Shown here in pieces: positions 1-64,000 of a DNA stretch of 64,000 nucleotides. The notes under the pieces were generated by a model. The model was given only the letters and a program-made list of their open reading frames with translations, was not told the DNA's origin and ran no database searches. The stretch is taken from contig NC_012029.1 of NCBI RefSeq assembly GCF_000022205.1, positions 930,001 to 994,000 on the forward strand. Direction: 5' to 3'. The position numbers and the translations under genes are program-made. Positions within the stretch are counted from its first letter, which is position 1. Every line of letters starts with the position of its first letter. Source of the stretch: Halorubrum lacusprofundi ATCC 49239. Lineage in GTDB: Archaea; Halobacteriota; Halobacteria; Halobacteriales; Haloferacaceae.

Positions 1-615
1 GAGACGGTCGGCCGCGACACGTACGCCCTCCGGTTCGACGCGCCAGACGGCTTCGCCGCCGAACCCGGTCAGTTCGTCAAGCTCGGCACGGAGATCGACG
101 GCGAGTCGGTCGCCCGCTTTTATACCCTCTCGTCGCCGACCATCGACGACACCTTCGAGGTCACGGTCGGCATCGACACCGACGAGGGTGGCGAGTTCTC
201 CGCGTTCCTCGCGGATGCCGAGGCGGGCACGGAGATGACCCTCTCCGGCCCGTTCGGTGACCAGCACTACGACGGCGAGCCGCGCGCGGTGGTCATCGCG
301 GGCGGTCCCGGCGTCGGCCCGGCGGTCGCCATCGCGGAGCGCGCGCTCGACGACGGCGCCGAGGCTGCGGTCGTCTACCGCGACGACGACGTGTCGCACG
401 CGGATCGCTTGGGCCGACTGGAAGCGCGTGGCGCCGCGGTTCACCTGCTCGACGCGGACGACGAGCTTGACGACGCGGTCGCCGAGGCGCTGACGGGCAG
501 CGAGGGCGAGACCGTCTTCGTGTACGGCTTCGCCGACCTCGTCGCTGACGCGGAGGCCGCGATCGAGGCCGCCGGCAGCGACGCCGACGCCGCGAAGGTC
601 GAGAACTTCGGCTAG
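1..615 (+). CDS. FAD/NAD(P)-binding oxidoreductase, 5' end outside window
   Basis: The reading frame is open from the first base, so the N-terminus lies outside the window; 204 residues are visible. The fragment has the ferredoxin-NADP reductase layout: an FAD-binding beta barrel with the motif RFYTLSSP near residue 40, then a nucleotide-binding half with GGPGVGPA near residue 101. Such proteins move electrons between NAD(P)H and a flavin, ferredoxin or other carrier in the cytoplasm. No ferredoxin domain is seen in this part, and the partner cannot be named. The chain ends in NFG, without the C-terminal aromatic residue typical of plant-type FNR. Confidence 0.85.
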   Translation, partial: ETVGRDTYALRFDAPDGFAAEPGQFVKLGTEIDGESVARFYTLSSPTIDDTFEVTVGIDTDEGGEFSAFLADAEAGTEMTLSGPFGDQHYDGEPRAVVIAGGPGVGPAVAIAERALDDGAEAAVVYRDDDVSHADRLGRLEARGAAVHLLDADDELDDAVAEALTGSEGETVFVYGFADLVADAEAAIEAAGSDADAAKVENFG

Positions 616-979
616 ACGCGACTCGTGGTGCTCTAGCTGCTCGTTTATAAGTGGACGACTGTGGATCCGCGGAGAACACGTCCAAATTCCCAGTCGCCGG
701 CGGCAAAGCCGCCGGCTGCCCCTTTGAGTCAACCCTAACCGCTCCGCAACCGCACCCTCACACCTCCCCAGCCTCGCGGTTCGCACTCTCCGAGCGCTCA
801 CCGCGTCCAGCGAGAATCGAAGATTCTCTGGCAGCCGGCGCGTAGCGCCGGCGACCTCGCGCGGCGCTCTCGCCGGCGGCTTCGCCGCCGGCTGTCAGAG
901 TGACCTTCGGTCCCTCACTACTCGCGGCCGTTTATAAACGGCCGCTCGGAGGCGCGCGCCACCGCGGATCCGACACGGA
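616..979. repeat. Repeat-rich intergenic region with hairpins
   Basis: No convincing gene lies in these 364 bases. They hold two hairpins of almost the same sequence, with 9-bp GCCGGCGGC stems and 3-base loops (696-716, loop AAA; 872-892, loop TTC), a TATA-centred perfect palindrome (924-945), and a core containing ACCTCCCCAGCCTCG (about 766-780). The reverse complement of that core recurs near 61577. An AUG-started frame at 651-845 is rejected as low complexity. The block lies between two convergent genes, so it could serve in termination or simply be an interspersed repeat. Confidence 0.6.
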
Positions 980-2083
980 TCAGTCCCCGAAGTAGTCGGC
1001 CAGTCGCTCTGCGGCCTCGGCAGCCCGCGGCGTCACCAGGGCGAACCGGATCCACTCGCCGCGGGCGGTGCCGAACGCGTCGCCCGGCATCCCGGCGACG
1101 CCGGCCTCGTCGATCAGGCGCTTGACGTTCTCCATCGTTCCGGGGAACCCCTCGAAGCGCGCGAGCACGTAGAACGCCCCCTCCGGGCGGGTGTACTCCG
1201 CGCCCGCCGCGTCGAGCGCGTCGGTGAACGCGTCCACGCGGTCAGCGAGCAGTTCGCGGGCTTCCGCGTAGTAGCTCGGCGGCGTCTCCGCGAGCGCGTG
1301 GTGGACCGCGTACTGGGAGGGACGCGCCCCGGCGACGTTCACGAGCATGTGCCGCGTCTTGGCGTCGCCGACGTGCGCCTCGGGGAAGATCCCGTACCCG
1401 ACCCGGAATCCGGTGATCGCCATCGACTTCGAGAAGCCGCTGGTGACGATCACGCGATCGGAGTCAAGCATCAGCGCGGACTCGAACTCGCCGGTCAGAT
1501 CGAAGTGGTCGTACACCTCGTCGACCATGACGAGGGCGTCGACCGCGTCGGCGACCGCGACGACCTCGCGGACTGCGTCGAGGTCGTACACGGCGCCAGT
1601 CGGGTTGTTCGGCGTGTTCAGGACGATGAGGGCGGTGTCTTCGCTTGCGGCCTCGCGGATCGCGTCGACATCGAGCCCGCCGTCGCGCTCGGTCGGGACG
1701 AGCGTCGACTCCCCGCCGAGCATGTCCGTCTTGCCGGGGTAGTACGGGTAGACGGGATCCATCAGTAGCGCCTCGTCGCCCGCGTCACGCTCGAATGCGC
1801 GCGCTATCGCGAGGTAATTCGCCTCGCCGGTTCCGTTCGTGACCACCACGCGGTCGGCGTCGACGTTCCGACGCTCGGCGATCGCCTCGCGAAGCTCCAA
1901 CAGTCCCTCGCTCGGCGGGTACTGGAACTCCGCTGAGGGGAGGTCGGCGTACTCACGGAGCGCCTCCCGGAGGGTGGCCGGTGGCTCCCAGTCGGGATTG
2001 CCGCTCACCATGTCGATGACGTCGCCGTCGGCCGCGCCCGCGTACTGCATCACGTGGAAGAACTTCGGCTCCTCGTACTCCAT
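980..2083 (-). CDS. Pyridoxal-phosphate aminotransferase, class I/II
   Basis: A 367-residue fold-type I aminotransferase. Visible motifs are NNPTG (158-162), VDEVYD (187-192) and SGFSKS (215-220), whose K219 is the expected Schiff-base lysine; an arginine in EWIRFAL near the C-terminus would bind the substrate carboxylate. It transfers amino groups between amino acids and 2-oxo acids in the cytoplasm; the exact substrate (aspartate, aromatic or other) cannot be read from sequence. The start at MEYEEPKFF is chosen over one 150 nt upstream, because the extension is low-complexity Arg/Gly/Ala and would overlap the promoter region of the divergent gene at 2248. Confidence 0.88.
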   Translation of the reverse strand: MEYEEPKFFHVMQYAGAADGDVIDMVSGNPDWEPPATLREALREYADLPSAEFQYPPSEGLLELREAIAERRNVDADRVVVTNGTGEANYLAIARAFERDAGDEALLMDPVYPYYPGKTDMLGGESTLVPTERDGGLDVDAIREAASEDTALIVLNTPNNPTGAVYDLDAVREVVAVADAVDALVMVDEVYDHFDLTGEFESALMLDSDRVIVTSGFSKSMAITGFRVGYGIFPEAHVGDAKTRHMLVNVAGARPSQYAVHHALAETPPSYYAEARELLADRVDAFTDALDAAGAEYTRPEGAFYVLARFEGFPGTMENVKRLIDEAGVAGMPGDAFGTARGEWIRFALVTPRAAEAAERLADYFGD

Positions 2084-2247
2084 ACCGGTCGCTCGGCGTC
2101 GGGCGCCGTGGCTCTTTCGACCGCGACACCGCGACCGCGACGCCGCGACCGCCCGGACCGCAATTGCGGCGCCGCGGCCGCCCGGTCCGCGACCTTCATC
2201 CCGTTCCAATCCGGTGGTTTCACCTGTAGCCATGTCGACCCCGGCGT

Positions 2248-2751
2248 ATGAACAAACGCGGCCACGTCCTCAACGCCCTCCTGCTCGCGCTCGGGCTCGG
2301 CTTCGTCATCGAGCCCGGCCTCGACATGGCCACTGCCCGGACCGTCGCCGAGATCACTGTCCCGATCGTGTTGGGGGCGCTGTTCCCCGACGTCGACACC
2401 GCCTTCGGTCGCCACCGGAAGACGCTCCACAGCCTCCCAGTCCTCGGGATCTTCCTCGCGTACCCGATCGTGTTCGGGAACCTCCAGTACGTCTGGATCG
2501 GCGTGTTGACCCACTACGCCCTTGATGTGATCGGGAGCCGCCGCGGGATCGCGCTGTTCCACCCGCTATCCGACACCGAATACGGGATGCCGACCGGCGT
2601 AACGACGAGCAGCAAGTACGCGGATCTCGTCACCGTGATCGTTACGGCCGTGGAACTGGCGGTCTTCTGGGCGCTCCACACCTACGTCGTGACCCTCGAT
2701 CTCGATATCTCGGCGGCCGCCTCAGAGGCGGCTGCAGGGCTCGGAATCTGA
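2248..2751 (+). CDS. Membrane-bound metal-dependent hydrolase, YdjM type
   Basis: A 167-residue integral membrane protein with four or five hydrophobic segments. It carries the YdjM/DUF457 pattern: a His near the N-terminus (RGH), an FPDVD motif at about 48-52 (ALFPDVDTAFGRH), and HRKTLHS just after. These His and Asp residues are thought to bind a metal at the membrane. Members are annotated as metal-dependent hydrolases, but the substrate is unknown. It stands alone and is divergent from the aminotransferase. Confidence 0.75.
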   Translation: MNKRGHVLNALLLALGLGFVIEPGLDMATARTVAEITVPIVLGALFPDVDTAFGRHRKTLHSLPVLGIFLAYPIVFGNLQYVWIGVLTHYALDVIGSRRGIALFHPLSDTEYGMPTGVTTSSKYADLVTVIVTAVELAVFWALHTYVVTLDLDISAAASEAAAGLGI

Positions 2752-2784
2752 GGACTCAGTCCGGGTTGCGAAACGGCAGCTGCG

Positions 2785-3576
2785 TCACTTCGGCCGGTAG
2801 TCGGAGAGCGTCCCGGAGTAGACGCTCACGTCGTTGAACCGTCCCTCGTAGGCGACGTTGCTCGGAAGGGTCGGCTCGTCGCCGGAGAGGAACTGTCGAT
2901 CGAGCTTCTCCCAGGTGTTCTCGTACGCGAGGTGAGCGAACTCCACGAGCCCGCGGAGCTGATGACCGATCCCACCGCGGTGGACTACGGTGCGAGGCCG
3001 CGCCTCGCGGAAGGCGTCGACGACCCCGTCGACGCCGTCGTAGTCACCGTCGAACTCGGTCCACGCCTCGCCGACGGTGCCGGGAAGGTGAGCATACGAC
3101 GAGCCGAACCCCGGCTGGTCGGTGGCCTCGGCGATTCGCCGCGTCCGAGCGTTCTGGTGGGGGAGAAGCTTCGTGTTGTACGTCTCGACCGCGTCGATCC
3201 GGGTGCTGTGGGCCGCGATCTCTGGGCGGGTGAGCGAGATGGTCGCGAACCCCGGGTGCGGCGCGAGCACGACCGCATCCTGCCGGTCGGCCTCCGCCAT
3301 CGCCGCCTCGAAGGTAATGTAGTCGGGAACGGGCTCGTCCAAGCCGAGAACGAGGATGTGCCGTCGGTTCCCCCAGTCGCCGGTGAACACCTCCCGGGCG
3401 GGAACCACGGTCAGGTCGTCGTCGGAGAACCGGGCAGCCCGCTTCCGGATCGTCGGCAGGCGGGTAAAGTGCGGGGCGTATACGAGCGCGTCGATCCCTC
3501 GTTCCTTCGCGAGGGCCACGACGTCGTCGTCGAGCACCTTCACGTGGGCGTCGACGCGCGTTCTCGGTCGAGTCAC
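2785..3576 (-). CDS. PHP domain-associated protein
   Basis: With the GTG start chosen here it has 263 residues, beginning VTRPRTRVDAHVKVLDDD. This matches the N-terminus of haloarchaeal PHP-domain proteins (VDxHVKVLDD, then YAPHFTRLPTI, VVPAREVFTGDW and APHPGF). PHP proteins are metal-dependent phosphoesterases; several expected metal-site His and Glu positions (HV, HFT, PAREV, PHPGF) are present, though the classic HxH start is reduced to DAH. An in-frame upstream ATG at 3858 would add a Ser/Pro/Arg-rich tail overlapping the zinc-finger gene on the other strand, so it is rejected. Substrate unknown. Confidence 0.7.
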   Translation of the reverse strand: MTRPRTRVDAHVKVLDDDVVALAKERGIDALVYAPHFTRLPTIRKRAARFSDDDLTVVPAREVFTGDWGNRRHILVLGLDEPVPDYITFEAAMAEADRQDAVVLAPHPGFATISLTRPEIAAHSTRIDAVETYNTKLLPHQNARTRRIAEATDQPGFGSSYAHLPGTVGEAWTEFDGDYDGVDGVVDAFREARPRTVVHRGGIGHQLRGLVEFAHLAYENTWEKLDRQFLSGDEPTLPSNVAYEGRFNDVSVYSGTLSDYRPK

Positions 3577-3742
3577 GGGTGGGCGTTCTTCGTCGCCGAG
3601 CAAAGGCGTATCGTTCGACAGCGAGCCGGTCCTAGCCAGGCCGGTCGAGGGGACCGCGGCGAGATCCGAAGGGGGGCGCACCGGGGACGAGAGACGGCCG
3701 CCGGGGGAAACCGTTAATCCCTCGCGGCGGGGACAGGGTGAC

Positions 3743-4039
3743 ATGCCCCGCTGGACGTGCGGTATCGACGGCTGCGACGCCGCCTTCGACGACGTGGAGT
3801 CGGCCATCGTCCACCAGACGAACGGCCACCAGCGCCACGAGTGCAAGGTGTGCGGCACGATCGTTCCGGACGGCTACTTCGCGATCCGGCACGCGTTCGA
3901 CGAACACACCCGGGCCGAGTTCGTGCGCGCGTACGACGCTGACTCCGCGGCGGTCCGTCGCCGGGAAGGAATCAAACGGGATATCGAGCGCGAGGCGGAC
4001 CTCCAGCGAGTCGTCGATCAGCTGGACCGGAGCCCGTAG
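3743..4039 (+). CDS. Small tandem C2H2 zinc-finger protein
   Basis: A 98-residue protein with two adjacent C2H2 fingers: C6-x4-C11-x12-H24-x4-H29 and C34-x2-C37-x12-H50-x4-H55. A charged helical C-terminus follows. Two clean fingers suggest nucleic acid or protein binding, as in the many small zinc-finger proteins of haloarchaea. Function is unknown. The start is set by MPRWTCG immediately before the first finger, preceded by GGACAGGGTGAC. Confidence 0.75.
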   Translation: MPRWTCGIDGCDAAFDDVESAIVHQTNGHQRHECKVCGTIVPDGYFAIRHAFDEHTRAEFVRAYDADSAAVRRREGIKRDIEREADLQRVVDQLDRSP

Positions 4040-4054
4040 GCGAGACTCCCCGGG

Positions 4055-4960
4055 TCACAGCACCCGCTTTCCGAACGCGCTCGCGGCCAGTTCCGTCGCG
4101 AGCTCCGCGGTCTCATTGTGCTGGTCCAGCGTCGGATTCACCTCGACGAGTTCCATCGACCGGACACAATCGGTCTCGGCGACTGACTCCATCGCCCTGT
4201 GCGCCTCCCGGTAGGTGACGCCCCCGCGGACGGGGGTGCCGACGCCGGGCGCCTCCTTGGGGTCGAGCCAGTCTAAATCGAGACTGACGTGGACGCCGTC
4301 GACGCCGGCCGACGCTTCGGCCATCGCTTCCTCAGTCACGTCCGTGATCCCGCGGTCATCGATGTCTGACATCGTGTACGCCGCGAACCCGTGGTCGCGG
4401 ATCACGTCGATCTCCGCGTCGTCGACGGAGCGGAGCCCGACGAGTGCGACGTTTTCCGGATTGAGCCCGGGCGCGGTCGCCCAGTCCGACCCCTCGAACT
4501 CGCCGAGGCCGAGCGCGGCCGCGAGCGGCATCCCGTGGACGTTCCCGGAGGGCGTCGTCGCGGGCGTGTTGAGGTCGGCGTGAGCGTCGAACCACACCGC
4601 GCCGATCTCCGCGTCGCGCGCGGAGCCGACGAGCGAACCGATGGCGATCGAGTGGTCTCCGCCGAGTGCGAGCGGCACAGACCCCTCGGCGAGCGTCCCG
4701 CTCACCTCGTCCGCGAGCCGGCGGCAGACGTCGGCGGTTTCGCGGAGGAACTTCGCGTCCCCCTCGTGCGGGGCCTCCGCGTCCGGGTCACGCTCCTCCG
4801 CGCGGGGGACCGCGAGGTCGCCCGCGTCGACGGTCTCGACGCCGGCGCTCGCGAGCTGGTCGGCCAGCCCGGCGTAGCGGATCGCTGACGGCCCCATGTC
4901 CACACCGCGTCGGTTCGCCCCGTAGTCGGTCGGTGCGCCAATGATCCTGACAGTGGTCAT
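4055..4960 (-). CDS. rocF: Arginase
   Basis: A 301-residue ureohydrolase with the binuclear manganese site: GGDHSIAIG, DAHADLNTP and SLDLDWLDP. The stretch TTPSGNVHGMPLA is typical of arginase rather than agmatinase, supporting L-arginine to ornithine plus urea in the cytoplasm. The start MTTVRIIGAPTDYG is preferred; an upstream ATG at 5050 would add about 30 residues unlike the family and overlap the divergent gene. Agmatinase or formimidoylglutamase activity cannot be fully excluded. Confidence 0.85.
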   Translation of the reverse strand: MTTVRIIGAPTDYGANRRGVDMGPSAIRYAGLADQLASAGVETVDAGDLAVPRAEERDPDAEAPHEGDAKFLRETADVCRRLADEVSGTLAEGSVPLALGGDHSIAIGSLVGSARDAEIGAVWFDAHADLNTPATTPSGNVHGMPLAAALGLGEFEGSDWATAPGLNPENVALVGLRSVDDAEIDVIRDHGFAAYTMSDIDDRGITDVTEEAMAEASAGVDGVHVSLDLDWLDPKEAPGVGTPVRGGVTYREAHRAMESVAETDCVRSMELVEVNPTLDQHNETAELATELAASAFGKRVL

Positions 4961-5058
4961 GTCCGAGAGAGCGCCCCCGTAACGCTTGAATGGTAGGGTC
5001 TTCGCTGCGATCGCACCGCGATCGCACACGGTTTCACGGGTGGGCACCAACGACGAGT

Positions 5059-5274
5059 ATGAGCGGCTCCGAGGACGACTTCGCTCCGGCCGACATCCAA
5101 CCGATCGGCGCCATGATCGCCGTCGCGTTCACCGGTGCCGTGATCGGGCTCGTCGGTGCCGGGCTCGCGTTCTTCGTCGGGGACCTCGGTCTGGCGCTGA
5201 TCGGCGTCGGCGCCGTGGTCGCGCTCTCCAGTCCGATCGCGTACGTTCGGCTCCGTCGGCTCCGCAGATCCTGA
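5059..5274 (+). CDS. Small two-TM membrane protein
   Basis: A 71-residue protein with an acidic N-terminus (MSGSEDDFAPAD), two hydrophobic helices (about 17-40 and 42-62) and a basic tail ending RLRRLRRS, which should face the cytoplasm. It resembles the DUF7470-like small membrane proteins of haloarchaea; the family name is from memory and not verified. Function is unknown. The ATG at 5059 is chosen over a more upstream in-frame ATG because the extension is unlike a membrane protein start. Confidence 0.6.
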   Translation: MSGSEDDFAPADIQPIGAMIAVAFTGAVIGLVGAGLAFFVGDLGLALIGVGAVVALSSPIAYVRLRRLRRS

Positions 5275-5310
5275 GAAACCGCACGATCATTTATAATGAG
5301 CTTCCATCGC

Positions 5311-5317
5311 ATTTAAG
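5311..5317 (+). promoter_or_regulatory. TATA box of the HTH regulator gene at 5342
   Basis: ATTTAAG is centred about 28 nt before the ATG, the spacing of a leaderless haloarchaeal promoter. A second AT element (TTATAAT, 5291-5297) lies 20 nt further upstream. Confidence 0.6.
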
Positions 5318-5341
5318 CGGTGCCGCCATCTATTCGCGTCT

Positions 5342-5875
5342 ATGTCATCGATTGAGCTTACATCGAGTCAGAAAAGCATCCTCACGGCCCTCATCAACCT
5401 GTACGGGGAACAGGAAGACGCCGTCAAAGGCGAGGCGATCGCCGAGGAAGTCGACCGCAATCCCGGCACGATCCGCAACCAGATGCAGAGCCTGAAGGCC
5501 CTCCAGCTGGTCGAGGGCGTCCCCGGCCCGAAGGGCGGCTACAAGCCCACCTCGAACGCGTACGAGGCGCTCGACATCCAGCGGATGGACGAGCCCGCCG
5601 ACGTCCCCATCTTCCACGAGGGCGAGGAGGTCACGGGCGTCAACGTCGACGGGATCGACCTCTCCAGCGTTCACCACCCCGAGCTCTGCCGCGCCGAGAT
5701 CCACGTCCAGGGCTCCGTCCGCGACTTCCATGAGGGCGACTCCGTCACGGTCGGCCCGACACCGCTCTCGAAGCTCGTCATCGACGGGACTGTCGACGGG
5801 AAAGACGACACCGCCAACGTCCTCATCCTCCGAATCGACGACATGCGAGCGCCCGACGAGCCCGCCGAGCACTAA
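5342..5875 (+). CDS. Winged-helix transcriptional regulator with C-terminal sensor-like domain
   Basis: 177 residues. Residues 5-75 form a winged helix (SSQKSILTALINLYGEQEDAVKGEAIAEE, then NPGTIRNQMQSLKALQLVEGVPGPKGGYKPT); residues 85-170 form a separate beta-rich domain. Haloarchaeal genomes usually label this family an Rrf2-like regulator, but no FeS-ligand cysteines are present (the only Cys is in ELCRAE), so a cluster sensor of the IscR kind is unlikely. It is monocistronic. Its targets are unknown. Confidence 0.75.
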   Translation: MSSIELTSSQKSILTALINLYGEQEDAVKGEAIAEEVDRNPGTIRNQMQSLKALQLVEGVPGPKGGYKPTSNAYEALDIQRMDEPADVPIFHEGEEVTGVNVDGIDLSSVHHPELCRAEIHVQGSVRDFHEGDSVTVGPTPLSKLVIDGTVDGKDDTANVLILRIDDMRAPDEPAEH

Positions 5876-6055
5876 CCGCCTTTTCGACGATATCGTTCTG
5901 CTGTCCTCTCTTTGCGAACCCGTCAATAGCCCGAGCGCAGCCGCTCGAACTCTGTATCTGACTTCGTCGCTGTCGATAGAACCACTGCTCGCGGATCCGA
6001 GAACCGTCGCCCCTCGACGAAAGATCTCTCCGAATCGGGTGTCGCTCGCTGACGC

Positions 6056-7237
6056 CTACATATCGCCGAACGCGCTCACGCCGCGCCCGGTCGAGGAGAT
6101 CTTCGCGATCCATCGCACCGCGATGGACTTCTTCAGCAGCTTCGCGGGGGTGCCGCCGAACGTCTTGATCGGCATCCCCATCACGTCGTGGGCGACCGCG
6201 TCCTCGCCGACCGAGACGACGGTCCCCTTGTCCGTGTGTTCCCACGACTGGAGGGGCGCGCCGCGGGCGGCGCGCGCGAGGTTCTCGCCGGCGACCTCGG
6301 CGGCCTGCCAGGCGGCCTGTGCCGTCGGCGGCGCCACGTCGTCGTCGCCCTGCTCGACGAGCGCGGTGTCGCCGATAGCGAACACGCGGTCGTCGCTGGT
6401 GGTGAAGTCGGAGCCGGCGTGGACGCGGTTCGAACGCTCGTCCTTCTCGACCTCGACGTTCTCAAGCTCCGGCTGGCCGGTGATGCCGCCGGTCCAGATC
6501 AGCACGTCGTACGAGAGTTCCTCGGGCTCCTCGTCTTCGCCGCCGCCGAAGTACACCGCGTCCTCATCGGCCTTCGAGATGAAGTCGCCGGTGAGTATTT
6601 CGATGTCGGCGTCTTCGAGCCGCTGGCGGAGCGCGCCCTGAAGCTGGGGATCGTTGCCCGGGAAGACCTCGTCGAGTCCCTCGACGAGCTTGATATCGAC
6701 GGGCGCGCGGTGTTTATCGCGGTACTCCGCGATTTCGCCCGCGGTCTGGATGCCGGAGAGCCCGGCGCCGCCGACGATGACCTCGACGGGGTCCGAGCGG
6801 GTCGCCTCGGCGGCAGCCGACCGGACGTCCTCGTGGATCGCCTTCGCGTCGGCGAGGCTCTTGAGTTGGTGGGCGTTCTCTTCGAGTCCCTCGATCCCAA
6901 AGAAAGCGGTCGTGGAGCCGACGCCTAACAGGAGGTAGTCGTAGTCGACGGTCGTCCCGTCGTCGGTCTCGACGACCTGCTCGTTGGTGTCGACGTCGAC
7001 GACGCGGCCCCGTACGAAGTTGGACTCGGGGGATTTGATCTCGTCGACCGGGATGGTGATCTTCTCGGCGACCGCGGGGTTGCGGATCGCGCGGTGGACC
7101 TCGTGGAGAACGAGGTGGTAGTCGTGCTCCGAGATCCACGTGAGATCGGCCTCACCCTCGCCAACCTCGTCTTCGAACGCCTTCACTGCCCCTGCACCGG
7201 CGTACCCGGAACCGACGACGACGACCTGTGTACTCAT
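6056..7237 (-). CDS. NADH dehydrogenase type II-like FAD oxidoreductase
   Basis: 393 residues. An N-terminal FAD-binding Rossmann motif VVVGSGYAGAGAV (5-17) is followed by a second dinucleotide fold with VEVIVGGAGLSGIQTAGEI (about 151-169) and a flavin-contact motif VFAIGDTA (about 290-297). This is the NDH-2/sulfide:quinone reductase family layout. No SQR-type Cys pair is visible, so NAD(P)H:quinone oxidoreduction is the more likely reaction, at the inner face of the membrane. The C-terminal region (LLKKSIAVRWIAK) is amphipathic, consistent with peripheral membrane attachment. Substrate is inferred from family only. Confidence 0.82.
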   Translation of the reverse strand: MSTQVVVVGSGYAGAGAVKAFEDEVGEGEADLTWISEHDYHLVLHEVHRAIRNPAVAEKITIPVDEIKSPESNFVRGRVVDVDTNEQVVETDDGTTVDYDYLLLGVGSTTAFFGIEGLEENAHQLKSLADAKAIHEDVRSAAAEATRSDPVEVIVGGAGLSGIQTAGEIAEYRDKHRAPVDIKLVEGLDEVFPGNDPQLQGALRQRLEDADIEILTGDFISKADEDAVYFGGGEDEEPEELSYDVLIWTGGITGQPELENVEVEKDERSNRVHAGSDFTTSDDRVFAIGDTALVEQGDDDVAPPTAQAAWQAAEVAGENLARAARGAPLQSWEHTDKGTVVSVGEDAVAHDVMGMPIKTFGGTPAKLLKKSIAVRWIAKISSTGRGVSAFGDM

Positions 7238-7342
7238 GTGTGTAACTCCTCGGGCCGCGGGTAAAGTCGCTTTGGAACGTCGTTGACGCCCCTATCGGCC
7301 AGCCGTCTCGCGGTCGTTCGCTGGGACCGACGCTCCGCCCGC

Positions 7343-8170
7343 CTACAGCGAGAGGCCGGCGTGCCAGCGATCGGCGCCCGCCTCGCGTTTGACCTCGTCC
7401 ATCCGTGCGAGGAGGGTCACGGCGAGGCTCGCGGTCTCGGCCGTCCGCGACTCCCCCTCGGTGCGGAACTCGCCGGTGACCCGGTTGGCGTAGACCGAGC
7501 AGATCGCGCCCGCGCGGAGCCCGTACACGTTCGCGATCGTGAGGATCGCCGACGCCTCCATCTCGATGTTCTTCACGTTCGCGTCCTGTAGTTCCGCGAC
7601 CAGCTCGTCGGAGCCGGCCGCCTCAAACCCCTCGAAGCCGGGGCGGCCCTGCCCGGCGTAGAAGGAGTCGGCGCTCATCGTCACGCCGGTGTGATAGTCG
7701 TAGCCGAGCCGCTCGGCGGCGGCGACGAGCGCCGAGACGACCTCGCCGTCGGCGGCCGCCGGGTAGTCCTCGCGGACGTACTCGTCGCTGGTACCCTCCT
7801 GCCGGACCGCGCCGGTCGTGATCACCAGATCGCCCACGTCCATCCCCGGCTGGATCGCGCCGCAGGAGCCGACCCGGATGAACGTGTCGACACCCACTCT
7901 GGCGAGTTCCTCGACCGCGATGGCGGCCGACGGCGAGCCGATCCCGGTCGAGGTCACAGAGATCGGCGCGTCCTCGTAGGTCCCGGTCGCAGTGCGGTAC
8001 TCGCGGTGGTGTGCGACCTCCTCGTGGCCGTCCCACAGCGCCGTGATCTTGTCCACGCGCTCGGGATTGCCGGGGAGCAGCACGGCGTCCGCGACATCGT
8101 CCTCACCGACCTCGACGTGGTACTGCACCTCGTCGTTCGGATCCTCGCTCCTGTCGCTCTTGTCGGTCAT
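7343..8170 (-). CDS. udp: Uridine phosphorylase
   Basis: 275 residues of the PNP/UDP nucleoside phosphorylase family. Characteristic stretches are LLPGNPERVDKI (32-43), the phosphate-binding RVGSCGAIQPG (about 103-113) and the ribose-contact NIEMEASAIL. It cleaves uridine with phosphate to uracil and ribose-1-phosphate. In haloarchaea this feeds the nucleoside branch that converts ribose-1-phosphate toward RuBP. The cytidine deaminase gene lies just upstream on the same strand, so cytidine can be converted to uridine and then split. Specificity between uridine and purine nucleosides is a family-based inference. Confidence 0.85.
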   Translation of the reverse strand: MTDKSDRSEDPNDEVQYHVEVGEDDVADAVLLPGNPERVDKITALWDGHEEVAHHREYRTATGTYEDAPISVTSTGIGSPSAAIAVEELARVGVDTFIRVGSCGAIQPGMDVGDLVITTGAVRQEGTSDEYVREDYPAAADGEVVSALVAAAERLGYDYHTGVTMSADSFYAGQGRPGFEGFEAAGSDELVAELQDANVKNIEMEASAILTIANVYGLRAGAICSVYANRVTGEFRTEGESRTAETASLAVTLLARMDEVKREAGADRWHAGLSL

Positions 8171-8190
8171 GTCTTCGCCCTTCGGCGAGC

Positions 8191-8199
8191 CGTTTAAAA
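8191..8199 (-). promoter_or_regulatory. TATA box of udp
   Basis: Read on the minus strand this is TTTTAAACG, centred about 25 nt before the udp ATG at 8170. It shows that udp has its own promoter and does not depend only on read-through from the cytidine deaminase gene. Confidence 0.55.
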
Positions 8200-8237
8200 G
8201 GAGTTCCGTCTCGGTCGCTCGAAGTCTGTTCCGTCCG

Positions 8238-8639
8238 TTAGACCTCGCGCGCGTCGTCGAGCGTATCCTCGGAGATGGTGTTCGGGAGCAGTTCGCCCAG
8301 CGTGTACTCGCTGGTCTCCCCGTCGCCCTCGTCGCAGACGACGATCAGGTCGTCGGCCGCAAACTCCGTGAGCGACTGCCGGCACATCCCGCAGGGGGTG
8401 ACGCCGTCGCGGACGCCGGAAGTGACGGCGATCCGATCGAACTCGCGGTGACCGTTCTTCACCGCCTCCGCCAGCGCGACCTCCTCGGCGTGGAGGCTGT
8501 TGGAGTAGTTCGCGTTCTCGATGTTACAGCCGGTGTAGACGGTGCCGTCTGCGGTCCGAAGCGCGGCGCCGACGCGGTATTCGGAGTACGGGACGTGTGC
8601 GTCGTCGAGCGCGTCGCGCGCGGCCTCGATCAGGTCCAT
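8238..8639 (-). CDS. cdd: Cytidine deaminase
   Basis: 133 residues, the length of the small tetrameric family. The zinc and catalytic motif HAEE places H50 and E52 at the active site, and PCGMC gives C83 and C86. A histidine replaces the more common cysteine as first zinc ligand, as in the larger dimeric enzymes. It deaminates cytidine or deoxycytidine to uridine or deoxyuridine. The uridine phosphorylase gene follows 67 bases downstream, so the pair forms a pyrimidine nucleoside catabolic unit. An AATAAAT element at 8663-8669 is the likely TATA box. Confidence 0.9.
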   Translation of the reverse strand: MDLIEAARDALDDAHVPYSEYRVGAALRTADGTVYTGCNIENANYSNSLHAEEVALAEAVKNGHREFDRIAVTSGVRDGVTPCGMCRQSLTEFAADDLIVVCDEGDGETSEYTLGELLPNTISEDTLDDAREV

Positions 8640-8747
8640 ACGGAGGCGTCGACCGGGGATCGAATAAATGGCCGGTTCGCGACCTCACCGTTCACGAGAC
8701 CGACCGCCCACCTGTCGAACCCCCTCACAGTCCGTGCTTGCGAGGGC

Positions 8748-9785
8748 TCAAGCAGTCGGCTCTCCGGTGTGTTCCCGAGCGAAGCAATCGAGGACGAGTT
8801 TCGCGCCGCCGAGGACGACGGGGCCGATGAACAGGCCGACGGCGCCGAATACGACGAGCCCGCCGAAGATGCCGATGACGATGATAGCGGAGTTGAATGC
8901 GCCGGTCCGACCGATTAGCGCGGGTCGGAGGTACGTATCGGAGAAGGTAACGAGCAGGCCGTACACGGCTATCGCCGCGCTGGCAATCGGTCGTCCGACT
9001 GCGAGGAGATACATTGCAGCCGGGACCCAGACGCCGAACGCGCCGACGAGCGGGAGCAGCGTCAGCACGAACGTAACGACCGTGAGAAAGATCACGGCGG
9101 GGAGGCCGGCGATCGCGAGCCCGACGCCGAGGAGCGCCGCCTGAATGGCCGCGACGGCGACGTTCCCGACGACAGAGGCCCACATGAGCTGATCCAGTCC
9201 CTCGCGGAGTTCGTCCAGGATGTCCTCGTCGACCGGCAGCACCCACTGGACCCACGCCACGAGCTGTTCCCCGTCGCGCAACAGGGCGAAGAGGACGAAC
9301 AGCGTGATGGTCAGTCCGATAAACAGCCCTGGCAAACTCCCGGCGAGGTCGATCGCCCCTGACGTGACCTCTTGGAGACTTGTTGCGATCCGTTCCTGAT
9401 TCGATTCGTACAGCGCGACGAGGTCGATGCGGTATCCGGTACTCTCGAGGAGTTCTTCGATCGACGCAACGTCGATTTGTCCGTTTCTGACGGCACTCAC
9501 GACCCTGAGCGACTGTTGGACGGCGATCGTGAGGAGATAGATGATCGGGATCAGTACGAACAGTAACGCGCCCAAGACAATGACAATCGCCGCGATTGTG
9601 GGCCTGACGTGCTGCTCGGCTCGTTGTTGGACGGGAAACAGGATGTATGCGAGAACCACGCCGAACAGAATGAACTGGAGATACGGCAGGAGGACGAACA
9701 ACGCGAGGAGACTGCTCAGCAGGACGAGTGCGGTCAGCCCTGGTTTCCCGACGAGCCACGTCGGGGGGGCGGATCTGTCTGGCAT
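8748..9785 (-). CDS. AI-2E family permease
   Basis: 345 residues with seven or eight predicted membrane helices: a first cluster (about 15-50), one at 60-85, then a long extramembrane stretch (90-145), and four or five helices from 150 to 330. This arrangement fits the AI-2E transporter superfamily (TqsA/YdiK type, PF01594). Members have been linked to export of small molecules and to Na+/H+ antiport; the substrate here is unknown. The spacing to neighbours suggests a single-gene transcript. Confidence 0.75.
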   Translation of the reverse strand: MPDRSAPPTWLVGKPGLTALVLLSSLLALFVLLPYLQFILFGVVLAYILFPVQQRAEQHVRPTIAAIVIVLGALLFVLIPIIYLLTIAVQQSLRVVSAVRNGQIDVASIEELLESTGYRIDLVALYESNQERIATSLQEVTSGAIDLAGSLPGLFIGLTITLFVLFALLRDGEQLVAWVQWVLPVDEDILDELREGLDQLMWASVVGNVAVAAIQAALLGVGLAIAGLPAVIFLTVVTFVLTLLPLVGAFGVWVPAAMYLLAVGRPIASAAIAVYGLLVTFSDTYLRPALIGRTGAFNSAIIVIGIFGGLVVFGAVGLFIGPVVLGGAKLVLDCFAREHTGEPTA

Positions 9786-9885
9786 ATCTGAATATGGATT
9801 GACACGTACATTATTCTACTGGCCCGAAATCAGGGCTCCGCGCGACTCCGAAGAGCTCAACGCACGGGTGTGATACGCCGTCGTC

Positions 9886-10476
9886 TCACCGACCCGTGTC
9901 GTACTTATACGTGGCCGACTCGGGATCGATTCCGAAGTCCTCGGGCGACTCGGTCGCGTCGTCAGCGGCGGCGTCAGCCGGCTCGGCGGCCTTGAACGCC
10001 TCGCGGAACCGGTCGAGCATCTCGAAGTCGTCGACGGCCAGGTGCAGGCCGACCACGTCGCCACCGAGGAACTCGCGCTTCTCGTCGAGCCGGTCCGAGA
10101 GCGCCTCGGGGAGGTCGTCGGTGTCGACCCGCTCGAAGCCGAACTGGGTCAGGTACTCGGGCTGGTCGGTGAGCACGTACACCGTCTCGAAACGGTCCGC
10201 GGCCGCGGTGTCAACGAGGCGCTCGATCACGTGCGCCCCGACACCGCGGTCCCGCCACTCGGGGAGGACGCCGATTCCGGTGAGTTCGATCCGATTCTCT
10301 TCTTCCTCGTCGCCCCGGTGCAGACGCAGTCGACCGAATCCCGCTCGGTCACCCGACTCCTCGTCGACCGCGATCACGTAATCCCGTGACCGGAAGGCGA
10401 CATCGTCGAGCCCCAACTGCTCGATCGCGTCCAATAACCACGCCTCGTCACGGTTCTTGGCGTCACGGATGTACAT
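9886..10476 (-). CDS. GNAT family N-acetyltransferase
   Basis: 196 residues. The GNAT core runs from about 5 to 135, with the acetyl-CoA loop LPEWRDRGVGAHVIERL (about 75-91; pattern R-x-x-G-x-G/A) followed by a strand containing ETVYVLTDQPEYLTQFGFERV. The last 45 residues are an acidic, Ala/Asp-rich tail ending in SATYKYDTGR. It should transfer an acetyl group from acetyl-CoA to an amine; substrate unknown. Confidence 0.78.
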   Translation of the reverse strand: MYIRDAKNRDEAWLLDAIEQLGLDDVAFRSRDYVIAVDEESGDRAGFGRLRLHRGDEEEENRIELTGIGVLPEWRDRGVGAHVIERLVDTAAADRFETVYVLTDQPEYLTQFGFERVDTDDLPEALSDRLDEKREFLGGDVVGLHLAVDDFEMLDRFREAFKAAEPADAAADDATESPEDFGIDPESATYKYDTGR

Positions 10477-10539
10477 GGATACACGTACGCGGGCCGACCT
10501 GAAAACGGTTCCCCGCGGGACGTCGGCGTCGACTGCTAT

Positions 10540-11766
10540 TTAAATACCCTGTCCCATCAGGTGGCTGCGCAGCACGTCCGGCGTCTTGAGCCCGGCGTCG
10601 CTGTTCACGAGGATCACCGTCTCGTCGCCGTCGAAGAAGCCGTCCTCCTTGAGCGCCCACGCGCCGGCGGGCGCGGCGCCGCCGGTGGCGCCCATCTCCA
10701 TCACCTCGTTTTGCGCGACCGCGACCGCGCTCGCGAGAATGTCATCGTCCTCGACGCCCACAGCGGTACCGCCGCTCTCGCGGACCGCCTCGACTGCGGC
10801 CGCGCCGCCCGCGGGGTCGGCGATCTCCAACTCGCCGCAGATCGTGTCGGGCGTCGACCACGGCTCCGGCTCGTCGAGGTCGCGTTCGATCGCGGCCGCG
10901 ATCGGCGCACAGCCCGCGGCCTGCGCCGCGACGATCTTCGGGACATCGTCGATCGCGCCGACGCGCTCCAGCTCCGAGAAGCCCTTATAAATCCCGGCGA
11001 CGACCTCACCGGAGCCGGTCGGCACGATGACGACATCGGGCGCCGCGTCGAGGTCGGCGACCAGCTCGAACGCGAGCGTCTTGACTCCGTCGTGGCGGTA
11101 CGGCGTCACGAACTCCCCGAGGTCGGTGTAGTCGGTCTCCAGCTGCTCGTCGACTGCGTCAGCGGCGTCCGGGAAGCGCCCGCCGACCACGCGCATGTCG
11201 CCGCCGTGGACGTTCGTCATCGCCTTGTTCGAGAACGCACAGCGGGAGGGGACGAAGGCGTACGACCGCAGATCGGCTCGGCCCGCGTACGCCGCCATCG
11301 ACTGTCCGGCGTTCCCGGGGCTCGCGCACGCGAGCGGCTCCACGTCTTGGCCCTCGGCGGCCCGCGCGGCGACCGCGGTGAGCGCGACCGAGAGGCCGCG
11401 GTCGAGCACGGTGCCCGTCGGGTTCCGCCCCTCGTCTTTGACGTACACCGCGTCGACGTCGAGTTCGTCGGCGAGCCGCTCGGTCGGGACGAGGGGCGTG
11501 GCACCCTCGCCCGCCGAAATCGCGACATCGGCGGGGAACGGGAGCAGCGCGTCGAAGCGCCAGTGGCCGCGGCCCGTCCCAGCGGGGCCGTCGCGGGGAG
11601 ACTCCAGCAGCGTCTCCGGGTCGACCGCGTCGTAGTCGTAGGCGGGGTCGAGCCCGCGCGCCTGCTCCTCGGCCGAGACGGTCGTCGGGTCGGCCGTCTC
11701 GTGGACGCGACCCGACGCGCGACTCTCCAGCCCGCGGAACGCCGTCGTCGTCTCCGTCGTCTCCAT
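10540..11766 (-). CDS. Threonine synthase-like PLP-fold protein lacking the Schiff-base lysine
   Basis: 408 residues, clearly related to threonine synthase: GEGATPLVPTERL (87-99), VKDEGRNPTG (109-118), a loop CASPGNAGQS, a phosphate-binding-like PTGSGEVVAGIYKGF and SDAGLKTPDV near the end. In active enzymes NPTG is followed by SFKDRG, whose lysine binds PLP. Here residues 119-124 read TVLDRG, so leucine 121 replaces that lysine; the DNA at about 11398-11435 supports this reading. It may be a paralogue with a changed role, so the symbol thrC is withheld. The start METTETTTAF is chosen because an upstream extension would translate the 9-bp repeat as Arg-Asn-Arg. Confidence 0.8.
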   Translation of the reverse strand: METTETTTAFRGLESRASGRVHETADPTTVSAEEQARGLDPAYDYDAVDPETLLESPRDGPAGTGRGHWRFDALLPFPADVAISAGEGATPLVPTERLADELDVDAVYVKDEGRNPTGTVLDRGLSVALTAVAARAAEGQDVEPLACASPGNAGQSMAAYAGRADLRSYAFVPSRCAFSNKAMTNVHGGDMRVVGGRFPDAADAVDEQLETDYTDLGEFVTPYRHDGVKTLAFELVADLDAAPDVVIVPTGSGEVVAGIYKGFSELERVGAIDDVPKIVAAQAAGCAPIAAAIERDLDEPEPWSTPDTICGELEIADPAGGAAAVEAVRESGGTAVGVEDDDILASAVAVAQNEVMEMGATGGAAPAGAWALKEDGFFDGDETVILVNSDAGLKTPDVLRSHLMGQGI

Positions 11767-11828
11767 ACCCGCCCTTTCGACGGCGGCGACTAATCGCTTC
11801 CCTCTCGGCGCCGACCCGCGATTCAGCT

Positions 11829-11936
11829 GATTCCGTCGATTCCGTCGATTCCGTCGATTCCGTCGATTCCGTCGATTCCGTCGATTCCGTCGATTCCGTC
11901 GATTCCGTCGATTCCGTCGATTCCGTCGATTCCGTC
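11829..11936. repeat. 9-bp tandem repeat (GATTCCGTC)12
   Basis: Twelve perfect head-to-tail copies of GATTCCGTC, followed by a degenerate copy. The array lies upstream of the threonine-synthase-like gene and ahead of the rnp4 stop. Its period is a multiple of three, so every frame across it stays open and yields spurious ORFs (Arg-Asn-Arg or Asp-Ser-Val repeats). Perfect identity suggests a young, length-variable minisatellite. Confidence 0.95.
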
Positions 11937-11980
11937 GTTCCCGTTGATCTAGTGGTCCCGCAGCCCCATCGATCCCCGGA

Positions 11981-12259
11981 TCAATCAAACGGGTACCGCG
12001 CGGTTGCCCCGCATTCGCGACATCGGACGACGACCCGGCCGGGGCGGAGCCGGACGCGACCCGTCTTTCCCGGTCGGAGGTAGACGTCGCAGTCGTCACA
12101 GGTCTTCCGTGAGAACTCGGCGGGGACGCCACAGCGGTTCCGCTCCGCGATCCGACGCGCGAGCGCGACGTACTCCCGCGCGCGGTCGTACTCGTCGTCG
12201 ACGACGGCCTCGCGGGCGAGCGCGAACAGCCGATCGATCCGTTCCGACGGGATCCCCAT
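11981..12259 (-). CDS. rnp4: Ribonuclease P protein component 4 (Rpp21)
   Basis: 92 residues. The N-terminal half is helical (SERIDRLFALAREAVVDDEYDRAREYVALARRIAERN) and the C-terminal half is a zinc ribbon with C54, C57, C80 and C83. This is the archaeal Rpp21 pattern. The protein binds the specificity domain of RNase P RNA, together with Rpp29, in tRNA 5'-end processing. The start MGIPSERIDR is set by family length; an upstream in-frame ATG would add Ser/Arg-rich sequence over the Trm112-like gene. Two further RNase P subunit genes (rnp3, rnp2) lie about 11-12 kb away. Confidence 0.88.
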   Translation of the reverse strand: MGIPSERIDRLFALAREAVVDDEYDRAREYVALARRIAERNRCGVPAEFSRKTCDDCDVYLRPGKTGRVRLRPGRVVVRCRECGATARYPFD

Positions 12260-12363
12260 ACCTCGCCGGGGGTGACGGACCGGCAAAGTCGTTGCCATCG
12301 ACGCTGACCGCCAGACCGCTGCGCTCTGCCGTCCGCCACTCTCGCCGGCTCGCCAACCCACAC

Positions 12364-12373
12364 GCTTTTTTAG
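12364..12373 (+). promoter_or_regulatory. TATA box of the Trm112-like gene
   Basis: GCTTTTTTAG is centred 27 nt before the ATG at 12396, implying a leaderless transcript. Confidence 0.55.
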
Positions 12374-12395
12374 CGGTCCGCGCGAACGACGCGGC

Positions 12396-12590
12396 ATGAA
12401 AGAATCCCTGATGGACGTCATCTGCTGCCCGCTCGACAAGGCCGACCTCGACCTCGATATCGACGAACGAGACGACGAGGAGATCCTCACGGGGACGCTC
12501 ACGTGTACGGAATGCGGCGAGATCTACCCGATCGAGGACGGGATCCCGAATCTCCTCCCGCCGGACATGCGCGAAGAGGCGATGGCGTAG
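12396..12590 (+). CDS. Trm112-like zinc-ribbon protein
   Basis: 64 residues. An N-terminal CCPLDK motif (C10, C11) and a later CTEC (C37, C40) frame an acidic insert, and the C-terminus IEDGIPNLLPPDMR is the hallmark of the Trm112/UPF0434 family. In archaea Trm112 is a small activating platform for several S-adenosylmethionine methyltransferases acting on tRNA, rRNA and proteins. Which methyltransferases it partners here is not visible. Confidence 0.85.
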   Translation: MKESLMDVICCPLDKADLDLDIDERDDEEILTGTLTCTECGEIYPIEDGIPNLLPPDMREEAMA

Positions 12591-12651
12591 GACGCATCAA
12601 CATCTCATTCCGTACTGCATCTTTTTTTAGTGTGAGTGCGTCAACCCATGC

Positions 12652-13233
12652 GTGTCGACACTCTCCGTCGAACTGAACGGGGACGCGGTTCACTCGATCC
12701 GGGCGCCCGATCGGTTCGAGACGACCGGCCCGTTCGCCGTCGCGCTCGAAAACGAGGGACGGTCCACGCACGTCCACCTGCACTTCGACGACGACCTCGA
12801 CCGGGTCGTTTCGGTGGCCGAGACGAATCACTTCGTCGACGACGAGGCCACCAAACACGTCCACGTCTCCGTCGCGGACGTGGCGGAGCCGGTCCGTGGA
12901 AAGCTAAAAATTGTCACCGGCTACGGCTCCGAGACTCGGTACGTGGACCTTCGAGTCGATCCGCCTGAGGACGCCGCGCCCGACGAGGTCGCCGTCGACG
13001 AGGCGTTCACGAAGCCGCCGGAGCGTCCGCCGGAGGTCTCGTCGTCCCAGCGCGCGGCGACCGCGGCCGACCGGCTGATCGAACGGGGCGGCGTGCCCGC
13101 GGCGATCACCGGTGTTCTCGCGCTCGCCGCTGGGATCGCTATCGCACTCGCGCTCGACAGCGCGGTCGTCTCGGCGGTTGTCGCCGTCGTGTTGACGGTG
13201 TCGGTCGGGGTGGCACTCCTAGCAGTGTGGTGA
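12652..13233 (+). CDS. Haloarchaeal membrane-anchored protein (DUF7524-like)
   Basis: 193 residues from a GTG start. Residues 1-105 form a beta-rich soluble domain that looks like an immunoglobulin-like fold (STHVHLHFDDDLDRVVSVAET, KHVHVSVADVAEPVRGKLKIVTGYGSETRYVDL; each named stretch is discontinuous in function). A Pro/Glu linker follows, then two hydrophobic helices (about 145-165 and 168-192) at the very C-terminus. The family name is from memory. It has no predicted enzyme motif; role unknown. Confidence 0.65.
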   Translation: MSTLSVELNGDAVHSIRAPDRFETTGPFAVALENEGRSTHVHLHFDDDLDRVVSVAETNHFVDDEATKHVHVSVADVAEPVRGKLKIVTGYGSETRYVDLRVDPPEDAAPDEVAVDEAFTKPPERPPEVSSSQRAATAADRLIERGGVPAAITGVLALAAGIAIALALDSAVVSAVVAVVLTVSVGVALLAVW

Positions 13234-13283
13234 CGAGATGGCGCGGAAGTGGTATCTCCCGCCAATCGCCGCGAATCCGGACG

Positions 13284-13291
13284 CTTTTAAG
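13284..13291 (+). promoter_or_regulatory. TATA box of the gene at 13314
   Basis: CTTTTAAG is centred 27 nt before the ATG. GGAAGGTGAG just before the start could also act as a ribosome-binding site if the transcript is longer. Confidence 0.5.
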
Positions 13292-13313
13292 CGTGCCAGC
13301 GGAAGGTGAGCGC

Positions 13314-13502
13314 ATGAGCTTCGAGAAGGAAGACGAGGTCGTTCTCCACGACAAACACAGCGAGTACGACGGCGAGACGGGCACGATCACGCAGGTCATG
13401 GAGACGATGTTCGGCGACGCGACCTACACGGTCAGCTTCGAGGACGGTCAGGAGACCGGCGTTCCCGAGGACGCTCTCGACGCCGTCGAGAGCGAGGAGT
13501 AA
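13314..13502 (+). CDS. Small acidic SH3/KOW-like protein (DUF1918-like)
   Basis: 62 residues with a compact beta pattern: EDEVVLHDKHSEYDGETGTITQV, then FGDATYTVSFEDGQETGVPEDAL. The arrangement of Gly after short strands resembles KOW/SH3-like small domains. It is highly acidic and has no catalytic motif. It precedes the RNA-binding protein gene by 21 bases and may be co-transcribed with it. Confidence 0.65.
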   Translation: MSFEKEDEVVLHDKHSEYDGETGTITQVMETMFGDATYTVSFEDGQETGVPEDALDAVESEE

Positions 13503-13523
13503 CTCCCCCTTTTCCCGACCCGC

Positions 13524-14048
13524 ATGGCTACAGTCCCGTTCCACTACGTCGACCTCCGGGCGTTCGCGTACGCCACCGAGGACGAAAAGCGGGTCGCGGA
13601 CGCCCTCCGGACGTTCCTCCCCGAGGACACCGAGTTGGACCGCGTCGAGAACGTCGGCCACCACGGCGACCGGATCGTCGTGCTCTCGGCCCGGATCGAG
13701 AATGCAGACGGAATGCGCCACGTCCTCGATCGACTCTCCGAGCTCGACGAGGTTGATCGCGTGATCGACGAGCTCGACCAGCGGGTCGACGACAACTGCG
13801 CGCTGTTCCTCCGCGTCGACAAGCAGGCCGCCTTCGGCGGCGAGGTTCGGCTCGGCCCCGGCATCACCGTCCGCGCGAAGGTCGAGGCGTACCCTGCGAA
13901 GAAAGAGGCGGCCGTCGAAAACGCCCGAGAGACGCTCGGGCGGCTGGCGGACGATAGCGATGATAACGGTGACGACAGCGACACCAGCGACGACGACACC
14001 AGCGACGACGACGCCAGCGGCGACGACGACACCAGCGACGAGTCGTAG
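13524..14048 (+). CDS. RNA-binding protein, ribosomal L5-like (PF01877 family)
   Basis: 174 residues. Residues 1-140 match the archaeal RNA-binding family with an L5-like alpha/beta fold (PFHYVDLRAFAYATEDEKRV, NVGHHGDRIVVLSARIENA, DDNCALFLRVDKQAAFGGE). The C-terminal 35 residues are a repetitive Asp/Ser tail of SDDDTSDDDAS type, probably unstructured and a halophilic addition. It likely binds structured RNA, but no specific role is established. It may be co-transcribed with the small gene at 13314. Confidence 0.75.
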   Translation: MATVPFHYVDLRAFAYATEDEKRVADALRTFLPEDTELDRVENVGHHGDRIVVLSARIENADGMRHVLDRLSELDEVDRVIDELDQRVDDNCALFLRVDKQAAFGGEVRLGPGITVRAKVEAYPAKKEAAVENARETLGRLADDSDDNGDDSDTSDDDTSDDDASGDDDTSDES

Positions 14049-14128
14049 CTGACAGAGAGCGCGAGGGACGGGCGCCCGACCCGCACCCCCAGCGTGGCTT
14101 TTTATTACACCCCGCCGTCGATGCGTCC

Positions 14129-15565
14129 ATGAGCGATCCGTTCGTCGTCGTCGGTGCGGACGCGGCGGGGCTGAGCGCGGCCAGCAAGTTCCGGCGCGAG
14201 GCGCCCGACCGCGAGGTCGTTGTCTTCGAGAAAGGACGATGGATCTCGTACGCCTACTGCGGGATGCCGTACTTCATCGAGGGGCGCGTCGAGCGCATGT
14301 CGAACCTGCTCTCGCTGTCGCCGAGTGAGGTCGAGGAGCGCGGGATCGATCTCCGACGCGATCACGAGGTCATCGCCGTCGACTCGGATACGAAGACCGT
14401 CGCCGTCGAGACCGCCGAGGGCGAGACGATCGAACAGGGCTACGACGACCTGCTGGTCGCCACGGGCGGCCGCGCCGAGACCGGCTCCTTCAACGTGCGC
14501 GGGCTGGACGGCGCCTTCACCCTTCACGACATGAACGCCGCGGCCGCGATCGACGCGTACATCGCCGAACCGGACGCCTACGACCCCGCCCGCGCCGACG
14601 TGAGCGCAGTCGACCGCGAGCGCGTCGACCGCAACGCCGCGATGCCGGCTCCCGAGACGGCGGCGATCGTCGGTGGCGGCTACGTCGGCGTCGAGATGGC
14701 CGAGGCCCTGTCCGGTCGCGGGCTCGACGTGCACCTCTTCCAGCGCTCCGGCCACCTGCTCCCGCCGTTCGGGGAGGCCGTCGGCGAGCGCGTCGCGGAC
14801 GAACTGGAGGCGGAGGGCGTGGCGGTCCACAGGGGAACTCCCGTGAAGTCGCTCGTCGGCGACGACCGGATCGAAGGCGTCGCGCTCGACGGAGCGGCGG
14901 ACTCGGTCGCCGCCGACCTCGCGATCGTCGGCGTCGGCATCCGTCCGAACACCGAACTGCTCGACGGGACCGGCGTCGAGACCGGCGAGGGCGGCGCGAT
15001 CCGCACGGACGAGTACGGGCGGACGAGCCTCCCGGACGTGTACGCCGCGGGCGACTGCGCGACCGCGGTCCACGCCGTCACCGGCGAGGAGGCGTGGATG
15101 CCGCTCGGGCTCACCGCCAACCGGGCCGGGCGGGCAGTCGGCGCCACGATCGCCGGCGACCCCTCGCCCGTGGGCGAGATCGCGGGCACCGCGGTCGTGA
15201 AGGCGTTCGATATGGAGGCCGGGCGGGCCGGGCTGGTCGAAGAGGAGACGGCCCGCGAGGCCGGCTTCGACCCGGTCCGCGAGACGGTGACCGCTGGCTC
15301 CCGATCGGGCTACTACCCGGGCGCGGCGCCGACCGACGTGACGCTCGTCGCGGACCGCGATACGGGGCGTCTCATCGGCGGGAGCATCGTTGGCCCCGAT
15401 CGCGCCGCGATCCGGATCGACACGCTCGCGACCGCGCTGGAGGCTGACATGACCGTTCCGGAGGTCGAGCGCTTGGACCTCGCGTACGCGCCCCCCTTCT
15501 CGCCGGTGTGGGACCCGATCCTCGTCGCTGCGAAGGTGCTCAACGGAACGCTCGACGAGGAGTAG
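14129..15565 (+). CDS. CoA-disulfide reductase / NADH oxidase-type flavoprotein
   Basis: 478 residues in the class III pyridine nucleotide-disulfide reductase family. An N-terminal FAD motif VVVGADAAGLSAAS (6-19) is followed by the single redox cysteine C44 in SYAYCGMPY, a second Rossmann motif AAIVGGGYVGVEMAEAL (about 176-192) and DVYAAGDCAT. A single Cys that can form a mixed disulfide with CoA is typical of CoA-disulfide reductase. It would reduce CoA or a related disulfide using NAD(P)H in the cytoplasm. gshA and coaD lie within 3 kb. H2O-forming NADH oxidase activity is the main alternative. Confidence 0.82.
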   Translation: MSDPFVVVGADAAGLSAASKFRREAPDREVVVFEKGRWISYAYCGMPYFIEGRVERMSNLLSLSPSEVEERGIDLRRDHEVIAVDSDTKTVAVETAEGETIEQGYDDLLVATGGRAETGSFNVRGLDGAFTLHDMNAAAAIDAYIAEPDAYDPARADVSAVDRERVDRNAAMPAPETAAIVGGGYVGVEMAEALSGRGLDVHLFQRSGHLLPPFGEAVGERVADELEAEGVAVHRGTPVKSLVGDDRIEGVALDGAADSVAADLAIVGVGIRPNTELLDGTGVETGEGGAIRTDEYGRTSLPDVYAAGDCATAVHAVTGEEAWMPLGLTANRAGRAVGATIAGDPSPVGEIAGTAVVKAFDMEAGRAGLVEEETAREAGFDPVRETVTAGSRSGYYPGAAPTDVTLVADRDTGRLIGGSIVGPDRAAIRIDTLATALEADMTVPEVERLDLAYAPPFSPVWDPILVAAKVLNGTLDEE

Positions 15566-15574
15566 TAGTTCGGA

Positions 15575-16072
15575 TCAGTCGTCCGCGTTTGCGCTTTCGT
15601 CCGCGGGGGCCGCGTCGCTTTCTCGCTTATCGCCCCCGATTCCGGCGGCGACTCGCCCGATCGCATAGCCGGCGACGCCGACCGCGACCGCGGCCGCGAC
15701 GGCAACGCCGAGCGATTCGACGACGGCGGCGAGGAAGGGAACGGGGTCAGCGAACGCGATCGCGTACGGTTCCGGACCGGCCGTCCGCAGGAGAACCGCT
15801 GCGAAGGGACCATAGGCCAGGAGGACCGCGGGGATCACACCCCCGCCGACCGCGGCGAAGGCGACCGTGCCGACCGCGGTCAGCGCCGCGAGGGCCGCAG
15901 CGACACCGGAGGCGGCGGGAGTCAGCCCCGCGACCTCGCCGACGAGCGCGGCCACGTCGAAGGCGACGTACGAGACCGCGAAGCCGACCGCGCTCCAGAC
16001 GGTTGCGCGCTCGAACCCCGCCTCGCCGAGAGCGACGCGTGCGAGTCGCCCCGGGTCGTTGTCCGCCGTCAT
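15575..16072 (-). CDS. Haloarchaeal multi-span membrane protein
   Basis: 165 residues with four or five hydrophobic helices (about 24-45, 50-72, 78-100, 115-140) rich in Ala, Val and Gly, and a short hydrophilic acidic tail. Its ATG overlaps the coaD stop codon by 4 nt, so it is the second gene of a coaD operon. No recognised transporter or enzyme motif is seen. Confidence 0.7.
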   Translation of the reverse strand: MTADNDPGRLARVALGEAGFERATVWSAVGFAVSYVAFDVAALVGEVAGLTPAASGVAAALAALTAVGTVAFAAVGGGVIPAVLLAYGPFAAVLLRTAGPEPYAIAFADPVPFLAAVVESLGVAVAAAVAVGVAGYAIGRVAAGIGGDKRESDAAPADESANADD

Positions 16073-16563
16073 TCCGGGCGAGTCGCGCCCCGACCTTCCC
16101 GGTCGGGGGTGAGGGTACCGTGTTCGTCTATCTCGCCGGCGACGATCCGGGTCGAGGAGATGCGCTCACCGTCTTCGGCCGAGACGTGGTCGACCACGAC
16201 GAGTTCGAGGGGGTCGTGGCCGCGTTCGCGGCGGATCTCGTTTATCCGATCGCCGCCGTCTCTCGTCTCCGGGGAGACGATCAGCGCGTCGAACTCGGGC
16301 TCGACGGCGATGCCGGTCGGGTCGGTCAGCTCGCGGACATCGAACTCGCGGCCGTGTTCGCCGGCGAGGTCGGCCAGCTCGGCTTCGAGGTCGCGCTTCC
16401 GGCGGTCGTACGGGCGGACGTACCGCTCGACGTGTCGGGTCTTCGGCGCGAGCCGGTCAGACGTGAGTCCGACGGTCACGTCACCCAGCTCGAACGCCCG
16501 TTCGAACAGCTTCCGGTGGCCGTCGTGAACGGGATCGAACGTACCACCCAGCGCGACGTTCAT
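16069..16563 (-). CDS. coaD: Phosphopantetheine adenylyltransferase
   Basis: 164 residues of the nucleotidyltransferase superfamily. GGTFDPVHDGHRKLF (6-20) contains the HxGH-type motif, and ISSTRIV (about 139-145) is the C-terminal nucleotide-binding motif. The archaeal enzyme makes dephospho-CoA from 4'-phosphopantetheine and ATP. A TATA element lies 27 nt upstream, so the transcript is probably leaderless. The next gene, a membrane protein, overlaps its stop by 4 nt. Confidence 0.88.
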   Translation of the reverse strand: MNVALGGTFDPVHDGHRKLFERAFELGDVTVGLTSDRLAPKTRHVERYVRPYDRRKRDLEAELADLAGEHGREFDVRELTDPTGIAVEPEFDALIVSPETRDGGDRINEIRRERGHDPLELVVVDHVSAEDGERISSTRIVAGEIDEHGTLTPDREGRGATRPE

Positions 16564-16585
16564 GCACGACAGTTGCGCGGGCGGA

Positions 16586-16594
16586 ACTTAAAAC
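16586..16594 (-). promoter_or_regulatory. TATA box of coaD
   Basis: On the minus strand this reads GTTTTAAGT, centred 27 nt before the coaD ATG. Confidence 0.6.
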
Positions 16595-16623
16595 GTCTTG
16601 AACCGGGAGCGGACGAGGGCGGC

Positions 16624-17247
16624 CTAGCGGTCGCTCTTGGTGCCGTCTTCCTCGCCGTCGTCGGCTTCGTCGGCCTCATCGCTTCTCTTCTCGTCTTCGT
16701 CATCGCTGTCGACCGAGATTTGGACCGGCTCCGTGTCGCCGTCGGGGGACTCGCCGCCGAGCCGCCGGTCGAGGTTGAACACGGCGTTGAGCTCCCGCTG
16801 AACGTCGCCGACGACACCCTGCACCAGCTCGCTCGGCGCGATCGCCTCGTATTCGTAGGGGTTGTTGCCCGCGCCGCTCGCCTCTCGCTTGTCGCGGTCG
16901 ACGGTACCCTCGTCGTGGAGCTCCGCAAGCGCCTCGCGGACCGTGCTCGGGTAGAGCCCGGTGCCGTCGGCGACCTCGTCGCTGGTGCTGTTCGGGTTGT
17001 CGCGGAGGAAGACGTAAATCCGCGCGCGGGTCTCGGTGTCGAGCAGCCACGACAGGAGATCGACGATGTTGTCGTCGAACCCCTTGACGGCCTTGTCCGC
17101 GCTCTCGCCGAGCCGTTCTTTGGTCTTCCGCAGCTCCTCGCGGGTTCGCTCCGTCGGTGACTCGTCGTCGGCAGTTGAAGCGGGACCGTCAGCGGCGTCG
17201 AAAGCGGGGTCGTCGCCGGAATCGTCGTCGGAATCGTCCGTTGTCAT
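16624..17247 (-). CDS. Winged-helix transcriptional regulator
   Basis: 207 residues. A central winged helix (about 63-125: NIVDLLSWLLDTETRARIY, SDEVADGTGLYPSTVREALAEL, then the wing with DKREASGAGNNPYEYEA) is flanked by strongly acidic N- and C-terminal extensions. It belongs to the TrmB/ArsR-like regulators of haloarchaea. No ligand domain is visible. The MTTDDSDDD start is preferred over an upstream ATG that would add an Arg/Pro-rich segment. Targets unknown. Confidence 0.78.
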   Translation of the reverse strand: MTTDDSDDDSGDDPAFDAADGPASTADDESPTERTREELRKTKERLGESADKAVKGFDDNIVDLLSWLLDTETRARIYVFLRDNPNSTSDEVADGTGLYPSTVREALAELHDEGTVDRDKREASGAGNNPYEYEAIAPSELVQGVVGDVQRELNAVFNLDRRLGGESPDGDTEPVQISVDSDDEDEKRSDEADEADDGEEDGTKSDR

Positions 17248-17326
17248 ACCGGAAACTGCGGTCCGCGCGCCCAAAAGCGTTTCTCGTCGTTTCGGTTCCG
17301 ACGGAACGGGCGGACGAGTCCGCCGC

Positions 17327-18406
17327 CTACGGCGACAGCATGAGGTCGTCACAGAGCGCGTCGAGACCGCCCTCCTCGCGGAGTCGGCGCTGGCGCTGGC
17401 TCCCGCTCTCGGCGTCGTACACGTCTCGGATCCCGTCGATTCCGAGGCGGTCGCACTCGTCGGCGACGGCCTCGCCGAGCGAGACCGTGTCCTCGCCGTC
17501 GCGAGTGATGAAGGAGGCGTCGTGACCGTGGCGGATCGCCCGCCACTTGTTCTCGTCTAACAGCTCCCGGCGGAGGGTCGGCGGGGACTCGCCGTCCGCG
17601 TAGCGCTCGGCGTAATCGACGACGAGGGCGTGGACGTACTCGACGAACGCGAGAGTGACCCCGGGGTCGCGCTGGGCGTCCGGGGCGCGCACCTCGACCG
17701 TGCCGTGGCCAGTGTGGGGGCGCACGTCGAACCAGAGTTCGCCGCGGTCGGCGATAGAGCCCCGCTCGACCATCCGGCGCTCGTAGCGCTGGAAGGCGTC
17801 GAAGTCGTCGAACGCGGAGGGGATCCCCGTGTTCGGGAGATTCTCGAAGATCTTCGCACGGGCCGACGCGAGCCCGGTGTCGAAGCCGTTCCAGAACGGG
17901 GAGTTCGCCGAGAGGGCGAGCAGCACGGGGCAGTGCCACCGGAGTCGGTTGGCGATCCAGACGGCCTTGTCCGCGTCGTCGACGCCGACGTGGACGTGGA
18001 GCCCCGCCGTCGTGTTTCGGTGTTGCGGGTACTGGATCCGGTCGAGTTGCGCCTGATACCGCGGCTTCTCCGCGTGTTCGAGCTCCCGCCACTTCGCGGC
18101 CGGGTGGAGGCCCGCGGCCGCGATCCGGTAGCCGTCGGCGGCGGCGTGATCGACGAGCGCCGCCCGCACCGTCGAGAGGGCGTCGACCGCGTTCGACGGA
18201 TCTTCGATCAGTTCCGTCTGGGCCTCGATGGTGCACTTGAACAGCTCGTGGTCGAACCCCTCCGGGACTTCCGCCGGCGGATCGCGGCCGTAGACGAGAT
18301 CGTCAATCCCCGAGGTCGGGCGGCCGTCGGCATCGACGATGTAGAACTCCTCTTCGATGCCGAGGGTCTCCATCCGGGCGAACGCGTCCCGCGAACCGAG
18401 TTCCAT
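17327..18406 (-). CDS. gshA: Glutamate-cysteine ligase
   Basis: 359 residues of the GCS2 family. The N-terminus has [10 protein letters not shown] (16-25) and a central [24 protein letters not shown] forms another conserved segment. It ligates L-glutamate and L-cysteine with ATP. Haloarchaea use the product gamma-glutamylcysteine, rather than glutathione, as main low-molecular-weight thiol. A TATA-like CTTATAAC (18433-18440) lies 30 nt before the start. Confidence 0.9.
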
Positions 18407-18432
18407 TACCGCTCCGTATCGCCCGCGCGGTC

Positions 18433-18440
18433 TTATAACG
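18433..18440 (-). promoter_or_regulatory. TATA box of gshA
   Basis: GTTATAAG on the minus strand, centred 30 nt before the gshA ATG. Confidence 0.55.
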
Positions 18441-18765
18441 ATTGAAAGCCGAAGCGGAGCACCGGTGTCGTGGACGGGTATGTAACCGATCGACGAATCC
18501 GGGATCTCCGCTTATAAATAACGGACGGCTGCGGTGGCGTCGCCGGCGGCTTCGCCGCCGGTGACTGGAGCTTTGGAGGTAGTCACCGTGGAGTCGTCGC
18601 TCCGACTCCGACCGATTCGTGACTGATCGCTGTGTCGTCGCTCTGCGACGAAACGACGTTTAAAAACCGAATCTGAACCCGAATCTAAACCCGAACTTAC
18701 GGAAAACGAGTCGGCGGCGTGCGTTCACGCGCCTCGTCTCTCTCCCCACCCGCGATCGTCCCCGT
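18441..18765. repeat. Intergenic region with GC-rich hairpin
   Basis: No gene is visible. A hairpin CCGGCGGC-TTC-GCCGCCGG (18543-18561) is nearly the same as that at 872-892. CTTATAAATA (18511-18520) lies upstream, and CTTTGGAGGTAGTC (18571-18584) resembles CTTTGGAGGCATTC near 61614. These shared blocks mark the region as another member of the interspersed repeat family. The stretch after 18655 is a run of short GAATCTGAACCC/GAATCTAAACCC repeats. Confidence 0.55.
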
Positions 18766-19323
18766 TCAGCCGAGGATGTACCGGAGCGCCGGGAACTCCT
18801 CGACGAGCGCCTGCCCGCCGACCTCAAACCGCTCGATGTAGGCGTCGAGGCCGAGGACGCGGCCTGCGCCGAACGCGGCGACCGTGAGGAACACGATCGC
18901 GTACACCAGCGTCGAATCGAACAGCGCGAGCGCGTCGCCGCTCCACCCGCCGAGGTAGAACAGCGTCATCTGTATCGCGCCGCCGAGCGCGGCCAGCCGG
19001 ACGAACGCCCCGACGATGAGCGCCGTGCCGATGAGCAGCTGCGTGGCCGGGACGAAGACGTTGACGAACTCCATCAGCGCCGCGTTCGACGCCATCGCGG
19101 CGTACAGCCCGCTGACCGGGCTCGCCGCGTCGACGCCGTGAACGAGGTAGCCGGCCGCGTCGAACGGCCACTCCGAAACCTTCCCGAGCCCAGCGAACAG
19201 GATCATCCCGCCGATGGTCGCTCGAAGCAGGACGATGAACAGCGCCGACAGCGAGTGCGCCTTCCCCAGGATCGTGACGCCGCCGATCTCCCCGCCGAAC
19301 TCGTTTGTGGTTTTTGTGGACAT
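18766..19323 (-). CDS. DoxX family membrane protein
   Basis: 185 residues with four hydrophobic helices (about 27-50, 80-105, 110-130, 135-155), the DoxX/DoxD layout. The first helix contains LLRATIGGMILFAGLGKV. DoxX-like proteins are subunits of thiosulfate:quinone oxidoreductase or partners in redox complexes, but most archaeal members are uncharacterised. The start MSTKTTNEFGG is favoured over an ATG 66 nt upstream with no similarity to the family. Confidence 0.78.
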   Translation of the reverse strand: MSTKTTNEFGGEIGGVTILGKAHSLSALFIVLLRATIGGMILFAGLGKVSEWPFDAAGYLVHGVDAASPVSGLYAAMASNAALMEFVNVFVPATQLLIGTALIVGAFVRLAALGGAIQMTLFYLGGWSGDALALFDSTLVYAIVFLTVAAFGAGRVLGLDAYIERFEVGGQALVEEFPALRYILG

Positions 19324-19457
19324 TGTGTCTCTCCTCATATACGGATACGCCGAGAGCACACATAAACTCGGAAGCGAGTTCCCTTTCAAAGAGAACGGAT
19401 CGGCGATCTCCCCGCGTCGTGTGGGTCTTTAAATACTCGTCCCGAACGGATGACTCT

Positions 19458-20141
19458 CTACCACGCCTCGCCGCTCGCCAGATCCACGTCGCCGTCGGCC
19501 TTCTCCGAGGGGCACACATCCGCGAGCACGCAGTCGCCGCAGTCCGGGTTGATCGCGGTGCACGTCGCGCGGCCGTGGTCGATCATGAGATGCGTGAACT
19601 GCTGCCAGTCCTCCTCGGGAACCACGTCGAGGAGGTCCTGTTCGATCTTCTTCGGGCTCTCCTCTTCCGTGATCGCGAGCCGGCGGGTGATCCGCTGGAC
19701 GTGGGTGTCGACGACGATCCCCTCCACGACGTCGTGGCCGTGCTGGAGCACGACGTTGGCGGTCTTGCGACCGACGCCCGCCAGCTCCGTCAGCTCCGAC
19801 ATCGTGTCGGGTACCTCGCCGTCGTGTTGCTCGGCGATGTCGGCGCAGGCCGACCGGATGTACTTCGCCTTGTTGTTGTAGTAGGTGATCGAGTTGATTG
19901 CCTCCGCGAGCTCCTCTTGGGGCGCGTTCGCGTAGTCTTCGGGCGTTTCGTACGTCTCGAACAGATCCGCACACACCTTGTTCACGCGCTCGTCGGTACA
20001 CTGCGCGGAGAGGATCACGGCGATGAGCAGTTCCAACCGGTTCGAGTAGTTCAGCGAGATGGTCGAATCGGGGTACTCCTCGTAGAGTCGATCGAGGACC
20101 TCCTCGACCTGCTCTTCCCGTGGCTCCAGTGGCGTTCCCAT
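19458..20141 (-). CDS. nth: Endonuclease III
   Basis: 227 residues of the helix-hairpin-helix DNA glycosylase family. The HhH is LAGVGRKTANVVLQHG, with the catalytic Lys in GRKTA, and the catalytic Asp is in VVDTHVQRI. Four cysteines in the pattern C-x6-C-x2-C-x5-C (CTAINPDCGDCVLADVC) hold the 4Fe-4S cluster. It removes oxidised pyrimidines and nicks the AP site in base excision repair. The in-frame upstream extension is rejected; it runs across a 26-bp tandem repeat. Confidence 0.9.
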   Translation of the reverse strand: MGTPLEPREEQVEEVLDRLYEEYPDSTISLNYSNRLELLIAVILSAQCTDERVNKVCADLFETYETPEDYANAPQEELAEAINSITYYNNKAKYIRSACADIAEQHDGEVPDTMSELTELAGVGRKTANVVLQHGHDVVEGIVVDTHVQRITRRLAITEEESPKKIEQDLLDVVPEEDWQQFTHLMIDHGRATCTAINPDCGDCVLADVCPSEKADGDVDLASGEAW

Positions 20142-20220
20142 ATCGGTTCCTCCGCACGGGCGCCATTGAACGATCCGGAAGCGACGCGATCGATCCCCGC
20201 GGTGAGAGAGCCGAATTGAC

Positions 20221-20295
20221 GACCCGACGCGGACTACCGAACTGCCGAACCGACGCAGACTACCGAACTGCCGAACCGACGCGGACTGCCGACCA
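20221..20295. repeat. About three copies of a 26-bp tandem repeat
   Basis: The unit is CCGAACCGACGC(A/G)GACTACCGAA plus CTG, repeated nearly three times upstream of nth and before the GTG of the next gene. The copies differ at single positions. It is too short, and has no spacers, for a CRISPR array. Confidence 0.7.
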
Positions 20296-20339
20296 TACCG
20301 AATCGTCAGGTTCACGTCGCCCCACCGACACGTCGAGAC

Positions 20340-20705
20340 GTGTCCCGGTCCCGCGATCGACGCCGGCGACGCCCGGCGTACAACCGCCGACCACAGGAGT
20401 TCTACTGGCTGTGGATCGCCGCGACCGCGACGTACGGCGTCGGCGACATCGTCTCGACGATCGCCTTCTTGGAGTACGTCCCGACGATCGGCGAGGCGAA
20501 CCCCATCGTCGTGCTTGCGCTTGACTCGTTCGGACTCTCCGGGCTCGTACTGTTAAAAATCGCCGTCTACCTCGTGATGCTCTGGATCAGCGTCACGGGC
20601 GCCCGCGACGGCGACACGCTCCTCTACTACTTCCCGCCCGTCCTCCTGACGCTCGTCGGGACCTACCTCACCGCGAGCAACATCCGTCTGCTGTGGCTCT
20701 CTTGA
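20340..20705 (+). CDS. Small multi-span membrane protein (DUF5658-like)
   Basis: 121 residues from a GTG start. An Arg-rich N-terminus (MSRSRDRRRRRPAYNRR) is followed by three hydrophobic segments (about 22-42, 60-85, 95-118). It carries the feature GDIVSTIAFLEYVPTIGEANP, with Asn and Pro following a helix, typical of DUF5658 proteins. Function unknown. The basic N-terminus should be cytoplasmic. Confidence 0.6.
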   Translation: MSRSRDRRRRRPAYNRRPQEFYWLWIAATATYGVGDIVSTIAFLEYVPTIGEANPIVVLALDSFGLSGLVLLKIAVYLVMLWISVTGARDGDTLLYYFPPVLLTLVGTYLTASNIRLLWLS

Positions 20706-20832
20706 GCCGACCGACAGTACCCTCTTCGTTGCGCGACCTGCCCCGGTCAACGCCGGTTTGCACCGATGCGACCCGCGGAGCCGAACATGTTCGCGACACG
20801 GCCCATCCCCCTCGGAGACCGAGACGCGCACG

Positions 20833-21375
20833 ATGACCGAACTCGATGTCAGACAGATCCCGCCGAGCGAGCGACACGACCGGATACACGACGAGTTTGC
20901 CGAACTGGAGCCCGGCGAGACGCTCACCATCGTCAACGACCACGAGCCGACGCCGCTCTACCACGAGATGGCGGCGGAGGTACCCGCGTTCGACGCTGAC
21001 GGCTACGCCGTCGAGCGCGAGGAGGCGTCGCGGTTCGTCGCCGAGTTCCCGAAGGTCGGACCCGAGTCAGGCCCGGAGCAAGTCCGGCTCGCGGATCTCG
21101 ACGGCGAGCCGCACGCGGCGGCGTTCCCCGGGCGCGAGCCGAAGACGGTCCGACTGTCGCTGGACGCCGGCCAGAGCGTTCCCGAGCACACCCACCCCGA
21201 CCGGACGGTGTTGTTCCACGCGCTGACGGGGGCGTTCGAGGTGCGACTCGACGGTGAGATGCACGCGGTCGAAGCGGGGGAGATTGTCAGGTTCGACGGC
21301 GAGACGGCGATCGAGCCGACCGCGACCGAGGACGCCACCGCGCTCGTGGTGCTGGCGCTGAAACCGGACGAGTGA
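20833..21375 (+). CDS. DUF2249-cupin fusion protein
   Basis: 180 residues with two domains. Residues 3-75 match DUF2249 (DVRQIPPSERHDRIHDEFAEL, with the LEPGETLTIVNDHEPTPL pattern). Residues 100-178 form a cupin barrel with likely metal ligands in PEHTHPDRTVLF (H119, H121) and GEIVRFDGE. DUF2249 domains occur in haloarchaeal proteins tied to redox and nitric oxide metabolism, so a metal-centred sensor or small-molecule enzyme is plausible; this is inference. The ATG at 20833 is preferred over an upstream one in arginine-rich sequence. Confidence 0.78.
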   Translation: MTELDVRQIPPSERHDRIHDEFAELEPGETLTIVNDHEPTPLYHEMAAEVPAFDADGYAVEREEASRFVAEFPKVGPESGPEQVRLADLDGEPHAAAFPGREPKTVRLSLDAGQSVPEHTHPDRTVLFHALTGAFEVRLDGEMHAVEAGEIVRFDGETAIEPTATEDATALVVLALKPDE

Positions 21376-21406
21376 GTCGGTGATAGCGGTTGGCTCCGCC
21401 GGCGAC

Positions 21407-21418
21407 GTTTTATATATC
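21407..21418 (+). promoter_or_regulatory. TATA box of the HTH/zinc-ribbon gene at 21436
   Basis: GTTTTATATATC is centred about 24 nt upstream of the ATG, a strong AT element in GC-rich surroundings. Confidence 0.6.
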
Positions 21419-21435
21419 GCCGTCGAATCCGGCCC

Positions 21436-21711
21436 ATGGAGACGACCCGCCAGCGTATCGCCGACACCCTCCGCGAGGGGCCAGCGACTGCGAGCGACCT
21501 CGGGGTGACGTTTTCGCTGCCGACGCCCGTCGTGTACGACCACGTGGAGCACGTCTCGCGGTCGGTCGAGGGCGACGCGGAGCTGCTGGTCGCGCCGCCC
21601 GAGTGCCGCGACTGCGGCTTCGACGGCTTCGATGACCCGATCAACCAGCCCTCGCGGTGCCCGGAGTGTAAGAGCGAGCGGATCGAAGAGCCGGCGTTCG
21701 TAATTCGGTAG
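21436..21711 (+). CDS. HTH plus zinc-ribbon transcriptional regulator
   Basis: 91 residues. Residues 1-45 form a short winged helix (RQRIADTLREGPATASDLGV, then PTPVVYDHVEHVSRSV); residues 57-78 form a zinc ribbon with C57, C60, C75 and C78. This is the COG3357-type predicted archaeal regulator. Such tiny proteins likely bind DNA or act with RNA polymerase. Targets unknown. Confidence 0.75.
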   Translation: METTRQRIADTLREGPATASDLGVTFSLPTPVVYDHVEHVSRSVEGDAELLVAPPECRDCGFDGFDDPINQPSRCPECKSERIEEPAFVIR

Positions 21712-21820
21712 GACCTTTGCTTTTTAAAAAGTAGGCCGAGACCTGCGATCCATGGCGATCGCCCTCCCGGATCTGTTCGTCGACTCTCGATTCTACTTAT
21801 AAATGCGCTCGGAGATCCGC

Positions 21821-22498
21821 CTACATCTCCTCAAGCAGCGTCTCTGCTGCGGCCGCCGACGATCCCGGGCCGCGCCCGGTGATCAGGTCGCCGTCGACCG
21901 TGACGCTCGTGTCGGCGTCGAGCTCGGCGTCCCAGTCGGCGCCCGCGAGGACGACCTCGTCTTCCACCCAGTACGGGAGCTTCCGTCCGTCCGGCATCAC
22001 GTCGTCGTCGTCCACGATGTCCTCCTCCCACGCGTTCGGGAAGCCGGTGACGGAGCGCCCCTCGACGAGCGGGGTCCCGTCGGCCTCGCGGGTGAACGCG
22101 AGAATGCCGACCGCGTGGCAGACGACGAGCGCGACGCTCTCGTCGCCCGCGACCGCGTCGAGCAGAAGCTGGCGGGCGTGACGGTCCTGATTCACGTCCC
22201 AGACGGTGCCGTGACCGCCGGGGAACACGACCGCGTCGTAGCCGTCGGCCGCGACGTGCGCGATCGGCTCGGGATCGTTCAGCCCCGGATGCTCCTCGTC
22301 GACCTCGCGAAGCTCCGCGACTCGCTCTTCGCCCCCTGCGGCGTCCGGGTCGAGCGACCGCTCGTCGACCACCGGCGGCGACCCGGACGGCGTCGCGATC
22401 GTCACGTCGACGCCCTCCGCTTCGAGCGTGGTCAGCGGCTCGATGCACTCTTCGGCCCAGTACCCCTCTTCGCTCACGACGAATAGCGCGCTAGTCAT
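21821..22498 (-). CDS. DJ-1/PfpI family protein, Hsp31-like
   Basis: 225 residues. The nucleophile elbow is VALVVCHAVG (C127, H128), preceded by the GGHGTVWD loop (94-101) typical of the Hsp31/class I glutamine amidotransferase-like group. Members act as glyoxalase III, deglycases or chaperones. Methylglyoxal synthase is encoded 7 kb away, so a role in methylglyoxal detoxification is worth considering but is inference. An acidic helix is inserted around 50-75. Confidence 0.78.
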   Translation of the reverse strand: MTSALFVVSEEGYWAEECIEPLTTLEAEGVDVTIATPSGSPPVVDERSLDPDAAGGEERVAELREVDEEHPGLNDPEPIAHVAADGYDAVVFPGGHGTVWDVNQDRHARQLLLDAVAGDESVALVVCHAVGILAFTREADGTPLVEGRSVTGFPNAWEEDIVDDDDVMPDGRKLPYWVEDEVVLAGADWDAELDADTSVTVDGDLITGRGPGSSAAAAETLLEEM

Positions 22499-22598
22499 GC
22501 GTGACTCCCCGTTGGTGTGCTCGACGTAAAAGACGCCCGCGCCCGGAAGCGACGGGGGGCGCCGCGAAGTTTATCAGTGTTCGATCGGAACCCGCGGC

Positions 22599-22883
22599 TC
22601 AGGTCGTGAACAGTTCGGTGTCGTCGGGGACGGCGAACAGCCCCATCCGGACGCCGGCGTCGAGCCAGCCGTAGCCGTACGAGTACGACGCCAGCGCGTT
22701 GACGGGGTCTCCATCCTCGCGGAAGTGGCGCCCGTCCTCCAGATACGACTCGGCCATCTCCAGCACGTCGGCGGCGGCCTCGCCGAGCGGGGTGTCGGCA
22801 GGTGGGCGCGGCTCCGCGACCGCCAAGGCATCGGCAAGCATTCGTTCATAGCGGTCCGTCTTCTCCTCCAAATCCGCGGTCAT
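22599..22883 (-). CDS. DUF357 family protein
   Basis: 94 residues, all helical by pattern (LEEKTDRYERMLADALAVAEP, AAADVLEMAESYLEDGRHFRE, DPVNALASYSYGYGWLDAGVRMGLF; listed as separate helices). It matches archaeal DUF357, whose function is unknown. It lies divergent from the RNase P-proteasome gene cluster, 79 bases from its first gene, and the two may share a control region. Start set at MTADLEEKT, as an upstream frame would overlap that region. Confidence 0.78.
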   Translation of the reverse strand: MTADLEEKTDRYERMLADALAVAEPRPPADTPLGEAAADVLEMAESYLEDGRHFREDGDPVNALASYSYGYGWLDAGVRMGLFAVPDDTELFTT

Positions 22884-22962
22884 GCGCCCCGTTCCGGGGA
22901 GGCGTTCAAAAAGCCGTCGGCGAAGCGCAACCCCGATACCCCCGGAGCCGAAACCGACGGGC

Positions 22963-23685
22963 ATGTACGAGGCCGTCCACGCTCACCCCGACGGCGACGC
23001 GACCGTCGCCCGCCACGCCGCTACCGCCGAGCGGTACGGCTACGAGGGGATCGTCGTCCGGACGCGGGAGGCGCTCGATCCGGCCAGCAAGAGCAGTGAG
23101 CACGCAGACGAGGCGACCGCGCTCCGTGACGAGTACGGGATTGACGTCGTCGACGCAGTCGAGATCGACGCTGACAACGCCACGAGCGCCTCGGGCGCTG
23201 TGGGTAACTACCGATCCGACCGCACGGTTGTCTGCGTCGTCGGCGGCGACGACGGTCTCAACCGATTCGCGGTCGAGGAACCCCGCGTCGACGTTCTGGT
23301 CCGTCCCATGGGCGGCGGCGACTTCAACCACGTCCTCGCGAAGGCCGCCCGCGACAACGGAGTCCACGTCGAGTTCGATCTCGGCCCGCTGTTCCGCGCG
23401 ACCGGCGGAAAGCGAGTCCGCGCGCTGGCGGACCTCCGGAAGCTCCGCGAGATCGTGACCTACTACGACACGCCGCACGTGGTCAGTGCGAACCCGCGGT
23501 CGCACCTCGACCTCCGCGCGCCGCGCGAGGTCGTCGCCGCCGCCGAGGCGGTCGGGTTCGACGCCGAGTGGGTCAGAGAGGGGCTTCGGGCGTGGGGCGA
23601 GATCGCGACCCGCAACCGAGAGCGCCGCTCCGAGGCCTTCATAGAGCCGGGGGTCCGACGTGGCAGGTATGAAGAAGACGGTTGA
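22963..23685 (+). CDS. rnp3: Ribonuclease P protein component 3 (Rpp30)
   Basis: 240 residues with the TIM-barrel-like Rpp30 pattern: an N-terminal YEAVHAHPDG, central VVCVVGGDDGLNRFAVE and a C-terminal ETP-like region TYYDTPHVVSANPRSHLDLRAPREV. Rpp30 pairs with Pop5 to support the catalytic domain of RNase P RNA. It is the first gene of a cluster running rnp3-methyltransferase-rnp2-psmA. The methyltransferase start overlaps its end by 17 nt. Confidence 0.88.
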   Translation: MYEAVHAHPDGDATVARHAATAERYGYEGIVVRTREALDPASKSSEHADEATALRDEYGIDVVDAVEIDADNATSASGAVGNYRSDRTVVCVVGGDDGLNRFAVEEPRVDVLVRPMGGGDFNHVLAKAARDNGVHVEFDLGPLFRATGGKRVRALADLRKLREIVTYYDTPHVVSANPRSHLDLRAPREVVAAAEAVGFDAEWVREGLRAWGEIATRNRERRSEAFIEPGVRRGRYEEDG

Positions 23686-24322
23686 GGAGCACGCCGCGCG
23701 CTTCTCCGAGAAGGCGGCCGAGTACGACGACTCGAAGAGCGACGAGTACCACGCCTGCGCGAGCCTCGTCGTCGACTACGCCGACCCGGACTCCGACGAC
23801 GTGGTTCTCGATCTGGGGGCCGGCACCGGCGCCATCGCGCTGGCGCTCGCGCCCCACGCCGAGCGCGTGCTCGCCCGCGACATCAGTGAAGGAATGATGG
23901 AAGAGGGACGCCGCAAGGCCGACGAGCGCGGCCTCGCGAACGTCGAGTTCGCGTACGGCGAGTTCCGCGAGCCCGAAGTCGACTCCGACCAGCCGATCGA
24001 TATCGTCACCTCGAACTTCGCGCTCCACCACCTCGCGGACGACGAGAAGCGCGAGGCGATCCGCGAGATGGCCGCCACCGGTGCCCGCCGGATCGTCTTG
24101 GGCGACGTGGCCTTTTTCGAGGAGCCGGACCCCGACGCGCCGTTCTACGGTCCGGAAGTGGACGATCCGGCGACCGTCGGCACGCTGGTCGAGGCGTTCA
24201 CAGACGAGGGATTCGCGGTGACCGCCGTCGAGCGCGTCCACGATCAGGTGGCCGTGATCGTCGCCGAACGGCTCGGTGACCGGGGTGAGGACGCCGAGCG
24301 CGGAACCGCGCGCTCTCGGTGA
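23669..24322 (+). CDS. Class I SAM-dependent methyltransferase
   Basis: 217 residues. The SAM-binding motif I is VLDLGAGTGAIALAL (about 45-59), with a later NFALHHLADDEKREAI. It sits between rnp3 and rnp2 in the proteasome-exosome superoperon, where a methyltransferase is often found in haloarchaea. Its substrate is unknown; RNA is a reasonable guess from context only. The ATG at 23669 is chosen over a GTG nine bases upstream. Confidence 0.82.
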   Translation: MKKTVEEHAARFSEKAAEYDDSKSDEYHACASLVVDYADPDSDDVVLDLGAGTGAIALALAPHAERVLARDISEGMMEEGRRKADERGLANVEFAYGEFREPEVDSDQPIDIVTSNFALHHLADDEKREAIREMAATGARRIVLGDVAFFEEPDPDAPFYGPEVDDPATVGTLVEAFTDEGFAVTAVERVHDQVAVIVAERLGDRGEDAERGTARSR

Positions 24323-24328
24323 GCAGCC

Positions 24329-24808
24329 GTGAAACACCTCCCCAAACACCTCCGACCCCGCTGGCGGTACTTCGCCGTCGGGATCGAGACGTGGCCCGAC
24401 GCCGACCTCGGGCGGCGCGGGTTCCAGCGCGCGCTGTGGTACGCTGCGGGCAATCTCCTCGGCGACGCCGGCAGCGCCGACGCCGACCTCACGCTGTTGT
24501 CCTTTTCCCACGACGGCGGCGAGGGAGAAGCGATCGTCCGGGCCCGTCACGGACACGTCGACGACGCGCGAGCGACGATCGCGTGCGTGAGCGAGGTCGA
24601 CGACGAGCCCGTCGGGGTCCGCGTTCGCGGGATTTCGGGGACGGTACGTGCCTGTGAGGAAAGATATATGGGCCGCGCGGGCGGTAGTTCGACACAGCGA
24701 GACGTCGCGTTCGAGGGCGCCGAGCGGTCCGCGGTCGTGCGCGAGGACGCGTACGACGTGTGGACCGGGTCGGCGTACGTCGGCGCGGCGGCGTTCGACA
24801 CCGAGTGA
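24329..24808 (+). CDS. rnp2: Ribonuclease P protein component 2 (Pop5)
   Basis: 159 residues from a GTG start. MKHLPKHLRPRWRYFAVGIE is the typical Pop5/Rpp14 N-terminus, followed by an alpha/beta sandwich with VRARHGHVDDARATIACVSEV. The last 40 residues are an acidic halophile-specific extension. It forms a heterotetramer with Rpp30 in RNase P. Only four bases separate its stop from the psmA ATG. Confidence 0.88.
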   Translation: MKHLPKHLRPRWRYFAVGIETWPDADLGRRGFQRALWYAAGNLLGDAGSADADLTLLSFSHDGGEGEAIVRARHGHVDDARATIACVSEVDDEPVGVRVRGISGTVRACEERYMGRAGGSSTQRDVAFEGAERSAVVREDAYDVWTGSAYVGAAAFDTE

Positions 24809-24812
24809 TATC

Positions 24813-25616
24813 ATGCAGGGCCAATCCCAACAACAGGCGTACGACCGAGGAATCACCATCTTCTCTCCCGACGGCAGGCTCTACCAGGTCGAGTACGCCC
24901 GGGAGGCGGTGAAACGCGGGACGGCAAGCGTCGGCGTCCGCGCCGAGGACGGCGTCGTCCTCGCGGCGGACAAGCGCGCCCGATCCCCGCTGATGGAGCC
25001 GGAGAGTATCGAGAAACTCCACAAGGCCGACGACCACGTCGGCGTCGCGAGCGCGGGCCACGTCGCCGACGCCCGCCAGCTGATCGACTTCGCCCGCCGA
25101 CAGGCGCAGATCAACCGCCTGCGCTACGGCGAGGCGATCGGTATCGAGACGCTCACCAAGAACATCACCGACCACATCCAGCAGTACACGCAGATCGGCG
25201 GCGCGCGCCCCTTCGGCGTCGCGCTGATCGTCGGCGGGATCGAGAACGGCGAGCCGCGCCTGTTCGAGACCGACCCGTCCGGCACGCCCTACGAGTGGCA
25301 GGCGCTCTCGATCGGCTCCGACCGGAGCGACCTCCGCGACTATCTGGAGGAGGAGTACGAGGAGGGCCTCTCGACCGACGAGGCGGTCGCGCTCGCGCTC
25401 GACACCCTCGCGCAGTCCAACGACGGCGAGCTGTCGCCCGAGGGCGTTGGCGTCGCCACGATCACGGTCGACGACGAGGAGTACGAGGAGCGACCAACCG
25501 ACGAGATCGAGTCGATCCTCGCCGACCGCGACCTGCTCGCGAGCGACGAGGACGAAGCAGACGACGCGGACGCCGACGGCGAGACGGACGACGCGAACGC
25601 CGGCGACGAGGAGTAA
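24813..25616 (+). CDS. psmA: 20S proteasome alpha subunit
   Basis: 267 residues. The N-terminal alpha signature (YDRGITIFSPDGRLYQVEYA) is complete, with LAADKRARSPLMEP and GVALIVGGIENGEPRLFETDPSG in the core. The first residues form the gate of the 20S core particle, where PAN/Cdc48 ATPases dock. The last 30 residues are an acidic Glu/Asp/Ala tail. Its place after rnp3 and rnp2 is the conserved archaeal proteasome-exosome superoperon arrangement; exosome genes do not follow here. Confidence 0.93.
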   Translation: MQGQSQQQAYDRGITIFSPDGRLYQVEYAREAVKRGTASVGVRAEDGVVLAADKRARSPLMEPESIEKLHKADDHVGVASAGHVADARQLIDFARRQAQINRLRYGEAIGIETLTKNITDHIQQYTQIGGARPFGVALIVGGIENGEPRLFETDPSGTPYEWQALSIGSDRSDLRDYLEEEYEEGLSTDEAVALALDTLAQSNDGELSPEGVGVATITVDDEEYEERPTDEIESILADRDLLASDEDEADDADADGETDDANAGDEE

Positions 25617-25692
25617 CGCGACGGCGGGCGGTCTGCGGACGCACGTTTCGCCTTTTTGTCGTTCCACTGTTCCACCGCCGGCCGGGAGAGTT

Positions 25693-26613
25693 ATGCCGCC
25701 GGGGACCGACCGACGACCCGTGCAGAAGACGGTACTCATCACCGGCTGTTCCTCGGGTATCGGACGCGCCGCGGCGCACGCGTTCCTTGACGAGGGGTGG
25801 ACCGTGTACGCGACCGCGCGGAACCCTGCGGACATCGAGACGCTCGGCGAGGCCGGCTGCGAGCTGGCGACGCTCGATGTCACGGACCAGAGCGACGTGG
25901 ACCGCGTCGTCGACCGCATCTTGGACGAGGAGGGCGCGATCGACGCCGTGGTCAACAACGCCGGCTACGGCCAGTTCGGCCCGGTCGAGGACGTGCCGAC
26001 CGCGAAGGTCCACGAGCAGTTCGACGTGAACGTGTATGGTCCCCATCGACTCATCAAGGCCGTCCTGCCCGGGATGCGTCGCGAGCGCGACGGGACGATC
26101 GTCAACGTCTCGTCGGTCGCCGGGCGGGTGTCGTTCCCGGGCGGCGGCGTCTACAGCGGCTCGAAGTTCGCGATCGAGGCGCTGTCGGACGCGCTTCGCA
26201 ACGAGGTCGCCGAGTTCGGGATCGACGTGGTCGTCGTCGAGCCCGGCCCCGTGCGGACGAACTTCTCGAAGCGCGCCGAGCGGGAGGCGGGAGGCGGGGA
26301 CGCGGACGACGAGGCGACTGAGGGATCGAGGTCGGCCGACGGCTCCGAGACGGACGACGCCGGGCTCGACCGCTCCGGCGCCTACGAGGAGTTCTACGAG
26401 ATTTTCGAGGATACCCAGCTGCTCGGGGGTGACGGTCCCGGCGCGATCGAGCCCGAAGTCGTCGCCGACGCGATCGTCAACGCCGCGAGCGCAACGCAGC
26501 CACCTGCCCGCGTCCAGCCCGGCACCGCCGCCCGGATCGGCGTGCTTGCACGGTTCCTCCCCGACGCAATCCTCGATGCCGGATACGACTTCGTCCGGAA
26601 GTTCACGAGCTGA
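25693..26613 (+). CDS. Short-chain dehydrogenase/reductase
   Basis: 306 residues. The NAD(P) motif is TGCSSGIG, NNAGYG marks the core, and the catalytic set is S in VNVSSVAGR with YSGSK (Tyr and Lys). The ATARNP stretch after the second strand suggests NADP preference, as in classical SDRs. A Gly/Asp-rich insert near 195-225 is a lineage-specific loop. A GTG at 25720 (297 residues, MQKTVLITG) is a close alternative start. Substrate unknown. Confidence 0.85.
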   Translation: MPPGTDRRPVQKTVLITGCSSGIGRAAAHAFLDEGWTVYATARNPADIETLGEAGCELATLDVTDQSDVDRVVDRILDEEGAIDAVVNNAGYGQFGPVEDVPTAKVHEQFDVNVYGPHRLIKAVLPGMRRERDGTIVNVSSVAGRVSFPGGGVYSGSKFAIEALSDALRNEVAEFGIDVVVVEPGPVRTNFSKRAEREAGGGDADDEATEGSRSADGSETDDAGLDRSGAYEEFYEIFEDTQLLGGDGPGAIEPEVVADAIVNAASATQPPARVQPGTAARIGVLARFLPDAILDAGYDFVRKFTS

Positions 26614-26641
26614 CCGCTGCTCGGCGGCGGCCGACCCGGCG

Positions 26642-27151
26642 CTACTCGTCAGTCGGTGACGCCACCGCGAACGGGCTTTCTCCCTCCCGCCAGTCCCACC
26701 CGGGGAGCCGCGTCTGGAACCCCGCCGCGAGCGCGGCGTCGAGGTCATCGGCACCGGCCGCTCCCGCGCCGTCCGCTGTCGCGTCCTCGCTCACGTGTAC
26801 GTCGACGAAATGGAACGTCGCCTGCGCGAGCAGCGAGAGGGGGCGCCCCCCAGCGATCGTCGCCGCCAACTCGCGGCCGAGAACCTCGTCGACGACAAAT
26901 CCGGGGTAGTCGCCAGCGACGTCGAGGTCGCGAAGCAGGGCGACGCAGCCCGCGACGTTGACCGCGACCTCGCCGTCCGCGAACACCGCATCGACCTCGC
27001 GCCGGTACGCCTCGGGGGTGATCGGGTCCACGTCGGTCTCGAAGATCCGGCCCAGTCGTTCGCGGGTGTCGTTGATGGTGGGGACGACGACCGGTTCGCG
27101 GTCGCGGACCCACGCGTGCTCGTCTCGCACCGTCTCGGACGTGATATGCAT
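26642..27151 (-). CDS. Conserved haloarchaeal protein of unknown function
   Basis: 169 residues with the chosen start MHITSETVRDE. Recognisable helices include EAYRREVDAVFADGEVAVNVAGCVALLRDL and a segment RPLSLLAQATFHFVDVHVS. No domain is recognised. An ATG at 27184 would give 180 residues, but a TATA element (27194-27203) is only 15 nt from it, which places the transcription start inside that reading frame, so the shorter start fits better. Confidence 0.6.
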   Translation of the reverse strand: MHITSETVRDEHAWVRDREPVVVPTINDTRERLGRIFETDVDPITPEAYRREVDAVFADGEVAVNVAGCVALLRDLDVAGDYPGFVVDEVLGRELAATIAGGRPLSLLAQATFHFVDVHVSEDATADGAGAAGADDLDAALAAGFQTRLPGWDWREGESPFAVASPTDE

Positions 27152-27193
27152 GTACTCGCCGTTCACAGGCCGGGGGTTTGCCATTTGCGAAGG

Positions 27194-27203
27194 GTTTTAT
27201 AAC
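27194..27203 (-). promoter_or_regulatory. TATA box upstream of the gene at 26642-27151
   Basis: On the minus strand GTTATAAAAC. It predicts a start site near 27174 and so argues for the shorter protein. Confidence 0.5.
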
Positions 27204-27379
27204 GACCGGGCTAATCATCAGCTAAGCGGGTTTTCGCTGGCTGTTCCCGCACGGAACCACCTACGGACAGTACTACCACTATGCCTACCCCGTCACGGTT
27301 GACCGTTCGACGCCGAGTCGCGTCGTGTGTCGGTATGCAACTCGACGGCGACGACAATCACGACGGCCCGCGGTGAGAT

Positions 27380-29305
27380 ATGAGTCAAGTCGATAAGCAA
27401 CTCGATACCCTGAAATCAGAGATCGAACAGGAAATTCCGAACGACATTACGGTCACCGACGTGAAATACGAGGGGCCGGAGCTGGTCGTGTACACCCGCG
27501 ACCCCAAGGAGTTCGCCGGCGACGGCGATCTGATCCGCCGGCTCGCCTCCAAGCTCCGGAAGCGGATCACGATCCGCCCGGACCCGAGCGCCCTCGCTCC
27601 GCCGGCGCGTGCCGAGGAGGAGGTCCGGTCGGTGATTCCGGAGGAGGCCGGCGTGACCGACCTCGATTTCCACGAGGACACCGGCGAGGTCGTCATCGAG
27701 GCCGAAAAGCCCGGCATGGTGATCGGTCGCCGCGGCTCGACGCTCCGGGAGATCACCCAGAAAGTCGGCTGGACCCCCGAGGTCGTTCGGACGCCCCCGA
27801 TCGAATCCTCCACCGTCTCGAACGTGCGCGGCTTCCTGAAGAACGAACGCGAGGAGCGCCGAGACATTCTCGAACGCGTCGGCCGACAGATCCACCGCGA
27901 GGAGATGTCCGACGACGAATGGGTCCGGATCACCACGCTCGGTTGCTGTCGCGAGGTCGGCCGCGCCGCCTTCATCCTCTCGACGCCCGAGACGCGCGTC
28001 CTGATCGACTGCGGCGACAAGCCCGGCGCGGAGGGCGAGGTGCCGTACCTCCAAGTGCCCGAGGCGCTCGGCGCCGGCGCCGCGACCCTCGACGCGGTCG
28101 TGCTCACTCACGCCCACCTCGACCACTCGGCGTTCGTCCCCCTCTTGTTTAAATACGGCTACGACGGCCCGATCTACACGACTGAGCCGACCCGCGATCT
28201 CATGGGTCTGCTCACCCTCGACTACCTCGACGTCGCCGCCAAGGAGGGGCGCACGCCTCCTTACGAATCGTCGCAGGTCCGCGAGGCGATCAAACACACG
28301 ATCCCGCTGGAGTACGGCGACGTAACCGACATCGCGCCGGACGTGAAGCTCACCTTCCACAACGCGGGCCACATCCTCGGCAGCTCCGTCACCCACTTCC
28401 ACATCGGCGACGGCCTCTACAACGTCGCCTTCTCCGGGGACATTCACTACGAGGACACCCGCCTGTTCAACGGCGCCGTCAACGACTTCCCGCGCGTCGA
28501 AACGCTCGTCTTAGAGTCCACCTACGGCGGCCGCAACGACTACCAAACCGATCAGGCCGACTCCGAAGAGGCGCTCAAAGAGGTCATCAACGAGACGTAC
28601 GACCAGGGCGGGAAGGTCGTCATCCCTGCGTTCGCCGTGGGGCGGTCTCAGGAGATCATGCTCGTCTTGGAGGAGGCGATGCGGAACGGCGATATCCCGG
28701 AGATGCCGGTCCACCTCGACGGGATGATCTGGGAGGCGACCGCGATTCACACCACCTACCCCGAGTACCTCCGAGACGACCTCCGCGACCGGATCTTCCA
28801 CGACGACGAAAATCCGTTCCTGGCCGACCAGTTCAACCACATCGACGCCGGCGAGGACGAGCGACAGGACGTCGCCGACGGCGACGAGTGCATCATCATC
28901 TCCACCTCCGGGATGATCGAGGGCGGACCGATCATGTCGTGGCTCCGCCACATCGGCCCGGACCCGGACTCGAACCTCGTGTTCGTCGGATACCAGGCCC
29001 AGGGGACGCTCGGTCGCCGGATCCAGAACGGCTGGGACGAGATTCCGGTCGACGGCTGGGGCGGCGGCGGCCGCGGCGACACGCTCACCCTGCAGATGGG
29101 GACCGAGGTCGTCGACGGCTTCTCCGGCCACGCCGACCGGCAGGGGTTAGAGAACTTCGTGAAGACGATGAACCCGCGCCCCGAGAAGGTGCTCTGCGTC
29201 CACGGCGACGAGAGTTCCGTCCAAGACCTCTCGTCGGCGCTGTACCACGACTACAACATGCGGACGTTCGCGCCGAAGAATCTGGAGACGTTCCGGTTCA
29301 AGTGA
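27380..29305 (+). CDS. KH-domain beta-CASP ribonuclease FttA (aCPSF1)
   Basis: 641 residues. Residues 1-180 hold paired KH-like domains (MVIGRRGSTLREITQKVG is the GxxG-type loop). The metallo-beta-lactamase domain follows with the zinc motif THAHLDHSAF (about 241-250), GHILGSS and GDIHYED. The beta-CASP cap has PAFAVGRSQE and ISTSGMIEGGP, and the chain ends with GHADRQ and VHGDES. This is archaeal CPSF1/FttA, which cuts nascent RNA and terminates transcription at U-rich sites. It is single-copy and monocistronic here. The elongation factor TFS is encoded 1.8 kb downstream. Confidence 0.92.
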   Translation: MSQVDKQLDTLKSEIEQEIPNDITVTDVKYEGPELVVYTRDPKEFAGDGDLIRRLASKLRKRITIRPDPSALAPPARAEEEVRSVIPEEAGVTDLDFHEDTGEVVIEAEKPGMVIGRRGSTLREITQKVGWTPEVVRTPPIESSTVSNVRGFLKNEREERRDILERVGRQIHREEMSDDEWVRITTLGCCREVGRAAFILSTPETRVLIDCGDKPGAEGEVPYLQVPEALGAGAATLDAVVLTHAHLDHSAFVPLLFKYGYDGPIYTTEPTRDLMGLLTLDYLDVAAKEGRTPPYESSQVREAIKHTIPLEYGDVTDIAPDVKLTFHNAGHILGSSVTHFHIGDGLYNVAFSGDIHYEDTRLFNGAVNDFPRVETLVLESTYGGRNDYQTDQADSEEALKEVINETYDQGGKVVIPAFAVGRSQEIMLVLEEAMRNGDIPEMPVHLDGMIWEATAIHTTYPEYLRDDLRDRIFHDDENPFLADQFNHIDAGEDERQDVADGDECIIISTSGMIEGGPIMSWLRHIGPDPDSNLVFVGYQAQGTLGRRIQNGWDEIPVDGWGGGGRGDTLTLQMGTEVVDGFSGHADRQGLENFVKTMNPRPEKVLCVHGDESSVQDLSSALYHDYNMRTFAPKNLETFRFK

Positions 29306-29372
29306 AGTTTCGCCCGGCGCGACTGCTGGACGGGACCCCACCCGACCGCCCGGCGCGTTGCGCCGAGGGGAG

Positions 29373-29380
29373 TTTTTAAG
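29373..29380 (+). promoter_or_regulatory. TATA box of mgsA
   Basis: TTTTTAAG is centred 28 nt before the ATG, so a leaderless transcript is likely. Confidence 0.6.
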
Positions 29381-29404
29381 CGCCGCCGTGGCAACGCTCC
29401 GCTC

Positions 29405-29776
29405 ATGCACATCGCGCTCATCGCCCACGACGAGCTGAAAGACGAGATGGTCGAGTTCGTCACCGCCCATGCCGACGCGCTCAGCGAGTGCGAACTCGTC
29501 ACCACCGGAACGACGGGGAAACGCATCGCCGACGAGACGGGACTGGCGGTGAACCGACAGGCCTCCGGACCGCTCGGCGGCGACCTGCAGATCGGCGCGA
29601 AGATCGCCGACGGAGCGATCGACGGCGTCGTCTTCCTCCGCGATCCGCTCACCGCACAGGCTCACGAGCCCGATATCTCCGCGCTCCTGCGGGTCTGCGA
29701 CGTGAAAGACGTCCCGCTCGCGACGAACGTCGCCTCCGCGGAGCTGCTCGTCGACGGGCTCCTCGACGAGGCGTAA
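29405..29776 (+). CDS. mgsA: Methylglyoxal synthase
   Basis: 123 residues, slightly shorter than bacterial enzymes. It carries the phosphate-binding TTGTTGK (about 33-39), the active-site [16 protein letters not shown] (about 60-75) and [15 protein letters not shown]. It converts dihydroxyacetone phosphate to methylglyoxal plus phosphate. This bypass is common in haloarchaea that handle excess triose phosphate. A DJ-1/Hsp31-like protein that might detoxify the product is encoded 7 kb upstream. Confidence 0.9.
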
Positions 29777-29843
29777 CGACGGGAGCAGCGCACCGGTCCG
29801 TCCCCTCATTTTGAGTATCAGTTCGGATAACCGACCCCGCGCC

Positions 29844-29851
29844 GTTTTTAC
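29844..29851 (+). promoter_or_regulatory. TATA box of the gene at 29875
   Basis: GTTTTTAC is centred about 27 nt upstream of the ATG. Confidence 0.5.
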
Positions 29852-29874
29852 CCGTCCGGGCGTACCCCCCGTCG

Positions 29875-30411
29875 ATGACGTGTCGCTCTCGGACCGGGCT
29901 CGTCGCCCTCACCACGCTTTCTGTCGCGCTCCTGCTCGTCTCGGCGACCGTCGTGAGCGGGGCGTTCGTCGGCGGCGCGGCGGCAACACCGAGCGGCAGC
30001 AGCGCAGCGGCGGACGGCGCTCTGGGCGACGGATCCGACGCCACCGACGACCGGGTCGATCCCCCGACCCGCTGTTTCGCTGGCGAGGGGTATCCGATCT
30101 CGATCGGTGACGGCGGGGCAGCGATCGAGGCGCTCGTCCACCTCTCCGTGTTGACCGATCCGACCGCCGGCAACGAGTTCGGACTGGAGGCGGCGGGAAC
30201 GCTTGACGGCGAGCCGATCGTGACGCTCGGCGCCGGCGTCAGGCTGACCGCGCGGGAGGCCATCGCGAACGGTGTCGACCCGTTCGCGGCGTTTGACGTG
30301 CTGTACGCCTACGAACTTCGGCTCCCGATGTTCGACGGATCGATCGGCGACTCCGAGTATCGCGACGAGGGGTCGCCGATCGACTCGGGCGCGGGCGCGG
30401 TTCCGTGTTAG
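29875..30411 (+). CDS. Secreted or membrane-anchored haloarchaeal protein
   Basis: 178 residues. Residues 1-40 form a Sec-type signal or anchor (basic start MTCRSRTG, then LVALTTLSVALLLVSATVV), followed by an Ala/Gly/Ser-rich linker and a compact beta-rich domain from about 65 to 160. Cysteine occurs at position 3, in TRCFAG and at the C-terminus (AVPC). DUF7332-like, from memory. Function unknown. Confidence 0.6.
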   Translation: MTCRSRTGLVALTTLSVALLLVSATVVSGAFVGGAAATPSGSSAAADGALGDGSDATDDRVDPPTRCFAGEGYPISIGDGGAAIEALVHLSVLTDPTAGNEFGLEAAGTLDGEPIVTLGAGVRLTAREAIANGVDPFAAFDVLYAYELRLPMFDGSIGDSEYRDEGSPIDSGAGAVPC

Positions 30412-30425
30412 CCGGACGCAGTCGT

Positions 30426-30989
30426 TTATAACTCCGCTTCGCTGCGGTCGTCGGGTGACTCCATCCCGCGAACGATCCCCAACAGTTCTCGACGCGCGTC
30501 GCTCGGGCTCTCTCCGGGCGGGTACGACGCCTCGTCGAGGGGGTACGCGCCCCCGCCGAGTAGATACTCGCCGGCCGTCCAGACCGCGAGTAGCGCCTCG
30601 ACCGGTACACGTCTGTCCCCGGAGCCGACGCCTGTGACGCCGCGGAACGTCGAGAGCGTCGCGCGCGACGCCTTCGGATCGTCGACCGCGATCTCTCGGT
30701 CGCCGCGGTGTTCGATGTCCTCGATGTCGCGCTCTGCGAGGCGGTCGCGGAACCCCGAGCGCGCTCGGCGCTCGACGAGCGCGGTGAGGGCCGGGTTCGG
30801 CGCGGTCGCCGGGCGGATCCGCAGGCGACTCGCGAAGCAGAACGGACGCGGGGGCTCCGTGGCGTCGCGCTCGTACCGGACGGTACTCGCGTCGACCGAG
30901 ACAAAGCCGGCGGTGAACGCTCGTTCCGTCGTCTCGTCGATACACTGCCAGCCGTCGAGGCGCGCGCGGGGGACGACGGGCGGGTCCAT
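30426..30989 (-). CDS. Conserved haloarchaeal protein of unknown function
   Basis: 187 residues, soluble, with a conserved-looking core (FVSVDASTVRYERDATEPPRPFCFASRLRIRPATAPNPALTALVERRA is described here only as a beta-then-helix run) and the C-terminal half containing VPVEALLAVWTAGEYLLGGGAYP. No known domain is recognised. It converges with the secreted-protein gene upstream. Confidence 0.6.
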   Translation of the reverse strand: MDPPVVPRARLDGWQCIDETTERAFTAGFVSVDASTVRYERDATEPPRPFCFASRLRIRPATAPNPALTALVERRARSGFRDRLAERDIEDIEHRGDREIAVDDPKASRATLSTFRGVTGVGSGDRRVPVEALLAVWTAGEYLLGGGAYPLDEASYPPGESPSDARRELLGIVRGMESPDDRSEAEL

Positions 30990-31060
30990 GGACGACGATT
31001 CTCCGTCGAGGTACGTAAAAGGAAACGACGATCAGCGGATTGTGGCGGCTCCGAGCGCGC

Positions 31061-31387
31061 TCAGTGGTCGTCTTCGCGCCACTTGTGCTCGCATTCGGTA
31101 CAGACGAAGAATCGGGTCTCGGACTCGTCGGCCGACCGGATCTGCTGCATGTACCAGTACGCGCGGTCGTTCCCGCACTCCGGGCAGTGGGCTGTCGTCT
31201 TCGGGAGTCCTTTGTCCTCCGCGTCGCTCACGTCGATGACCTCCGACTCGACCTGCGATTCGGTGGTCCACTCGTCGTCGCCGTTGTCGCGGCCGAGCTC
31301 GTTACCACAATCCTCAGAGCTACACACCCAGTGGTCCTCGCCCTCGCCGGACTTCATCATCGATCCGCACTCGTCGCAGAACTTCAT
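31061..31387 (-). CDS. tfs: Transcription elongation factor TFS
   Basis: 108 residues with two zinc ribbons: C4, C7, C22, C27 and C68, C71, C96, C99. The C-terminal ribbon carries the RSADE loop (84-88), whose acidic pair enters the RNA polymerase active site and stimulates transcript cleavage during arrest, as in eukaryotic TFIIS. The start MKFCDECG is set by the first ribbon; a TATA element lies 26 nt upstream. Confidence 0.93.
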   Translation of the reverse strand: MKFCDECGSMMKSGEGEDHWVCSSEDCGNELGRDNGDDEWTTESQVESEVIDVSDAEDKGLPKTTAHCPECGNDRAYWYMQQIRSADESETRFFVCTECEHKWREDDH

Positions 31388-31408
31388 GGCGGAACCAACC
31401 GCGGATCG

Positions 31409-31418
31409 TATATAAACA
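31409..31418 (-). promoter_or_regulatory. TATA box of tfs
   Basis: GTTTATATAC on the minus strand, centred about 26 nt before the tfs ATG; leaderless. Confidence 0.65.
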
Positions 31419-31461
31419 GCGGGATCGCGGGCCGAGGGGCGACAGCTTCGCGCGACTGCGC

Positions 31462-32343
31462 TCACTCCTTGCCGTCGACGTGTTCGGCGAGCGCGAACCG
31501 GACGCGATCCTCGTCGCTTCCTTTCGTCTCCCGACCGGTGACGACGATCGGGCCGATCTCGGCAGTGTTCGCGACGTGCGTCCCGGCGCAGGCGGTGCGG
31601 TCGTACGGTTCCTTGTTACCATCGTCCCCATCATCGCCATCGTTGCCATCCGTTCCTCTCGCCGCGCCAATCTCGACGATCCGGAGTTCCGAGATCGAGT
31701 CGGGGAGCAGGTCGATTCGGGTGCGGTCGGTGTCGAGTGTCGCCTCCGCCTCTTCGCGATTCATCGTGTAGCTCGTCACCGGGCGCTCGTCAGCCACGAG
31801 CTCGTTGAGCCGGGTTTCGATCTGCACGAGGTCGCCGTCGTCGAAGCGCTCGTACGCCGCGTCGAGGTGCGCGTGGTCGTCGTAGAGCTGATTGCCCGTC
31901 GTCGACGCGTCGAACTCCGCCAAAAGCAGCGCCGAGAGCAAGTGCTGTGCGGTGTGGTACCGAGAGTGGGCCCGGCGCCGCGCCGCGTCGATCTCGCCCA
32001 CGACGACTGTCCCGGGTTCGAGGGGTGCGACGGTATCGGTCGCCGAGTCGTCGCCGGCCCCAGAAGCTCCGTCTCCTGCCGGTTCGAGGGTGTGATACAC
32101 GGTGTCCTTCTTCTCGACGTCGACGACCCGCCAGCGTCGATCAGCGTCGTCGCCGTCAGCGACACCGTCACCGTCGGCCATCTCCGCATCCGCGACCCGG
32201 AGCGTCCCCGTGTCGTGGGGCTGTCCCCCGCCCGTGGGGTAGAAATGGGTCTGGTCGAGGACGACCCGGTCGTCGAGCACGCGCTCGACGGTCGCCTCGA
32301 AGGTCGTCACCGTGTCGTCCGCGAGGTACAGCTCCTCGGTCAT
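31462..32343 (-). CDS. Alanyl-tRNA editing protein, AlaX type
   Basis: 293 residues with the AlaRS-like editing domain: QTHFYPTGGGQPHDTG (31-46), the zinc ligands H130 and H134 in HTAQH, and C252 and H256 in CAGTH. It would hydrolyse Ser-tRNA(Ala) or Gly-tRNA(Ala) made in error. Two acidic low-complexity inserts (about 52-68 and 229-245) separate the conserved blocks, which fits adaptation to high salt. No C-Ala domain is seen, so the AlaX-M form is closest. Its 3' neighbour on the same strand is tfs; upstream lie the pilin genes. Confidence 0.85.
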   Translation of the reverse strand: MTEELYLADDTVTTFEATVERVLDDRVVLDQTHFYPTGGGQPHDTGTLRVADAEMADGDGVADGDDADRRWRVVDVEKKDTVYHTLEPAGDGASGAGDDSATDTVAPLEPGTVVVGEIDAARRRAHSRYHTAQHLLSALLLAEFDASTTGNQLYDDHAHLDAAYERFDDGDLVQIETRLNELVADERPVTSYTMNREEAEATLDTDRTRIDLLPDSISELRIVEIGAARGTDGNDGDDGDDGNKEPYDRTACAGTHVANTAEIGPIVVTGRETKGSDEDRVRFALAEHVDGKE

Positions 32344-32405
32344 ACCCGGACGGTGCGGCGCTGCAGGCTTAGGTGATGCGTTCGGAAAATGCGACGGCGT
32401 TCCGA

Positions 32406-33215
32406 TCAGCGCTGGAGCCGGATGTTGACGGCGCCGTCGGGGATGAACACCTCGTCGCTGTGATCGAGATCCGCGACGACCGTGCCGTTAGCCGTGTCTG
32501 TCGCGGACTCGTTCACCGAGAACCCGTGCGTCTGCTCGAAGTACCGGCGCCACGCGGTCGCGTACGCCGACTCGATTCGGAGGTCGAAGGGGCCGTCGTC
32601 GGCGTCAGCGTCGGCGACCTGAACGAGCTCCGGCCGGGAGGTTCGGTCCACCGCGACCTGCACAGTCCCGTCCCGCTCGATGGTGTCCGGACCGAGCGGG
32701 TAGAGCCGGACGATCGGGAGTGTCGTTCGGCCGTCGGCCGCGACGAACCGCGGCTCCGAGCGCATCGCCGCCCCGCCGCCGTCGCTTCGGAACCACGCCC
32801 CGCCCTCGTACGCGATGGTCGTGTCCCCGTTCGCGTACGTCAGGGAGCGGAACTCGAACCCTCTGACCACCCCGTCAGACGCGTTTCGTAGCTCCACAGT
32901 GGTCGTCTCCGCGACCGACAGGGTCCCGCCACTGAGCCGGATCTCCGTCGAACGGCTCGGGTCGCCATACCGCTGGACATCCCGGAGGTTGTCGTCGAAC
33001 ACGTCGAAGGCACGCTCGACGTTCGCGACGCGTTCAGCTTCTTGTCTGTCCTCGAGACCCGTGATACCGACCGCGAACACCGTTCCGATCGTCATCGTGA
33101 CGAGCGAGAACACCAGCACGTAACCGACGACGTTGCTCACGCCCCGCTCATCGCCCGCGAACGCGGAGAGTCCGCCGTCGCCGATCGAAACAGTCGGTCG
33201 TCTCCGGTCGGTCAT
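32406..33215 (-). CDS. Pilin-like protein, DUF7289 type
   Basis: 269 residues. A class III-like N-terminus, DERGVSNVVGYVLVFSLVTMTIGTVFAVGI at about 21-50, has the hydrophobic pilin helix preceded by a short charged leader, and the rest is a beta-rich extracellular domain. It is the last of five small membrane-anchored proteins encoded with pilB and pilC. The ATG overlaps the upstream stop by 4 nt (ATGA type). Family number is from memory. It is likely a minor subunit of the pilus or of a related cell-surface machine. Confidence 0.78.
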   Translation of the reverse strand: MTDRRRPTVSIGDGGLSAFAGDERGVSNVVGYVLVFSLVTMTIGTVFAVGITGLEDRQEAERVANVERAFDVFDDNLRDVQRYGDPSRSTEIRLSGGTLSVAETTTVELRNASDGVVRGFEFRSLTYANGDTTIAYEGGAWFRSDGGGAAMRSEPRFVAADGRTTLPIVRLYPLGPDTIERDGTVQVAVDRTSRPELVQVADADADDGPFDLRIESAYATAWRRYFEQTHGFSVNESATDTANGTVVADLDHSDEVFIPDGAVNIRLQR

Positions 33216-33721
33216 CGTTCGACCACCGTCAGATTTCCGGTGCCCCCGGCGCCGTGGTCGTACTCGATCCGGATCGGCCCGCCGCGAACGCTCGCCGGCG
33301 TGACGTTCAGTCGTGCCGCGTGAGGGATTTCCAGCGTCGCCTCCGGGTGGTTCGTCCGCAGCGTCACGGCGTCGTTATCGACCGTGATCCGGTAGGGAAT
33401 CCCCGCGACTCGGGTCGGGAGATCGACGGCGACCGAGACGGAGGCGTTCGTCGCGCCGGCCGCGTTCGACCGATCGGCCTCCGCCGCGCGGGCAAGCCGG
33501 TCGGCGCTCTCGACGTTCGCGGCCGTGGTCTGCCCGAGGACAGAGAGGTCTCCTCGAACGGCCCGGTCCGTCTGCGAATCGACGACGCCGCCGACGCCGA
33601 TGACGACCCCTGAGAGCAACACCGCCCCGATCGCGAGCGTCAGGACGTAGCCGACGGTGACGCTCACGCCGCGCTCGTCGCTCAGGAGGCGTTTTCTTCC
33701 CGATCCACGGCGCTCACGCAT
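33212..33721 (-). CDS. Pilin-like protein, DUF7266 type
   Basis: 169 residues. The N-terminus MRERRGSGRKRLLSDERGVSVTVGYVLTLAIGAVLL shows a basic leader, then an ERGVS cleavage-like site and a hydrophobic helix, typical of archaeal pilin precursors processed by PibD. The remaining residues form a beta-rich domain. The start overlaps the upstream gene by 8 nt; an ATG nine bases earlier is a possible alternative. It is part of the pilB-pilC locus. Confidence 0.78.
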   Translation of the reverse strand: MRERRGSGRKRLLSDERGVSVTVGYVLTLAIGAVLLSGVVIGVGGVVDSQTDRAVRGDLSVLGQTTAANVESADRLARAAEADRSNAAGATNASVSVAVDLPTRVAGIPYRITVDNDAVTLRTNHPEATLEIPHAARLNVTPASVRGGPIRIEYDHGAGGTGNLTVVER

Positions 33722-34697
33722 TGGGCTCACCCGGGACGACCCGAACGTCGGTCTCGAACCGAAGCTCCGCGGTCCGGTAGCGGAGGCCGATCGTCGCCTC
33801 GTACACTGCCGGTTGTCGCCCCCCCGTGAGGTTGGTGGTGACAGTGTCCCCTGAGACGGCGCGCACGGTCGCAGCCGCCTCGCCGGCGGCAGCGTTCGCG
33901 CTCATGAGGGTGATGTCGTAGGCGTCGTCTGGTGCAACGAGAGCTGTCGGCCAGATCCCCGGACAGGACCGGCCTCCGAGCCGTTCGCCGGTCAGGTCGA
34001 CGGCGACGCGGTCGCGTCCGTCGGGCGGCGTCTCGCACCAGACTGTCGGCTCGCCGCTGTTGTCGCCGACCGCGACGGTGACGTTTCCGTCGGTGCCGTT
34101 GTACACGTACACCTGATGGGTTCCGCCGGTCGAGTCGTTGAGTTCGACGTGGAACGCGTTGTCGACGGCGCCGGATGCGTTCGTCTCGACGAGCGATCCG
34201 GGGTCGACATCGAGGACGAAGCCGCGGGTTCGGTCGACATCGGCTGCGAGGGTCGACGCGTTCGGGTCGACCGCAGCCATGTCGGTGGTGATTCGGCTTC
34301 CGTTCCGAATCTCCAACAGCTCGATCCGCGCCACGCCGCCACGTTCCGCGTACGATCGGGAGGCCTCCCTGTCGAGATCTTTGACGCCATTTCGGACCGT
34401 CTCGGCGGCGTCAGCGTGGTCGGTCGGTCCCGCGCGGTTGGTCGCATCGAGCAGTTCGCCGGTCCCGTCGACCGCGGTCGCCCTCACCTCCAGTGCCTCG
34501 CCGTCGGCGGACTCGATCCCCCGAGTCGCGACGTTCTCGCTGTAGATGGTCGCGTTCAAAAGCACCACCAGCGTCACGAGCGAGACCGCCATCACCAGCC
34601 CCGCGACGAGCAGGAGTTGTGCGCGGTCGGCATTGCTGGTGTCTTCCCCACCGAAGAGGCGGTCGCCGTCCGGCGGGCCGATGCTCACATCCGCCAT
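33714..34697 (-). CDS. Pilin-like protein, DUF7261 type
   Basis: 327 residues, the largest of the five. An N-terminal leader ends at about 24, followed by the helix RAQLLLVAGLVMAVSLVTLVVLLNATIY (about 25-52), then a long extracellular domain with many Thr, Asp and Asn residues and several possible glycosylation sites. Cysteines in WCETPP and RSCPG may form a disulfide outside the cell. It overlaps both neighbours, so translation is likely coupled. Confidence 0.78.
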   Translation of the reverse strand: MADVSIGPPDGDRLFGGEDTSNADRAQLLLVAGLVMAVSLVTLVVLLNATIYSENVATRGIESADGEALEVRATAVDGTGELLDATNRAGPTDHADAAETVRNGVKDLDREASRSYAERGGVARIELLEIRNGSRITTDMAAVDPNASTLAADVDRTRGFVLDVDPGSLVETNASGAVDNAFHVELNDSTGGTHQVYVYNGTDGNVTVAVGDNSGEPTVWCETPPDGRDRVAVDLTGERLGGRSCPGIWPTALVAPDDAYDITLMSANAAAGEAAATVRAVSGDTVTTNLTGGRQPAVYEATIGLRYRTAELRFETDVRVVPGEPNA

Positions 34698-35332
34698 ACG
34701 ACGATGCGCACCTCCACGTAAGCGAACAGCGGACCCGACCCGGTCTCGGTCGCGTAGAACGCCCCCGTATCGGTTCCGCCGGCCAGCCCCCGAAGCGTCG
34801 ACTCCTCGTACCCCGGGGTGGTCAGGTTCATGTCGTCAGTGAGCACGATCGTTCGGGTTGCGCTCACCGCGTTGTTGCTCGGTGAGCCCATATCGATCAG
34901 TGATGTCGTGTTCCGTTCCGTTCGGTCTGTGGTGTTGTAGTGGCGGAGATCCACGTTGACGGCGATCTGTCGGTCGACAAGTGTCCGGTTTAGTGCCTCG
35001 CCGAACCCGCCGAGCGGGGCGACGAATCCGTTCGGACCTGCGGCCCGGGGATAGCCTTCGCCGTCGACCTCCGGCGGACTCGACGCGAACGTCTCGTTCT
35101 CCGGATTCCAGTGGAGTATCGCGGCCTCTAGGTCACCGTTCTCGGCGCTCGTTGCCAACAGGTCGGTCGCGACCGCCCGCTGTTGATTCTCGATGTGCTG
35201 GTTCGACGTGCTGGCCGACAAGGGCGTCACCGCAGTCGCCTGCAAGGCGAACGTGAGCGCCGCAACGAGTAGGATCGCCGCCGCGAACGCCTCTAGCGTG
35301 TGCGCCTGTGCCCGGTCGTCTGTCGTCCTCAT
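34685..35332 (-). CDS. Pilin-like protein, DUF7288 type
   Basis: 215 residues. The short N-terminus MRTTDDRAQAHTLEAFAAAILLVAALTFALQA has a hydrophobic helix right after a QAHTLE-type motif, so only about 9 residues precede it. A beta-rich extracellular domain follows. A GTG nine bases upstream is an alternative start. It overlaps the DUF7261-type gene by 13 nt and lies two bases from the previous stop. Confidence 0.75.
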   Translation of the reverse strand: MRTTDDRAQAHTLEAFAAAILLVAALTFALQATAVTPLSASTSNQHIENQQRAVATDLLATSAENGDLEAAILHWNPENETFASSPPEVDGEGYPRAAGPNGFVAPLGGFGEALNRTLVDRQIAVNVDLRHYNTTDRTERNTTSLIDMGSPSNNAVSATRTIVLTDDMNLTTPGYEESTLRGLAGGTDTGAFYATETGSGPLFAYVEVRIVVWRM

Positions 35333-35334
35333 AA

Positions 35335-35874
35335 TCACCACACCCGCACCGTCAGTCGGTACTGCGTCCCGCCGATCGAGACGAGTCGCTGTGAGACGGT
35401 GACATCTTTGCCGGCCGCGTCGCTCGGATCGGCGGTGGTTCGGTCGGGCTCGACCTCGAACCGCCCGTGACGCGTCGCGATCGAGAGGGTCGACGCGTTC
35501 GTGCTCGGGTTCCGCTCGTCGGGGGCGTGGATCACCACCTGCACGTCGCCGTCGATCCCGAAGTGGGCCGCCGGGCTCTCAGCGATGGCGGGGTGACAGT
35601 CAGCCTCGCTTCCGAGCGTCGCGTTCGCGCTGAGAAAGGCGACCGTACAGGCTGGCGACAGCACGCCCGGTTCCGCCGGCGACGCCGCGAGCAGGTCGCC
35701 GGCGACGCCGGCAGCGACGCGATCGCTCACCACCGGCGAGGCGGTCGCCGCCGCCGAGAAGGGATCGAAAAGCGTCGGGACGAAGGCGATCACGAACGCG
35801 AGCGTCAGCAGGAACACGCCAGCGCCGACTGTGAAGTCGATCGGGGTCTGCGCGCGGTTGCCGTTATCCCACAT
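35335..35874 (-). CDS. Pilin-like protein, DUF7287 type
   Basis: 179 residues. MWDNGNRAQTPIDFTVGAGVFLLTLAFVIAFVPTLF gives a short leader and one hydrophobic helix (about 14-38), followed by an extracellular domain with two cysteines (SPACTVA, ADCHPA) close enough for a disulfide. It is the first of the small pilin-like genes after pilC, which it overlaps by 11 nt. Confidence 0.75.
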   Translation of the reverse strand: MWDNGNRAQTPIDFTVGAGVFLLTLAFVIAFVPTLFDPFSAAATASPVVSDRVAAGVAGDLLAASPAEPGVLSPACTVAFLSANATLGSEADCHPAIAESPAAHFGIDGDVQVVIHAPDERNPSTNASTLSIATRHGRFEVEPDRTTADPSDAAGKDVTVSQRLVSIGGTQYRLTVRVW

Positions 35875-37915
35875 ATATCCACACCCCCAGTGCGAGCGTC
35901 ATCAGGACCACGGCGAACTTGACGCCGGAGACGATGTCGGCGTTCCGGATGTAGCCGCTGATAAACCCGGAGAGGACCGCCTGCAGCGTCACGGCGTGGA
36001 AGAACAGCATCGAGAGGACATCGGGGTCGACGCCGCCACCACCTCCGAAGCCGGCGCCGCCACCTCCGGACGCCCCGCCGCCGTCCGCCTGCGAGGAGAG
36101 ATCGCCCATCACGTCGATGAACTGGGTCTGGAGAATCGCCATCACGCCCAGCAGGGTGACGTACGTCATCACGATGATCGCCACCTGCATTCGGGTCTGG
36201 GAGATCCGATTGCGCTCGATGTCGTCCTGGTTCTCGGAGGCCTGCGCCGCCGTGGTCAACACGTCCGTGATCTCTGACGACGCCTCCTGTGCCTCCGAGA
36301 TGAGCTTCACCGTCCGGGCAAGCCGGGGGACCGCATACTTGTTGTTGAACTCCACCAAGGCGTCCCGCAGGCTCATCCCGTAGTTCACCTTCGCGTGGAC
36401 CACCTCGAACTCCTCGGCGAGTTTTCCTGTGGAGGTCTCCGACACCGTTTCCACCGATTCGAGCAGCGTCTGCCCGGTGTCGTTTGCGGACGACAGCTTC
36501 CGGAGGCTCTCCGAGAGCTTCCCCGTGATCGCCCGCTTGGACCGCTGGCTCCACTCGTGGAACACCGCGAGCGGCGCCAGCACGAGGTACGCGGGGACGT
36601 ACACCCAGACGAACGTCGCCCACACCGGACGGTTCACCCAGCCGTCGAAGGTCGTCGGTGCGTTCCCGGAGATGACTGTGACGCCGACGATGACGAGCGC
36701 GGCCGGCACAGTCAGCGCGAGCGTGTACAGCGGGTTGTCCCGGAGGAACAGGTGCGGCGCGGAGACTATCTGTTTGGTCTTGTACGTCCCCTCGCGGTTG
36801 CGGATCCGGTCGAAGACGCCGAACTGACCGACGAACGCCTCGATCAGCCCGAAGTGGAGCAGCCCCTCTTTGCTCGTCTGCCGGAGCCGATCGCTGCCGC
36901 CGTCGGGGCGGAGGTAGCCGTCGCCCGGCTCGTCCTGCTTAACGGTAGAGACGAGCACAAGGAAACCGACCCCAGTCAGCGGGATCAGGGCGTAGACGGT
37001 CGCGTACAGCAGGAAGTCGTCCGACTCGCCCATCATCCCCATGATGACGAGGATGATGATGAGAAGGAGGGGGAACAGCGACAGCGTCATGTACATCTCG
37101 CCGAACAGCTCCAGCGTCTCTAAGGTCATCTCGCGCTCCTGTTTCGACGTGCGAAGGTGCTTTTCCTTTTTGTCCTTCAGGAAGCTCTCCATATTGCCAC
37201 CGGAGTTGACGATAGAGAGCATGTCCGCGAGGAACTGCGAGAGCTCGTCGGAGGGGGTCTCCATCGACTGCTGTCGGATCGCGTTCCGGTAGTCGGTCCC
37301 GAAGTACTCCGTCTCGTTGACGATGCTCTGAAACTCCTGAGACACCTCGCCGTAGGTGTCCTCCGCCGTCGCCATCGCGCGCAGGATCTCCAGCTGATTG
37401 AGCCCCCCGACCGACAGCGCGTACATGAACGACACCGAGTCGGCCAGGAGAAGATTTATCTCGCGTTCCCGTGCCGACGCCCGCGAGTAGGGGATCGCGA
37501 CCACGCCGCCGAAACCGATCGCGAACCCGATCGACCCGAACACGAGCCCGCTGACGAGAACCGCGGTGGGCACGACGAGCGACCGCAGGAACGCTTTGAT
37601 CGCCGGCGTCGGCGCGGGCATGCCGAGCGAGAGCGTCTCGGGGTCGATCAGCCCGAGCGAGAACGCGCCGTAGCCGGTCAGCGTTCCGAGCGCCCAGAGG
37701 GTCCCGCCGACGAGCAGGCCGACGCCCAGCGCTCTAGAGACGTACATCTCCACTTGGTCCGGCATGCGCGCCTCGGCGAGCTTGCGCTCGATGTCGCCGA
37801 CGAAGTCGCCGTCCGGGTCAAAGAGCAGCTCGAAAACTGGGTAGAACAGCTCCGCGAGGAGGTTCCCGTCGACGGAGCCGTCGCCGACGCCCGTGTCGAG
37901 GCTCACGCGATCCAC
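35864..37915 (-). CDS. pilC: Type IV pilus membrane platform protein (PilC/TadC type)
   Basis: 683 residues with two T2SSF domains. The first is around 155-265 (LLLADSVSFMYALSVGGLNQLEI, ADMLSIVNSGGNMESFLKDKKEK), the second around 465-600 (LSESLRKLSSANDTGQTLLESVETVSETS). Membrane helices flank both (about 60-85, 100-145, 290-340, 400-450, 610-680). A Gly-rich loop (DGGGASGGGGAGFGGGGG) sits between the last helices. It is the membrane core through which the ATPase at 37934 drives pilin assembly. Its start lies 18 bases after the ATPase stop. Confidence 0.88.
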   Translation of the reverse strand: MDRVSLDTGVGDGSVDGNLLAELFYPVFELLFDPDGDFVGDIERKLAEARMPDQVEMYVSRALGVGLLVGGTLWALGTLTGYGAFSLGLIDPETLSLGMPAPTPAIKAFLRSLVVPTAVLVSGLVFGSIGFAIGFGGVVAIPYSRASAREREINLLLADSVSFMYALSVGGLNQLEILRAMATAEDTYGEVSQEFQSIVNETEYFGTDYRNAIRQQSMETPSDELSQFLADMLSIVNSGGNMESFLKDKKEKHLRTSKQEREMTLETLELFGEMYMTLSLFPLLLIIILVIMGMMGESDDFLLYATVYALIPLTGVGFLVLVSTVKQDEPGDGYLRPDGGSDRLRQTSKEGLLHFGLIEAFVGQFGVFDRIRNREGTYKTKQIVSAPHLFLRDNPLYTLALTVPAALVIVGVTVISGNAPTTFDGWVNRPVWATFVWVYVPAYLVLAPLAVFHEWSQRSKRAITGKLSESLRKLSSANDTGQTLLESVETVSETSTGKLAEEFEVVHAKVNYGMSLRDALVEFNNKYAVPRLARTVKLISEAQEASSEITDVLTTAAQASENQDDIERNRISQTRMQVAIIVMTYVTLLGVMAILQTQFIDVMGDLSSQADGGGASGGGGAGFGGGGGVDPDVLSMLFFHAVTLQAVLSGFISGYIRNADIVSGVKFAVVLMTLALGVWIYVG

Positions 37916-37933
37916 CCCGTTGGGACCATAGAT

Positions 37934-40900
37934 CTACCGCTCCTCCCGGGACTCGACGGAGCCGAACCCCCAGTCGTCGATGTTGTCGGCGTTGTTCCCG
38001 TCGTCATCCTCATCCTCGCCCTCCGTGGCGGTGTCGCCTTCACCCTCATCGTCGCTCTCGGTGTCTCCACTCTCTTTCCGGGTGGCGGCGTCGCCCGCAT
38101 CCTCGTCGTCGATTTTGGCATCTTCGACCCCGACCTCGACTTCGGTCACCCCGCCGTCGGCGTCCGCTCTGACACCGGAATCGGCCTGTTCCGGGTTCGG
38201 ATCTGGCGCCGGATTCGGGTTCGGTCCCGGAACCGGGCCGGAATCCGGTCTCGAGTCGAGTACGTCGATCCCCTCGTCAAACGGCTCGTCGAAGTCGATC
38301 CCACCGTCTGGGTCGTCCGTGTCGTCCGCGTTTTCGCCGTCGCTGGTGTCGCCGGTGCGATCACCGTCCCGGGCGTCGCTCCCGTCGGCGAAGCTCCCTT
38401 CCGCCGTCACTCCGGCTTCGAATCCCTCGATCGGCGGCGTTGCGTCGGCGACGATGCGCCCCTCCTCAGTCTCGTCAGTTTCGTCGGTTTCGTTCGTCGC
38501 GCTCGACTCCCCGTCGAGCGCCGCGGCCTCGTCGGCCGCCTGCGCGAGCGCCTCCCGGTCGGCGACGGGTTGCGCCTCCACGTTACGGGCCGGCGCGACG
38601 TCGAGGAGGGCGTCAGCGACGGAGTCGGGCATCCGGCCGCGGTACTCCGCGAACAAGTCCTCGGCCTCCGCTAAGATCCGCTCGACCTCCTCGCGGCCCG
38701 CCTCGTCGGGATCGGGTCGCGGGACCATCTCCTCTTTGTCGCGGTCGACGTTGATCAGCACCGACTCCATCTCGCGGAGGTCCTCCAGTGACCGCTCCAG
38801 TTCCTCGTTCGCCATCAGCGCGAGCACCGTCTCCGGGTCGTTGATGAACGCCTGGAACGTCGCGGCCACCTGCGCGTAGCTGTTGAGCCCGCGATCGATG
38901 AGGTACGCTAACACGACGCGGCGCTTCCGGAGCTCCTCGTCGAGCGTCTTGCGGCTCCACCCGCGATCGAACATGATGTCTTCCAAGGTGTTCGAGTCGC
39001 CCATCTGGAGGAACTCGTCGGTCTCGGCCTGCCACTGGAACACGTCTTGGACGTTGATCTCGTCGTTCTCGGCGTCGTAGTGATTGATCTCGGTCAGCGA
39101 CTTGTTCCGGCGTACCTTCTTTCCCTGTACCCGGGTCGACGTCTGGACGGAGACCAGATCGAGGGCAGTGAACATCGTTTTCGAGACGTTGATCGGCTCC
39201 GTGGTGAATCGCTTGAGCACCTCGCCGACGGTGTCGGCGTGGAACGTCGTGTAGGTGGTGTGGCCGGTCGACATCACCTGGAAGGCCGTGCGGCCCTCCT
39301 CGCCGCGGATCTCGCCCATCACGATGTAGTCGGGACGCTGACGGAGCGCGGCCTCCAGCAGGTCGAACTCGTCGATGTCGCCCTTGTCGTCGTCGGAGAA
39401 GGAGGGGCGAGTGACGGAGGCGATCCAGTTGCGCTGGGGAAGCTCGACCTCGCGGGTGTCCTCGATCGAGACGATCTTGGCGTTCGAAGGGATGAACAGC
39501 GAGACCGCGTTCAGGCTCGTCGTCTTCCCGGAGGCGGTGCCGCCCGCGAAGATCAGGCTCTTGTGGTTCTCGATGGAGAGCCACAGGAAGGCCATCTCGT
39601 CGAGCGAGAACGTCTTCCAGTTGATCAGGTCGATCGGCGTGAAGGGAATTTCGTTGAACTGCCGGATGGTGTAGTTGGTCCCGTGGTCCGAGACCTCGCG
39701 ACCGAGCGTAAGCTGGGCACGGGAGCCGTCCGGGAGGGTGGCGTCCACCTGCGGGCGCCGCTTCGAGATCCCCTTTCCGGAGCGCTGCGCGAGCTTCACG
39801 ACGAAGTCGTCGAGCTCGTCGGTCCCGTGGTAGACGTTGGTGATGATCTGCTCGTAGTCGGAGTGGTAGACGAAGACCGGGGAGTTGTACCCGTCACAGG
39901 AGATATCCTCGACGTTGATGTCGTACTTGATCGGGTCGATCCGCTCGTAGCCGATGAAGTCGCGCTTGAGGAAGTACAGCAGTTTCTCGACCTGATGCTT
40001 CGAGAGCGTCTCCGAGTCCTCTGCGAGCACCGCGGGCTCGGGCCGAGCGAGTATCTTCGCCGGTGCCGATTCTGACTCCGGCTCCGTCGGCGGCTCGTAC
40101 CCGAGCGATTCGCTGATCCGGCCGGCGATACCCTCCGTGAGGTCGAAACCGAAGCGGTCGACGAGGTCGTCCACGAGGTCGTCGACGACCCCACGGTCGT
40201 CGTCCGTGCGCTCGTAGAGGTCGTATCGGTCGAGCAGCGTCAGCGTCTCGTCGACGATCACGCCCTCGCGGAACTCCTCGTCACCGCCCGCGATCGACTC
40301 GTCGGCGTACTTGATCGAGGTCCGGAGCTTCCCAGTGAGGAACTCGACGAGGTCGGTCTCGATCTCCGTCCGGTGCGGCTGAATCGCGTAGTACTTCACC
40401 TCGTTCTCCTTCGTCGACCGGAACACGATCACGAACGCGTACGGTTTGTTCACCCAGTACCGCTCGATCTCCCGGAAGTGAGTTTTTTTCGGCATCGGCA
40501 CCGCCTTCTCCAGGTCGTATCGGTTCGCGAGGGTGGTGTGCCCCTCCTCCGTCGAGAAGAACGCGTCCTCGTCGATCTCCGGATTCACGTCGACCGTGCG
40601 CTCGTCGACCAGTTCCGCGAGGTCGGCCGCGGCGCCCCCGCCCGCCCCCAGTAGTTCCTCGGTCCGGTCGGGGTCGAACCCCAGCGCCTCGACCTTGTCG
40701 TCGTGGGTGAACTCCAGCGGCTCTTCTTCCCCTTCCTCGTTCTCCTCGGTCGGCGGGTTCCCCTCCTCGTCGAGGAAGTACTCGTCGCGGTAGTCGTCCC
40801 ACGTGTAGTACCCCTTGAGCACCGGCACTTCGTAGAGGTTGTATCGAGCCGAACACAGGTCCCAGAGAACGTCTCCAACCGCCGCAGCCGCCCCGACGCG

Positions 40901-41701
40901 GTAGCCCGTCTCCGACGGATCGAACCCGAGGAACTCGCTCGGATCGATGTCAACCCGCGACCACTCCTCGTCAGTCGGTGTGCGGCGGGGAACCGGCTCC
41001 ACGTCCTCGGCCGGGACGACCACGACCCCGGAGACGCCCGCGCCGTCGATCGAGATGCCGGGGCGAGCGTCCGGGTCGTCCGAGTCCGCACGGTCGCTTT
41101 CGGCCGATTCGTCGGCCGCTTCGGCGGTCTCATCGCTTCCGTCCTCATCGCTTCCGTCCTCATCGTCTCCTTCGCCGTCGTCTGCTTCGCCGTCTTCTTC
41201 GCCGCGATCGGTCTCGACGTCATCTTCGTCCCCTTCTACGGTCTCGTCGACGGATTCTACAGGGTCGGGAGCCACTGCCGCGGTCGAGGTCCCAGCCGGA
41301 ACGACGGCCGCACCGCTGAGGACGACGTGGTCGGTCCCGATCACGACGGTGCCTGCTTCGGGCGTCCCGTGTCCCGAGACTGCGGTGTCGCCGTCGGCCG
41401 TATACGTCTCGTCGACGCCGGCGGCGCGGATCACCCGATCGACGCTGTCTTCGAAGTGAGCGTCGACGGCGGTCGCGGGGACGACCGGCTCCTCGCTGAT
41501 GTCGGCGTACAGCTCGGTCGCGGCGTCGTCGCGGCCGCGGTCCCGGAGGAACGACCGCCACGAGTACCGTCCCACTGATACCGGGCGATCCGAGACCGAG
41601 GGATCGGACGGCGGCGGACCGGACGCCCGGTGATCGGACGCCGGCGATCCCGCCGTCTCGTCGGACGAGACGGGCGAGCGCTCGGCGTCCTCGGTTGTCA
41701 T
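37934..41701 (-). CDS. pilB: Type II/IV secretion system ATPase (PilB type)
   Basis: 1255 residues, far longer than bacterial PilB. The catalytic core holds the Walker A IFAGGTASGKTT (about 715-727), DYIVMGEIRGEEG as Walker B region (about 790) and the His box STGHTTYTTFHAD. The N-terminal 300 residues and the C-terminal 200 are acidic, low-complexity, salt-type extensions. It hydrolyses ATP to power assembly of the pilus encoded by the following genes. The start MTTEDAERSP is preferred; it leaves a 190-base AT-rich leader. Confidence 0.88.
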   Translation of the reverse strand: MTTEDAERSPVSSDETAGSPASDHRASGPPPSDPSVSDRPVSVGRYSWRSFLRDRGRDDAATELYADISEEPVVPATAVDAHFEDSVDRVIRAAGVDETYTADGDTAVSGHGTPEAGTVVIGTDHVVLSGAAVVPAGTSTAAVAPDPVESVDETVEGDEDDVETDRGEEDGEADDGEGDDEDGSDEDGSDETAEAADESAESDRADSDDPDARPGISIDGAGVSGVVVVPAEDVEPVPRRTPTDEEWSRVDIDPSEFLGFDPSETGYRVGAAAAVGDVLWDLCSARYNLYEVPVLKGYYTWDDYRDEYFLDEEGNPPTEENEEGEEEPLEFTHDDKVEALGFDPDRTEELLGAGGGAAADLAELVDERTVDVNPEIDEDAFFSTEEGHTTLANRYDLEKAVPMPKKTHFREIERYWVNKPYAFVIVFRSTKENEVKYYAIQPHRTEIETDLVEFLTGKLRTSIKYADESIAGGDEEFREGVIVDETLTLLDRYDLYERTDDDRGVVDDLVDDLVDRFGFDLTEGIAGRISESLGYEPPTEPESESAPAKILARPEPAVLAEDSETLSKHQVEKLLYFLKRDFIGYERIDPIKYDINVEDISCDGYNSPVFVYHSDYEQIITNVYHGTDELDDFVVKLAQRSGKGISKRRPQVDATLPDGSRAQLTLGREVSDHGTNYTIRQFNEIPFTPIDLINWKTFSLDEMAFLWLSIENHKSLIFAGGTASGKTTSLNAVSLFIPSNAKIVSIEDTREVELPQRNWIASVTRPSFSDDDKGDIDEFDLLEAALRQRPDYIVMGEIRGEEGRTAFQVMSTGHTTYTTFHADTVGEVLKRFTTEPINVSKTMFTALDLVSVQTSTRVQGKKVRRNKSLTEINHYDAENDEINVQDVFQWQAETDEFLQMGDSNTLEDIMFDRGWSRKTLDEELRKRRVVLAYLIDRGLNSYAQVAATFQAFINDPETVLALMANEELERSLEDLREMESVLINVDRDKEEMVPRPDPDEAGREEVERILAEAEDLFAEYRGRMPDSVADALLDVAPARNVEAQPVADREALAQAADEAAALDGESSATNETDETDETEEGRIVADATPPIEGFEAGVTAEGSFADGSDARDGDRTGDTSDGENADDTDDPDGGIDFDEPFDEGIDVLDSRPDSGPVPGPNPNPAPDPNPEQADSGVRADADGGVTEVEVGVEDAKIDDEDAGDAATRKESGDTESDDEGEGDTATEGEDEDDDGNNADNIDDWGFGSVESREER

Positions 41702-41892
41702 AAGTGCGTCCACGATTCGCCCGTTGAAAAAGGTGTCCTGCAAAACACCGCAACTGATAATCGGGTTATCAAGGCCTGTAATGCGTTTTTGCAACGATTT
41801 AAGCGGTTCACTAAATGTCAGTCGGTTATATATAAGTCGGGAGCAGGCGGAGCGACATCAGTGCGGCCAGTCGACGGTTGATCGCCGAGAGT
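41702..41892. promoter_or_regulatory. AT-rich leader and promoter region upstream of pilB
   Basis: This 191-base spacer is AT-rich for the window. On the minus strand it has TATATATAAC-type elements near 41828-41836 and CTTAAAT near 41799-41805, which lie about 100-130 nt before pilB rather than the usual 27, suggesting a 5' leader of roughly 70-100 nt. TATATATA reads on both strands, so divergent or antisense transcription is possible. No gene is seen in it. Confidence 0.4.
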
Positions 41893-42216
41893 TCAGTGGC
41901 CGCCGGAGACGAGGTGGAGCCCGACGATTCCGAAGACGATCACGGAGATAAAGAGGAGGCGAGCGCCCGTCGCCGGCTCGTCGAACAGGACGATTCCGAG
42001 CGACGCGGTCCCGACGGCGCCGATCCCGGTCCACACGGCGTAGGCGGTCCCGATAGGGAGGTCCTGTACCGCCTTCCCGAGCAACGCCATGCTGATGACG
42101 AGCGCGACGACGGTGCCTGCCGTCGGGATCGGCTCCGAAAAACCGTCAGAGTACTCGAGGCCGATCGCCCACGCGATCTCAAACAGGCCGGCGACGAAGA
42201 GGATAATCCACGACAT
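41893..42216 (-). CDS. SMR family exporter, Gdx/SugE-like
   Basis: 107 residues with four helices. It carries the SMR glutamate in GLFEIAWAIGLEY (E13) and the conserved TAYAVWTGIGAVGT. The residues around the Glu (WAIGLEY) resemble the Gdx guanidinium-exporter branch more than EmrE. It would function as a dual-topology dimer coupling export to proton entry. No guanidine riboswitch is recognised upstream. Quaternary-ammonium export is the alternative. Confidence 0.82.
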   Translation of the reverse strand: MSWIILFVAGLFEIAWAIGLEYSDGFSEPIPTAGTVVALVISMALLGKAVQDLPIGTAYAVWTGIGAVGTASLGIVLFDEPATGARLLFISVIVFGIVGLHLVSGGH

Positions 42217-42310
42217 CACGTCGGATTCGGCGACTGAGCGCACATGGCTTTCGATGTGTCCCACGGGAACTACGGCACACTCAACATACTCGCGCTCGTA
42301 GCGGGAGACA

Positions 42311-42967
42311 GTGAGTCGAAGTCTCGTCGCGGTGTTGTTCGGCGACCCATTCGCCGTGATGAACACGGTCGGGCTGGTCGCGTTCGCGCTCGTCGGGTCG
42401 TCGAAGGCGATCCGCGAGGAGTTCGACCTGTTCGGGATCGTCATCGTCGGGCTGGCGATGGCGTTCGCCGGCGGGGCGACCCGCGATCTTCTCGTGGCGC
42501 GGGTTCCGCTCGCGCTGCAATCCCCGATCGAGATCTGTCTGGGGCTCGTCGGCGTCGGCTTGGCGATCGGGCTGAACGTCGTGCTGTCGTCGCCGGAGAC
42601 GCATCCGGTCACCCTCGTCTCGGACGCCATCGGGCTCGCGGCCTTCGCGACGGCCGGCGCGATCGTCGCGACCGAGGTCGGTGTGTCGGCGTTCGGCGTC
42701 GTGGCGATCGCGACGATCAACGCCGTCGGCGGCGGGGCGTTCGCGGACATCCTCCTCGATCGGGCTCCCTTCATCCTCTTCGAGGACTTCTACGCGAGCT
42801 GTGCGGTCCTCGGCGGGAGCGCGTACTGGGTAGTGGGAACGTTGGGTGCGACTGCCGGGACCGCCGCCGCGGCGTGCGCGGTCGTAACGGTGGGGACTCG
42901 GCTGGCCGCGGTGACGTACGGCTGGAACCTCCCGACGGCGCAGAACTTGGAACTGCAACGGAAATGA
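42311..42967 (+). CDS. TRIC/UPF0126 family channel
   Basis: 218 residues from a GTG start, with seven hydrophobic helices. Two repeats each contain a conserved glycine-rich motif: VGLVAFALVGSSKAI with GLAMAFAGGATRDLL, and IGLAAFATAGAIVATE with INAVGGGAFADILL. This is the prokaryotic TRIC channel pattern (PF03458 duplicated), a trimeric channel for K+ or other monovalent cations. Channel activity is known for several members; here it is inferred. Confidence 0.82.
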   Translation: MSRSLVAVLFGDPFAVMNTVGLVAFALVGSSKAIREEFDLFGIVIVGLAMAFAGGATRDLLVARVPLALQSPIEICLGLVGVGLAIGLNVVLSSPETHPVTLVSDAIGLAAFATAGAIVATEVGVSAFGVVAIATINAVGGGAFADILLDRAPFILFEDFYASCAVLGGSAYWVVGTLGATAGTAAAACAVVTVGTRLAAVTYGWNLPTAQNLELQRK

Positions 42968-43019
42968 CTCGATCGAGCGGAGAGGGGGCCTTTAGGTCGT
43001 CGCGGTCGAACCGGACGGT

Positions 43020-43721
43020 GTGACACGCTCCGATACCTCCGACTGGCTCCGGTCGCTCGGTCGGCTCCGGCGCGCGGCCGTCAGGCGGCGCGTCCGCGAC
43101 GCGATCGCCGAGGAACTGCTCGGCACTCCACGGAGCCTCGCCGTCGTGCTCGGATTCACCGCGTTCATGCTCGCAGTCGGGATCGGGTACTACGCGCCGA
43201 CCGCCGGCGAGGTGCCGGTCGCGCTGTGGCCGCTGTACGCGGACTCGGCCGTCGCGGTCGCGCTCGGCGGGATAGCCCTTTTAAGTCTCGTTCCGACGGT
43301 CCGCCGCGGCGATAGCGTGACCGACGCCCCGACCTCACGCGGACTCGCGTACCTCCAGACCGTCGCGTTCGTCTGGCTGGTCCAGTTCGGGCTCTGGCCG
43401 CTGATCTCGCTGAACCTCGCGTTCGGCGAGTACGTCGCGGCCCCCGACGCGTGGATCTACTACTGGGGCGTGCTCGGCACGCACCTCTGTTTCGTCGGAC
43501 TCGCGCTGCTGTTCCCGGCGTTCGGTCGGACCACCCGCGGCGCGCTGGGGCTGGCGCTGGCGCTCGCCGTCGGCAACGTCGCCCTCGATTACGGCGCCGG
43601 CTACCACCCGCCGCTCCTGTACGAGCCCGGTCTCCTGCTAGCGGGCGCAACACTCGCGATCGGCGTCGGGTCGGTGTGGCTCGCGAACCGATCGTTCCGT
43701 CGGCTCGACGAGAATATTTAA
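43020..43721 (+). CDS. DUF1405 family membrane protein
   Basis: 233 residues from a GTG start, with six hydrophobic helices (about 40-60, 68-88, 105-130, 140-165, 172-195, 200-222) and a basic cytoplasmic N-terminus. It matches DUF1405 (YpjA-like) of archaea and Bacillus; role unknown. Its stop lies 16 bases before the truncated TnpB frame, so it marks the left edge of the accessory region. Confidence 0.7.
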   Translation: MTRSDTSDWLRSLGRLRRAAVRRRVRDAIAEELLGTPRSLAVVLGFTAFMLAVGIGYYAPTAGEVPVALWPLYADSAVAVALGGIALLSLVPTVRRGDSVTDAPTSRGLAYLQTVAFVWLVQFGLWPLISLNLAFGEYVAAPDAWIYYWGVLGTHLCFVGLALLFPAFGRTTRGALGLALALAVGNVALDYGAGYHPPLLYEPGLLLAGATLAIGVGSVWLANRSFRRLDENI

Positions 43722-43737
43722 AAACAGATTCGCGGTC

Positions 43738-44850
43738 GTGCTGTATACAGGTCGTCCTGAAGATACCGATCTTATCCAAACCGTCGTAGAGCGTCTGTTC
43801 GACAACCTCAACGGACTCTCCAAACTCAAGGAGAACGGCTACGGCGTCGGTCAGCTCAAGTGGAAGCCGCCACGAAAGTTTCGCAGTTTCACGTACAGTC
43901 AGTCTGGCTTCAAGCTCGACAAGAAGGGCGGTCAGACTGTCCTGTCGCTCTCGAAACTCGCGGACATCCCAATTCGGCTCCACCGCGCCCTCCCCGACGA
44001 CACTACACTCAAACAGGTCACAGTCAAGAAGGAACCGACGGGCGAGTGGTTCGCCACGTTCGGCGTGCAAATAGACCGTGAACCGCCCGAAACCCCCGAG
44101 AATCCCGAGACGTGCGTCGGAATCGACGAGGGGATTCTCAAGTATGCCCACGACACGGATGGAACCGCCGTGGGGTCGCTCGATCTCTCCGTCGAGCGTG
44201 ACCGCTTGGAGCGCGAGCAACGGAAGCTCTCACGCAAGCAACACGGGTCGAACAATTACGAGAAGCAACGACGGCGCGTCGCGAAGTATCACGCTGATCT
44301 GCGGCGGAAACGCCGCGACTTCTTGCACAAACTCTCGGCGTACTACGCGCGGGAGTACGATCTCGTGGCGGTCGAAGATCTGAACGTGAAGGAGATGATG
44401 GAATCGCCGTCGAACAGCCGCAACACCGCGTCTGCCGCGTGGCGAACGTTCCTCTCGTTGCTCGAATACAAGTGCAAGCGAGAGAGGACGCATTTCGTGG
44501 CGGTCAACCCGAGAGGGACGACCAAGGAGTGTGCGTCCTGCGGCGTCTCGACGGAGAAGCCATTGTGGGTCCGTGGACATTCCTGTCCCGCGTGCGGTTT
44601 CGAGGCGGACAGGGACGCGAACGCGGCGTGGAACATTCTTTCTGGCGGCCTCGAAGATATAGGAGTGGGACACTCCGAATCACCGTCCTCAGAATCGCGA
44701 AGCGATTCTGATGTGCGGACGAGAGCTTTGCTCTCGTCAACGCCTGTGGAGACTGCGCTCCCTGTGGATACGCCCGTATCTGCAAAGCACGTCGTGGAAA
44801 CAGGAAGCCCTACCCTCGAGGAGCGAACGACATCAGCCGTGAGCGAGTAG
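43738..44850 (+). CDS. tnpB: RNA-guided nuclease TnpB, N-terminally truncated
   Basis: 370 residues visible from a chance GTG. The RuvC triad is intact (D130 in VGIDEGILKYA, E213 in VAVEDLNVKE, DRD at 291-293), and the zinc finger has C265, C268, C283 and C286. The part before about LQTVVERLFDNLNGL of full-length relatives, roughly 80-100 residues of the wedge/REC region, is missing, so RNA or target-motif binding is probably lost. The C-terminal tail (TPVETALPVDTPVSAKHVVE) is typical of haloarchaeal TnpB. Likely a decaying gene. Confidence 0.85.
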   Translation: MLYTGRPEDTDLIQTVVERLFDNLNGLSKLKENGYGVGQLKWKPPRKFRSFTYSQSGFKLDKKGGQTVLSLSKLADIPIRLHRALPDDTTLKQVTVKKEPTGEWFATFGVQIDREPPETPENPETCVGIDEGILKYAHDTDGTAVGSLDLSVERDRLEREQRKLSRKQHGSNNYEKQRRRVAKYHADLRRKRRDFLHKLSAYYAREYDLVAVEDLNVKEMMESPSNSRNTASAAWRTFLSLLEYKCKRERTHFVAVNPRGTTKECASCGVSTEKPLWVRGHSCPACGFEADRDANAAWNILSGGLEDIGVGHSESPSSESRSDSDVRTRALLSSTPVETALPVDTPVSAKHVVETGSPTLEERTTSAVSE

Positions 44851-44870
44851 GGTAGGGTAGTTCACTAGAG
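44700..44870 (+). ncRNA. Putative omega-RNA at the 3' end of tnpB
   Basis: In this family a guide RNA is made from the 3' end of tnpB and the right end of the element. Here a stem CCCTACCC (808-815 after 44000) pairs with GGGTAGGG (850-857), extended by three more pairs, and the tnpB stop codon lies within the right arm. The sequence after about 44860 would be the guide. Extent is a guess. Confidence 0.4.
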
Positions 44871-45002
44871 TATATGCTCCAGGGCTATTCTCCGTGGTAA
44901 GTGCAATCCAGACGAGAGCGCATATCGCGAGCGGCAGCGCTCTCTTCATGACCCCAGATCGGGTGAAAAATGCAGGTTACTGAGGATCAGGGCGGATGAA
45001 AA

Positions 45003-46883
45003 TCAAGCAGAACCTGGATCGAACACCCAAATCATGTTGTTCTCGTGACCACGATTACCCGTATCCTCGCCAATGACGACCCGTCCGTCGTCCATGACAA
45101 CGATGTTGTCAGGTTCGGCAATCGTGTTCTCCACGTCGAGTGAGGTTTGCCCACTCATGGCCATCGATTTTGCCAGATTCATCGTGCCCTTTAAACGACC
45201 TTGGTCTTCGTCGTCCTTTGTCGGGTTGAACGCGCACGATTGGCACGCCTTGTCGTTAGCGTTCGGATTCGCGTCGTAGGGACAGCCACCACAGATATTG
45301 GCCTCCGGCCCACCGGTGACGATCGGCTCCATCTCGCTGATGTCGTAATCGCTCTCCAGTGGCATTCGGTAGACGGCACCCCATTCGTCGCCGTTAAGCT
45401 GGATGTCGCCCTCGTCGTCGCCCATCGTTCGGTTGGTGTTCGACATGGCGACGTACATGTAGTCCTCGCCCGCTTCGGCACCGCGCCGGATGTTGATCCC
45501 CTCCATCTTGCGGAATTCCGTCGTTGCGCCTTTCCGCATTGCGGCCTGTCGACACTGGAGGAAGGCGACGCGGTCGTCGTCTGCGTCCCCTGCGGCCCAC
45601 TCGTCCATCTCCCCTTCGGAGATATACGAGTTCTCACCGTCCTCGTAGTCCGCCTGGGTGATGTCGTCGTACTCGGCAATCCACTTCTCGATTTCCTCGT
45701 CGCTGGCGTGCCCGAGTTCGATCCACTCGATGCCGAAGCTGACCTTGTCGGGATCGCCGCCGAGCGGTCCCTTTTGAGTGGCCTTCGCAGCGTATAGCGT
45801 TCCTGAGGAAAGGTCACCCTTCTCGTCGGCGACAAATTTGTAGAAGCCACGGGCGGTCCCGTCGGAGGTGGTGTAGGCGGTCTTCTCGTCCGGCATGACG
45901 ACCGCGTTCTCGTGCGTCGAGCGACCGAGTGCGAACCGCTTCTCGGGTATCGGCTCCTCGCTTTCCGGCTCTTTCAGTTCGACGATGTACCCGTAGCGGT
46001 ACGGGTTCGGGAACTTATCGGCAAAGATGCCGTCATCGTTTCGTTCGTGGCCGAGGTGCCGTGCAAGCCGCTCGACACCGCCTTTGTATTGCCAGTCAGG
46101 GTTGTTCCACACCGGCGTATCCGGAATGGAGTAGTTCTCCTCGGAGGTCAGCGGGGTGCCCCACGGAGAGACGGTCCCGAAGCAGTTGACCCAGGTTCCT
46201 TCCACGGCGGAAAAGTCGAGATTCTCCATGCCGAGAACCCGCCACGTGCCGTTACGGCCGTTCTGCTGCAGGTGAACTCGCGTCATCGCTCCCGGACGGT
46301 GTTCCCAGTTGGTGAACAGGTAGCCTTCGTCGGGTTCCTCGCTCGATGGGACGTAGCCGTTGAAATCGGGGTTGATCTGTCCGGTGAGCGAGTCGCCCTC
46401 AGGTGTGTAGACCGATCCCAGTTCCTCGCCGTCGTCGGTCTCGTCGCCGCCGGTCGCAAGCCGCTGATAGTCACCCAGTGCCGTCCGCACCCGCTGGTCG
46501 TACGGCTCGGGTACTCCGTCGCCGTCGTCGCTGTAATCGTCGTCGTCTCCCTCGGGAATCTGGACGCTCTGGAAATCCCTGGGGAGCTGGTTCATGTCTA
46601 CTCCCGTGACTGCGCCGAGAATTCCCGGTTCGTCCTCCCCGTCGAGGTTCGCGTCCGGGTGCTGGACGTTGAAGAAGAACCGCCCGTCCTCGGTGATGAA
46701 CATGCCAGTGATCTCAGCACCGATGATGGTCGTCGCAAAGCGGTTGAGCGTCGCTCCTTCCTGTTCGATGCCGTGGCCTTGGCCTTCTGCCTCTTTGCCA
46801 GCCACACTGCCCGCTGTCTGGCTCGCCGCCGCTAACGCGGCTAGACTCGATACGACTGTGCGCCGGGTATAGTTGTTTGGCAT
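45003..46883 (-). CDS. Tat-exported PhoX-like protein (DUF839)
   Basis: 626 residues. The Tat signal TRRTVVSSLAALAAASQTAG (6-25) is followed by the long beta-propeller of the DUF839/PhoX family, with acidic calcium-type loops (NPNANDKACQSC, DDGRVVIGEDTGNRG). It has four cysteines clustered near 545-565 (CGGCPYDANPN, CQSCAF). PhoX enzymes are Ca/Fe-dependent alkaline phosphatases, but many DUF839 proteins are untested, so the substrate is open. It is less GC-rich than the core genes and lies in the accessory region. tatA is encoded 2.4 kb away. Confidence 0.8.
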   Translation of the reverse strand: MPNNYTRRTVVSSLAALAAASQTAGSVAGKEAEGQGHGIEQEGATLNRFATTIIGAEITGMFITEDGRFFFNVQHPDANLDGEDEPGILGAVTGVDMNQLPRDFQSVQIPEGDDDDYSDDGDGVPEPYDQRVRTALGDYQRLATGGDETDDGEELGSVYTPEGDSLTGQINPDFNGYVPSSEEPDEGYLFTNWEHRPGAMTRVHLQQNGRNGTWRVLGMENLDFSAVEGTWVNCFGTVSPWGTPLTSEENYSIPDTPVWNNPDWQYKGGVERLARHLGHERNDDGIFADKFPNPYRYGYIVELKEPESEEPIPEKRFALGRSTHENAVVMPDEKTAYTTSDGTARGFYKFVADEKGDLSSGTLYAAKATQKGPLGGDPDKVSFGIEWIELGHASDEEIEKWIAEYDDITQADYEDGENSYISEGEMDEWAAGDADDDRVAFLQCRQAAMRKGATTEFRKMEGINIRRGAEAGEDYMYVAMSNTNRTMGDDEGDIQLNGDEWGAVYRMPLESDYDISEMEPIVTGGPEANICGGCPYDANPNANDKACQSCAFNPTKDDEDQGRLKGTMNLAKSMAMSGQTSLDVENTIAEPDNIVVMDDGRVVIGEDTGNRGHENNMIWVFDPGSA

Positions 46884-47188
46884 CCAAGTCAGCCATTATC
46901 CACGTTCGTATTAATTTATTATATTTCTTATATGTTTGGCGAGGGACACGCTCGTTCCCCCAAGTAGTAATATAGAGGTCTACTTCCCGCTGCTTCTCCT
47001 GTTCGACCTTCCACTCACAGTTAGCTTGAATACTGAAGAATCCGGCCGCTGATCACGAACTGCACTGTTAAACCACGGAAGTACTGTTAAACCGCGAGTC
47101 AGACGAATTGATAGGCGCTTAAGCCCGTCTGACGAGGTCGATCCTTGCCCGGTATTATCAATCGGCTGGACGCAAAGATGATGGTATT
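46884..47188. promoter_or_regulatory. AT-rich intergenic region between phoX-like gene and NTPase remnant
   Basis: The 305 bases hold no gene. ATTAATTTATTATA (46909-46923) lies at promoter distance before the PhoX-like gene on the minus strand. Two related short blocks, CTGTTAAACCACGG (47065) and CTGTTAAACCGCGA (47084), are followed by an inverted repeat GTCAGACG...CGTCTGAC (47098-47135). GGTATTAT occurs twice just before the NTPase start. Confidence 0.45.
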
Positions 47189-48182
47189 ATGAAGGATAGT
47201 GCCGTCGAAAGGGGGCCTTGGGGATCGGACGTCGATGTCCCCACGCTCCTCGGTGACGACCACGAGGCGTTCGAGGCGGTCCTCTCGGGCGAGAAGACCG
47301 GGCCGGTTGCCGTCGTGGGCGATCCCTTCTCCGGACGTGGGTCCGTCCTCGACCGTGCTGTGCGGGATCTGGACGCAACCCGGGTTAGCCTTGATCCGGG
47401 CGACGGAGTTGACCAAACCCGGGCGAGGATCAACGGGGGCCAGTTGTGATAGAGGACTGCCAGCACCTGTACGAGCGTCGCATCGGCGGCTTCGAGGCGC
47501 TGTCTGCGTTTCTCGACGAGCTGGCGAACGCCGATGTGACAGTGGTGACCGGCTGGAACCGGTACGCGTGGGTGTACCTCGCGGCGGTGCAGGCACTCGA
47601 CCGGGAGTTTCTCGTCACCGTTGAGATCCAGCCCTTCCCGAAGAACGGATCGCGGAACTCGTGCTAGATCGGGACGACGAACTGCCGGCGTTCGTCGAAG
47701 ACGACCCCGAACGGGGCGGCTTGGTCGTCGCGACGCGCCACGAGATTGGCTGGCGGGACTGGTCGGTCTCGGTGCCGGTCCCTATGCTGAGCCCAGTTGG
47801 AATCAGGGATCTGTTTTCGGATAGAAACCTGGGTCCAAAGGACGTAACGTTCAGCCGGCTCGCTGCTGTTTCGAACGGGAACCTCGGCGTCGCCACGGCC
47901 ATCTGGGAGGCCCGAAAGGGATCGGAGGTGCGCCCGAGCGACATGACCGTCCCCGAGCCCGACCGGGACCTGAACCGCGAGGAGGCGTTCTGCCTGCGGA
48001 TCGTACTCGCGAAAGAGCGGGTCAAGCGGGAACAGCTCTCGACGATCATCGATACACTCGACCGGGTCCTCGGGCGCCTCTCGCGCGCCGGCCTCGTCAC
48101 GGTCGAAGACGATATTGTGGAACTGGTACCGGCGGCAGTGCCGGCCGCCGCGACGGCGACCGAACGGGGGCGGATACTGTGA
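47189..48182 (+). pseudogene. P-loop NTPase with C-terminal winged helix, two frameshifts
   Basis: Three overlapping frames join into one protein of about 330 residues if one base is restored near 47444 and one near 47642. The N-terminal part has a degenerate Walker A (GDPFSGRGS) and the middle a Walker B-like VIEDCQHLYERR. The C-terminal 100 residues look like a winged helix (LNREEAFCLRIVLAKERVKREQLSTII, LSRAGLVTV). In the current sequence the product would be cut after about 86 residues. It is followed by an MscS-like gene with overlapping stop and start. Confidence 0.65.
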
Positions 48183-48987
48183 CCGTGCTCCAGGGTCTGG
48201 TAGACATCGGGATCGCCCAGGAGACGCTCACGAGAATGGCAGGCGTACTCGTAGCCGCGTACCTGGCCACTTGGTCGTCGGGTACCTGCTCACGGCGGTC
48301 GCCGAGCGCCTTCCCCGCCGACGGATCAGCATCAAGATTATTATTCCGATCGCGCGGGTTCTCATCTTCGGAACCGCGGCGTATCTGGTCTTGGGACCGT
48401 TGCTCCGACTATCGGCCGCACAGTTGCTCGCAGTGTCGGGACTGTTCGGGGCGGCTCTGGGGTTCGGCCTGAAGGACCTCTTCGCGGGGATAATCGGTGG
48501 GCTGGTGCTCGTGACCGAGCGTCCCTACCAGGTCGGCGACAAGATCACCATCGACGACGACCACGGCGAGGTAACCGACATCGACCTCCGGGCGACGACA
48601 CTGAGGACGCCCGACGACAGCGCCGTAAGTGTCCCGAACGCAACGATGTTCACTGCGAACGTCTCGAACGCCAACAACGGCCAGCCGGAGATGATGGTCG
48701 TCGTTGAACTCGCGGTCACTGCCTCTGCTGACGTCGAACGAGTGAGTGCGATCGTCAAGGAGGCCATGATGACCTCGAAGTACGTCTACGTCGACGACGA
48801 CCACCCGTTCGTGGTCCTGATCGAGGACGAGTCCTACTATCGGACGATTCGCGGCAAGGCGTATGTGGCCGACGTGCGCGACGAGTTCGCATTCGCCTCA
48901 GACGTGACAGAGCGCTCGATGGCCGTCTTCGACAGCGAAGGGGTCGAAATGCCCGAGGCGCCCGTTCACGTCTCCGAACACCGCTGA
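48179..48987 (+). pseudogene. MscS-type mechanosensitive channel, frameshifted
   Basis: A frame starting at the GTG at 48179 encodes VTVLQGLVDIGIAQETL and then AAYLAT, after which the channel continues one frame over as LVVGYLLTAVAERLPRR. One missing base near 48270 would restore about 269 residues. The pore helix LLAVSGLFGAALGFGLKDLFAG and the beta domain PYQVGDKITIDDDHGEV are intact. Its GTG overlaps the NTPase stop by 4 nt, so the two were a coupled operon. Confidence 0.7.
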
Positions 48988-49106
48988 GTCTGCGTGTCGC
49001 CTGTCGGCTTCGCCCGACTGAAGCGAGTCTCTCGAAGATCTATTCTGGAACTTATCACTATCTGTCGATGGCATCGACTCTCTTGGACAGCCCTTTCTGT
49101 ATGAAC

Positions 49107-49120
49107 GGGCACGGCGGGAT
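49107..49120. other. Duplicate of the tRNA-Arg 3' end (att-like)
   Basis: GGGCACGGCGGGAT is an exact copy of positions 49186-49199, the 3' end of the tRNA gene. Such partial tRNA copies are left by integrases that use tRNA genes. Confidence 0.5.
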
Positions 49121-49185
49121 CCTCGCGAGTGAACGGAGTGAGCGTGGAGCCAGTCGCGGCCGTGACTGAGCGTTAGCGAAGGAGC

Positions 49186-49257
49186 GGGCACGGCGGGATT
49201 CGAACCCGCGATCGAGAGGTTAGGAACCTCTCGCCCTGTCCGCTAGGCCACGCGCCC
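49186..49257 (-). tRNA. tRNA-Arg (CCT)
   Basis: The minus strand folds as a 72-nt cloverleaf: acceptor GGGCGCG/CGTGCCC, D arm GGCCTAGCGGACAGGGC, anticodon stem GAGAGG/CCTCTC around the loop TTCCTAA with anticodon CCT, and T arm CGGGTTCGAATCCCG. It decodes AGG arginine codons. CCA is not encoded and no intron is present. Confidence 0.92.
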
Positions 49258-49310
49258 AAAACAAGTGAAGAAAACGTCGCTGCGGGGATAGGCCGGCACC
49301 GCGGTGCCGA

Positions 49311-49595
49311 TTATGCGCTGGTCTCTTTCTCGGTCTCAGTCTCGAACTCGTCGTCGTCGTCGTTGACCGTCGAGTCGGTCTCGAGCGGCGACTCGTTCTC
49401 ATCGTCGCTCTGCATCTGCTGTAGTTCGTCCTCGACCTGTTCGCGCCCCTTCTTGAATTCGCCCATCGCTTGGCCGGTCGATCGAGCGAGCTTCGGGATC
49501 TTGTTCGCCCCGAACAGCAGGACCAACACGAGCAGGATGATGAGGAGTTCCGGGCCCGCCGGAATGCCGCCGATCAGTGGAATCGCACTTACCAT
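49311..49595 (-). CDS. tatA: Sec-independent protein translocase TatA
   Basis: 94 residues. A single N-terminal helix (about 14-29, ELLIILLVLVLLFGANKIP) precedes the FGANKIPKLARSTGQAMGEFKKG hinge and amphipathic helix, the TatA signature, followed by an acidic tail. TatA forms the translocation pore for folded proteins with RR signals. Haloarchaea use Tat for most secreted proteins. The PhoX-like protein and the lipoprotein in this window both carry such signals. Confidence 0.88.
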   Translation of the reverse strand: MVSAIPLIGGIPAGPELLIILLVLVLLFGANKIPKLARSTGQAMGEFKKGREQVEDELQQMQSDDENESPLETDSTVNDDDDEFETETEKETSA

Positions 49596-49786
49596 CTCTA
49601 CACCACCGTAGCTCTCTGGTAACTATAGTCTTTTTGCCTCGATGAACGAACTACAGATGTCGTCCGAGCGCTCCCAACCCCATCGATCACGGCGATCCCA
49701 TGTTCGAGGAGATTCGCACCGGGCCCACCCGCCGAACCCGCTGCCGACGGCGAAACCATGATACTTCGTCGCCGCAACCGGTCTGT

Positions 49787-50257
49787 ATGACCGATGTCGG
49801 CGACGACGCCCCGACCTTCACCGCCTCGCTCGTGACCGACGAGATCGAACCGTTCGACCTGTCTGACCGCCTCGGCGACGAGCCGGTCGTGCTCGCCTTC
49901 TTCCCGGCCGCCTTCTCGAACACCTGCACGGACGAGATGGAGGCGCTCCGGGACGGGTTCGAACGCGACGACTGCACCCTGTTCGGCGTGAGCACCGACC
50001 TCCCACACGCGCTGGCCGCCTACCGGGACCAGTACGACCTCCCGTTCGCGCTCGTCGGCGACCCGGCTCACCGCGCGATCGAGGCGTACGACGCGATCGA
50101 GTCGTTCGAGCACTACGGCGTCGACACGGTCGCGCGCCGCGCGGTCTTCGTGATCGACGGTGACGGCGTCGTGACGTACCGGTGGCTCGCCGATAACTCC
50201 GGACAGGAGCCCGACTACGACGCACTCGACGCGGCAGTCGACGACGCGAGCCCTTGA
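49787..50257 (+). CDS. Peroxiredoxin (AhpC/TSA family)
   Basis: 156 residues of the thioredoxin fold. The peroxidatic cysteine is C47 in PAAFSNTCTDEM; a second cysteine, C63, is not in a standard resolving position. The C-terminal half contains FALVGDPAHRAIEAYDA and VFVIDGDGVVTYRW, typical of the BCP/PrxQ and AhpE groups. It reduces peroxides using a thiol partner. The ATG at 49787 fits family length; an upstream in-frame ATG adds Arg-rich sequence. Confidence 0.85.
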   Translation: MTDVGDDAPTFTASLVTDEIEPFDLSDRLGDEPVVLAFFPAAFSNTCTDEMEALRDGFERDDCTLFGVSTDLPHALAAYRDQYDLPFALVGDPAHRAIEAYDAIESFEHYGVDTVARRAVFVIDGDGVVTYRWLADNSGQEPDYDALDAAVDDASP

Positions 50258-50590
50258 CATCCTCCCCGCGCTGAAGCGCGAGGATTCCCACGGCACCGCA
50301 CCGCTGGGTTGGGATGTTTACGGTTTGTAGCTACCACATTGGGCGGCTACTGGCTGTGCCAATCAGCCGTTACTCCTATCCCGGCATGGGATTCGGAGAT
50401 ACTTTTGTTGACTGCACCCGATTCCGACACAGAAGGGGTGCCTTCTGCTTGGAACCGTCGAATCCCGATATTGTCCGATTGATTGGGCGGGCAGGCCGCC
50501 TCGGTTTATCGTTAATACAACAAGCGGCTAATTAAATCCTTGCAATGTCGGATTCATCCCCGCGCTGAAGCGCGAGGCTTTCTCCTTGAT
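50258..50590. mobile_element. Mobile-element remnant or MITE with CGCGCTGAAGCGCG hairpin ends
   Basis: Near-identical blocks CCCCGCGCTGAAGCGCGAGG, each a short hairpin, lie at 50268-50287 and 50558-50577 in the same orientation. Such sequences recur at ends of haloarchaeal IS200/IS605-type elements. The 0.3 kb between has lower GC and only a doubtful frame (50314-50535, with MGFGDTFVDCTRFRHRRG). No transposase is seen, so this is a remnant or a non-autonomous element. Confidence 0.6.
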
Positions 50591-50643
50591 TCTCCGTAAA
50601 AATACGCTTACCGCCGGCCGCGCGATCCGGTGGCCTCTGGCCG

Positions 50644-52656
50644 TCAGTTCGGGTCGCGGAGCCCGTCGAGCGCCTTCGGGTTCTCCATCGACGAGAGATC
50701 TCCGGGGTCCTCGCCCTTATAAATCGACGCGATCGCGCGTCGGATGATCTTCCCGGACTGCGTCTTCGGGAAGGCGTCGACGAACAGCAGCTCGCGCGGT
50801 CGGAACGGCTTCCCGTGTTCCTCGCCGACGAGCGTCCGCAGCTCCTCTCGGAGGTCGTCGCTCGGCTCAATGTGGGGTTCGAGCACAACGTACGCGACCA
50901 CTGCGGTCCCGGTGGTGTCGTCGGGGACGCCGACTGCGGCCGCCTGGTTGACGGCGTCGTGGTCGATGAGTACGCCTTCGATCTCGGCCGGGCCGACCTT
51001 TCGGCCGGCGACGTTCAAGGCGTCGTCGGCGCGTCCGTGGAGGAACCAGAAGCCGTCTGCGTCCTTCTGTGCGAAGTCGCCGTGGTCCCACAGATCCTCC
51101 CACGTCGACCAGTACTCCTTCAAATAGCGCTCGTCGCCCGACCACAGCGACTTCGTCATCGAGGGACAGGAGTCGCGCGCGACGAGGTAGCCGCGCTCGC
51201 CCGACTCTTTGATCGACTCGCCACTCTCGTCGACGATATCGATGTCCATCCCGAGCCCCGGACCGCCCAGCGTGCAGGGTTTCAGCGGCTGGTTCGGCAT
51301 TGGCATGAGGAAGCAGCCGCAGATCTCCGTGCCGCCAGAGATGTTGATGATCGGGCAGTCGCCGCCGCCGACCGCGTCGTAGAACCAGCGCCACGATTCG
51401 GGATCCCACGGCTCGCCGGTCGAGCCCAAGATTCGGAGTGAGGAGAGATCGTGGTCCTCGACCCATTCGTCTCCGTGCTTGCGGAGCGCCCGGATCGCGG
51501 TCGGCGAGATGCCGAACTGCGTAATTCCGTGTCGGTCGATCATCTCCCAGAAGCGGTCCGGCTCCGGGTGGTCTGGTGCACCCTCGTACATCACCACCGT
51601 CCCGCCGGACGCGTGGTTCCCGATCAGCGTCCACGGCCCCATCATCCAGCCGATGTCGGAGACCCAGAAGAACCGGTCGGCCGGCTTCTGGTCGAAGCCG
51701 AAGTGGATCTCCTTGGCGCACTGCGTGAGGACGCCCGCGTGGGTGTGGACGATCCCCTTCGGCTCGCCGGTGGTCCCGGAGGAGTACAACAGCATGGACT
51801 CCTGATCGCTCGGGAGCCGCTTCGTCTCGTAGTCGACCGACCGCGACTCGATCGCCTCGGTCCACGTCACGTCGCGATCAGGGTTCCACGGAACCGGGTC
51901 CGCAGCGTCGCCCTCCGGCGTCGCGCCCAAGCGGTCGTAGACGACGACGTCATCGACGTGGCCGGCTGCCTCTATCGCCTCGTCGGCGGTCGCTTTCAGT
52001 CGCACCTCGCTCCCGCGACGGTAGAACCCGTCCCCGGTGAACAGGACCGACGGCTCGGCGTCTGCGATCCGAGTCGCCGTCGCCTCCGTGCCGAAGCCGG
52101 AGAAAATCGGCACTGCGATCGCGCCCACCTTTAAACAACCGTAGAGGATCGAGACGACCTCGGGCACCATCGGCATATACAACCCGACCGTGTCTCCGGT
52201 CTCGATCCCGACCGACTCCAAGTAGTTGGCGACGCGGTTGGTCTGTCGGGCCAGTTCGTGGAACGTGACTTCCCTGATATCGCCGGGCTCGCCCTCCCAG
52301 ATCAGCGCGACTCGGTTGCGGTTCGGCGAGTCGACGGCAGCGTGTCGGTCGACGACGTTGTGCGCGACGTTGATCTCGCCGCCGGGGTACCAGTCGGTGA
52401 ACTGCGGCCCTCCGCTGTCGTCGCGCACTGCGTCGTACTCGGTGTAGAAGTCGATGTCGAGGTAGTCGACGATCTCGTCCCAGAACCAGTCGACGCCGGA
52501 GGCCGGCTCGCCGTCGATCCCCGAGGTGGTCCGGGCGATGAGATCCTCGTAGTCGTCGATGCCGTACTCGCGCATGAACGCAGCGACGTTCGTCGACTCG
52601 GCGAACGCCTCGCTCGGCTCGTGTACGATCTCGTCTATTCCCTCGTACTCGTCCAT
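50644..52656 (-). CDS. AMP-forming acyl-CoA synthetase (acetyl-CoA synthetase-like)
   Basis: 670 residues of the ANL adenylating superfamily. Motifs include LLYSSGTTGEPKGIVHTHAG (about 287-306), YWSTWEDLWDHGDFAQKD and GRADDALNVAGRKVGPAEIEG (about 545-565), with the C-terminal catalytic lysine in KTQSGKIIRR. It activates a carboxylic acid with ATP and CoA. The length and the TDVGWMMG-like SDIGWMMGPW segment fit acetyl-CoA synthetase or a related short-chain ligase. Confidence 0.87.
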   Translation of the reverse strand: MDEYEGIDEIVHEPSEAFAESTNVAAFMREYGIDDYEDLIARTTSGIDGEPASGVDWFWDEIVDYLDIDFYTEYDAVRDDSGGPQFTDWYPGGEINVAHNVVDRHAAVDSPNRNRVALIWEGEPGDIREVTFHELARQTNRVANYLESVGIETGDTVGLYMPMVPEVVSILYGCLKVGAIAVPIFSGFGTEATATRIADAEPSVLFTGDGFYRRGSEVRLKATADEAIEAAGHVDDVVVYDRLGATPEGDAADPVPWNPDRDVTWTEAIESRSVDYETKRLPSDQESMLLYSSGTTGEPKGIVHTHAGVLTQCAKEIHFGFDQKPADRFFWVSDIGWMMGPWTLIGNHASGGTVVMYEGAPDHPEPDRFWEMIDRHGITQFGISPTAIRALRKHGDEWVEDHDLSSLRILGSTGEPWDPESWRWFYDAVGGGDCPIINISGGTEICGCFLMPMPNQPLKPCTLGGPGLGMDIDIVDESGESIKESGERGYLVARDSCPSMTKSLWSGDERYLKEYWSTWEDLWDHGDFAQKDADGFWFLHGRADDALNVAGRKVGPAEIEGVLIDHDAVNQAAAVGVPDDTTGTAVVAYVVLEPHIEPSDDLREELRTLVGEEHGKPFRPRELLFVDAFPKTQSGKIIRRAIASIYKGEDPGDLSSMENPKALDGLRDPN

Positions 52657-52707
52657 CTCGTCCGGAGGTTTTCGCGGTGACCGTAAGTAATTTTCCTGAA
52701 CCTTGGG

Positions 52708-53091
52708 CTACCGCGTGTCGACGCACTCGCCCGCAGTCGAGACGGTCCCGGCGTCGACGGCGACCGTTCCGTCGTACAGGGCGCAGACCGCTGCGTCCCA
52801 CGCGAGTCGCCCTTCCCAATCGCCGCCCGTCACGACAACCTCGTGACGCCCTGTCGCGTCAACGGTCACCTCGAACGCACGGGCGACGCCGGGGTCGATC
52901 CGATCGGTTTCCTCCGCGTACAGCGTCCCATCGTCGCCGCGCACGACCACGTCGATATCGACCGCTTCGTCGCCGTCGTTGCGAACTGTCAGGTCGAGCC
53001 GTCCGGAGTCGTTCTCTCCCGATCCGAGACAGCCTGCGACCGCGGAGGCGGTCACGGTCGCAGCCGCAGTGAGGAGTTCACGTCGATGCAT
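52708..53091 (-). CDS. Tat-type lipoprotein
   Basis: 127 residues. MHRRELLTAAATVTASAVAGC gives a twin-arginine signal and a lipobox with C21. The mature part is a single beta-sandwich domain (LDLTVRNDGDEAVDIDVVV, with ARAFEVTVDATGRHEVVV) like many haloarchaeal surface lipoproteins. It has two further cysteines (AVCALYD, GECVDTR). Role unknown; it is anchored at the outer membrane face. Confidence 0.78.
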   Translation of the reverse strand: MHRRELLTAAATVTASAVAGCLGSGENDSGRLDLTVRNDGDEAVDIDVVVRGDDGTLYAEETDRIDPGVARAFEVTVDATGRHEVVVTGGDWEGRLAWDAAVCALYDGTVAVDAGTVSTAGECVDTR

Positions 53092-53280
53092 AGGTAGCGA
53101 CTCGTCGCTACAAGACTTGAATACCACACACGCAGCCGTTCGAACGCGACACGGAGCGAGGGCGCTGTTGAAACCCTCTTCAGTAACATCTTCTCGTCCG
53201 AAATAGCGGTCTTCAGCAAGAGTTGGTCCAAGATAGTCCGCGTCATCAACGAGAAAAATCGCAGAGCTTTAGCTACCCCG
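53092..53280. other. Intergenic stretch, possible element remnant
   Basis: This 189-base region is less GC-rich than its flanks. It includes CTGTTGAAACCCTCTTCAG and, on the minus strand, an open run (LRFFSLMTRTILDQLLLKTAI) without a start. These could be a decayed insertion-sequence end, but I cannot assign a family. Confidence 0.3.
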
Positions 53281-54399
53281 TCACTCGACGTCGAGGTCGG
53301 CGAGCATGAGCGTCCACGCGTCGGCGTCGAAGACGTCCGCGTCGAAACCGCTCGTGTCGGTAGGGTCGGGAAGCGGGCGGACGACGTGAGTCGTCGTGGT
53401 GGCGAACCGGGCGAGCGGGAAGCTATCGTCCCGGAGGAAGCCGCGATGGCGGAGGACACCGGGGAACACTCGCGCGGGCGCCGTCACGACGTCGACGTCG
53501 GCAAGGTCGGCGAGTGCGGCGTCGAGTGCCGCCGCGAACGCGGGCGCGCGTTCCGGATCCGTAGTCATCGGCTGTACGTCCAACAGGAGCGCTTTTTCGG
53601 TGCCGTCGACAGTTTCGCGGCCGACCACGAGCGTCGCCACCGGGCGGCCGCCGCGGCGGGCAACGTACGTGGCGACGTCCCAGCGCGGGTTCGCGAACCG
53701 CCAGTCGAGATACGTCGTCGTCCGGGGAACGTGGACGGTATCGGGTCGTGTCTCCGTGTACACGGACCGAATCGCATGGGTAGCGGTGCCGTCCACGCGC
53801 TGGGCAGACACGTCCGCCATCGACGAGGTGAGGCGGTCGGCGACAGCGAGGACGGCGCGGACCGCCGGTGTCGCCGCTCGAGTGAGTACTGAGGTGTCGT
53901 GATCGTCGTCCGTCAGACTGGCGGAGATACCGGCCGCATTCTGGACGCGGTACCGCATCGGTACCGACGCCACTTCGGTCCAGTCGAACTTCTGGAGGCC
54001 GGGGCGGAGCGCGTCGCTGGGGAAGTTGAACAAAAGCTCCGCGCGCTCGGCCGTCGTCGACAACAGTTGTTCGGTCATCCGCGTGAAGAGACCGCACTGC
54101 CGGTGGTCGGAGTGAACGATCCAGTCCACCGGCTGTCGGACGGGGACCGTCCCTGCCGGGGTCGCGAGCGGAAGTGCTAGCAGGGGTTCCGCGCCGACGA
54201 CGCGGCCAGCGCACTCTGCGATCACCAGTTCGACGCGGTCGGTGAAGGGGTTGTCCACGAATCGCCAGTCGAACCACGCCGCGCTCTTCGAGCGCCCCCA
54301 GACGCTCTCGTACAGCGAGAGGAACGCCTCGCGGTCGCCCGACCCGCCCGCACGTATCGAGTAGTCATCTCCCTCGTCCGTTGCGTCTACCTGTTGCAT
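53281..54399 (-). CDS. GNAT family acetyltransferase
   Basis: 372 residues. Residues 1-170 hold a GNAT fold: AFLSLYESVWGRSKSAAWFDWRFVDNPF, IAECAGRVVGAEPLLALPL and VHSDHRQCGLFTRM (pattern R-x-x-G-x-x). A second beta-rich part follows (LDWRFANPRWDVATYVARRGGRPVATLVVG), a partial repeat of the first, suggesting a tandem GNAT protein. The start MQQVDATDEG is preferred over an ATG 123 nt upstream. Substrate unknown. Confidence 0.75.
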   Translation of the reverse strand: MQQVDATDEGDDYSIRAGGSGDREAFLSLYESVWGRSKSAAWFDWRFVDNPFTDRVELVIAECAGRVVGAEPLLALPLATPAGTVPVRQPVDWIVHSDHRQCGLFTRMTEQLLSTTAERAELLFNFPSDALRPGLQKFDWTEVASVPMRYRVQNAAGISASLTDDDHDTSVLTRAATPAVRAVLAVADRLTSSMADVSAQRVDGTATHAIRSVYTETRPDTVHVPRTTTYLDWRFANPRWDVATYVARRGGRPVATLVVGRETVDGTEKALLLDVQPMTTDPERAPAFAAALDAALADLADVDVVTAPARVFPGVLRHRGFLRDDSFPLARFATTTTHVVRPLPDPTDTSGFDADVFDADAWTLMLADLDVE

Positions 54400-54670
54400 A
54401 GCTGTCGAATACTGCCGATGACACCTTTGGTAGTCACCGAATACTTCGGAACGGATACGAAGGTCTCTCTGAGAGATACGCGTTTGATCAGTTTCGATCC
54501 CACTCACACGGATAGATATCAAACTTCAGAAGTAGGCACTACCGTGAGTTACGATCTCGCTGAGTGTTTATTCTCACGACCGATTCATCGCATTTCGGCT
54601 GCAAACAACCTCCCGTGAATCGTTCTCTGACACCCGATTCCGGAGGTGATTGCGATCGGCGATCCGGCCG
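54400..54670. other. Intergenic region between GNAT gene and gyrA
   Basis: 271 bases without a convincing gene. It has TTTATTCTCACGACC and other AT-rich patches, likely holding the promoter of the minus-strand GNAT gene at 54399 and the 3' end of the gyrBA transcript. Nothing else is visible. Confidence 0.35.
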
Positions 54671-59196
<4,526 letters not shown>

Positions 59197-60078
59197 CTAC
59201 CGTCGGTCGAGGGCGACCCGCGCCCGCTCGATGATCGCGGCGCGGACCCGATCCGGAGCCGTACCCTTGCTGCCCTCGCCGAACCGAACGGGCGTCTCCC
59301 TCGCGATCGCCTCGACGACTCGGTCGGCGACCGCGTCGACGGTCGCGCCCGCGTTCCGCCGATCGAGGTCGTCGACGACGCGCTCGAACCGGTCGTCGGT
59401 GGCATACTCCGAAACGATCGCCTCGATATCGTCTGGAACGTCGACTTCCGGAACGGTCTCGCCCGCGTCCGTCGCCGTACCCGCTGCGAGAAGCTTCCCG
59501 CGTCCTTGGCGCTTGTTGCGCACGACGACCCCGGCGGCCGGACCGTCGCGCCACGCCGAGTCGGGGATCGCGTAGGCCTCCGGGTCGAAGTCGCGGGCGT
59601 TCACCTCGCGCTCGACCGCGTTGACCGAGTCGAGGCCGACCCCCTCAAAGATGGCCGCGGCTGCGTCCGGCGGACGGAACGATCCCGTCCCCGACGCCGC
59701 CTGTGACCCCGCCTGCGACGCGATCCACACGTCGGTCCCGAGGAACGGCGGAAGCCGGTCCCAGTCGTAATCGGTTCCCTGATAGTGGGTGGCGACGCCG
59801 AAGAAGATCACGCCCTCGGGGTCGTCGACCGCGTCTCGGAGGGCCTCGCGGTCGAACCGGTCGCGGACGTGCCTGACGGCGGGCCGGAGCGCGATGGGGA
59901 CCGTCTCTGGGTCCGCGTACGTCGTTTCGGGGTCGCCAAAGCGGAGGAGGCCGGACTCGTCCATCCGGAATCGGAGCCCCGTCCCGTCGATCAGTTCGAG
60001 GAGCCAGAGGTGGCCCGTGAGGAGGTCGTCGGGGGCCTGCGAGTCGCGAACGTCGGGAAGGTGTGGGAACGAGCGCAT
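59197..60078 (-). CDS. RNA ligase-like nucleotidyltransferase, degenerate active site
   Basis: 293 residues. It looks like an RNA/DNA ligase adenylation domain: LLELIDGTGLRF (26-37) at motif I, VIFFGVATH (90-98) at motif III, PFLGTDVW (111-118) at motif IIIa and AGVVVRN (182-188) at motif IV. The KxDG lysine is replaced by L29 (LIDG), the motif III Glu by V95 and the motif IV Glu by A182. It therefore seems unable to form the usual enzyme-AMP. The remaining 90 residues are helical. It is divergent from the Fe-ADH-like gene, 150 bases apart. Confidence 0.65.
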   Translation of the reverse strand: MRSFPHLPDVRDSQAPDDLLTGHLWLLELIDGTGLRFRMDESGLLRFGDPETTYADPETVPIALRPAVRHVRDRFDREALRDAVDDPEGVIFFGVATHYQGTDYDWDRLPPFLGTDVWIASQAGSQAASGTGSFRPPDAAAAIFEGVGLDSVNAVEREVNARDFDPEAYAIPDSAWRDGPAAGVVVRNKRQGRGKLLAAGTATDAGETVPEVDVPDDIEAIVSEYATDDRFERVVDDLDRRNAGATVDAVADRVVEAIARETPVRFGEGSKGTAPDRVRAAIIERARVALDRR

Positions 60079-60228
60079 GGGTGGGCGATGATGGGTCGTC
60101 GAAGCGTGCGTCCCGGAGCGGGTTGGCTCTTGGGAGTCGACAGCGTGGCCCAACGTGCACGCTGAGCCCGCCCGACTGTGCCTCTCGCTCCCACAGCTAC
60201 AAGCCGCCCCCAGACGTACCGGCGTCCG

Positions 60229-61440
60229 ATGCTACCGATCGCAGACTCCTTCGAACACGACTATCAGGGCTGTGAGATCCGGTACGGCCGCGGGCGCGTC
60301 GCCGAACTCGGCGATGCCCTCGACGAACGGGAACTCGGTGACGCCCTCGTCGTCTGCGGCTCGAACGTCGGCGCCAACGAGGACCTGATGGACCCGATAC
60401 GCGAAGGGCTCGGTGACCGGCTCGCAGGGGTCTTCGACGGGACGACCCCGGACAAGCGCGTCGAGACGGCGTTCGATCTGCTCGATCGACGGGCCGAGGT
60501 CGGCGCAGACGCTCTCGTCGCGGTCGGCGGCGGGAGCAGCCTCGACATCGCGCGGCAGGCGACGCTCCTCGATGTCGACGGGCGGGACCTCGCTGACCTT
60601 CGCGCGGACGCTGAGGTCGGGGCGGACGCGCTCGGCGACCTCGCACCCAGGACCGACCCCGCGCTCCCCGTCGTCGTGATTCCGACGACGTTCGCGGGCG
60701 CAGACGTCTCGACAGGCGGCTCACTGGAGGTGCTCGACGCGGACGCCTCGCCCACCGGCCAGCCGATGACGGTCAGCGGCGGGGGCGCGATGCCCGCGAT
60801 CGACCTCGCGGACCCGGCGCTGTTCGAGACGACCCCGCAGTCGGTGCTGGCGGGCTCGGCCATGAACGGATTCAACAAGGGGATCGAGACGCCGTACGCT
60901 GCCGACGCTTCGCCCGTGAGCGACGCGACCGCGGTCCACGGGACGCGGCTCCTGCGGGACGCGCTCCCGCACGTCGCCGGCGACCGGCCCGACGATCCGG
61001 CGGCGACCGACCGCGCCGTGGTCGGCGCGCTGCTCGTCCAACTCGGACGGAAGATCTCGGTGATTCACGCGTTCGGCCACGGCTTCGCGCGTCGGTACGA
61101 CGTACAGCAGGGGACCGTCCACGCGGTGGTCGCGCCGCACGTCCTCGCGTACCTCTTCGACGAGGTGGACGCGAGCCGGCGGGCGCTCGCGAACGGGCTC
61201 GGCGTCGCGACCGCGGGCCGCGACGACGCCGCGATCGCCGAGGACGTGGTTAGCGAGGTCGCCGCGGTCCGCGACTCCCTCCCGGTCCCCTCGCGGCTCC
61301 GCGAGCTGGACCCGGTCGACGAAGACGATTTCCCCGCGATCGCCGAGTACATCGCCGACGACTGGTCGATGGAACAGGCCCCCGCCGACCTCGACGCGAC
61401 GCCCGAAGCGATCGAGGGTGTGCTACGCGAGGCGTGGTGA
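60229..61440 (+). CDS. Iron-ADH-fold protein with altered metal site
   Basis: 403 residues. The NAD(P)-binding GGGSSLDIAR (100-109) and general layout are those of Fe-dependent alcohol dehydrogenase. Aligned to FucO, its four metal ligands D196, H200, H263 and H277 fall exactly on N213, K217, H280 and Q294, with H284 matching H267. Three of four ligands are lost, so no iron or zinc is expected at this site. It may use the fold for another reaction or for binding. The ATG at 60229 is preferred to one 51 nt upstream. Confidence 0.75.
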   Translation: MLPIADSFEHDYQGCEIRYGRGRVAELGDALDERELGDALVVCGSNVGANEDLMDPIREGLGDRLAGVFDGTTPDKRVETAFDLLDRRAEVGADALVAVGGGSSLDIARQATLLDVDGRDLADLRADAEVGADALGDLAPRTDPALPVVVIPTTFAGADVSTGGSLEVLDADASPTGQPMTVSGGGAMPAIDLADPALFETTPQSVLAGSAMNGFNKGIETPYAADASPVSDATAVHGTRLLRDALPHVAGDRPDDPAATDRAVVGALLVQLGRKISVIHAFGHGFARRYDVQQGTVHAVVAPHVLAYLFDEVDASRRALANGLGVATAGRDDAAIAEDVVSEVAAVRDSLPVPSRLRELDPVDEDDFPAIAEYIADDWSMEQAPADLDATPEAIEGVLREAW

Positions 61441-61734
61441 AGATCGTTTATAACTGGTGCTGGATGCGACGTGGCTCACTTATAAACAATAGCGCGGTGG
61501 CGCGTGCCGGCGAGGCCGCCCCGCGGCCGAGCCCCACGCGCGAGGGAGTCGCTGGCGGCAGTAGCCGCCAGCGACAAGGCTGGGGAGGCACGAGGTGCGG
61601 CCGCAGTGCGGGGCTTTGGAGGCATTCGTATCGATCAGTCCTTTATAAGTAACCACGACAGCGTACAGCCGAGCGGCCGGGGATTTGGCGGTGTTCACCG
61701 CCGATCCGCAGACAACCGTTTAAAAGTGACCGCC
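61441..61734. repeat. Repeat-rich intergenic region with long hairpin
   Basis: No gene is visible. It holds a perfect 12-bp stem GTCGCTGGCGGC (61548-61559), loop AGTA, and the matching arm (61564-61575), then GGCTGGGGAGGC, shared in reverse with 616-979. Several TTTATAA elements (61446, 61479, 61642) mark it as the most complete repeat copy in the window. Confidence 0.65.
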
Positions 61735-63237
61735 TTAGTCGTCCACGGGAGCGTCCGGCCGGTACGCCTCGCTGATCGCCTTCCACTTCCCGGACCGGAA
61801 CCGCCAGTAGTTGATCGCGGCGGGGATCGTCGTCTCGGCGACGAACGCCAAGTACACGCCCCACAGCCCGATCGCGGGGAGCGCGATCTCCGGGATCGTC
61901 ACGCCGAGCCCCGGCACGTCGATGGCGGGCGTCGCCTCGTACGCCCCGACGTACGCCAGCGGAATCGACACGCAGAACATGCCGAGGAACTGGCTCGCGA
62001 AGGGGATCTTCGTGTCGCCGGCCGCGTCGAGCGGCCCCGCCGCTCCACCCGAGATCCCCTGGAAGACGACGGCGACGCAGGCCGCGTACACGAACGTGAT
62101 CGCGATCGGCACCTCGGGGCTCTCCGGGCTCTCCGCGAACAGCGCCACGATGTCGCCTGCGAAGACGGCCGTCAGCGCCGCGAAGACCACGTACGTCGCC
62201 ACGGAAAAGCGGATGATGTCGCGGGCGTACGCCTCCGCCTCTGCGGGGTCCTCGCCGCCGAGCTCCTGCCCGACCAGACTGGAGGAGGCGAGCCCGAAGC
62301 CCCAGCCGGGGGCGTTCATGATCCCCCAGATACGCCGGGCGATGACGAACGCGGCGACGGTGTTCTCGCCGAACACGTCGAGGATGGCGAGCATTGGGAA
62401 CTCCGCGGCCGTCCACACGAGGTTGCGCGCGCCGACCGGAACCCCGATCTCGACGAGGTCGTGGAGCATGTCCGGGTTCACGTACGAGCCGAACGGGTCG
62501 ATCGCGATCGGGAACTCGCCCATTCCGGGGAGTCGCCCCCGCAGGAGCCCGACCGCGAACGCGGCGACGGCGAGCACGTTCGAGAGGACGGTACCGAGCG
62601 CGGCGCCCTCGACGCCCCACCCCAGCCCGAAGATGAACGCGGCGCTGAGCACGATGTTCGCGATCGCGCCGCCGGCTCGAACCTGCATCGCGGTGTAGGC
62701 GTCGTCGCAGCCGACCAGCACCCGGCTGCCGACGAGGTTGAGCGCGGCGAATGGAACGCCGAGCCCGACGATCCGGAGGTAGTCGGCGCCGAACGCGATC
62801 GCGGCCTCGTTGCTGCTCAACACGTCGATGAAACGCGTCGGGAACGTCCAGAAGGTGACCGAGACGGGGATCGTGATCACGATAGCGAGGAGGACGCTCG
62901 CCCGGACGGCGTCGCCCAGTTCCGCGTACGCCTCCGCGCCGAACCGCTGGGAGACTAAGGCGATGGTGCCGCCGGCGACGCCGCCGCCGAGCGCGAACGC
63001 GAGCCCCCAGTAGGGGCCGGCGAAGCCGACGCCGGCGACCGCGCTGGTGCCGACGGCGACGCCGACCATCGCCACGTCGACCGCGTTCTTCGACATCCGG
63101 GCGATCCCCGTGACGATCCGCGGCCACGCGAGGTCCGTCGTCCGGACCACGCGGTGACGGTCGATCAGCCCCGCCCTCGCGAGGGCGAAGCCGATGTATA
63201 AGATTAGCGCACGGAACGGGTTCGGGAGGCGGGCCAC
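61735..63237 (-). CDS. MATE family efflux transporter
   Basis: 500 residues from a GTG start, with twelve hydrophobic helices in two halves (about 45-240 and 280-480). The halves show the MATE pattern: VDVAMVGVAVGTSAVAGVGFAG, GGTIALVSQRFGA, and in the second half ASSSLVGQELGGED. It probably exports organic cations or drugs in exchange for Na+ or H+; substrates unknown. An N-terminal basic stretch of about 40 residues precedes helix 1. Confidence 0.85.
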   Translation of the reverse strand: MARLPNPFRALILYIGFALARAGLIDRHRVVRTTDLAWPRIVTGIARMSKNAVDVAMVGVAVGTSAVAGVGFAGPYWGLAFALGGGVAGGTIALVSQRFGAEAYAELGDAVRASVLLAIVITIPVSVTFWTFPTRFIDVLSSNEAAIAFGADYLRIVGLGVPFAALNLVGSRVLVGCDDAYTAMQVRAGGAIANIVLSAAFIFGLGWGVEGAALGTVLSNVLAVAAFAVGLLRGRLPGMGEFPIAIDPFGSYVNPDMLHDLVEIGVPVGARNLVWTAAEFPMLAILDVFGENTVAAFVIARRIWGIMNAPGWGFGLASSSLVGQELGGEDPAEAEAYARDIIRFSVATYVVFAALTAVFAGDIVALFAESPESPEVPIAITFVYAACVAVVFQGISGGAAGPLDAAGDTKIPFASQFLGMFCVSIPLAYVGAYEATPAIDVPGLGVTIPEIALPAIGLWGVYLAFVAETTIPAAINYWRFRSGKWKAISEAYRPDAPVDD

Positions 63238-63368
63238 TGCGGATACGCTCCTTTCTCTGTGGGTAGTAAAGGGATTTCGTCACGCGGCGGGCGTTTCCGG
63301 ATCGGGAACCTGAAACGCGGCGACGACGGCGAGATCGACCTCAGGTACCAGACCACAGGCGCCCGATC

Positions 63369-63800
63369 TCAGGCGCCCGAGACGAGGTACACCGACGCCA
63401 CGGCGAAAGCGATCCCCACCGCCTTCCGAGCGGTGAACGACTCGCCCAGAAAGACGAAGCCGATCACCGAGGAGAACACGAGGAACATCGCGAAGATGGG
63501 CGTCACGACGCTCACCGGACCGAGCGCGAGCGAGCGGTACAGCGCTAAGATTCCGATCCCGAGGAAGACGCCGGCCGCGAGCACGTGGACGATTTTCGGC
63601 GAAGTGAGATGGCCGACGAACCCCTGTCCGGTGTACGCGAGCACGCCCACGGCCATGCAGATGAGAAGCGAGTTAGAGATCACCACGGCGACGTCGCTCG
63701 GGACCGCATTCGGTCCCGTGGTCGCGACCCGCATCAGCGGCGAGACGAGCGCGTACGCGCCCATTGCGAGGAGCGCGTAGGGGAGATAGGTAGCGTCCAT
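63369..63800 (-). CDS. EamA (DMT) family transporter, half-size
   Basis: 143 residues with five hydrophobic helices, i.e. one EamA repeat rather than the usual two, as in small DMT transporters. Conserved stretches are FLGIGILALYRSLALGPVSVVTPI and FLGESFTARKAVGIAFAVASVYLV. It would work as a dimer for export of small metabolites. The rest of a two-repeat protein is not found nearby. Confidence 0.82.
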   Translation of the reverse strand: MDATYLPYALLAMGAYALVSPLMRVATTGPNAVPSDVAVVISNSLLICMAVGVLAYTGQGFVGHLTSPKIVHVLAAGVFLGIGILALYRSLALGPVSVVTPIFAMFLVFSSVIGFVFLGESFTARKAVGIAFAVASVYLVSGA

Positions 63801-63872
63801 ACCGGCCGGTCGGCCGGGGCGAACTAGTGCCTACCGAACCGCGGCCACCGATCTACGTTTCACAGCGCGAAG

Positions 63873-64000
63873 CTACTGACCTGTGCCCGCCGAGTCCGTC
63901 GATTCCGCGGACTCGGCGTGCTCCGAGCCGGCCCCATTGATGGGTACCGCGTCGCCCGTGGGAACGGAGACCGTGACGATCGTCCCGTGGGGCTCCCGCT
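63873..64000 (-). CDS. C-terminus of a sensor histidine kinase, cut by the window edge
   Basis: The last 42 residues are visible: REPHGTIVTVSVPTGDAV and then an Ala/Ser/Glu/Gly-rich tail to the stop. GTIVTVSVP is the usual last strand of a HATPase domain. Everything upstream lies outside the window, so the class of sensor is unknown. Confidence 0.55.
   Translation of the reverse strand, partial: REPHGTIVTVSVPTGDAVPINGAGSEHAESAESTDSAGTGQ

Follow-up and report, generated by a model that had tools for sequence, protein, structure and literature searches.

Mechanosensitive channels of the MscS family are known as textbook membrane-tension valves. In the archaeon Halorubrum lacusprofundi, whose genome of 3.69 Mb is assembled in three contigs, one MscS gene overlaps a preceding NTPase-like gene, and both of them are interrupted by frame changes. 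This raises the question of what kind of unit the two genes form, and whether the unit has really decayed. The stretch of 64,000 nucleotides analyzed here, hereafter called the window, covers positions 930,001–994,000 of contig NC_012029.1, and coordinates are counted from its first letter. We consider it reasonably probable that the locus is a decayed copy of a two-gene module shared across domains, in which a distinct group of MscS channels goes together with a dedicated AAA+ partner serving as its regulatory subunit; that the partner regulates the channel is what we infer.

The Broken Gene Pair

The partner gene starts at 47189 and stops at 48180–48182, and the channel gene runs from a GTG start at 48179 to a stop at 48985–48987. 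The locus contains the following features.

47189..48182, plus strand: type I AAA+-like partner gene, broken, homologous to intact proteins mostly of about 290–370 aa
about 47189–47443, 47428–47643 and 47628–48182, plus strand: pieces of the partner gene in three frames (frame reading, profile matches)
47318..47344, plus strand: degenerate Walker A motif GDPFSGRGS, Arg replacing Lys (translation, alignment column counts)
47443..47481, plus strand: Walker B-like strand and conserved EDCxxLYxRR motif (translation, alignment)
47637..48179, plus strand: lid with (S/N)GN(L/P)GVA box and C-terminal winged helix (translation; predicted fold of the intact homolog L026)
48179..48987, plus strand: MscS channel gene with one break near 48262–48274 (Pfam match, frame reading)
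48179..48182, plus strand: GTGA, 4-nt stop/start overlap of the partner and channel genes (frame reading)

An earlier note on this DNA had described an NTPase gene ending in a 4-nt overlap with an MscS gene, and frame reading bears this out. The frame breaks that it placed at about 47444, 47642, and 48270 agree with three one-base steps, all in the same direction with both strands read, two of them in the partner gene (about 47428–47443 and 47628–47643) and one in the channel gene (48262–48274). A profile built from intact relatives matches the window partner in three successive pieces and frames, at model positions 4–78, 74–145, and 141–326, and the beta domain and C-terminal domain of the channel are open in frame from 48265. 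The second gene is indeed MscS: its product matches PF00924 (E 6.9e-19, 68.2 bits against a cut-off of 20.2) and, over the Pfam cut-off, PF21082 (E 3e-4), with a weak match (0.63) of PF21088 to the pore helix TM3 region. The pieces of the partner gave no Pfam or NCBIfam match at E 1. A Walker A motif requires lysine; the Walker A-like GDPFSGRGS pointed out in the earlier note is present, but it is degenerate, with Arg where Lys is needed.

Decay or Sequencing Error

Should the three frame changes be sequencing errors, the operon would be whole in this genome, and the fact that every change is a single step fits this reading. Against it stands the pattern of substitutions. When codons are compared one at a time and each piece is treated separately, the window copy carries 27 nonsynonymous against 11 synonymous private changes, whereas its four close intact relatives (L024–L027) together carry 52 against 85 (Fisher p=0.0004); the numbers are small, and among the single intact copies (17:15, 9:20, 9:17, and 17:33) the ratio of L024, 17:15, is also fairly high. 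Because sequencing errors of the indel type would not raise this ratio, real decay is favored. A sequencing artifact is hence judged very unlikely on this test, and the decay claimed in the earlier note looks real as far as the private changes tell.

Coding density in the same genome also speaks against the error reading, in a blunt way. Coding sequence makes up 77–90% of the window and of nine 20-kb stretches, which together received nine frame-shift calls (four no more than 250 bases from the start of a stretch) in a scan by a frame-shift HMM that was too permissive and did not call the known breaks at the pair locus as shifts, and therefore shows normal coding density only. A second scan for adjacent gene pairs lacking a nearby ATG or GTG start flagged five in the window and four in the nine stretches; with gaps of 8–58 nt throughout, these look like ordinary neighbors. 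Across the 20 pair-bearing genomes of the order, the window copy is the sole one whose partner is matched in several pieces. As a separate observation, locus L065 (genome G474) has its partner gene in two frames and is possibly a second decayed or frame-shifted copy.

An Island Beside tRNA-Arg

The surroundings of the pair were compared with those in other members of the genus, and four features are relevant here.

43726..49105, no strand: inserted island (limits approximate) that carries the pair together with TnpB and a PhoX-like gene and is missing from this site in 9/9 genus-mates compared
43738..44850, plus strand: TnpB-type gene at the island's left end (OrfB_IS605 E 2.7e-25, Cas12f1-like TNB 2.4e-21)
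45003..46883, minus strand: PhoX-like gene within the island (profile match)
49184..49257, minus strand: tRNA-Arg (CCT) adjoining the island

At all nine genus-mate loci compared, the match to the window runs to ~43.7 kb, is followed by 2–321 bases, and resumes from ~49.1 kb, and the DNA to the right of the pair (49166–50300) is matched in 29/29 sampled genomes of the genus, its own included. As judged from these comparisons, the pair sits in an insertion of ~5.4 kb beside tRNA-Arg, and the window copy is horizontally acquired. There are 11 places with an MscS domain in the genome, the channel of the pair included, and thus the loss of one MscS is plausible. The idea that tRNA genes are a common integration site of the pair was rejected: a tRNA lies within the fetched DNA at three of 26 pair loci, so that the link with tRNA-Arg looks special to the window copy.

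Several details of the island are recorded here in their own right. The TnpB-type protein (43738–44850) is possibly an RNA-guided nuclease. At the right edge, 15 bases of the tRNA-Arg 3′ end occur twice, 79 bases apart (49106 and 49185); genus-mates match this stretch too, and it may be an old attachment site. Another small insertion not shared with the genus-mates occupies 50249–50650, and roughly its first 47 bases (50254–50300) are found many times over in genomes of the genus, like the end of a mobile element.

Intact Pairs in Archaea and Bacteria

Intact NTPase–MscS pairs were looked for in other genomes and found. Genome searches scored the best candidates per genome, and in the survey of 392 sampled genomes of the order (best 5–6 candidates each) the channel type (profile A4, E<=1e-35) and the AAA+ partner (profile A2, E<=1e-10) each match 20 genomes; the two sets coincide, the genes lying side by side, and the other 372 genomes have neither gene at these cut-offs. 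A first search with a single protein gave both genes at 19 of 20 loci other than its own, the weak match L023 having neither. Among named genomes and MAGs, the partner is followed by the channel at 27/27 loci, 23 of them archaeal (haloarchaea, one Methanomicrobiales MAG, and two “Euryarchaeota” MAGs) and four bacterial (two Dehalococcoidales MAGs, one Caldilineaceae MAG, and Marinobacter persicus). The partner was further found in 11 of 244 genomes of the order of M. persicus and in three of 251 genomes, one of them weak, of the phylum of the Caldilineaceae MAG; here the channel lies directly behind it at 16 of 17 loci, the weak match L068 being without a channel. These sets share loci (e.g., L007/L024, L006/L027, L008/L028, and L009/L029), and therefore the counts 19/20, 27/27, and 16/17 must not be summed.

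The search was also made from the side of the channel. A channel-only search in the order of M. persicus gave matches in 36 of 234 genomes, and an AAA+-type partner is present at all 30 loci examined among these 36 matches: 11 had already been found via the partner, and 19 belong to a divergent third type, in which both genes share a strand and the partner lies 5′ of the channel. The linkage reaches into Chloroflexota and Pseudomonadota. It is also seen on plasmids: a Salinirubellus plasmid carries a hypothetical protein followed by an MscS gene with a 4-nt overlap, a Caulobacter plasmid an ATP-binding protein (about 860 aa) followed by an MscS gene with the same overlap, and the Novosphingobium plasmid pLA3 an AAA family ATPase (about 1110 aa) with an MscS gene 2 nt behind it. 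The partners on the two alphaproteobacterial plasmids (about 860 and 1110 aa) are much longer and have long N-terminal parts. Judged on gene order, the pairing is more than chance, partner homologs being followed by a channel at nearly all loci.

Two loci deserve separate mention. The Caulobacter plasmid has two tandem MscS genes behind the ATP-binding protein gene (L189, 4628–6471). In Haloferacaceae archaeon XH8, two copies of the pair (L034 and L038) lie in the chromosome record CP132292.1, each within ~65 kb of one of its two ends, and in the L038 copy the channel is split over two frames.

Spacing within the pair was compared over 36 loci, with L023 and L068 (weak and without a channel), L038 (a second copy), and L065 (partner in two frames) excluded from the spacing, motif, and distance counts. 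A start codon for the channel is available at −4, giving a 4-nt overlap, in 17/22 archaeal pairs; L039, L040, and L042 allow −7 only, L037 has −1, and in L043 the genes abut. In 13 of the 14 bacterial pairs the first possible start lies 3–37 nt past the partner stop, and L049 allows −11 or +1. A conserved third gene was considered and rejected: Usp-like stress genes adjoin five of 26 loci, and lie upstream with a 4-nt overlap in L024 and L027, the neighbor in L024, the one locus checked, being confirmed as Usp by Pfam (E 1.6e-59). Usp is the sole recurrent neighbor and is not part of the core module.

A Distinct Group of Channels

In order to place the paired channels among other MscS proteins, 14 genomes with 99 MscS-domain matches were sampled, and among 30 loci examined, 26 lack a nearby partner and four have one. 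The paired channels (55 rows) form one side of a single branch against the unpaired ones (26 rows) with support of 100/100; this split appears in all 200 bootstrap trees and in none of 500 shuffles, in a tree whose bootstrap was not fully settled according to a program warning, where several unpaired rows are long and three paired rows repeat other rows. Since the tree is unrooted, the term clade holds for the paired channels if the root lies outside them. The unpaired set comes from 30 loci in 14 genomes, so that other genomes could hold a channel of the paired group without a partner. Distances between partners and between channels correlate (r=0.95 over 36 pairs), a correlation that joint inheritance and transfer of the two genes would by itself also produce.

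Compared with the known MscS family (E. coli MscS, MscK, and MscM), the window protein shares PF00924 and PF21082 above cut-offs. What sets the paired channels apart is that they separate from the 26 unpaired MscS sampled and that an AAA+ neighbor gene is present in all but two weak cases examined.

Fold and Catalytic States of the Partner

The archaeal (type I) and bacterial type II partners scanned gave no Pfam or NCBIfam match over cut-off, and comparison of profiles with PDB sequences gave no match better than E 0.22 and, for the type III member L169, none at 0.1. ORC/Cdc6 profiles remain below cut-off (Cdc6_lid 0.11 for L043; TIGR02928 0.015 for L169). The model of L026, an intact archaeal homolog (pLDDT 84, pTM 0.80), finds RuvB as its best PDB match by Foldseek (E 1.2e-7), then the Pyrococcus ATPase 2qen (2.8e-6) and ORC1/Cdc6, and in VIA it aligns with p97 N-D1 with Z 13.0 and rmsd 3.6 over 194 aligned residues. 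The model of the type II homolog L049 (pLDDT 76, pTM 0.81) finds Cdc6/Orc1 (E 1.8e-5) as well as 2qen and 2fna, and aligns with NSF in 3j98 (Z 11.5, rmsd 4.2, 198 aligned). From these matches both proteins are AAA+ plus winged helix, and the partner, judged on the predicted folds of the two intact homologs, is an AAA+ protein with a lid and a winged helix, in line with the NTPase with a winged-helix tail that the earlier note had read from the broken gene. The same core, lid, and winged helix are predicted as in ORC/Cdc6, RuvB, and archaeal ATPases (PDB 2v1u, 2qby, 1in4, 2qen, and 2fna); the differences are an identity of 9–16% in the listed Foldseek rows, the lack of the Walker A Lys in types I and II, and the pairing with a channel. 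A profile comparison relates types I/II to type III over a stretch that includes the winged helix and reaches the C-terminus (hhalign probability 99.5, E 1.9e-22, 270 columns), and the homology rests on this comparison, the E-values of type III coming from small per-locus scans.

The three types differ in their catalytic motifs. The Walker A column holds Arg in 22/22 type I partners, neither Lys nor Arg in 14/14 of type II, and Lys in 19/19 of type III, a type found in the order of M. persicus, where this Lys is followed by Ser or Thr in 15 and by Lys in four. The Walker B column holds Asp or Glu in 20/22, 0/14, and 14/19, respectively, with Asn in the other five of type III; G231 and A236 are kept in 55/55 partners. 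Arg in place of the Walker A Lys in all 22 archaeal partners makes ATP hydrolysis by this branch doubtful. Within type III, four members (L174, L176, L177, and L178) show GxxGxGKK rather than GK[ST] together with Asn at the Walker B column, which from the motifs may be a third way in which the ATPase site was weakened.

Winged helices are often DNA-binding, and the AAA+/winged-helix protein could therefore be a transcription regulator of the channel operon and not a subunit of the channel. The C-terminal winged helix in both predicted models, weak HTH profile matches that stay below cut-off (e.g., TrmB E 6e-4 for L183), and the position of the partner as first gene of the unit agree with such a role. 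On the other side, 13 of 19 type III members have an N-terminal 19-residue stretch with a mean hydropathy >2.0 (most frames being cut at the locus start), which suggests membrane anchoring, and the overlap at −4 in most archaeal pairs suggests coupled synthesis; both are indecisive, and we regard the regulator reading as unlikely.

Another possibility follows the logic of MoxR-like proteins, which serve as chaperones of assembly and disassembly: the partner would build or dismantle the channel and not gate it. The AAA+ fold with RuvB/ORC-like matches and the one-to-one linkage with the channel in 20/20 genomes of the order suit a chaperone, but the catalytic Lys is missing in two of three branches, which is hard to square with an energy-driven one, and we hold this reading to be quite unlikely. 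The regulatory subunit remains our preferred reading: the constant presence and tight spacing of the partner suggest that the two proteins form a complex, and the absence of the catalytic Lys in two branches suggests that a binding role outlives hydrolysis.

The Question of Defense

The earlier note was reminded of membrane-effector defense modules, and one form of this idea would be a suicide device in which infection makes a STAND-like sensor open an MscS pore. Type III lends it something, since AAA_22 is over cut-off in three of five members scanned and NACHT in one (L169), and three type III members match PADLOC P-loop proteins weakly (E 0.0012–0.01). The patchy presence (20/392 genomes), the occurrence on plasmids and on an island, the loss in the window genome, and the long N-terminal parts of the alphaproteobacterial partners point in the same direction. 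STAND/NACHT NTPases are defined by C-terminal sensor repeats, however, and types I and II end at the winged helix without such repeats, the channel being a separate gene.

Neither partner nor channel has a PADLOC match at E 0.001 (L049 reaches 0.015), and a scan of viral contigs by one peptide pattern found no relatives. Defense-island context, which the earlier note had proposed to look at, did not emerge either: among 10 neighbors scanned with PADLOC there is one DarG-like match (E 5e-10), a macro-domain protein (PF01661, E 7e-30) at L026 8615–10282, downstream of the intact Halobellus rarus pair and itself a point in favor of defense, while the remaining scanned neighbors are of ordinary kinds (for instance, metallo-beta-lactamase/rhodanese, Na/Ca exchanger, HisRS-like, carboxyl transferase, UbiA, cupin, MOSC, RlmJ, and symporter). 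A defense-island reading is weakly supported at most by the PADLOC scans of partner, channel, and 10 neighbors and by the one-pattern scan of viral contigs, and a defense or suicide module appears improbable to us, to a high degree.

Precedents in the Literature

The nearest precedent found is the haloarchaeal dacZ-mscS2 operon, in which an MscS gene is joined with a signaling gene linked to osmotic balance; the partner there is the c-di-AMP synthase DacZ, whereas in the window-type pair it is an AAA+ protein (PMC6741144). In Halomonas elongata four MscS channels have been characterized, in a paper whose main text does not contain “ATPase” or “AAA” (PMC7174268), and PMC7159879 contains neither “mechanosensitive” nor “MscS”. 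Among the matches listed from the open full-text literature, by their titles and abstract starts, no description of an AAA+–MscS pairing was found.

A Model for the Two-Gene Module

We propose that the partner would sit on the cytoplasmic side of the channel, either setting when the channel may open or assembling it. In type III, with its Walker A Lys and hydrophobic N-terminal stretches, the nucleotide cycle would do the switching; the archaeal Lys-to-Arg form would likely bind nucleotide without normal hydrolysis; and the type II partner may be a pure structural or ligand-sensing pseudo-ATPase. An ancestrally nucleotide-driven partner would in this model have partly turned into a pseudo-ATPase, and it is an assumption of ours, made from the intact motifs on an unrooted tree, that type III is the older state. 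The module would most likely let the nucleotide or stress state of the cell veto or license the MscS valve. In the window genome, it arrived on the ~5.4 kb insertion and is now in the course of being lost. The bolder form of the model, in which this MscS subfamily of archaea and bacteria is no free tension valve but a two-part machine whose opening is licensed by an AAA+ assembly bound to the cytoplasmic cage, ancestrally active and membrane-anchored in type III, changed from Lys to Arg in archaea, and a catalytically dead adaptor in another bacterial branch, is offered tentatively, as a possibility that we would not yet bet on.

Since this MscS group has an adjoining AAA+ gene in the sampled genomes, mechanosensitive channels may be subject to a control linked to energy or nucleotides, and such control may be old. 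Halobellus, Haloplanus, Halorubrum, and Marinobacter hold intact pairs, which make the module directly testable, and if the model is true, the three catalytic states would provide a natural series on the role of ATP in gating a mechanosensitive channel.

Follow-up and report, generated by a model that had tools for sequence, protein, structure and literature searches.

Type-III (iron-containing) alcohol dehydrogenases (ADHs) bind their metal through four ligands, which in the E. coli lactaldehyde reductase FucO, a metal-dependent member, are D196, H200, H263 and H277, H267 being non-coordinating (PMC5125639). Maleylacetate reductases (MARs) are active without a metal, a property attributed to the replacement of the Asp ligand by Asn or Arg (PMC5125639). 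In the MAR PcpE, both His172 and Lys238 are essential, the His172 Ala mutant being inactive, and the segment 235-LHHKLCHTLGG-245 represents the MAR signature (PMC5741723). A MAR encoded on a Comamonas plasmid, whose numbering is the same as that of PcpE, carries N168, H172, H237 and H251. Metal-free use has also been proposed for the HEPD and FeADH2 subfamilies (PMC5125639); compared by description, FeADH2 (cd08183) and some HEPD (cd08182) proteins have Gln in place of the Asp ligand, unlike the Asn of the family described below. Among the papers searched, we found none that deals with MARs or metal-free Fe-ADHs from haloarchaea.

We analyzed a window of 64,000 nucleotides from the genome of Halorubrum lacusprofundi ATCC 49239 (NC_012029.1, positions 930,001 to 994,000), which encodes a protein of this superfamily with an altered ligand set. 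The open reading frame extends from an ATG at 60229 to a stop codon at 61438-61440; initiation at an alternative upstream GTG (60178, in frame) would lengthen the protein by 17 residues, and the ATG is favoured because the starts of relatives match position 60229. The features of the gene are, with the basis of each in brackets:

60229..61440, + strand: Fe-ADH-fold protein of 403 aa with the ligand set N213/K217/H280/Q294 (ORF, Pfam, alignment, AlphaFold2, Foldseek)
60454..60456, + strand: K76 codon (family alignment)
60526..60546, + strand: nucleotide-binding loop GGGSSLD, G100-D106 (family alignment)
60865..60867, + strand: N213 codon AAC, at the position of FucO Asp196; Asn in MARs too (alignment)
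60877..60879, + strand: K217 codon AAG, equivalent to FucO His200 and to the essential His172 of the MAR PcpE (alignment)
61066..61068, + strand: H280 codon CAC, equivalent to FucO His263, the sole retained ligand (alignment)
61078..61080, + strand: H284 codon CAC, equivalent to FucO His267, a non-ligand (alignment)
61108..61110, + strand: Q294 codon CAG, equivalent to FucO His277 (alignment)
61120..61122, + strand: H298 codon, invariant and common to MARs; Asn in FucO (alignment)

Both profile and fold place the protein in the type-III ADH superfamily (PF00465/PF25137), confirming the Fe-ADH fold that a preliminary description had read from the sequence. Pfam matches to Fe-ADH (8e-21) and ADH_Fe_C (7.9e-14) are above cut-off, and the AlphaFold2 model (pLDDT 93.6, pTM 0.92) retrieved FucO (TM 0.84-0.85) and Bacillus methanol dehydrogenase as top matches in a Foldseek search of the PDB, with the MARs 3hl0, 3w5s and 3jzd slightly below. 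No NCBIfam equivalog model came near its cut-off: the model of the regulatory ADH-like protein ErcA (NF041833; cut-off 550 bits) gave 94.7 bits and that of glycerol-1-phosphate dehydrogenase (NF002022; cut-off 413 bits) 15.7 bits, and both assignments were rejected. No Rfam family matched the region.

The fold, the dinucleotide loop and the positions of His263 and His267 are common to FucO and the haloarchaeal protein. In a MAFFT alignment that was unconstrained with respect to the motif, FucO D196, H200, H263, H267 and H277 fall on N213, K217, H280, H284 and Q294, and G96, G97 and G98 on G100, G101 and G102; aligning the protein to 1rrm/FucO with phmmer or with the profile gives the same placement. 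Since H267 is not a ligand, three of the four metal ligands (Asp196, His200 and His277) are replaced, as the preliminary description had stated, and H280 is the one that is kept. A further difference from FucO lies at its Asp39, which corresponds to a Gly at position 44.

This ligand set is shared widely among haloarchaea. A first scan of reference genomes, with seeds some of which carried the motif, gave 62 haloarchaeal loci besides an ordinary bacterial Fe-ADH. The key positions were intact in 61 of these haloarchaeal loci, every one of which reads N-K-H-H-Q. As a safeguard against seed bias, whole-genome profile searches were run and the most divergent members added, and the outcome was unchanged. 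The residue counts below cover the 160 distinct haloarchaeal members scoring at least 400 bits. By profile search (best E <1e-90), about 194 of the 292 sampled Halobacteria (roughly two thirds) carry the family, and none of the non-haloarchaeal genomes searched does. The five positions read NKHHQ in 151 members, NKHQQ in five, NKHNQ in two and NHHHQ in two. Position 217 is thus Lys in 158 members and His in two, and position 284 is His in 153, Gln in five and Asn in two, while N213, H280, Q294, H298, E220, T153, G100 and G102 are invariant in 160/160, as is K76 in the 159 members that could be scored there. The Asp-His-His-His set of metal-dependent type-III ADHs is replaced by N-K-H-Q in 158/160. 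The dinucleotide loop of the superfamily is present, and the GGGS motif reported earlier as kept is so in the form GxG, the middle glycine (G101) being Ser or Ala in 20/160 members. Position 44 is Gly in 157/160, which suggests, as read from the alignment, that the enzyme would use NADP(H) or both cofactors.

Within Halorubrum, dN/dS values of 0.12-0.30 denote purifying selection. The earlier proposal that a consistent N/K/H/Q set among haloarchaeal proteins would mark a distinct family is thus borne out by the search (151/160 NKHHQ), and the contrary case, in which this copy alone would be altered, is excluded, the set being shared over many genera. The family is a maintained, conserved haloarchaeal subfamily that is apparently undescribed. 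Broken copies with a frameshift or stop occur at L057, L102 (genome G264), L104 (G201) and G256:C2:3305138-3306072; G256 retains two further intact family copies beside the broken one. Genome G026 (L130/L131) encodes both L098, a member reading N-K-H-H-Q, and L122, a relative reading N-H-H-H-Q, and this pair offers a natural comparison of His and Lys at position 217.

MARs (cd08177; MacA, PcpE, GraC) have in common with the family the fold, the Asn ligand change, Tyr223 and His298, and as a class they are metal-free. The combination of N213, Y223 and H298 is absent from the metal ADHs compared. The two groups share approximately 25% identity and differ in that the family has Lys for His172, Gln for His251 and an added Lys76, which is found neither in MARs nor in metal ADHs. 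In the alignment, K217 corresponds to His172, H280 to His237, A281 to Lys238, H284 to His241 and Q294 to His251. The family therefore shows the MAR replacement of the Asp ligand by Asn or Arg (N213 in every member) and lacks the signature LHHKLCHTLGG with Lys238, reading instead (V/I)IHAFGHG with Ala281 (position 281: Ala in 155, Ser in four, Thr in one of 160). In 158/160 members it also lacks the essential His172, in place of which stands Lys217. With signature and His172 both missing, we do not file the protein as a MAR, and with signature and Lys238 missing, MAR activity cannot be inferred from sequence.

A tree of 53 proteins was computed with and without the five trait columns. All metal-type sequences (D-H-H-x-H and one DQHEH) lie on one side of a branch supported at 100/99, and at 100/100 once the trait columns are removed, so that FucO and the family stand on opposite sides of this split. 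The other side holds the MARs (N-H-H-H), haloarchaeal N-H-H-H proteins, two N-H-H-Q proteins and the N-K-H-Q family, as well as two long-branch bacterial proteins, one R-H-H-H and one N-M-T-N (Paracoccus). The latter, an unannotated Fe-ADH-fold protein on a Paracoccus denitrificans plasmid (L166, 6001-7182), reads N-M-T-H-N over the five positions and represents another ligand-less branch. Without the trait columns, the N-H-H-Q pair groups with the N-K-H-Q family at 100/100, and support for the N-K-H-Q family alone is 91/97 (99/97 with them). An exact clade of MARs and the haloarchaeal groups is absent from the tree and is not rejected (AU p 0.122).

The haloarchaeal relatives of the family carry part of its changes. 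In the NHHHQ relatives (L100, L122), a sister group, positions 213 and 294 are changed as in the family and His stands at 217; in the NHHHH relatives (L105-L108, L123), only N213 is changed and His is kept at 217 and 294. Such relatives are consistent with a stepwise replacement, and the simplest reading of the tree, made without formal reconstruction, would be that D->N came first, followed by H277->Q and then by H200->K. The NHHHH group (context in L133-L135) has MAR-like ligands without the HHK signature, and is flanked by putative acyl-CoA synthetase-like, acyl-CoA dehydrogenase-like and MaoC-like genes, named from their sequences.

In the window, the ADH gene lies between a divergent gene (59197-60051, - strand), which adjoins gyrB, and a MatE transporter gene. 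The divergent gene has no Pfam match, and its relatives are found only in some Halorubrum loci. Across the family, neighbourhoods vary strongly, with no single operon common to all members. The most frequent neighbour is a tandem-VOC ring-cleaving dioxygenase, which matches MhqO (5.8e-80) and the 2,6-dichlorohydroquinone 1,2-dioxygenase PcpA (1.8e-47). Of the 34 genomes searched, 12 have it at most 2.3 kb from the ADH gene, whereas chance would place it within 5 kb in 0.17, a comparison that is uncorrected for shared ancestry. The eight closest dioxygenases (the query's own copy and those with 69-76% identity to the query) all stand beside the ADH gene, in G162, G117, G250, G131, G242, G126, G156 and G164, at no more than 2.3 kb and in most cases no more than 110 bases, and the more distant paralogues are mostly located away from it. 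The dioxygenase and ADH frames overlap in L125 and L138. A BKACE gene, identified at 3.5e-51, occurs in several of the dioxygenase-ADH loci, usually divergent and upstream, and IclR regulators, FAA hydrolase or dienelactone hydrolase genes lie near the ADH gene at other loci. MAR genes, too, often adjoin a ring-cleaving dioxygenase gene, as in part of the family, and the bacterial MAR cluster of a Cupriavidus plasmid comprises a FAD monooxygenase, a VOC protein, a hydrolase and the MAR. Both partner genes are missing beside the ADH gene in Halorubrum, including the window genome, where we found no dioxygenase match at 1e-20 and no BKACE.

The other neighbours are mixed and include gyrB, que genes, shikimate genes, malate synthase, galactonate dehydratase, aldehyde dehydrogenase together with TPP enzymes, and ribB with riboflavin kinase. 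In six loci from Natrialbaceae (L126, L128, L138, L139, L154, L180), the ADH gene and a queC-queE-queD cluster of conserved order are oriented convergently on opposite strands; these three genes serve 7-cyano-7-deazaguanine synthesis. A role linked to gyrase or to the que genes was considered on the basis of synteny and rejected, as these arrangements are lineage-specific and the que genes lie on the opposite strand. A putative aroA-ADH-aroC order on one strand is seen at L045 (5266-11745), L049 (6615-11683) and L130 (6565-11920), where the neighbours were named by eye; aroA encodes EPSP synthase and aroC chorismate synthase. This order, from which a role in the shikimate pathway was considered, is limited to two separate clades.

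Taken with its place in the tree, the replaced ligand set makes it likely that the protein cannot use the normal metal, as the preliminary description had concluded, and we propose that the family very probably acts as a metal-free reductase on the MAR side of the superfamily. That description had also held the metal ligands to be required for alcohol dehydrogenation, a requirement that applies to the alcohol dehydrogenases and not to the superfamily as a whole, MARs being active metal-free. Of the new role that it had suggested, the additional His->Lys and His->Gln pair is indeed new, whereas the loss of the metal is not: MARs are metal-free with Asp->Asn/Arg, and the family stands on their side of the tree. 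A catalytic task for Lys217, likewise suggested earlier, is plausible because this residue aligns exactly with the MAR His172 that is essential in PcpE, and from the alignment we lean, if only slightly, towards regarding Lys217 as catalytic. An unsaturated or keto carboxylate would then accept hydride from NAD(P)H; Lys217, assisted by H280, N213 and H298, would do the work of the ADH metal or the MAR His172 as electrophile or proton donor. Lys76, a further invariant cation, may bind the carboxylate, and the histidines would contribute with it to binding the acid substrate. Taken as a whole, a metal-free NAD(P)H reductase of the MAR-side fold, with carboxylates from ring fission as its proposed substrates, is our main explanation, and we consider it probable.

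Where the operon exists, the VOC dioxygenase would cleave a hydroquinone-type ring, the ADH-fold enzyme would reduce the maleylacetate-like product to a 3-oxoadipate-like beta-keto acid, and BKACE would cleave the latter with acetyl-CoA to acetoacetate and an acyl-CoA. As a family, BKACE enzymes accept 3-oxoadipate, which would underlie this last step. A maleylacetate-type substrate at these loci is possible, if somewhat doubtful. More tentative still is the combined proposal of a metal-to-lysine swap in a family spread across the haloarchaeal class, in which the catalytic Lys would have moved from the MAR Lys238 to the His172 site (a former metal ligand), and an undescribed archaeal route of hydroquinone-type ring cleavage made up of an MhqO-like dioxygenase, the reductase and BKACE. 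The proposed route is confined to loci with the operon, and the window genome lacks both partners.

This lack, together with the mixed neighbourhoods (malate synthase, galactonate dehydratase, aldehyde dehydrogenase, TPP enzymes, ribB and riboflavin kinase), would suit a metal-free carbonyl reductase or alcohol dehydrogenase in which Lys217 takes the place of the metal as electrophile and an ordinary aldehyde or ketone, varying by lineage and without connection to aromatic ring fission, is the substrate; Lys/Asn pairs do act in other dehydrogenase folds. The tree position near the MARs with Asn213, Tyr223 and His298, and the repeated linkage to the dioxygenase in several arrangements, make this rather unlikely. 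We regard as improbable a non-catalytic or regulatory protein comparable to ErcA, which would have kept NAD(P) binding and lost its chemistry, although three of four ligands are gone and the genomic settings are scattered: the replacing residues, like H280, H298 and K76, are invariant in the 160 members, whereas variation would be expected at sites that were decaying or had a purely structural part, and the score against the ErcA model (94.7 bits versus 550) also argues against it.

A metalloenzyme with a changed site, in which H280, H284, H298 and N213/Q294 would bind another ion, gains some credit from the invariance of H280 and H298 and from the glycerol dehydrogenases, which keep one of three metal histidines and yet bind Zn (PMC5125639). 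It is nonetheless quite improbable, as H284 is Gln or Asn in 7/160 members, a Lys at a ligand position disfavours a cation, and the MAR relatives, with more histidines, are still metal-free (PMC5125639). A weak residual metal site made up of H280, H284 and H298 may persist. As for decay or a sequencing fault in the window copy, to which the few broken copies elsewhere (L057, G201/L104, G264/L102) might lend weight, its probability is negligible: the frame is intact, 151/160 members over many genera have the same set, and conservation and dN/dS rule it out.

The metal-free reductase that we favour is, within the metal-free type-III ADHs, new in its pair of His->Lys and His->Gln replacements, metal loss being already known. 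If this reading is true, the only annotation given to a large and widespread haloarchaeal family, 'iron-containing alcohol dehydrogenase family protein', is a misnomer; its members would be expected to work without iron and to lack alcohol dehydrogenase activity. The linkage of dioxygenase, reductase and BKACE would provide a concrete prediction of how haloarchaea handle hydroquinone-type aromatics. The surviving N-H-H-H and N-H-H-Q relatives make the path from metal to lysine accessible to mutagenesis. The interest of the family would lie less in a wholly new enzyme class than in a clear example of lysine replacing a metal, with intermediate forms surviving.
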